Positions 1 through 22,012 of a stretch of DNA of 22,012 bases are shown in pieces. The notes below the pieces were generated by a model that made no database searches, was not told where the DNA came from, and was given only the letters and a program-made list of their open reading frames with translations. The stretch lies in the IMG/VR virus record IMGVR_UViG_3300025759_000792, positions 1 through 22,012 of that record. The stretch is one strand, 5' to 3'. The position numbers and the translations under genes are program-made. This DNA comes from a virus. Every line of letters starts with the position of its first letter. Position 1 is the first letter of the stretch.

Positions 1-172
1 TGCTGTAGGGAAACTTATCCCTCGATTGTTTGCCCATGATGATATCTTCACCCTGTGAACCCATAGGTCTGCTTTCTAAATCTTCTTCATCTAATCCTAG
101 TAGGTCTACCAGCATCTGCCTGAACTTCTGCTGTAATAACCTACCCTTTTGTTTTGCTGATTGTGGCCTCAT
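1..172 (-). CDS. Probable PD-(D/E)XK / resolvase-like nuclease, N-terminal part (cut by window edge)
   Basis: A 57-codon open frame starts with ATG at 172 and runs off the left edge without a stop. It begins MRPQSAKQKGRLLQ and continues through MGSQGEDI to RDKFPYS. A basic Lys/Arg N-terminus, then a 'MGxxGEDI' segment and a 'FPYS' segment is the pattern I recall from phage endonucleases with a PD-(D/E)XK or Holliday-junction-resolvase-like fold, where the acidic residue of GED is part of the active site. The catalytic E-x-K should lie just beyond the edge. The start is supported by AAGGA a few bases upstream (complement of about 179-183), and it follows the primase stop by 12 bases, so the two genes are probably cotranscribed. 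A nuclease next to a primase-helicase fits processing of replication or recombination junctions. The assignment is from a short remembered pattern and the domain is incomplete. Confidence 0.6.
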   Translation of the reverse strand, partial: MRPQSAKQKGRLLQQKFRQMLVDLLGLDEEDLESRPMGSQGEDIIMGKQSRDKFPYS

Positions 173-184
173 GTATTGTCCTTA

Positions 185-2302
185 TTAAAATGGTGATTCC
201 TCCCATACTGATTTATCTTCAGGTAAGTCCACCAAGCTGACATCATACACCTTCTTACCGTTTGTCTTCCTAGGCTCTATGCCATGGTCTGTTAATACTC
301 TGCTTGCATCCTTGAAGTCTATGTTGCGAGGATTGCGTATACCCAATGCTCGTAATAAAGCAGTGAGTTGCCATGCTATCTTCTCTGTATCCAATGCATC
401 AAAGTCTACATGTTGCAGTAATAAGTCCTCGACAGCACCTTGAGTCCTGAATCCCTCGTTAGACTCTTGGAGCATCTCTCGTTCTTCTGTTGTCAGATAC
501 CAATTCTTTACACCCGGCTGATAGAGTGTTGCCTTTACCTCAGCCCACATCTGTTGCATGTCGATGCCGTGGTGTGGGTCGATGTCTGTCACCTTGATAC
601 ACCAGAACCTTCTGTTACCACTACCGTCCATTAAGAACTCTGGCTCATTGACCGATGCAAAGAAAGCTGTGCGTCTTTGATAATTAGTAAAGCTTCTGTC
701 GTAAGGCAAACGCATTTCATCAGACCTTGATGTGATAAACGCCTTCAACTGATTGATGTCTGCTTTCTTAAAGGTAGACTCCAGCTCTCCTAGCTCTACT
801 ATCCAATGACTGACTGCTTTTTTTACTGAGTCTTTATCTTTAGGGTCAAGCGTTGCACCTTCACACAGCCAACCCCTGTTAAAATCCGCCAATCGCTTAA
901 ACCACAGCGTCTTCCCTAATCCCTGTGACCCTTGGAACACTAACAGTCCTTCTAATGCCACGCCACCTTCCTCAAAAGCAGCGGCCACACATGAAAGCAA
1001 CCACTTCTTCATCAACATGTTCTTTAAGGTAACGTCCTTGCTTTTGACCGTGTTGCAGAAGTCATCGATTCTACTAACACCGTCCCAAGGCTTTGAGTCT
1101 ATCCACTGTGCAACCGGGTTGACTTCTTTGGCTATTATTTTCATAGCATCTCTGACTCGTTGATGCGGTACAAAGTTCTTGATACATAAGTTCTCTACTT
1201 CTACCAAGAGTGCCTCATCTTTTAAATCGCTAATCGGCTTGAAGTTGGGTATCTCTATGTCGATGCGTTTTTTAATCACATCGTAATAACATTCAATCCC
1301 ATGACTCTTCATCAATGCTTCATAGTTATCAGTAGTAGCCATAATCCTGCCGTTGGATGTTTTCTCAAACTCTACCAACTCTGGAACCTCTACCTTCTTC
1401 TCTATTAACTCACCGCTAATCGCCATTTGGTCGTTGAAGTCCATGCCTTCTTCTTCAGGCATGACTACTTCTGCGTTTGTTATTTGTGCTGCAGCGATAG
1501 CTTTATCTTTACCAACATCGTTCTCATCGTTGTCTGCATAGATGATAAATTCTTTATTCGGTAATGCTTCTGACAGCTTCTTTGATACGCTGAGCATATT
1601 ACCTGCGTTAAAGCATACTATCATCGGTATTTGCTTTTGTTCGTAAACCGTCATACAAGTCGCATAGCCCTCACCTATACCAACCTTTGTTGCTTCTTTT
1701 AAATGTTTGGTTCCTACTATAAAGAAACAACCGCCTGTTTTACCACCGCTAAGAAATCGTTTACCGCCATTGGTATCAATCATCTGCAGGCTCCACAGCT
1801 TACCTGTCTCATCCATGATTGGGATAATCAGCTTACCCTTATATTCTCGTAAAGAATGGGATGCAACACCCTTACTAAGTAAGTACGGATGAGAGTCGCA
1901 GGGCAGTGCTACATCCCAAATCATTTTGGCTTTTTCTGATACCTTCAGCCATTTTTGTTCTTGGTCTAATCGTGCTTCTTCTTTGAATCGTGCTAAGGCT
2001 TCTGTGTCTACCTTTCCTGCCTTAACCCCTGACATTTTAAAGTTGTGCGTCTGTCCTGTTCGATAATCAGACGCAAATCCAACAGGTGTGCCGTAGTTGT
2101 CATAAAAAGCATAGTAGCCAGATAAGGCTCGTTTGTTGTTTATAACCGTGTAGGCTCTTTGGGGTTTGACCGGATTGATTTCTACCGGGTCTTTGCGTTC
2201 TAATCCGTGGTTCTCTAAAAACCTCTCAAACCTATGTATTGCATCGGTTGTGAGTGGTTTTGTAAAATCTTTATTATTGCCCTGTACATTTTTTATTCCC
2301 AT
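185..2302 (-). CDS. TOPRIM primase fused to VirE-type (SF3-like) helicase
   Basis: This 705-aa protein probably primes replication and unwinds DNA at the phage fork. The N-terminal half holds a TOPRIM domain: Glu211 in GEGYAT and the DND triad at 257-259 would bind catalytic metal. The C-terminal half matches virulence-associated-E/D5-like ATPases: Walker A GSQGLGKT at 458-465, an acidic Walker B-like strand around 501-508 (IVELGELE), and the SGNRRFW signature at 561-567 that supplies basic residues in this family. No CHC2-type zinc finger with cysteines is visible at the N-terminus. The ATG at 2302 is preceded by a GAGAGAG purine tract. It diverges from the SSB/exonuclease block. The extreme C-terminus, EESPF, resembles an SSB acidic tip. 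Enzyme class is confident; whether priming activity is retained is inferred from TOPRIM residues. Confidence 0.9.
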   Translation of the reverse strand: MGIKNVQGNNKDFTKPLTTDAIHRFERFLENHGLERKDPVEINPVKPQRAYTVINNKRALSGYYAFYDNYGTPVGFASDYRTGQTHNFKMSGVKAGKVDTEALARFKEEARLDQEQKWLKVSEKAKMIWDVALPCDSHPYLLSKGVASHSLREYKGKLIIPIMDETGKLWSLQMIDTNGGKRFLSGGKTGGCFFIVGTKHLKEATKVGIGEGYATCMTVYEQKQIPMIVCFNAGNMLSVSKKLSEALPNKEFIIYADNDENDVGKDKAIAAAQITNAEVVMPEEEGMDFNDQMAISGELIEKKVEVPELVEFEKTSNGRIMATTDNYEALMKSHGIECYYDVIKKRIDIEIPNFKPISDLKDEALLVEVENLCIKNFVPHQRVRDAMKIIAKEVNPVAQWIDSKPWDGVSRIDDFCNTVKSKDVTLKNMLMKKWLLSCVAAAFEEGGVALEGLLVFQGSQGLGKTLWFKRLADFNRGWLCEGATLDPKDKDSVKKAVSHWIVELGELESTFKKADINQLKAFITSRSDEMRLPYDRSFTNYQRRTAFFASVNEPEFLMDGSGNRRFWCIKVTDIDPHHGIDMQQMWAEVKATLYQPGVKNWYLTTEEREMLQESNEGFRTQGAVEDLLLQHVDFDALDTEKIAWQLTALLRALGIRNPRNIDFKDASRVLTDHGIEPRKTNGKKVYDVSLVDLPEDKSVWEESPF

Positions 2303-2319
2303 ACTTGCTCTCTCATCTT

Positions 2320-2364
2320 TTATTCTATATTATGTTCTATTGAATACCTTACAATATAGAATAA
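2320..2364. promoter_or_regulatory. 12-bp inverted repeat between divergent replication genes
   Basis: TTATTCTATATT at 2320-2331 and its exact complement AATATAGAATAA at 2353-2364 flank a 21-base spacer in the 115-base gap between the primase-helicase (minus) and the SSB-like gene (plus). On the minus strand a TTGTAA box (2349-2354) and a TAATAT box (2327-2332) lie 16 bases apart, so the primase promoter could sit inside the dyad. The arrangement suits a shared operator, but the region is very AT-rich and the repeat could be chance. Confidence 0.4.
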
Positions 2365-2417
2365 TGTGAGGGAGATAACAAGAACTTTATAAATATTTTT
2401 TATTACAGGAGATAATT

Positions 2418-3089
2418 ATGGCACTAACAATTAGTGAATCAGGTGGAGGAACCTTCGAACAAGCACCCAAAGGTATGCACAATGCAACCTGTTACAGGCT
2501 TGTTGATGTGGGAACACATGAAGAAACCTTTGAGGGGGAATCTAAAAAACGACACAGCATTTTTATTTATTGGGAGCTGAACGATGCCAAGATGGAAGAC
2601 GGACAACCCTTTTCTATCATGAAGCAATACACGCTGTCTTTAAATGAAAAGTCTGCACTTTATAAAGACTTATGTGCATGGCGTAAAAAACAATTTACCC
2701 AAGAAGAGTTAGGCGGCTTTGACTTAACTAATATTCTTGGTGTGACCTGTGATTTAGATATCGGTGAGACTAGCACAGGTAAATCCAAAGTGGTTGCCGT
2801 TTATAGTCCTGACGGTGGTGCAAAGAAGGCACCGACAGTCAATGAGCAGATTGCTTTCGATATCGATGAATACGTTGCAGGCAACAAAGACATGATTGGG
2901 CTTTGGGTAGATTTACCTGCGTGGATTCAAACAAAAATTGATGAGTCTTTTGAAGTAAAAGCAAGAGACAGCAAAAGAGCAGCAGAAAAACCAAGCGGTG
3001 ACTTTGAATCCTTAGAGTCTTTGAGTGAAGAGAAAGATAAGATGTTCCCTTCTCCTGAAGAACTTAAAGAAGACGACTTACCCTTTTAA
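2418..3089 (+). CDS. Phage single-stranded-DNA-binding-like protein (OB-fold type) with SSB acidic tail
   Basis: A 223-aa protein that resembles SSB-like proteins found beside phage exonuclease genes. Residues about 15-135 are the folded part, with beta-rich segments such as HSIFIYWEL (46-54) and SIMKQYTLSL (66-75). From about residue 180 the chain becomes Lys/Glu/Ser-rich and low complexity, and it ends in KEDDLPF. That ending closely parallels the DDDIPF tip by which bacterial SSB recruits repair and replication partners. Start: AGGAG about six bases before the ATG. The exonuclease follows after 81 bases, which supports a single-strand-annealing or end-processing recombination role. I did not see a sequence motif that alone proves ssDNA binding; tail and context carry the call. 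Confidence 0.75.
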   Translation: MALTISESGGGTFEQAPKGMHNATCYRLVDVGTHEETFEGESKKRHSIFIYWELNDAKMEDGQPFSIMKQYTLSLNEKSALYKDLCAWRKKQFTQEELGGFDLTNILGVTCDLDIGETSTGKSKVVAVYSPDGGAKKAPTVNEQIAFDIDEYVAGNKDMIGLWVDLPAWIQTKIDESFEVKARDSKRAAEKPSGDFESLESLSEEKDKMFPSPEELKEDDLPF

Positions 3090-3170
3090 CAGTTTGGCTG
3101 TTGGGTTCGCCATTTTTCATATTTTTTTATGGACTCCTATTTATTGTGAATCTGACAGCCTTTTAATATT

Positions 3171-3980
3171 ATGAATAATATAGTTGAATTAAAAATCAAA
3201 ACAGAAATCAAAGAAGGCGTGTACCAAGACATGCCTTTTTCTCAGTACAACGAATTAGATGCTATTAGGTCACACGACTTAACATCTTTTACCAAAGACC
3301 CTTACACTTGGAAGTATGAAGAAAAGCCAGATAGCGAAGCTTCATTCTTTGTTGAGGGTAGATTGCAACATTGTTTATTTTTAGAGCCACACGTCTTTCA
3401 CGATGAGTTTGTGGTTGCACCAAAAGTAGATAGAAGAACCAAAGCTGGTAAGGCTGAATACGAAGACTTCCTTGCTTCAGTGAACGATAGAAGTGTCGTA
3501 ACCCAAGATTTATACGATGCATGTCAAGAGAGAGTTGAGGTCTTAGATGCCTTTAGACCACAAGCCAAAGACTCTACTGAAGTTAGTATTGTCTTTGATT
3601 ATTACGGCAATCGCTGTAAAGCCCGGTTCGATATGATACAAAACAATGTGATAGTAGACCTGAAGACCTGCCGTGACGCTAGTCCCAAAGGTTTCAAACA
3701 AGCCATCAAGTCTTATGGTTATCACCAACAGGCCGCTTTTTATCTTGATGCTGCAGCTTCTGCAGGTATGACAGAGGTAGACAGGTTTCACTTTCTAGCC
3801 ATATCTAAACAGCACCCCTATCCTTATGCTGTCTATGAGCTAAGCGATGAAGCCATTGAATACGGCAGAGCTTTGAACGAGAAAGCAATCGACCAGATGA
3901 AGTTTTGTGAGCAGACAGGTATCTATACACCTTTTAACTTACACAACAAAATCATTGAGATAGGTATTAGTGATTTGTAA
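3171..3980 (+). CDS. RecE-like PD-(D/E)XK exonuclease (exodeoxyribonuclease VIII type)
   Basis: This 269-aa protein has the layout of the RecE C-terminal nuclease domain, which degrades the 5' strand of duplex DNA for recombination. Visible motifs are the N-terminal EGVYQDMPFSQYN entry (15-27), SHDLTSF (34-40), the conserved histidine in EGRLQH (62-67), Glu137, Asp154 in KARFD, the DLK triad (Asp163-Lys165), and a downstream QxxxY-like helix (Q187 AAFY 191). The ATG at 3171 lacks an obvious Shine-Dalgarno, but the conserved domain begins before the next Met (residue 21), so the upstream start is kept. The SSB-like partner is immediately upstream. No RecT-type annealase is seen in this window, so the SSB-like protein or a gene elsewhere may fill that role. 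Confidence 0.85.
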   Translation: MNNIVELKIKTEIKEGVYQDMPFSQYNELDAIRSHDLTSFTKDPYTWKYEEKPDSEASFFVEGRLQHCLFLEPHVFHDEFVVAPKVDRRTKAGKAEYEDFLASVNDRSVVTQDLYDACQERVEVLDAFRPQAKDSTEVSIVFDYYGNRCKARFDMIQNNVIVDLKTCRDASPKGFKQAIKSYGYHQQAAFYLDAAASAGMTEVDRFHFLAISKQHPYPYAVYELSDEAIEYGRALNEKAIDQMKFCEQTGIYTPFNLHNKIIEIGISDL

Positions 3981-3986
3981 GGAGAA

Positions 3987-4032
3987 GAGCTTGAGTCCCA
4001 TAAGTCCCCCCCACCAAGGATTACTCAAGCTC
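3987..4032 (+). promoter_or_regulatory. Long-loop hairpin over the start of the 91-aa gene's leader
   Basis: GAGCTTGAGT (3987-3996) is exactly complementary to ACTCAAGCTC (4023-4032), giving a 10-bp stem with a 26-base, C-rich loop. It begins three bases after a strong ribosome-binding sequence (AAGGAG, 3979-3984) and buries a TTG start codon at 3991. No U-run follows, so it is not a standard terminator. It could control translation of the downstream gene or stimulate frameshifting, but this is inference. Confidence 0.45.
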
Positions 4033-4047
4033 AGACCCTGCTTGTGA
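3991..4047 (+). CDS. Possible 18-aa leader ORF, or the true 5' end of the next gene
   Basis: TTG at 3991 lies six bases after GGAG (3981-3984), an ideal ribosome-binding distance, and opens an 18-codon frame (MSPISPPHQGLLKLRPCL). Its TGA (4045-4047) overlaps the GTG start of the 91-aa gene in the form GTGA, the classic geometry for translational coupling. It also contains a run of seven C (4006-4012). A -1 slip there would enter the 91-aa frame and give one protein of about 109 aa. A miscounted C run would look identical. Whether it is a leader, the first part of a frameshifted gene, or an assembly artefact cannot be decided here. Confidence 0.4.
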   Translation: MSPISPPHQGLLKLRPCL

Positions 4048-4319
4048 AAGCACCAGAACACGACCACATGTATTGGGCAGAACAGGCTGCTCAATACAAC
4101 ACCCAAGCAGAACGAGAAGACTTCTTAAAGTCTGAAGGCTTTACCAACCAACAACGTATTGATTGTATCTTGCACCTAGCTGTAAGTTACTTACCTGCTC
4201 GTATGTACAATCTGTCAAATAAATTAATTGCCGCTGCTTGGCACGACCTGCCAAATGATACTGCAAAGACTATGTTCGCTGTGGGTATAAAATCTTATAA
4301 AAGAAAGTACAACACATAG
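4044..4319 (+). CDS. Small protein of unknown function downstream of the exonuclease
   Basis: A 91-aa protein from a GTG start at 4044. I do not recognise the family. It is predicted mostly helical, with aromatic and charged segments such as HMYWAEQAAQYN (8-19) and a C-terminus rich in Lys and Tyr. No Shine-Dalgarno precedes the GTG; the only good one lies before TTG 3991. Translation therefore probably depends on coupling from the leader ORF or on frameshifting at the C7 run. The frame is open back to the exonuclease stop codon (the two are in the same frame). It is the last plus-strand gene of the recombination block and its position suggests an accessory role in recombination. Its stop codon lies within a second stem-loop (4312-4354). 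Confidence 0.65.
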   Translation: MKAPEHDHMYWAEQAAQYNTQAEREDFLKSEGFTNQQRIDCILHLAVSYLPARMYNLSNKLIAAAWHDLPNDTAKTMFAVGIKSYKRKYNT

Positions 4320-4354
4320 TCGGAAATAATGAATGAAAAAAAAGAACTATGTGT
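4312..4354. other. 9-bp inverted repeat at the convergent junction
   Basis: ACACATAGT (4312-4320) and ACTATGTGT (4346-4354) are exact complements around a 25-base loop that contains eight A in a row (4336-4343). It includes the TAG stop of the 91-aa gene and lies between convergent operons. On the minus strand the A run reads as U8, but inside the loop rather than after the stem, so it is not a canonical terminator in either direction. It may still act as an mRNA 3'-end structure. Confidence 0.35.
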
Positions 4355-4415
4355 CGCACCTTCATCACATGCTTATGGAATGAGCTGTGATTTTAACTGT
4401 TTTCCTCTGCAATAA
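4329..4415 (+). CDS. Doubtful 28-aa ORF
   Basis: ATG at 4329 opens a 28-codon frame with three cysteines (Cys8, Cys20, Cys24) and a weak GGA upstream. It fills the gap after the 91-aa gene and overlaps the 3' end of the opposing 76-aa gene by 23 bases. Cys residues could bind metal, but the length, the weak ribosome site and the overlap make it a marginal candidate. Confidence 0.2.
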   Translation: MNEKKELCVAPSSHAYGMSCDFNCFPLQ

Positions 4416-4623
4416 TAATTGCACCATCCACTTTGATGTCAGTAAAGTTTAAGCCACTGACCTCTTCCTTGTTGACTTTAAATATTACATCACGAACCAA
4501 CAACCTCATCAATGCTGCCTTTTGATACAAGTTTAATCTTGCATAGGTTTCTATAATTTCCTCTCCTGTAAGTCTACTTGCGTTTTGCAAGACATCCTCA
4601 CCTTTCTTTTTGAATAATGACAT
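4393..4623 (-). CDS. Small cassette protein 8 (76 aa), unknown
   Basis: Last gene of the eight-gene minus-strand cassette. ATG at 4623 follows an AGAGG ribosome site and overlaps the end of the 48-aa gene by 26 bases. The N-terminus is basic (MSLFKKKGEDV) and a helical stretch (about residues 19-45, including ARLNLYQKAALMRLLVRDVI) precedes a beta-like C-terminus ending in acidic residues (DGAIIIAEENS). I do not recognise it. Its place at the promoter-distal end, together with the absence of any enzyme motif, fits a small binding protein, but no function can be assigned. Confidence 0.75.
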   Translation of the reverse strand: MSLFKKKGEDVLQNASRLTGEEIIETYARLNLYQKAALMRLLVRDVIFKVNKEEVSGLNFTDIKVDGAIIIAEENS

Positions 4624-4744
4624 GTTTCCTCTCTATTTTATTTTTTTTGTTTATCTCTTGTATCTTTTCAAGATGCTCTAGTATTCTGAACTCTTTTTCT
4701 AACTGCTCGTTTACTAATTCTTGTTTTTCCTTTTCTGTTCTCAT
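4598..4744 (-). CDS. Small cassette protein 7 (48 aa), predicted coiled coil
   Basis: I chose ATG at 4744 because AGGAG (complement of 4749-4753) lies at ideal spacing and the codon forms an ATGA overlap with the stop of the preceding 28-aa gene. A TTG further upstream would extend the frame but has no ribosome site and would overlap the membrane-peptide gene. The product is almost entirely charged and helical (EKEKQELVNEQLEKEFRILE), with hydrophobic residues spaced like a short coiled coil, so it may dimerise or bind a partner. Function unknown. Confidence 0.7.
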   Translation of the reverse strand: MRTEKEKQELVNEQLEKEFRILEHLEKIQEINKKNKIERKHVIIQKER

Positions 4745-4827
4745 AATACTCCTATTATATAGATAACCATGCCACATGTAAGCAATGCAAAGACCGAAGT
4801 CCAATACATCTTCTCGTCATCTCTCAT
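4741..4827 (-). CDS. Small cassette protein 6 (28 aa), single-pass membrane peptide
   Basis: ATG at 4827, with AGGGAG nine bases upstream, encodes a short charged head (MRDDEKMYW) followed by a hydrophobic segment of about 19 residues (TSVFALLTCGMVIYIIGVL) reaching the C-terminus. This is a single transmembrane helix with an acidic/basic N-terminus, probably N-in. Its TGA overlaps the next ATG (ATGA) and its start overlaps the previous gene's end by 11 bases. That coupling is the main evidence it is translated. It could be a pinholin-like peptide, a host membrane-protein inhibitor or a superinfection factor; nothing in the sequence separates these. Confidence 0.65.
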   Translation of the reverse strand: MRDDEKMYWTSVFALLTCGMVIYIIGVL

Positions 4828-4981
4828 GGTTGTTGTTCTCCCTAATATCATTAGCCATGTTCAGCCAATCGACATCTATCTCGTCCTTTTTGTTGTCAAT
4901 TCTGTACATGACGAAAGCATAGAACTCTCGCCATGTGTTATCAATCCAACGGTCTAGTCTTTGGAAGAAAGCTTTTATCAT
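4817..4981 (-). CDS. Small cassette protein 5 (54 aa), amphipathic
   Basis: ATG at 4981 lies inside ATGA with the TGA of the 111-aa gene and is preceded by a near-perfect GGAGG. The 54-aa product starts with an aromatic, amphipathic helix (MIKAFFQRLDRWIDNTWREF) and becomes acidic in the middle. Three Trp and four Phe in the chain suggest a protein- or membrane-surface-binding peptide. It is too short for a catalytic domain. I do not recognise it; the coupled start and strong ribosome site make it a confident gene despite its size. Confidence 0.75.
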   Translation of the reverse strand: MIKAFFQRLDRWIDNTWREFYAFVMYRIDNKKDEIDVDWLNMANDIRENNNHER

Positions 4982-5313
4982 GCTACCTCCAACATTGAAT
5001 CAATATATTTAGCCACTATCTCTTCTCCCACTATGTAAGTGTACATGTTGACTATCTGCTCAGGATTGCTGAAGTCTGTCAGCACTTGACCAAAGTTATT
5101 GTCCTCGTATGCTTTTATAATATCGATGACATTAAAAGCTTCAGCACCTAACCACTTCCTAGCTTTCTCTGTGCCTATGATGTAATAGTCTTGGTTAAAC
5201 GCCATGTCATGCAGTTCATCAAGCCACCTGTTAGGATAGTTCTCGACAAGGTAATCTTTGTTCTCTGCAAGAAAGTTATCAAAGTGTGCCTGTATCTCTT
5301 CTTGCTTAAACAT
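4978..5313 (-). CDS. Small cassette protein 4 (111 aa), conserved acidic phage protein
   Basis: ATG at 5313 follows GGGAG by seven bases and overlaps the preceding gene by eight bases. The product is acidic and predicted helical, with a central DELHDMAFNQDYYIIG segment (residues 32-47), then KARKWLG, a DNNFGQVLTDFSNPEQ stretch, and a hydrophobic helix NMYTYIVGEEIV. From memory the same pattern (LHxxxFNxDYYIIGxxxAxxWL ... DNFGExxTDLxxxExVxNMxAYIxGEE) recurs in hypothetical proteins of many phages, marine ones included, so it looks like a real conserved family without a known function. It is the longest product of the cassette and the best one to search for homologues. Confidence 0.8.
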   Translation of the reverse strand: MFKQEEIQAHFDNFLAENKDYLVENYPNRWLDELHDMAFNQDYYIIGTEKARKWLGAEAFNVIDIIKAYEDNNFGQVLTDFSNPEQIVNMYTYIVGEEIVAKYIDSMLEVA

Positions 5314-5569
5314 TGGCTACTCCCTGTGCATATTTAATAGCTTGATAGATATTCTGTGCTTCTTGGTCATCGAATGTTTTAAAAGGTATTTTCTTTTCAA
5401 AGCGACCTGAAAAACCTTCTACCAATTTGATATCGTCACCTATACCATCTTCAAACTTTCTGATGATAAGTCTTTTACCTTCGTTGCTCTTGGTGAAGTA
5501 GATGGTAGTTAATTTACATTTCTTACCTAAATACTTTACATCTTTGGTTGTTGTTTTTACTGCTTCCAT
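5306..5569 (-). CDS. Small cassette protein 3 (87 aa), beta-rich, unknown
   Basis: ATG at 5569 shares its A with the TAA of the gene before it (TAATG) and has GGAGATGA upstream. The 87-aa product has alternating hydrophobic residues suggestive of beta strands (KLTTIYFT, KRLIIRKF, DDIKLVEGF) and a C-terminal helix (DDQEAQNIYQAIKYAQG). The opening YLGKKCKLTTI (14-24) resembles FLGKKVKYKKE (31-41) of the first gene in the cassette, so the two may share an ancestral strand or fold. No enzyme motif seen. Confidence 0.75.
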   Translation of the reverse strand: MEAVKTTTKDVKYLGKKCKLTTIYFTKSNEGKRLIIRKFEDGIGDDIKLVEGFSGRFEKKIPFKTFDDQEAQNIYQAIKYAQGVANV

Positions 5570-5712
5570 TATCTCATCTCCTTATTTTTTTGGTCTGTTT
5601 TTTCTATGTAGTCAAGTTCAGCTTGAGTAAAGACATTCCACAGATACATCACTTGCTCTTCTGTATAACTGTCTAGTTCTCTTTTTCTTTCTTCTGTAAG
5701 TATTGTTCTCAT
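5569..5712 (-). CDS. Small cassette protein 2 (47 aa), unknown
   Basis: This short gene fills the 142-base space between two longer genes and is tied to both by TAATG overlaps: its ATG (5712-5710) shares a base with the upstream TAA, and its TAA (5571-5569) shares a base with the downstream ATG. GAGG precedes the start. The product (MRTILTEERKRELDSYTEEQ, then VMYLWNVFTQAELDYIEK) is a charged two-helix peptide. No family recognised. The double coupling is strong evidence of translation. Confidence 0.72.
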   Translation of the reverse strand: MRTILTEERKRELDSYTEEQVMYLWNVFTQAELDYIEKTDQKNKEMR

Positions 5713-6014
5713 TACGCCACCTCTATCTCTTCTACATTTAAACATCTTCCAAAGGTGTCTTTATAGTTTACTGTTGCATAACCTCTTAAAACATCTTTAC
5801 CCTGCCAATCTTTTTGCACTTGCTTTATCTCATATATTTCAGTAAGTGCATACTCTCCAACACCTCTTAAAAAAGAAGGGTTTTCTAGCAATTCTTTTTT
5901 GTATTTAACTTTTTTACCTAAGAACTTACCAAGTTCAAGGTTGTCAGTGATTGTTGACATTTTAAATTTATTTGCCAAACCACTTTCGGTCAAATCTTTA
6001 TGTAATTTATTCAT
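5712..6014 (-). CDS. Small cassette protein 1 (100 aa), unknown
   Basis: First gene of the cassette; ATG at 6014 with GGAG and a good promoter 30-60 bases upstream. The 100-aa basic product has a helical N-terminus (MNKLHKDLTESGLANKFK) and then a beta-like region beginning FLGKKVKYKKE (31-41), with further strands around EYALTEIYEIKQV and GYATVNY. I do not recognise it. Its position directly behind the promoter implies that it is expressed at least as strongly as the others. Early phage genes of this size are often inhibitors of host enzymes, which is context, not evidence. Confidence 0.78.
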   Translation of the reverse strand: MNKLHKDLTESGLANKFKMSTITDNLELGKFLGKKVKYKKELLENPSFLRGVGEYALTEIYEIKQVQKDWQGKDVLRGYATVNYKDTFGRCLNVEEIEVA

Positions 6015-6045
6015 ATCGTTTCTCCTATTTATTTGATATACCTAT

Positions 6046-6073
6046 ATTATACACAGCTAACATTTATTATCAA
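6046..6073 (-). promoter_or_regulatory. Sigma70-like promoter of the small-gene cassette
   Basis: On the minus strand TTGATA (complement of 6068-6073) and TATAAT (complement of 6046-6051) are 16 bases apart. Transcription would start near 6039 and give a leader of about 25 bases that carries GGAG before the ATG at 6014. The -10 is a perfect consensus and the -35 matches five of six positions. Confidence 0.7.
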
Positions 6074-6089
6074 CACTTTTCAACACTTT
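6070..6089. repeat. Tandem 10-bp direct repeat abutting the -35 box (candidate operator)
   Basis: TCAACACTTT occurs at 6070-6079 and again, with no gap, at 6080-6089. The first copy overlaps the -35 box of the cassette promoter. A one-helical-turn direct repeat is what ribbon-helix-helix repressors commonly bind, and an RHH gene starts about 640 bases away. Binding is inferred. Confidence 0.5.
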
Positions 6090-6102
6090 ATTTACATTTT
6101 TT

Positions 6103-6672
6103 TTACGGCAGTATTTCATAGACATAACCTCTTACTGACCTAGGTTTCTTTAATGCTATCTCATGCAAATTGCCTTTTACTTTTTTGGTAAGGTCCCAAA
6201 ATGTATCTCTGCCGGGGTCTGCTATAAGTATTGGACACTTGGCTTCTTTGACTAACTTCTGTATGTTGCCAACGTGTTGTTCCCAATAACAAATGTCACA
6301 ACCAATAATTAAATCTATCTTGTCAAAAACAACCTCAGGTAAATCTTTGTAATCCATGTATAAGACTTCAACGCTTGTCTTGTTGTATTTATTCACCACA
6401 TCAACAAAAGGTTTGGTGTTTACATCTATGTCTATGCCACCACAATCAATGCCTTGCTTCTGTAAGTAAGCCAAAACCACACCCCAACCACAACCAATGT
6501 CTATTGCTGTTTTGACTTTAGATAAGTTATACCGTGATAAGAAATCTATGATAGTAATAGAAGAGTTCCAGACTTTGTTACCATGACTGATTGGTTTTTT
6601 GGTTTGTCGCTTAATCTTCTTGATATCCCTATCGGTAGATAATGGAATTTTTATGTTGTGAATTGATTTCAT
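6103..6672 (-). CDS. Class I SAM-dependent methyltransferase (possible protein methyltransferase)
   Basis: A 189-aa Rossmann-fold methyltransferase. Motif I is AIDIGCGWG (56-64), followed by an acidic strand end GIDID (79-83) for the SAM ribose, MDYKDLP (106-112), and CDICYWEQH (125-133) at the motif IV position. ADPGRDTFWDL (151-161) resembles the 'DPGR' strand of COG3897-type/METTL20-like protein methyltransferases. I see neither the DPPY/NPPY motif of N6-adenine methylases nor the PC/ENV motifs of C5-cytosine methylases, so a DNA methylase is less likely. The ATG at 6672 has no Shine-Dalgarno and lies close to an AT-rich divergent promoter region, so it may be leaderless or weakly translated. 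Possible roles are modification of a host translation or virion protein; substrate unknown. Confidence 0.8.
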   Translation of the reverse strand: MKSIHNIKIPLSTDRDIKKIKRQTKKPISHGNKVWNSSITIIDFLSRYNLSKVKTAIDIGCGWGVVLAYLQKQGIDCGGIDIDVNTKPFVDVVNKYNKTSVEVLYMDYKDLPEVVFDKIDLIIGCDICYWEQHVGNIQKLVKEAKCPILIADPGRDTFWDLTKKVKGNLHEIALKKPRSVRGYVYEILP

Positions 6673-6676
6673 GGTG

Positions 6677-6703
6677 TTAAAATATATTACATTAAGTTAT
6701 AAT
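6677..6703 (+). promoter_or_regulatory. Probable promoter of the RHH gene
   Basis: A perfect TATAAT (6698-6703) lies 28 bases before the RHH start codon, with a weaker TTAAAA (6677-6682) 15 bases further up. Transcripts would begin near 6710 and include GGAG at 6721-6724. The gap also has to carry the promoter of the divergent methyltransferase gene. Confidence 0.5.
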
Positions 6704-6730
6704 TAACAGCAACCAATTACGGAGTTTTAC

Positions 6731-6889
6731 ATGGGTGATTACAATAAGGGTTACAGAACGCTTACAGTTGACTTAGAAACATACAAAATGCTTGAAGAAA
6801 TTTGTAGCTCAGAGAGAAGAAAAAAGATTGACCAAATACGATTAATGGTTGAGAACAACCACAAAGAAGTTATAAAAGAAGAAGACTAA
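6731..6889 (+). CDS. Ribbon-helix-helix (Arc/MetJ-type) transcriptional regulator, 52 aa
   Basis: ATG at 6731, six bases after GGAG, gives a 52-residue basic/acidic protein. The order is beta strand YRTLTVD (8-14), helix LETYKMLEEICSSE (15-28) and helix KKIDQIRLMVENNHKEV (31-47), the full minimal RHH fold, in which the strand of a dimer inserts in the DNA major groove. Arg9, Thr10 and Thr12 would be base-contacting. It runs against all neighbouring genes, between the methyltransferase and the late operon, and its TAA overlaps the TAG of the 766-aa late gene (6886-6889). It is the only transcription-factor-like gene in the window. Target sites are unknown; the tandem repeats at 6070-6089 are the best candidate. 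Confidence 0.75.
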   Translation: MGDYNKGYRTLTVDLETYKMLEEICSSERRKKIDQIRLMVENNHKEVIKEED

Positions 6890-9186
6890 CCTAAGCCACC
6901 AATCCCACTTTTATTCATCAACCTTTCAGCCAACTCTCTATCTTTAGGGTTAGGCAAGATAGTTTCTGAAATCATAGACTCAGGCGTTACCGCAGTTGCA
7001 GGTGGCACTATGGGTATGTTTGATGGTGTGAAACTGTTTAGTGCGTTATCGATTTGTGTAGAGAGATTTTCTTTTTCTGCATCTCTTCTCTCCATTTCTC
7101 TTTCTAGTGCTTGACCTTCGTATGGTCTTTGTGACTCTCCAGTGATTGCTTCATAACCCTCACCTATAGCCCTAGCACCTGCTTGACCACCAAGATAACC
7201 AAGCTCTGATAAATAGTTATACGCCTCGTCTATAGATTTACTTGCATCTGGGTCGAACAATACGTCAGCCAAAGCTTTGTAGTAAGACTCAGCTTGCTTA
7301 ATAGATATGTTTCTTACAATCTCATCACCAACTTGACCTGTTGCTATTCTCCCGGGCAATCTAATAGTCGCTAATATTGCTTTTAATGTACTTGCACCAA
7401 GATTACCTGTCTCACTCATAAGCTCTTTTTCTAAGGCAGCAAGTGGTTGTGTTGGTGAGCCACTCTTTGCAACGGAGAAAGCCCTACCCACCAAATCCAT
7501 TAGTTTACTTAGCTGTGCTGTTTCTTCTGGCTCAAGCAGTGAATTGACCATCTTTTGTGCATTGGGTGTTTGAAAGAACTTTTGAAAGTTAGGCAGTCCT
7601 TCATCTACCGTTGCTTTAGTAAAATCATCTAATGTTTGTAAAAAGTATTCTTTTTTAATTTCTTGAAATGCAAGTGGGTCAACATTTTGTAATTGTGTTT
7701 TAGCTGTACGCAAAGCTGACTCTGAAGCTCTTGGGTTAAATAATACCTTTAATGCTTTAGCTGATTGCTCGTCTTTAACAAGCTTAGCCATAGAAGATAT
7801 GATACCTCTTTCGTATGCAAGAATGTTTGGTTGGGTTGGGTCATATACTTTACGAGCATTAGCATAAACACCGTCAGATGCTTCGTCCATGTTCTTAGTC
7901 ATTGCTATTTTGATATCGTTTAAAACCTTTTTGGTGTAAGGACTAGCGTTTTGTATTAAGTTACCAATAGAACCTGAACGTCTTTGATGCATGTCCATTA
8001 AGTCTGTTATTAAGTTATCATCAGCATCAAACATCAATGCTTTGTATTGCTCAAGTCCTGCTTTAACATCAGGGTCTAATCTTCTATTGGCCAACTTACT
8101 GTCTATCATCTTTACAATGCTGTCTGCATCAAACTGTATGCGTTCAGGTGCATTTTCTAGCTGGTCATATATAACCTTAGCCCTAGCCTTTCTAGTTGCG
8201 TGTATGTCGTCTAAAGCCTTTTGTGATATTTCTTGTATGACTCTACCTATATCATCAGTTGCTTTTACATTACCAAGACCGTCTGCAAAGTTGGTTATAG
8301 CCTCTCTTATTCTTGCGTTTCTATTATTGTAAAAGTTAAATATTTTTTCGGTATCAGCCTGTCTATTTAAGAAATGCTGAATACTTCTAGCCTTAGTACC
8401 AATAGCCGAAGCTTCTGCAGGAGTAAGTTCAAAGCCAAGCTTTCTTGCCTCATCTATAATTTCTGACTCACCTTTTCTTAAATTTAACAAATAATTAAGC
8501 GTATCTTCTTTGCCTGTAAATTTATTAATAATTTGTCTTGCTGGCCCAGCACCAAAAGGTATAGCTGAAAAACCACTAGATATTAATAAATCTTTGTGTG
8601 CCGCTGATACCTCTTCAGGAGGTAAATTGTAAAAGCCTTCTATACCTAGCTCTCTAATTGCCCTAGCACCACCACCTGCTAAGTAATTTCCACCAAAACC
8701 GCCTGCAGCAGTAGTACCTAAAACGGTAAGCCCTGCAACCAATGGATTTTTAGTTACTGGTATAGGTGATTTAGCGACCATTCTTAAACCTTGCTTGAAA
8801 CCCTTTTTAGCACCCTTTAGCCCACCGTATAAATCAGCAGCAAAAGTACCTGCAGGAACTATATTGGGATATATGTATTTATTGCTAAAATTGCCTAGAA
8901 CACCTGCATCTGTTGGTAACTTAAATTCTTTTGAATATCTAACACCGTTTTTCTTAAAGTCACCTTTGGGGTCTTCGTAATACAAATCATTATCTATGTA
9001 AATATATCGGTACGGAGCCAATGGGTCGTTAGGAAATCTTTGGCTTGCTAAATAATCTATTTCAGAATCTTCATCAAAAAAAAGGCTAGACTTAATAGTT
9101 TTAGAAATATAATCAGAATTTATTTCTTGATTCTTTTCTTCTTCCTTTTTTAAGGCTGCTAATCTTTCCTCGTATGACTGTGCCAT
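6886..9186 (-). CDS. Large probable DNA-ejection / internal virion protein (766 aa)
   Basis: Last gene of the late operon. The N-terminus is charged (YEERLAALKKEEEKNQE). Residues 147-173 form a Gly/Ala-rich hydrophobic stretch (VAGLTVLGTTAAGGFGGNYL) that could insert in or cross a membrane, preceded by a basic, Gly-rich segment (GLKGAKKGFKQGLRMVAKS, 122-140). Most of residues 220-650 is helical and charged, with no lysozyme or transglycosylase motif that I can see. Size, helical character, a membrane-active segment and position after the tail genes fit the largest of a P22-type set of ejected proteins. This is an inference from architecture, not from recognised sequence. The C-terminus ends MNKSGIGGLG. 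It starts directly after the 454-aa gene. Confidence 0.6.
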   Translation of the reverse strand: MAQSYEERLAALKKEEEKNQEINSDYISKTIKSSLFFDEDSEIDYLASQRFPNDPLAPYRYIYIDNDLYYEDPKGDFKKNGVRYSKEFKLPTDAGVLGNFSNKYIYPNIVPAGTFAADLYGGLKGAKKGFKQGLRMVAKSPIPVTKNPLVAGLTVLGTTAAGGFGGNYLAGGGARAIRELGIEGFYNLPPEEVSAAHKDLLISSGFSAIPFGAGPARQIINKFTGKEDTLNYLLNLRKGESEIIDEARKLGFELTPAEASAIGTKARSIQHFLNRQADTEKIFNFYNNRNARIREAITNFADGLGNVKATDDIGRVIQEISQKALDDIHATRKARAKVIYDQLENAPERIQFDADSIVKMIDSKLANRRLDPDVKAGLEQYKALMFDADDNLITDLMDMHQRRSGSIGNLIQNASPYTKKVLNDIKIAMTKNMDEASDGVYANARKVYDPTQPNILAYERGIISSMAKLVKDEQSAKALKVLFNPRASESALRTAKTQLQNVDPLAFQEIKKEYFLQTLDDFTKATVDEGLPNFQKFFQTPNAQKMVNSLLEPEETAQLSKLMDLVGRAFSVAKSGSPTQPLAALEKELMSETGNLGASTLKAILATIRLPGRIATGQVGDEIVRNISIKQAESYYKALADVLFDPDASKSIDEAYNYLSELGYLGGQAGARAIGEGYEAITGESQRPYEGQALEREMERRDAEKENLSTQIDNALNSFTPSNIPIVPPATAVTPESMISETILPNPKDRELAERLMNKSGIGGLG

Positions 9187-10551
9187 CTATTCACCCATCT
9201 GGTCTAATAGACGTTGTAATTCTTCTTTTCTTTCAGCTGTAGTATCAGGGCTTGCCATTTCTCTCATTATGTCAGCTCTAAGTTTAGCCATTGAATCTTG
9301 TTGTTGTTCGTCTTGCACCTGTCTTTGTATACGCAAATAATTACTGTTTACCTCGTTATAGGTATCTTTGTCAGCAATGCTTTCAAGTTGTTGCTTTTCA
9401 GCATCTGTCTGAAATAATTTGTTTTCAGGTTTTTCTTTAAACTCTTTTTTAAACTTAGCAAACTCAGCATTTATTTCAGAAATAGATTTACCTTGTAGTT
9501 CTACTTGTTTTGCCTGCCATTCTGCATTGTATTTTTCTGTAAGCTCAGCAATTCTGTCCATATAACCTAGCATTTCCATATAACCTTGATAGGTTGAACC
9601 TAGTGTTGGTGAAGCTGCAAAAAATATTTCCATTTCTTTGTTAGATATAGCACCCTTAGTTTTACCAACCAAAGCCATAACAAAACCAATACTTGTTTGT
9701 GTCAAGGCTTGTTGTGTAGCAAGTTTATCTACGTCAACCAAATTATCAAAACCTAAACCTGCTATTATATTTCTCATACCCATCGTTAAGTCTTCTGTAG
9801 CACCAAAACCATCAGGTCCTAATTCTTGAGCTAAGCTTCTAGCAATACCCACTTGGTCACGCAGAGCAGTTGCTGCATCAGCTTCTTCTTGCCACTTAGC
9901 TTCAGCGTCTGCAATATTTGCAGCACGTCTTTTGTCAAGCTCGTTACCTGCACCCTGTAAGTTAATATTAGTGCTTGCTTTATCTAATACAACGGCACCA
10001 AATCCTAACAGCTCATTTATGTAGGGGTCGTTTGCTTTTAATGTTGTTTTGTCTCTAAAAGGAACACCGGTTTGTGTGTTTATAATAGGTTTACCATCTG
10101 GACCAACAGAATCTACTAACATTGACGTATCAAGCGTAATAGTCTTAATGTCTTTATTAGCCATATCAATCATCTTCAAGGCATAATCGTTCAAATATTT
10201 TTGTGCTTGCCTTTCATCGGTAATAGCTAATTCCATAGCTTTCATTGCTACAGCCTCTTCTTCTTTACGTTTTTGTTCTCTTCTTTTAGCTATCTCTTCA
10301 CTTAATGATTGAAAGCCCATACCTAAGCCACGACCTATGGATGGGAATTTTTCTGCTTGTTGTGCTAATAATCCTGCACCGAGTTTACTTGCTACGTCAT
10401 AAAAACTTACAGGCTGTGATGGTGTTCTTAATGCAGATAGTCTGCTTTGATACTTGTCAAAACTTGTATCAAAGGTATCTTTTTTCGCATCAACGTCACC
10501 GCCTTCTTGGTAGCCCATTAACGAAGATATGCCCATTCTGCTTATTGTCAT
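9187..10551 (-). CDS. Probable internal/ejected virion protein (454 aa)
   Basis: Starts in a TAATG overlap with the 467-aa gene. The N-terminal SSLMGYQEGGDV (9-20) contains a short QEGG motif that recurs in other virion proteins here. Residues 84-115 are a strongly charged coiled-coil-like helix (EEIAKRREQKRKEEEAVAMK), and 380-454 is another helical, Gln/Glu/Lys-rich region. In between is a helical domain with small hydrophobic segments (SIGFVMALVGK). No enzyme motif. Composition and its place between two other long proteins suggest a member of the ejection-protein set. I do not recognise a named family. Confidence 0.55.
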   Translation of the reverse strand: MTISRMGISSLMGYQEGGDVDAKKDTFDTSFDKYQSRLSALRTPSQPVSFYDVASKLGAGLLAQQAEKFPSIGRGLGMGFQSLSEEIAKRREQKRKEEEAVAMKAMELAITDERQAQKYLNDYALKMIDMANKDIKTITLDTSMLVDSVGPDGKPIINTQTGVPFRDKTTLKANDPYINELLGFGAVVLDKASTNINLQGAGNELDKRRAANIADAEAKWQEEADAATALRDQVGIARSLAQELGPDGFGATEDLTMGMRNIIAGLGFDNLVDVDKLATQQALTQTSIGFVMALVGKTKGAISNKEMEIFFAASPTLGSTYQGYMEMLGYMDRIAELTEKYNAEWQAKQVELQGKSISEINAEFAKFKKEFKEKPENKLFQTDAEKQQLESIADKDTYNEVNSNYLRIQRQVQDEQQQDSMAKLRADIMREMASPDTTAERKEELQRLLDQMGE

Positions 10552-11954
10552 TATGTACCTGTTGGTTGTGCATAGTAATTAGTCTGTGGCGGATTAAAGA
10601 AACTTCCTAAGCCACCCAAAGCACTTAATCCTGCACCTAAGCCTGTTTGTAAAGCTGAAGGTGGCACGCCAAATGTTGTAGCTGTTTGACTAAATCCTGC
10701 AGGAACCGATTGTACAAATGGTAGTAACGATTGCATTTGTTGCATCGGAGCCATTTGATATTGCATAGCGTTAGCTCTAGCAGCGTCTAGCTGTGCTTGT
10801 CTTTGTCCTTGTGTTAATCCACCTATTCCTAATGACCTTTGTATATCAGCTTGTGCGGCTTGCTGTGCTTGTGTTCCTAGTCCTTGCATAGCAGAACCTA
10901 CTCCAAACTGTGCTTGTTGTCTTTGTTGTGCTATCTGGGCTTCTGTGCCACCAAGCTGTCCAAATTGACCTGCGAGTGCCTGTTGACCTGCTAAAGCTTG
11001 TTGTCCTGCTTGTGATAATGCTTGTTGTCCTGCTTGACCGTAACCTGCAAGCGTAGAACCAAGTCCTCTCATGCCTGCTGCTCTTTGTCCGGCTACATTG
11101 GCTAAACTACCACCAAGCCCGGTTAAAGCTTGTTGCTGTCTGCCAAATTCACCCATTGCAGCTTGTTGTGCTTGTTGGAAGCCTCTGCTTCTTATACCTC
11201 CTAGAGCTTCACCTAAGCCTCTTCCTAAGGCTTCTTGTCTTTCTGTGGCTCCAAGCCTTGCTCGTGAACCAAAAGCTGATTCACCGCCTCTACCGATATC
11301 GGAAGCTCTAGCTGCAATATCTTCTTTTGCACCGGCTTCCATAATGTCTTTTCTTGTTTGCTCTACAACGGCTTGTTCGTATGGGTCATAGAATTGTTGA
11401 GTCATGCTAGGGTCAAACCTACCTGTACCACCTCTTCTTAAAAAGTCACTAGCTTCTCCCAAACCTCTACCAAACTCTCTCTCGGCTCCTCTGGCAATAC
11501 CTGAGGCCTCGCCTAAGCCACCGAATAAAGATTCTAAACCTTGCTCTCTGAAGCCCTGTGCTTGTCCCACACCACCTGCAACAGCACCTAAAGCCTCTCT
11601 ACCAAGCCCTCTCGCTGTGTCTGTACCTCTAAAAAGGTCTTGTAGTCCTGCCCTATAGGCACCACCTGCTTCTTCTAAATACGGAGTTTGTATGCCTGTG
11701 GCTTCTCTTGATAGCTGTATAGCTCTTTGTTGGTCAGGAGATAATCCTGCAATTTGTTGTGCTGCAACAATTGGATTACCTTCTGCATCAAAAAATGCTC
11801 TATTACTAGCTTGAAATGCTTGTTGTAAAAAACCGGGTCTGTATGATTCTGTACCCGGTATTCCAGAGCCATAGAATAATTCTCTTGTAGCAGGGTCTAG
11901 CGTTCTAAACTGCTGCTGTACGTCTAAGGCAATAGGTCCTTGTTCTTCAGCCAT
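10551..11954 (-). CDS. Gln/Gly/Ala-rich repetitive virion protein (467 aa)
   Basis: The protein is dominated by Gly, Ala, Gln and Arg. Residues about 110-190 carry repeated GLGEA/GLGREA-like units, and residues about 300-345 carry repeats of AGQQAL; at the DNA level GCTTGTTGTCCTGCTTG is duplicated at 10996-11012 and 11020-11036, 24 bases apart. It is predicted helical with low complexity, and ends in a hydrophobic GLGAGLSALGGLGSFF segment (about 438-453). Start and stop both lie in TAATG overlaps, so it is strictly coupled to the 528- and 454-aa genes. A tail, ejection or scaffold-like structural role is inferred from context. Repeats of this type can change length between relatives. Confidence 0.55.
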   Translation of the reverse strand: MAEEQGPIALDVQQQFRTLDPATRELFYGSGIPGTESYRPGFLQQAFQASNRAFFDAEGNPIVAAQQIAGLSPDQQRAIQLSREATGIQTPYLEEAGGAYRAGLQDLFRGTDTARGLGREALGAVAGGVGQAQGFREQGLESLFGGLGEASGIARGAEREFGRGLGEASDFLRRGGTGRFDPSMTQQFYDPYEQAVVEQTRKDIMEAGAKEDIAARASDIGRGGESAFGSRARLGATERQEALGRGLGEALGGIRSRGFQQAQQAAMGEFGRQQQALTGLGGSLANVAGQRAAGMRGLGSTLAGYGQAGQQALSQAGQQALAGQQALAGQFGQLGGTEAQIAQQRQQAQFGVGSAMQGLGTQAQQAAQADIQRSLGIGGLTQGQRQAQLDAARANAMQYQMAPMQQMQSLLPFVQSVPAGFSQTATTFGVPPSALQTGLGAGLSALGGLGSFFNPPQTNYYAQPTGT

Positions 11955-13540
11955 TATGCCATGCTCCCAAAGTGTTCCATTAATTTATACATTACTCTTG
12001 TTCCGCCGTCACGACTTGGGTCGCCGTTAGGAGTTAGAGTAACGATACCGTTGTTTGTGTTCATATCAAACGAACCAGCACCTTTTACAGCTTTGGCTGT
12101 CATTACAAACTCACCGTCAGATAACATTGCAGGTATATCATCCGATGTTTCTGTTCCCGGGCCGTCTATTTGTCCGTCTTTTGGTGGGAAGTCTGCAGGA
12201 TTTATTGGTGGCTCTCCGCCGTCTTTCATCTCTACAACACCACCTTCTGCAAAAGCCATAATACCGTTATGGTCGCCATCTGCTTGATTGTATATAGCAC
12301 CACCCATAGCTGCTTGTCTTGGCTTACCGCCTTCTAATATAGGCATGCCTTCGCCTGTTAAACCGTATTCAACTCTGCTAGGCATTGCTTCGCCTTTTTG
12401 TCTTGCTATCTCAGCGGCTATATTATATCTACCTAATTGGTCCATAGTTGTAAGTGGTGTCAATGGTACGCCTTTGTTCTTTTTGGCTTCTTCATAAGCT
12501 AATTTACCTACTAAACCTGCTAGTCCTGCAATACCCAAGTTACCTAAACCACCTGATTTACTATCACCACCGCCCAATATACCACCCAACATACCGCCTT
12601 CTCTTACAGGGTCGCTTGACTTACCTTTCAAAAAGTCTTCGATTAAACCAATTCTGCTTTGTCCGGGTGTGCCTCCACCAAGTATGCCTCTTAAAAAGTT
12701 TCCTAAACCACCGCTACTTGGTTGTGTTTGTGTGCCTCGTACTTGTGCTAATACCTCTGCAGGTGTGTACAATTTGCCGTCTTTTTCTAGCATGCCTGAC
12801 TCACCCTTGATAGTGTAGTTTTTACTTATAAAGTCCATCTCTTCAGGACTAGGCATATCACTTGAACTTGGCTGATAGCTAACATCCATCATGCCTTCAC
12901 CACCCATATAGTCTACAGGTTGCTCACCACCACTAAACATACCGAAATAACCTTGCTTTTGGTCGTCTGCATATTGTTTCGCCATTCTTTTACCATATTC
13001 TAGTGGATTAAATTTGCCATCTATACTACCTATTCCTGTAAAAGCTTTACCAAAACCACCGCCAATGTCTCTAAATTTTCCTGATGTGATAGATTTTAAA
13101 GCACCGTCTTTACCAAATACTTTTTGACTACCACCTGCAAAAACAGTCATTAAGTCACCAATACCGCCTTCGCCCTTGGCAAGTTTTAACGCAGCACTAC
13201 CTTTTTGATAGACAGCAGCAAAAGGTTGCCACGGTCCGGGTATAATCGCTGCAACAGGTGCTATCTTTTTAACAACCTTCTTAAGGCTTTTTGCTACCTT
13301 TTTAAAGAAACCAAACTCAGGATTACCTGTAATTGGATTAATTGACATTTCACCGCCGACAGTATACTCATTAGGGTCTAAGCCCACTTGCATCATTTCT
13401 CTTTCTAGTCTTTGTCTGGTTTCAGGCGTAATTACAGGTGGAACCACCATTTCTCCTGCTGCAACGTGTGCTAAATAGTTATCTTCATCTCTGCCTAGTC
13501 TTGCTATTCCTTGGCCGCTATTGTCAATTCTATTCATCAT
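11954..13540 (-). CDS. Virion protein with two GE-(M/F)-V motifs and a cationic amphipathic helix (528 aa)
   Basis: Residues 18-35 (DEDNYLAHVAAGEMVVPP) and 460-486 (GPGTETSDDIPAMLSDGEFV and the following MTAKAVK) are two versions of a short motif I know from phage tail and tape-measure-like proteins. MSINPITGNPEFGFF (65-79) leads into KKVAKSLKKVVKKIAPVAAI (80-99), a very basic amphipathic helix. The middle is Gly-rich and low complexity. A further AFAEGGVV motif lies at 429-436. No enzymatic domain. Position after the dioxygenase and before the ejection-type genes, plus a membrane-active-looking helix, suggests a protein that contacts the host envelope or DNA during entry; this is inference. 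Confidence 0.55.
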   Translation of the reverse strand: MMNRIDNSGQGIARLGRDEDNYLAHVAAGEMVVPPVITPETRQRLEREMMQVGLDPNEYTVGGEMSINPITGNPEFGFFKKVAKSLKKVVKKIAPVAAIIPGPWQPFAAVYQKGSAALKLAKGEGGIGDLMTVFAGGSQKVFGKDGALKSITSGKFRDIGGGFGKAFTGIGSIDGKFNPLEYGKRMAKQYADDQKQGYFGMFSGGEQPVDYMGGEGMMDVSYQPSSSDMPSPEEMDFISKNYTIKGESGMLEKDGKLYTPAEVLAQVRGTQTQPSSGGLGNFLRGILGGGTPGQSRIGLIEDFLKGKSSDPVREGGMLGGILGGGDSKSGGLGNLGIAGLAGLVGKLAYEEAKKNKGVPLTPLTTMDQLGRYNIAAEIARQKGEAMPSRVEYGLTGEGMPILEGGKPRQAAMGGAIYNQADGDHNGIMAFAEGGVVEMKDGGEPPINPADFPPKDGQIDGPGTETSDDIPAMLSDGEFVMTAKAVKGAGSFDMNTNNGIVTLTPNGDPSRDGGTRVMYKLMEHFGSMA

Positions 13541-13581
13541 TTCAAAATTTTACCCTATTTTCTGTAGGTTTTACCAACTCT

Positions 13582-14316
13582 TTACATAAATTCTTTCATA
13601 TAATCTCTTGTCTCGTCTTTACATACAAGCCAAAAAACTAATAAATACCTGTCTCCACTTTTAACAGGCAGTCCTCTATGCATGTGAGTTAGGCTTGGAA
13701 ATATTAAAGCATTGCCTGTAGGCAAAGGCTCAACAATCCCTTTACGCATAAACTCAGTACCACCGCCTTCATAATCTCCTGTATTCAGGGGTACTACTAT
13801 ACTTATATCAGAACTAGCATCGTGATGCCATGCTCCTTGTTTTTTATCTCTTAAATTGTAATTAGCTATCTGTATGTTACCACCTGTAACACACCTGTTC
13901 CAAATGCTTAGCAATATTGGATTAATAACCCTATCAACCACCTGCATCAGCGAATGATATAGCTGTGGACACTTTTCATATAAAACAATCTCTGGTATCT
14001 GTCTCAGCTCGTCCTCTTCTTGATTTGGCTCAAAACCAAAATGTTTGGTCATATTGTGCATTTCATCAATTAATAAAGTACAAAACTCTTGTGAGAATAA
14101 AGGTACTGTATGCACATCCTTTAACGGTTCTTTGATGATATTATTTAAAGGAAGGTTGTCTAGTGAATCTAGCTTTTCATTATAAAAGTCACCTAATATA
14201 GGCAATGTTTCTTTAGTTTTAGCTAGTGTTTCTTTTTCTACAAACCAATCTGAAGCAAAGCCAAGTAAAAGATTTTTAAGCTCATACTCTAATTCAGCCT
14301 TGGTTTGTGCCAACAT
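13582..14316 (-). CDS. 2-oxoglutarate/Fe(II)-dependent dioxygenase (prolyl-4-hydroxylase-like)
   Basis: A 244-aa protein with the P4H-type double-stranded beta-helix signature in its C-terminal half: WHHDASSD (163-170) provides the HxD iron ligands (His164, Asp166), HMHRGLPV (211-218) the distal histidine (probably His213), and GDRYLLVFW (221-229) the arginine that anchors 2-oxoglutarate (Arg223). YEGGGTEF (182-189) is the usual strand between them. The N-terminal half is helical and unassigned. It lies inside the virion operon, four bases after a small tail gene, which suggests that it hydroxylates a virion or host protein, or is carried in the particle. Catalysis is supported by the complete motif set; the substrate is unknown. 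Confidence 0.85.
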   Translation of the reverse strand: MLAQTKAELEYELKNLLLGFASDWFVEKETLAKTKETLPILGDFYNEKLDSLDNLPLNNIIKEPLKDVHTVPLFSQEFCTLLIDEMHNMTKHFGFEPNQEEDELRQIPEIVLYEKCPQLYHSLMQVVDRVINPILLSIWNRCVTGGNIQIANYNLRDKKQGAWHHDASSDISIVVPLNTGDYEGGGTEFMRKGIVEPLPTGNALIFPSLTHMHRGLPVKSGDRYLLVFWLVCKDETRDYMKEFM

Positions 14317-14320
14317 AAGC

Positions 14321-14680
14321 TTATTGTGGTGCTACTAATGAAACCGCCATCATAAAGTCATCCATATCAAAGTCAGGCTCTTGACTTAATACCTGTATTA
14401 ATCTCTCTACAGCTTGTCTTGATATCTCTGAATCAAGTGGGTTGTTGAGTATAGCCATAACCTCTGCTTCAAATCCTGCTTCAACCAAGGGCATAAATAT
14501 CTCTTGCATAGCTTGTTCTTTAGACATTTGTATTTCAGCCATACCTTCTTGTTGCGACATTTGTGCCATACCGCTTTCTTGTGGCATCTCAGCCATACCG
14601 CCTTCTTGAAAACGCATAGGTCTTTGATTTGACTCTACATTTTTTAGTAAATTATTTATTCTTTCTCTTAAATCTGCCAT
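14321..14680 (-). CDS. Small virion-operon protein with GMA repeats (119 aa)
   Basis: The N-terminus is a basic helix (MADLRERINNLLKNVE). Residues 25-50 consist of three imperfect repeats of about nine residues (QEGGMAEMP, QESGMAQMS, QQEGMAEIQ), the first within RFQEGG, a motif also near the start of the 454-aa protein. The C-terminal two-thirds is acidic and helical, ending DMDDFMMAVSLVAPQ. Family not recognised. Close coupling to the flanking genes and the shared motif point to a structural or assembly role, perhaps docking to the other QEGG proteins. Confidence 0.6.
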   Translation of the reverse strand: MADLRERINNLLKNVESNQRPMRFQEGGMAEMPQESGMAQMSQQEGMAEIQMSKEQAMQEIFMPLVEAGFEAEVMAILNNPLDSEISRQAVERLIQVLSQEPDFDMDDFMMAVSLVAPQ

Positions 14681-14688
14681 TTTGCTTC

Positions 14689-15018
14689 CTATGTTATGTT
14701 AACTGATATGTCGCCACCTGTAATCACTGAAACAGTGCCTAAGCTTGTAGTAGCTTCATAACCTGCAGTATTTGGATTTTCTGTTAAATCTATCCAACTA
14801 TTGCCACTATATACCTGTAATACGTTCAGCGTTGTATTCCATATTACATCACCTTGTAAAAAATTCAATTCTGCTACTTCTGTAGCGTTAAACCTAGGTG
14901 TTCTATTTGGGTCAAATTGACCTAAATTAATTTCTAAAACCCTTACAAGCCTATTAAAAACCTCAGGGCTTACCTCTTGCATTGCTAAAGGCAGCCTACT
15001 TGGTAAAAGCTTAGCCAT
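14689..15018 (-). CDS. Small tail-associated protein (109 aa)
   Basis: Starts inside the stop overlap of the 620-aa tail hub gene. The N-terminal half is a helical segment (SPEVFNRLVRVLEINLGQFD, 18-37) that could trimerise; the C-terminal half is beta-like, with ELNFLQGDVIWNTTLNVLQVY and a GNSWIDL strand, then Thr/Ser/Val-rich sequence. I recall similar sequences beside the tail hub gene of marine podoviruses, but no function. A helix followed by a beta tip suits a tail needle, fibre-attachment or trimeric spike protein; this is inference. Confidence 0.55.
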   Translation of the reverse strand: MAKLLPSRLPLAMQEVSPEVFNRLVRVLEINLGQFDPNRTPRFNATEVAELNFLQGDVIWNTTLNVLQVYSGNSWIDLTENPNTAGYEATTSLGTVSVITGGDISVNIT

Positions 15019-16880
15019 TATCTTCTACCGTCAGGGTTTATATCTAACCTTGTATATCCAAGTCTCCACTTATAACCTGTTCTGTTATCAACAGCAGCAT
15101 CATCATCACTTTGTAATCTCAGTACAGCTTGTCTACCTCTTGCTCTTACATGTACTTGGTCTGTGTTATTTGATATATCTGTAGTTGCTCTCGTTGTTAA
15201 CGAATCGCCCGGTGCATTTCTAGTTTTTAGCAACATGTTTATTTGTGGAACTCCGGATTCAACATTGGTGCCGTAAAATTTAACATCAGGTATCATTCTT
15301 CTTATGAAAGTAAAGCTGTTACCTTCTTGCAAATCAAAGTCTGAACTTTCAATAAAGACACCATCCATAGGAGAACCGTCAGCGTCATCACCGTCTTCTT
15401 GGTTATATATGTAATTGTTTGCTGTAGCTAATGGCTTACCAAACACGTTTTGGTCAATCCAAGCAGTTCTTACTAATTGACCGATAGACCATACGCCCTC
15501 TAAGTAATTGTAAATAACATACCTTGATATTTCTTCTGTACCATCGCTTTCAGCCGGGTAAAACCACCAAACCTCATTGTATTCTTTATTTAATACCGCA
15601 AAGACCTTAAAGGCTTGTCCTAGGTCTAAATCTTCTTGTACATAGCTTAAAACGCTGCAAGGCAGTTTTTGTACCGAACCTGTATAAGAGTAAAAACCAT
15701 CATCACCCATCCAAAATACGCCGTTAGGTGCGTTAATGGCTGCATTAGGTCCAATCATACCTGTGCCTTCATTAATTAAATTAACTGCAAATGTAAGCGG
15801 TGGTCCAACAAACTGCATGCTATACATAGATGTATCAGTCCAAATGAGTATTTCCTGTCTTGCTCTTAAACCGCCTCGTATCTCACTACCTGCTGATAAT
15901 CTGACAGAACCTGCTGTGTTAGTAGTTTGTGGTTCCCATTCGGTAATAGTTTCTTGGTCTGAGAAAGCAACAAGCATTGGGTCAGAACTGCCTGACCTTG
16001 CACCTCCTACTATTGGGTCAGCACCTAACACGATAACGTGTCTGTCGATATCACTGACAATGCTTTGTAGTCCTAAGGTTGGTGCTAAGTTAGCACCTGA
16101 CAAAGATGTAATGTTTACAGCTCTAGTGCTTGTGCCGTTTGATTCATCCCAATAAAATATACCACCGCCTCTAGGGTGCAATATCAAATCTTCACCAAAG
16201 TTATCAGAAGACCATAATCTTAGTTGGTTTGTAAAAGAAATGCTTGAGGATGAACCGTAAGCACCTTGACCCCAATTACCAGAACCAAAACCTGTTGATT
16301 GAACAAAATTATCTAAGCCAACATTAAGCTGATAAGCAGCATCTGTGGCACTACCGCCGTTACCTGTGTCGCTACTATTTGCAGTAGCAGTAGCTGTAAA
16401 CGTATAGGTATCAGCAGACGGCACAGAGGTAATCTCATACTCTTGGTTTAAAACCACTGCTGTTATATTGCCGCCTAAAGATACTGCTGAACTAAAAGTA
16501 ACAAAGTCACCTAATACAGCACCATGAGATGAATCAGTCGCTGTTATAGTTGCAGAGCCGTCAGTTGCTGCAAAGGTTACGCTGTTAGTGGTGTTTTTTC
16601 TAATTGGCGTAATATCATTTATGCCGTTACCTTCTGCTATGTATGCTTTTTTATGTGTGCCTACAAAAAGATATTTATTACCTTCTATAGATATCCACGG
16701 AAACAGATTACGAGCTGTGCCAAGAAAAGTAGATTCAATGAACTTTGTCCATCCACCTATTTTTTCTACAAAACCCTTACGAAATCTAACAAGAGAACCA
16801 TCAAACCAACCTCCTGCGTTGGTGTAGCTTGTTCCTTCTCTATCTATTCCTGCTTTAAATTGAAACTTTGCAAACGGCAT
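15018..16880 (-). CDS. Tail hub/nozzle protein, P22 gp10-like (packaged-DNA stabilisation)
   Basis: A 620-aa, beta-rich protein. The N-terminus (FQFKAGIDREGTSYTNAGGW, then SLVRFRKGFVEKIGGW) and the repeated strand pattern (RNLFPWISIEGNKYLFVGTH, 57-76) match the beta-propeller-like proteins that form the distal tail hub in P22-type podoviruses and retain packaged DNA. Residues about 98-187 look like an inserted Ig-like domain (TDGSATITATDSSHGAVLGD, then EYEITSVPSADTYTFTA) that is common in this family. Ends DINPDGRR. It lies downstream of the adaptor genes as expected for a late tail assembly module. The family call rests on pattern memory; a tail tubular protein B analogue of T7-type phages is the alternative. 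Confidence 0.65.
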   Translation of the reverse strand: MPFAKFQFKAGIDREGTSYTNAGGWFDGSLVRFRKGFVEKIGGWTKFIESTFLGTARNLFPWISIEGNKYLFVGTHKKAYIAEGNGINDITPIRKNTTNSVTFAATDGSATITATDSSHGAVLGDFVTFSSAVSLGGNITAVVLNQEYEITSVPSADTYTFTATATANSSDTGNGGSATDAAYQLNVGLDNFVQSTGFGSGNWGQGAYGSSSSISFTNQLRLWSSDNFGEDLILHPRGGGIFYWDESNGTSTRAVNITSLSGANLAPTLGLQSIVSDIDRHVIVLGADPIVGGARSGSSDPMLVAFSDQETITEWEPQTTNTAGSVRLSAGSEIRGGLRARQEILIWTDTSMYSMQFVGPPLTFAVNLINEGTGMIGPNAAINAPNGVFWMGDDGFYSYTGSVQKLPCSVLSYVQEDLDLGQAFKVFAVLNKEYNEVWWFYPAESDGTEEISRYVIYNYLEGVWSIGQLVRTAWIDQNVFGKPLATANNYIYNQEDGDDADGSPMDGVFIESSDFDLQEGNSFTFIRRMIPDVKFYGTNVESGVPQINMLLKTRNAPGDSLTTRATTDISNNTDQVHVRARGRQAVLRLQSDDDAAVDNRTGYKWRLGYTRLDINPDGRR

Positions 16881-16890
16881 GTTTCATCTT

Positions 16891-17319
16891 TTAAGCTATT
16901 CTTATTATAGCTGTCGAAGCCGCTTTTGCTGGAAATACAATAGTAAAGTCACCTGCTGTGGATGTTTTGTCTCCACCAAAGTCAATTGTTGCTACAGACT
17001 TATTTGAGTCACTTGAGTTATATATCATACAACCTCTAGCTGTAATTGTAGCTGTACTAAAAGTTAAGTCACTAAAATCAGTTACCGCTGTTGTGCCTGT
17101 AGAAGACGGAGTTACGTTTGTAAGGTTTGCACCGCCTGAGGTATAGTTTGTGCCACTAGCTTGACCTGTAGTAGTAAAAGCTGTTGTTGTAGCACCCAAA
17201 GTAGCTGAACTTGTATACAAAGCTAATTTAAAAGTGTCTCCACTTGAATTAGTAAAATTGTGTGTTCCTGTTAATAGCTCTACTTTAAAGCTGGTTGTTA
17301 ATGTTGATGATATTGCCAT
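16891..17319 (-). CDS. Small Thr/Ser-rich beta-sheet virion protein (142 aa)
   Basis: Almost entirely predicted beta strand, rich in Thr, Ser, Gly and Ala, with no Cys other than Cys97 and no enzyme motif. The N-terminal FKVELLTGTHNFTN (11-24) and FKLALYTSSATLG (30-42) patterns resemble a family of small phage proteins I have seen next to tail genes; their role is usually given as structural (decoration, tail or fibre-like). AAGG lies about eight bases before the ATG. It is immediately upstream of the tail hub gene. Head decoration or tail-surface protein are both possible. Confidence 0.6.
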   Translation of the reverse strand: MAISSTLTTSFKVELLTGTHNFTNSSGDTFKLALYTSSATLGATTTAFTTTGQASGTNYTSGGANLTNVTPSSTGTTAVTDFSDLTFSTATITARGCMIYNSSDSNKSVATIDFGGDKTSTAGDFTIVFPAKAASTAIIRIA

Positions 17320-17320
17320 A

Positions 17321-17620
17321 TTAAATACCTTTTATAATTTTTGCTAAATCCTCACTACCTCCTGCAGATAAATCCTGAATCAGGGTAGCTTTATATGATT
17401 TTATAGCATTTTCAATATATATCAAACATACTTTATAAATTAAATCTCTATAAGCTCTAGCCTGTGCTTTAACGTGTTGCTCATTATCGTCAGAAACACC
17501 GACAATTTTATCTGTTAATTGTTCTGCCCAGAACTCAGGCGGATGACCGCCGAACTTAGTAGTAGCGACCTCAACCATTCCAAGTTCAGGCACTCCATCA
17601 GGTGTTATTTTTATTACCAT
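17321..17620 (-). CDS. Conserved small phage protein (99 aa), unknown
   Basis: The sequence has a short beta hairpin (IKITPDGVPELGMVEV), then FGGHPPEFWAEQ (23-34) and a long helical C-terminus with AYRDLIYKVCLIYIENAIKS (56-75). The GGHPPEFWAE segment followed by two helices is a pattern I recall from many marine phage genomes between adaptor and tail genes, never with a known function. It overlaps the 243-aa gene by seven bases, so they are coupled. A chaperone or small assembly component is plausible. Confidence 0.65.
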   Translation of the reverse strand: MVIKITPDGVPELGMVEVATTKFGGHPPEFWAEQLTDKIVGVSDDNEQHVKAQARAYRDLIYKVCLIYIENAIKSYKATLIQDLSAGGSEDLAKIIKGI

Positions 17621-18345
17621 TTTTCTGGCTCCGGTGGTTGTAAATGACTATCATACCTATCTGCCATTTGTGGCAGTATTTGTTTTTTTTGTACTTTAAG
17701 TTCACTCATTTTTTTAACCTCCATGCCATCTTTACCTGCTACAGGTATATATGGGTCTGCAAGCCTATGGTAGCCATACAATCTTTGTTGTCCGGGTATA
17801 TTAGTATCAAGCAAAGTGCTGCTTGATGCTACCTCTACCTGTATACCTTTTTCCATACATTTTACTAACCAAAACTCCACACAAGCTCTGCCTGCTTCTG
17901 CAAAATAAAGATTGTTTTTATAAGTAAAATCTATTCCAAAAAGTTTTATGTTTGATACATCGTTCCAATATGCGAAGGCTACAGCATAAGCAACAGTATT
18001 GTTTAAGTAATGACAATTGGTTGCTTTTACTATTTCTTGTATTGGGTATTCAACAAGGTTTTTACACCTTGCATCGTTTTCACAGGTATAAATTGGCTTG
18101 TTATGATTTGTGAGCAGTTCTTTCATGCAACCAGTTTGGCCGCCTGCATCTTGTGTATCTAAAAACCTACTAGGTGGGTCCATCATAAATACTCTGTCGT
18201 GAAATATTACAGAAGCTACTGCGTTTATAGCCCACACCTCATCAAAATGTACGCTATGCGATTTAGCCATATTATAGTCAAACCAGCTTTTACCTAGTCC
18301 AACAATGGCAACGGTTTTACCGTTAAGTTTTTTTATTGGTTTCAT
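17614..18345 (-). CDS. Rossmann-fold protein (DUF115/MptE-like or glycosyltransferase-like)
   Basis: A 243-aa protein starting with a basic tail and then KTVAIVGLGKSW (10-21), a glycine-rich nucleotide-binding loop after a hydrophobic strand. WAINAVASVIFHDRVFMMDP (38-57) and KLFGIDFTY (133-141) are further Rossmann-type strands ending in acidic residues. The set resembles DUF115-like proteins related to 6-hydroxymethylpterin pyrophosphokinase MptE and some sugar-phosphate transferases, which turn up in phage late operons. No zinc motif. It could modify a virion protein or a sugar. The exact activity is not readable from the sequence. Confidence 0.6.
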   Translation of the reverse strand: MKPIKKLNGKTVAIVGLGKSWFDYNMAKSHSVHFDEVWAINAVASVIFHDRVFMMDPPSRFLDTQDAGGQTGCMKELLTNHNKPIYTCENDARCKNLVEYPIQEIVKATNCHYLNNTVAYAVAFAYWNDVSNIKLFGIDFTYKNNLYFAEAGRACVEFWLVKCMEKGIQVEVASSSTLLDTNIPGQQRLYGYHRLADPYIPVAGKDGMEVKKMSELKVQKKQILPQMADRYDSHLQPPEPEKW

Positions 18346-18367
18346 TTTCTCTCTCTCTATTTGAAAC

Positions 18368-19015
18368 TTATGTTACATTTGTTCTTAGTGAATCATACCT
18401 CATTTCATCCCTAGTATCTCGTCCTTCTCCTAGGTTTTTAAGTCGTAATAACCCTTCTTTAAATCTAGCCTCATATAACCCAATTTCTGCTGGGTCTAGT
18501 TTTAAAAATATTGCACCCTCTAATAAACAACCGTATAACAGGGTGTCAGGTGCTTCTGTTGATAAATATGTTGTACCTGAGTCACTACCTGTAGTTAAAG
18601 ATACAGGTTTAGCCAAGTAATGCAGCTCCATAGAATAGTTTGCGTCAGGAACAGGAGCTATCTCAAATGTTGTTTGGTCAAATATGGCATAGTATCTTGG
18701 TTTGCCTCTTGTTGTTGTATCAGAAACGTACTCTTTAATAAAAGAATTATGCTTTAAATCTAAGTAATCATAGTTATTAGAACTTATAACAGCCAAAGAA
18801 AAGGGTGCTAAAAAATCGTTTGGTGTAGTTAAAAATCTATTATCTTGCGAGACATTACCTGATACATTCTTTCTTTGGTCAGGTATTTGTACTGCTTTGA
18901 GTATTCTTTCTTCTGCTTGTTCAATAAAAGTATTTAGATTATTAACAAATGTAGTTTCATCTGTTTCTAAATAATCTTGTATCGCAGTTTTTAATGTAGC
19001 TAATGTAAAACTCAT
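18368..19015 (-). CDS. Phage head-to-tail adaptor protein (SU10-adaptor-like)
   Basis: A 215-aa protein with an N-terminal helical layout (LKTAIQDYLETDETTFVNNL, then NTFIEQAEERILKAVQIPDQ) typical of the helical-bundle adaptors below the portal in short-tailed phages. The middle is beta-rich (DFLAPFSLAVIS and RYYAIFDQTTFEIAPVPD, as in adaptor beta domains), and a helical C-terminus (RFKEGLLRLKNLGEGRD) completes the ring-forming protein. Overlaps the zinc-ribbon gene by four bases. Together with the 231-aa gene it may form a two-component connector. Confidence 0.7.
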   Translation of the reverse strand: MSFTLATLKTAIQDYLETDETTFVNNLNTFIEQAEERILKAVQIPDQRKNVSGNVSQDNRFLTTPNDFLAPFSLAVISSNNYDYLDLKHNSFIKEYVSDTTTRGKPRYYAIFDQTTFEIAPVPDANYSMELHYLAKPVSLTTGSDSGTTYLSTEAPDTLLYGCLLEGAIFLKLDPAEIGLYEARFKEGLLRLKNLGEGRDTRDEMRYDSLRTNVT

Positions 19016-19329
19016 GATGTTGTTATTGTAACTGTACCTAAAGCACTTGTCATGCTGTCAGGTATTGTTAGCTTTGTACCTATAATACCTAAATCATAAT
19101 TAGTATATACAATGAAACTCGTTGGCGAAACACTTATATCAGGTCTTGGCTCTCTTACTGCTTGTGGGTCTGCTACGTTAGTAACAGGTTCTAGTTGTGG
19201 ATGTTTGGTTTCATAGCACTCAGGACAGGTTTTTAAACCGTTCCATTCTTTGCGAAGTTCTCTTAAGCCGTATCTAAAACCACACCTATCGCAAATACCA
19301 TAAGCGTTTTTGTTAGAAGCAAAAGCCAT
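19012..19329 (-). CDS. Zinc-ribbon virion protein (105 aa)
   Basis: The N-terminal 40 residues contain CDRC (13-16) and CPEC (35-38), a C-x2-C-x18-C-x2-C zinc ribbon; the rest (52-105) is beta-rich with PDISVSPTSFIVYTNYD and a Thr/Ile-rich C-terminus. It lies between two adaptor-type genes and overlaps both neighbours by one to four bases. A zinc-ribbon head on a beta domain suggests a structural plug or connector component rather than a transcription factor. I recall similar sequences in environmental marine phages, without function. Confidence 0.65.
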   Translation of the reverse strand: MAFASNKNAYGICDRCGFRYGLRELRKEWNGLKTCPECYETKHPQLEPVTNVADPQAVREPRPDISVSPTSFIVYTNYDLGIIGTKLTIPDSMTSALGTVTITTS

Positions 19330-20024
19330 TATGCAATATTGTAATTTGAAATATCAGGCGTGATTCTTAATGATGCTCTATCTTCATCAGCATCCAAAGC
19401 TCTTTGGAACTCTTCTTCGTATATTTGTTTTAGTAAGCCTGTTCTTTCAGGGTTTTTCTTTATTGATATGTAGTATGCAAGACCTGCAGCCAAACAAGGA
19501 TAAAACCTAAACGGCATTTGCAAAGTATTTGTTGCCGCATCTACGTCATCCATTCTTGTTAATACGTTTAAATGTACTGTGTATTTGCTTGTTTCATCAG
19601 GTGTAGGGTACACGCTGATTGTTGGTGATATTTGTTTGTCTACAAAGAATTGAAGTGGCTGTCCTTGTGTAGATTTATTCGGTACAGCAGAATATTCGCT
19701 TCTTGAAAGTCTTGTCATCTGTATGTCTGAGTTTTCAGAGTTTACAGTTTGTCTCACAAAAGCATCTAGCACATCAATAGCCGCTGTGCTAACAGAAGAA
19801 TCTACGTTATAAGTTGTTGTGCCTTCTACCATAGCAATAGTCTTTTCTTGTATGGTCCATTGGTTTAATCCACGGTTTGCCCACTCAGCAAGTAATAAAT
19901 TAAGACTTCTTCTTGCAGTTCTTAAATCGTAAGCCGTTCTAAGCTCTAAGCCACATCGTTCAAATGCTTCTTCAATGTAATCAGCTACATCTAATTCAAA
20001 GTCTTTTGAGCCTGAAACTGCCAT
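19329..20024 (-). CDS. Tail adaptor protein, P22 gp4-like
   Basis: A 231-aa protein with a helical N-terminus (VADYIEEAFERCGLELRTAY, 13-32; ARRSLNLLLAEWANRGLNQW), a beta-rich middle (TTTYNVDSSVSTAAI; ISPTISVYPTPDETSKYTVH), and a C-terminal helix (LLKQIYEEEFQRALDADEDR). This is the architecture of the gp4-type tail accessory factors that bind the portal and close the head after packaging. Position right after the head-proximal small proteins and before another adaptor supports it. The start ATG at 20024 follows the 98-aa gene by three bases. Confidence 0.7.
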   Translation of the reverse strand: MAVSGSKDFELDVADYIEEAFERCGLELRTAYDLRTARRSLNLLLAEWANRGLNQWTIQEKTIAMVEGTTTYNVDSSVSTAAIDVLDAFVRQTVNSENSDIQMTRLSRSEYSAVPNKSTQGQPLQFFVDKQISPTISVYPTPDETSKYTVHLNVLTRMDDVDAATNTLQMPFRFYPCLAAGLAYYISIKKNPERTGLLKQIYEEEFQRALDADEDRASLRITPDISNYNIA

Positions 20025-20027
20025 AAT

Positions 20028-20324
20028 TTACTTTTTAAGCTTACCGCCTCTACCAAGCTTTTTAACTCCTGATTTAGCTACGCCACCCATACGTTTTTTC
20101 ATAACTCCTGATTTGGCTGAAGCACCACCGCCTCTACCAAATTTTTTAACGCCTGCTTTTGGCATACCGCCCATACCAAGCTTGACAACACCTGACTTCA
20201 TAGTAGCATCGCCACCACCTGCCATTTTTACAACACTGCTGTCTTTCATGGATTTGGCTATTTCAGCTTTGTCTTTTTTAGATAGACTGCCTACTAATTT
20301 TTTTAATCCTTTTAATTTAGCCAT
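20028..20324 (-). CDS. Lys/Gly-repeat small basic protein (98 aa)
   Basis: After a basic helical start (MAKLKGLKKLVGSLSKKDKA), the protein consists of four imperfect units of about 12-16 residues based on K-(S/A)-G-V-x-K-x-x-x-(G)-G, for example KSGVVKLGMGG, KAGVKKFGRGGG, KSGVMKKRMGG and KSGVKKLGRGG. It is strongly basic and probably disordered. Such a sequence would bind nucleic acid or acidic virion surfaces. It is one of five basic small genes in this part of the operon. No known domain; role in DNA condensation or ejection is inference. Confidence 0.6.
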   Translation of the reverse strand: MAKLKGLKKLVGSLSKKDKAEIAKSMKDSSVVKMAGGGDATMKSGVVKLGMGGMPKAGVKKFGRGGGASAKSGVMKKRMGGVAKSGVKKLGRGGKLKK

Positions 20325-20818
20325 TATCTGCTCCTTCTATTTAAAATGTTCTGGTAATCTTCGCGATTCCAATTCTTATAATAACCTATTTTTTCTAATC
20401 TTTCAGATGCTTTATTTAATTCATCTAATTTTTGCATAAAAACCATATTATAGCTATCTGCAAAATGTGGCTCAAAATCCTCTTGTGGCACCACCGTCTT
20501 TTCTTCATGGTCTTGATGAAAACCCATAACCCATAAGTTTTTAGGGTTTAAGAAGTTATTAAGCAAAGATATTCTGCTGTCAAAGTTGGGTGCATCAATA
20601 TCCATGTTTAGGTCACAATATATAATCACGTCTTTGTCTATAGGAAAGTTTTGGCTTATTTCTACAAAATCAGACCAATATTCACACTTAGATAGTACAA
20701 CATCAACCCTATCTGATTCCCATGTTTTTTTTGCGTATGGGCATATAGGGTCATCTGTTTCTAAAACTTCTTTTGACCAATCACGAACCTCTTGTTCTAC
20801 TAATTTTTGTGTTATCAC
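20324..20818 (-). CDS. Conserved phage protein of unknown function (164 aa)
   Basis: An acidic 164-aa protein starting with a helix (LVEQEVRDWSKEVLET), then DDPICPYAKKTWESDRVDVV (22-41), a strand DKDVIIYCDLNMDID, and LWVMGFHQDHEE (94-105). The ICPYAKK segment and the FHQDHEE segment look conserved; Cys26, Cys45, Cys69 and the two His (100 and 103) could bind metal but the spacing is not a known motif. I recall such proteins in marine phage genomes without an assigned function. Unlike its basic neighbours it is acidic, so it might be a chaperone for them. Confidence 0.6.
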   Translation of the reverse strand: MITQKLVEQEVRDWSKEVLETDDPICPYAKKTWESDRVDVVLSKCEYWSDFVEISQNFPIDKDVIIYCDLNMDIDAPNFDSRISLLNNFLNPKNLWVMGFHQDHEEKTVVPQEDFEPHFADSYNMVFMQKLDELNKASERLEKIGYYKNWNREDYQNILNRRSR

Positions 20819-21066
20819 TTTTTTTTTGTAAAGGTTTTTACATTAGTTGGTTTACCGCCAACACCTTGTTTTTTAGCTCTCTTTCTTGTTACAGCTGAAC
20901 GCTTTTCACCTTTAGACATGCGGTTTGCGGTAGCCTTTGGTACACATTTTGGATATTTTCTTTTAGAGCCTTTGGCTTTTTTTCTACCGCATTTTTCGTA
21001 GCCTCCACCTTTTTTAGGCGAGCCTATGTCAACCCATTCTTCAGAAAACCACTTACCTAAACCCAT
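20815..21066 (-). CDS. Small basic Lys-rich phage protein (83 aa)
   Basis: The sequence runs KWFSEEWVDIGSPKKGGGYE, then CGRKKAKGSKRKYPKCVPK (26-44), then MSKGEKRSAVTRKRAKKQG and GGKPTNVKTFTKKK at the end. About a third of the residues are Lys or Arg. The two Cys (26, 41) with basic loops between them, and the PTNVKTF tail, are a recurring pattern in marine phage small proteins as I remember them. Probably virion-associated nucleic-acid binding. Its stop overlaps the start of the 164-aa gene by four bases. Confidence 0.65.
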   Translation of the reverse strand: MGLGKWFSEEWVDIGSPKKGGGYEKCGRKKAKGSKRKYPKCVPKATANRMSKGEKRSAVTRKRAKKQGVGGKPTNVKTFTKKK

Positions 21067-21338
21067 TATCTACCACGCATTTTGGTGACCTTTCTTCTAG
21101 GCTCCATTACAGCACCACATCCTCTTGCTATAAAACCACCATTACCTTTTTCAATAATACCGCCTGTAGCAGCCTTTTTTGCACCTTTATATTTGCCACC
21201 CATTTTTTTGTATTCACTAACCATATAAGCATTTGCGTAAGCTGAAGGATATACGTCAAACTTTGCCTTAGCCTTGGCTTTAGCTTTTGCGTATAGGGAT
21301 GGATTTGCTACGTTATCTGGTGTTTTTGATTTAGCCAT
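21066..21338 (-). CDS. Small basic phage protein with YAKAKAKAKAKFDVYPS segment (90 aa)
   Basis: The N-terminal half, PSLYAKAKAKAKAKFDVYPS (13-32) followed by AYANAYMVSEYKKMGG, forms a basic amphipathic helix and a turn; this 'YxxxKxxxKxKFDVYPSAYAN' pattern is one I know from phage proteins with no assigned role. The C-terminal half is Gly-rich (GGIIEKGNGGFIARGCG) and ends in RRKVTKMRGR. Overlaps the 83-aa gene by one base. A nucleic-acid-binding virion protein is the likeliest role; no direct evidence. Confidence 0.65.
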   Translation of the reverse strand: MAKSKTPDNVANPSLYAKAKAKAKAKFDVYPSAYANAYMVSEYKKMGGKYKGAKKAATGGIIEKGNGGFIARGCGAVMEPRRKVTKMRGR

Positions 21339-21340
21339 GA

Positions 21341-21481
21341 TTACCTCGTTTTCTTTCTTCTTCTTTTTTTTGCTTTGCTTAGTGCAATAGCAATAGCTTG
21401 GTTTCTTGGCTTACCTTCTTTTCTAAGTATGCCTATGTTTTTGCTTATAGCTTTTTTACTTTTACCTTTAGCTAATGGCAT
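21341..21481 (-). CDS. Very small basic phage protein (46 aa)
   Basis: ATG at 21481 directly follows the TAA of the 102-aa gene and the frame ends three bases before the next gene. The peptide MPLAKGKSKKAISKNIGILR then KEGKPRNQAIAIALSKAKKR is a two-helix, extremely basic protein. 'PLxKGKSKKxISxNIxxxxxxGKPxxQAxAIALSxA' is a pattern I recall as recurrent in marine phage and metagenomic virus genomes. Gapless coupling on both sides makes it a confident gene although it is short. Function unknown. Confidence 0.75.
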   Translation of the reverse strand: MPLAKGKSKKAISKNIGILRKEGKPRNQAIAIALSKAKKRRRKKTR

Positions 21482-21790
21482 TTAACACTTCCACCTTCTT
21501 CTTGCTTGCCTAATTCTTGAATTAGGGTCATTTCTTGTTTTTGCAGAGCTACGTTTTAATTGCCCAAGTGACCTTGCACAATAAGACTTACGTCTTTTTG
21601 CAGCCTTGCTACCTTTTTTAACTTTGCCTGTAACGGCTGTTTTGAGTTTTGAACCGGGGTTAGCCTTTCTATAAGCTTTAACACCCTTTTTGGTCATACC
21701 AGCACCCTTTTTAGTAGGACGGTAATTTGCACCCTTACCCTTGGTTGTTCTCGGTATGTTTTTAGCTTTTCTTTTTTTCTTCTCTGCCAT
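21482..21790 (-). CDS. Small basic conserved phage protein (102 aa)
   Basis: An Arg/Lys-rich 102-residue protein with the segments KGAGMTKKGVKAYRKANPGS (28-47), LKTAVTGKVKKGSKAAKRRK (49-68) and a C-terminus SRIRQARRRWKC. 'GAGMTKKGVxAYRxxNPGSKLxTAVTGKV...KRRKSYCARSxGQ' is strongly conserved among phage proteins as I remember them, in marine viruses especially. Two Cys (71 and 102) and overall charge suggest nucleic-acid or metal binding, with a possible role in the particle. Its stop abuts the 46-aa gene. Confidence 0.7.
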   Translation of the reverse strand: MAEKKKRKAKNIPRTTKGKGANYRPTKKGAGMTKKGVKAYRKANPGSKLKTAVTGKVKKGSKAAKRRKSYCARSLGQLKRSSAKTRNDPNSRIRQARRRWKC

Positions 21791-21792
21791 AA

Positions 21793-22012
21793 TTATTCTG
21801 GGTACGGCCTATTTTGTATTAATAATATATCCAAAGCAGCAGAAACGGTAACTGTTCCGCCTGCCGAGTCTGCTTTAGCTCTAACTTCTATATCTGTTTT
21901 TTCAGTAAATTTTAAAGGGTAAGGATATTCAATCGTACTATAACCTGAACTTGATAAAACCCTGTCTTTTACATTAAAAACACCGCCATAGGGTCTAGCT
22001 ACTAAACTTAAA
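21793..22012 (-). CDS. Beta-rich virion protein, C-terminal 72 residues (cut by window edge)
   Basis: An open frame enters from the right edge and ends with TAA at 21795-21793, two bases before the next ATG. The visible part (LSLVARPYGGVFNVKDRVLS through SAALDILLIQNRPYPE) alternates hydrophobic residues in a beta-sandwich manner, with PYPLKFTEKTDIEVRAKADS in the middle. This looks like the C-terminal beta domain of a capsid, decoration or other virion-surface protein. The rest lies outside the window, so the identity is open. Confidence 0.55.
   Translation of the reverse strand, partial: LSLVARPYGGVFNVKDRVLSSSGYSTIEYPYPLKFTEKTDIEVRAKADSAGGTVTVSAALDILLIQNRPYPE

Follow-up and report, generated by a model that had tools for sequence, protein, structure and literature searches.

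The eight-gene chain and its promoter

On the minus strand of a 22,012-base virus record (IMGVR_UViG_3300025759_000792; this whole stretch is called the window), positions 6014-4393 carry eight small genes, each overlapping the next. Do these genes form one co-evolved unit with a fixed stoichiometry, as the initial annotation proposed, or do they change partners? All eight ORFs are present, and the overlapping chain, the junctions, the ribosome sites and the promoter described initially were all found again at the same positions (Table 1; genes are named by the length of their products in amino acids). From g100 to g76, the junctions are, in order, TAATG, TAATG, an 8-nt overlap, ATGA, an 11-nt overlap, ATGA and a 26-nt overlap. 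A GGAG, GAGG or AGGAG site can be read from the sequence before each of the eight starts, and the -1 and -4 overlaps with a Shine-Dalgarno (SD) sequence inside the upstream gene, which are features of termination-reinitiation operons, are present. Gene finders usually have a floor of 30 codons, and ORFs of 47-54 aa are callable; only the 28-aa ORF is under this floor, not four of the genes as had been supposed.

The array starts behind a 74-bp promoter-leader element, which contains a 10-bp direct repeat. Its promoter, TTGATA-16-TATAAT at 6073-6046, is near-consensus (11/12). No stem-loop was found at the element (fold z-score -0.06 for 6110-6014). We divided the small genes of the window and its relatives into three regions: slot A, from MT189 to g76; slot B, from g76 to the 91-aa gene; and slot C, downstream of the primase. 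Across 23 contigs the element occurs 26 times, leading arrays in all three slots. These copies precede many different first genes, and their flanks are non-homologous.

Table 1 Features of the small-gene array and its neighbors in the window (SD, Shine-Dalgarno sequence; *, stop codon)
Feature	Positions	Strand	Description
RecE/exonuclease VIII-like DUF3799 nuclease	3171-3980	+	phrog_412, E 3e-59; PF12684, E 1e-24; candidate recombination engine
91-aa conserved gene	4044-4319	+	convergent with the array; downstream bound
g76	4393-4623	-	clade-wide anchor; 65 family members; dN/dS 0.10 (n=51)
g48	4598-4744	-	charged heptad-like (coiled-coil-like) peptide; 10 contigs; dN/dS 0.15 (n=8)
g28	4741-4827	-	single-pass membrane peptide; 11 contigs, always after g54; dN/dS 0.17 (n=8)
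g54	4817-4981	-	opens the conserved block; 11 contigs; dN/dS 0.24 (n=10)
Junction g111/g54	4978-4990	-	connector GGAGGTAGCATGA, ATGA form
g111	4978-5313	-	acidic four-helix protein, widespread cassette; C-terminus -LEVA*
g87	5306-5569	-	swap-slot gene; 94-96% identity in relatives; dN/dS 0.09 (n=3)
Junction g87/g111	5311-5326	-	CAGGGAGTAGCCAATG; same g87 3' end precedes other genes in contigs L004 and L005
Junction g47/g87	5567-5582	-	AGGAGATGAGATAATG; TAATG type, without -VA tail
g47	5569-5712	-	swap-slot gene; no known relatives
Junction g100/g47	5710-5723	-	connector GAGGTGGCGTAATG; 14 nt that hold the SD, -EVA* and the start codon
g100	5712-6014	-	swap-slot gene; C-terminus -EIEVA*; dN/dS 0.39 (two sequences only)
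Promoter-leader element	6020-6093	-	repeat AAAGTGTTGA x2; -35 TTGATA, 6073-6068; -10 TATAAT, 6051-6046; leader AGGTATATCAAATAAATAGGAGAA
MT189	6103-6672	-	conserved methyltransferase-like gene; upstream bound of the slot

The phage and its relatives

The source of the window is best explained as a marine podovirus-like phage. In addition to the RecE-like nuclease, the window encodes a primase-helicase and virion structural genes. The nearest cultured relatives, compared by the stabilisation-like protein, are mostly aquatic phages with 34-41% identity; the structural relatives that come closest are DSL-LC04, Roseobacter phages CRP-901/902 and Pelagibacter phage HTVC027P (34-41%). Megablast of the 3-14 kb portion against cultured phages gave no match, MT189 and g76 had no match in cultured phages, and host assignment by searching MT189 and the primase against a genome collection gave nothing useful. 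Related contigs were gathered with a 766-aa protein, the primase, MT189, g76 and g111, and contigs from these searches were merged into a set of 117. Gene calling in the slots of the related contigs gave 959 small genes, which clustered into 193 families.

The small frames are genes

The dN/dS values of the small frames were calculated in the relatives by the Nei-Gojobori method (Table 1). Values of 0.09-0.24 for g87, g54, g28, g48 and g76 indicate that purifying selection acts on these codons, and they support the initial view that the small frames, including g28, g48 and g54, are genes. We also looked for relatives in which the short frames are broken while the longer ones are intact, and this pattern was not seen. 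For g111, 55 distinct full-length homologues are present in other viral contigs. As for g47, no relative was found in Pfam, PHROGs or the searches for relatives; its ribosome site and couplings are what point to a gene.

Pfam and PHROGs gave no match for g100, g47, g87, g54, g28, g48 or g76, and g111 matched only families of unknown function (phrog_10208, E 2e-18). The g111 protein (pI 4.2) was confidently modeled as four helices (pLDDT 93); the best VIA Z for this model was 3.3 and its best viral match was an unnamed protein, from which no function was drawn. The g76 model, two helices and four strands, is a small alpha2-beta4 protein without a match in PDB. The maximum Kyte-Doolittle hydropathy of g28 is 2.38, and the single-pass membrane peptide predicted initially fits this gene. 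The g48 peptide looks coiled-coil-like, as judged by eye. Separately, a role as acidic DNA mimics was considered for the cassettes as a class and rejected: their pI does not differ from that of other slot genes.

Some relatives carry known DNA-modification genes within or next to their arrays. A C5 cytosine methylase gene is coupled into the array in two of them (L033 and L105), and MT-A70 and Mom-like genes are found in slot C, near arrays. Counter-restriction cargo is therefore plausible, and the cargo may serve counter-defence or host takeover, for which these genes are circumstantial support.

Genes upstream of g54 differ among relatives, with breakpoints at start codons

Comparison of gene order among the relatives suggests that the chain is not one unit. 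Only g76 is clade-wide; g54-g28-g48 is a block of the subclade and is not obligate; and g100, g47, g87 and g111 occupy a swap slot. The genes g54 and g28 are adjacent in 11/11 contigs, with g48 next in nine. However, a different 31-aa gene takes the place of g48 after g54-g28 in L014 and L070, g48 is present without g54 and g28 in L112, and other subclades replace the whole block upstream of g76. Upstream of g54, L004 has only g87, L006 has genes for 124 and 137 aa, and L014 and L070 have other sets. The g87 gene sits directly after the leader in L004 and after another gene in L005; what comes after its last bases (CAGGGAGTAGCC/G) is g111 in the window, g54 in L004 and a third gene in L005. 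A homologue of g100 with 85% identity is found downstream of the primase in L079/L034, followed by an unrelated gene. These replacements do not fit the proposal of one co-evolved unit with a fixed stoichiometry, since close relatives carry unrelated genes in place of the first four. Nor is the 54-, 28- and 48-aa trio, which had been suggested as a complex, obligate. As for the expectation that the same gene order would recur in relatives, it held for g54-g28 in 11 contigs and failed for g100-g111 and for the full trio.

Breakpoints were mapped by blastn of the window against five relatives, the upstream flanks of which are 94-96% identical. Homology with the window ends between -6 and +4 nt from the g100 start in 5/5 relatives and returns between -6 and 0 nt from the g54 start in 4/4 relatives holding g54. 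At g87, homology starts at 0 or -23 of the start codon. When the same gene was compared in different contexts (165 pairs, 59 families), identity was 0.43 upstream and reached 0.96 at the ATG. Assembly chimeras are an unlikely source of the swapped arrays: assemblers usually work with words longer than the connectors described below, and 12 of the 49 -VA joints were seen in at least two contigs.

A stop-start connector determines the C-terminus of the upstream protein

What lies at the joints? Among 75 distinct family pairs with TAATG joints in the 117 related contigs, the consensus upstream of the start codon is AAGGAGGTGGCGTA followed directly by ATG. The ribosome site of the downstream gene lies in this connector, which also makes the protein encoded upstream end in -(E)VA*. 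Within the window, the full GAGGTxGC motif is found at only two of the seven junctions, g100/g47 and g111/g54. The upstream protein ends in VA at 47/75 TAATG joints, versus 11/288 other 3' contexts. When each upstream family was counted once, VA was found in 28/51, versus a VA dipeptide frequency of 0.4%. TAATG joints ending in VA numbered 43/82 in the clade; among other TAATG joints they numbered 13/120 in contigs selected by the connector itself and 0/75 in viral contigs selected by a control pattern. After -EV-, the next residue is A in 32/35 cases in the clade versus 0/5 in control contigs. A further control with structural genes comprised nine TAATG junctions, mostly of one family, which also tends to end in A.

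The g111 family separates the joint from the protein. Among its 55 distinct full-length homologues, -VA is present in 18/21 TAATG-joined copies versus 4/34 others (odds ratio 45; Fisher p 5e-8, which is nominal as related sequences are not independent). The TAATG-joined copies with -VA precede nine unrelated downstream families. The tail follows the joint type within one family; therefore, it belongs to the joint and not to the protein.

In the connector, GGAGGT is accounted for by pairing with 16S rRNA and the following GCG is not. The Val wobble position is nearly free (GTG 25, GTA 14, GTT 7, GTC 1), and Ala is encoded by GCG, GCA or GCC. This low information beside conserved Val-Ala bases looks like a codon-level or translational constraint and not like a pure DNA site.

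Comparison of sequences gave one clear chimeric case, which may reflect a crossover inside a boundary sequence. In F34 and F49, two unrelated families, the 24 nt that precede the ATG are identical, and the match extends to 33 nt with one mismatch; the maximum in 200 resamplings from position frequencies was 21. In L070, F49 ends in RRIDSSQNK and a fresh leader follows, and in L109 it ends in RRIDKLQNEEVA and is coupled. In the latter, it looks as if a crossover at the 3' end of the gene supplied the connector. The long 3' ends shared by F103/F185 and by F34/F176 were also considered as exchanges; these are most likely split families. Ten cassette families with EVA ends are found in both slots AB and C. 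The connector is present in many other viral contigs as well and, among the matches listed, one upstream module often joins different downstream modules.

Explanations of the locus

The best explanation, which we think probable, is an interchangeable cargo operon of one-gene cassettes with stereotyped stop-start connectors. The array would start at the 74-bp promoter-leader element, and the swap-slot genes g100, g47, g87 and g111 would lead into the subclade block g54-g28-g48 and then into g76. Because the last codons of a gene would hold the ribosome site and overlap the next start codon, each cassette would supply the next one with a start signal and would encode a protein ending in -(E)VA. 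Translation by termination-reinitiation would then be immediately available to any ORF flanked by two connectors. We infer that the connectors (13-17 nt) and the leader may serve as short homologies for annealing recombination by the phage. Candidates for the engine are the RecE-like exonuclease beside the array and a RusA-like resolvase, which is encoded in slot C of relatives. At the level of sequence, the comparisons establish that the frames are real genes, that genes are swapped, that breakpoints fall at start codons, that the connector and the promoter element are reused and that the tail depends on the joint. That the coding connector is itself the recombination joint by which single small genes are exchanged in many marine phages is a tentative proposal, which we hold with low confidence. 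A connector of 13-17 nt is short for homologous recombination, and illegitimate exchange with selection for intact genes likewise places breakpoints at gene ends. A recombination role and a translational role of the connector can both hold together. Lambda Red recombines diverged DNA efficiently (PMC2327257).

Ordinary mosaicism is a serious alternative, although we regard it as unlikely. Here, illegitimate recombination would be random, selection would act on its products and the connector would be kept as an efficient context for termination-reinitiation in the hosts. The codon-structured conservation described above, with its free wobble and variable Ala codon, agrees with this explanation, as do the TAATG-joined structural family that also ends in A and the pairing of GAGGT with the anti-SD sequence. 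Moreover, mosaic joints often lack boundary sequences, and this favors illegitimate exchange (PMC3233612). However, GCG is not needed for SD pairing, and the preference for A after -EV- in the clade was not seen in the control. The sequence common to F34 and F49 extends far past the SD, and the promoter-leader element is reused across slots; both speak against ordinary mosaicism.

It is rather improbable that the chain is a fixed early operon in which, for example, the 54-, 28- and 48-aa proteins form one complex with stoichiometry set by coupling. The constant g54-g28 pair, usually followed by g48, and the enrichment of short overlaps for heteromeric complexes in E. coli (PMC10666635) are in its favor. 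The free change of partners by the first four genes, the replacement of the whole block in other subclades, and the separate occurrence or substitution of g48 (L112; L014, L070) argue against it. Finally, the -EVA ends might be ssrA-like C-terminal degradation signals of early proteins, with the DNA similarity secondary. Val-Ala ends resemble LVA-type degrons, and conservation is structured by codons. Nevertheless, the tail is nearly absent from 3' ends without a TAATG joint, and within the g111 family it tracks the joint type. We rejected the degron idea on these grounds and consider it very improbable.

Comparison with known systems

If exchangeable cassettes with stop-start connectors are the correct description, the closest known kind appears to be mosaicism at short conserved boundary sequences, of which the lambdoid nin region is an example. 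In both, a short conserved sequence lies at the junctions of non-homologous genes, module ends are gene ends with breakpoints here a few nt from start codons, small genes form overlapping chains and phage recombination functions are nearby. In contrast, the boundary in the window is a coding stop-start-SD connector, which dictates the C-terminus of the upstream protein (-EVA*), and this connector recurs across several slots and tens of families of a marine group that is uncultured. Furthermore, the lambda nin gene pairs examined mostly have -4 overlaps, whereas the connector of the window clade uses the -1 TAATG form.

Other mobile arrangements are less similar in their joints. The PeSLs of T4 are mobile promoter stem-loop cassettes (Arbiol 2010 and Comeau 2014, cited in PMC4503421). 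There too, a recurring promoter element stands at the start of shuffled modules of small genes. However, the element of the window is not a T4 PeSL because it has no stem-loop; moreover, it supplies one promoter per array and not per gene, and translational connectors join the genes inside the array. Gene cassettes of integrons have been reported in phages (PMC9892861) and also consist of one-ORF modules arrayed behind a single promoter. The joints in the window differ in that they are coding and lack an attC-like inverted repeat: no stable fold or inverted repeat was found at the window joints tested. The ORFanage region of S-PM2 likewise contains small unknown genes that are shuffled in marine phages, with synteny rarely kept (PMC4503421). 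It belongs to another phage group, and no connector is found in the passages on it.

Gene overlaps are enriched for heteromeric complexes in cellular genomes (PMC10666635). Unlike those, the -1 overlaps in the window join interchangeable partners.

Meaning for phage mosaicism

It is an old open question whether mosaicism is driven by short homologous boundaries or by random exchange and selection: in some phages boundary sequences have been proposed as a driver, and in others most joints lack them (PMC3029335, PMC3233612). A measurable boundary that is repeated in tens of unrelated families makes the two models predict different results, which can be tested. If the proposed role in recombination is true, the connector, the promoter-leader element and an annealing recombinase would constitute a cargo-swapping system without a site-specific recombinase. 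The joint also explains a C-terminus that is common to unrelated phage proteins. In addition, the -EVA/TAATG joint is a handle for tiny cargo genes that are missed by gene finders or lack homologues, and new counter-defence proteins are likely to be found in the slot.

Possible conserved element in the small-gene region and Mom-like and sulfurtransferase-like genes of related contigs

Slot C, the small-gene region downstream of primase, contains in L021 a 39-aa family, F8, which is present in 27 contigs. Because synonymous divergence is low (pS 0.18 versus pN 0.12) and AGGGTAGGGCAGGGC is conserved immediately 5′ of F8, the sequences suggest that F8 is a conserved RNA or DNA feature and not a protein. 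Slot C genes of two other contigs, judged by eye, resemble PAPS-reductase/DndC-type sulfurtransferases. L036, L050 and L066 between them have Mom-like family genes arranged in tandem and Mom-like genes that overlap a fused ATPase-acetyltransferase gene.

Other genes and repeats in the window

The structural region encodes four very basic small proteins (98, 83, 90 and 102 aa), one of which carries repeats such as AKSGVKKLGRGG; these proteins possibly bind DNA. The direct repeat AAGTGTTGAAAAGTGTTG overlaps the -35 element of the promoter of the eight-gene array. A window-wide search found no other occurrence of it; the repeat is a possible operator. The inverted repeat (18 nt with a 25-nt loop) between g76, the last gene of the array, and the convergent 91-aa gene may act as a two-way terminator.

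Positions of the features described
Feature	Source	Position	Remark
Direct repeat	window	6088-6071	
Inverted repeat	window	4303-4363	
Basic small proteins	window	20028-21790	
2OG-Fe(II) oxygenase, predicted	window	13582-14316	among structural genes; phrog_61, E 7e-32
Mom-like genes	L036	5671-6944	
Sulfurtransferase-like gene	L032	5841-6599	slot C
Sulfurtransferase-like gene	L033	8135-8917	slot C
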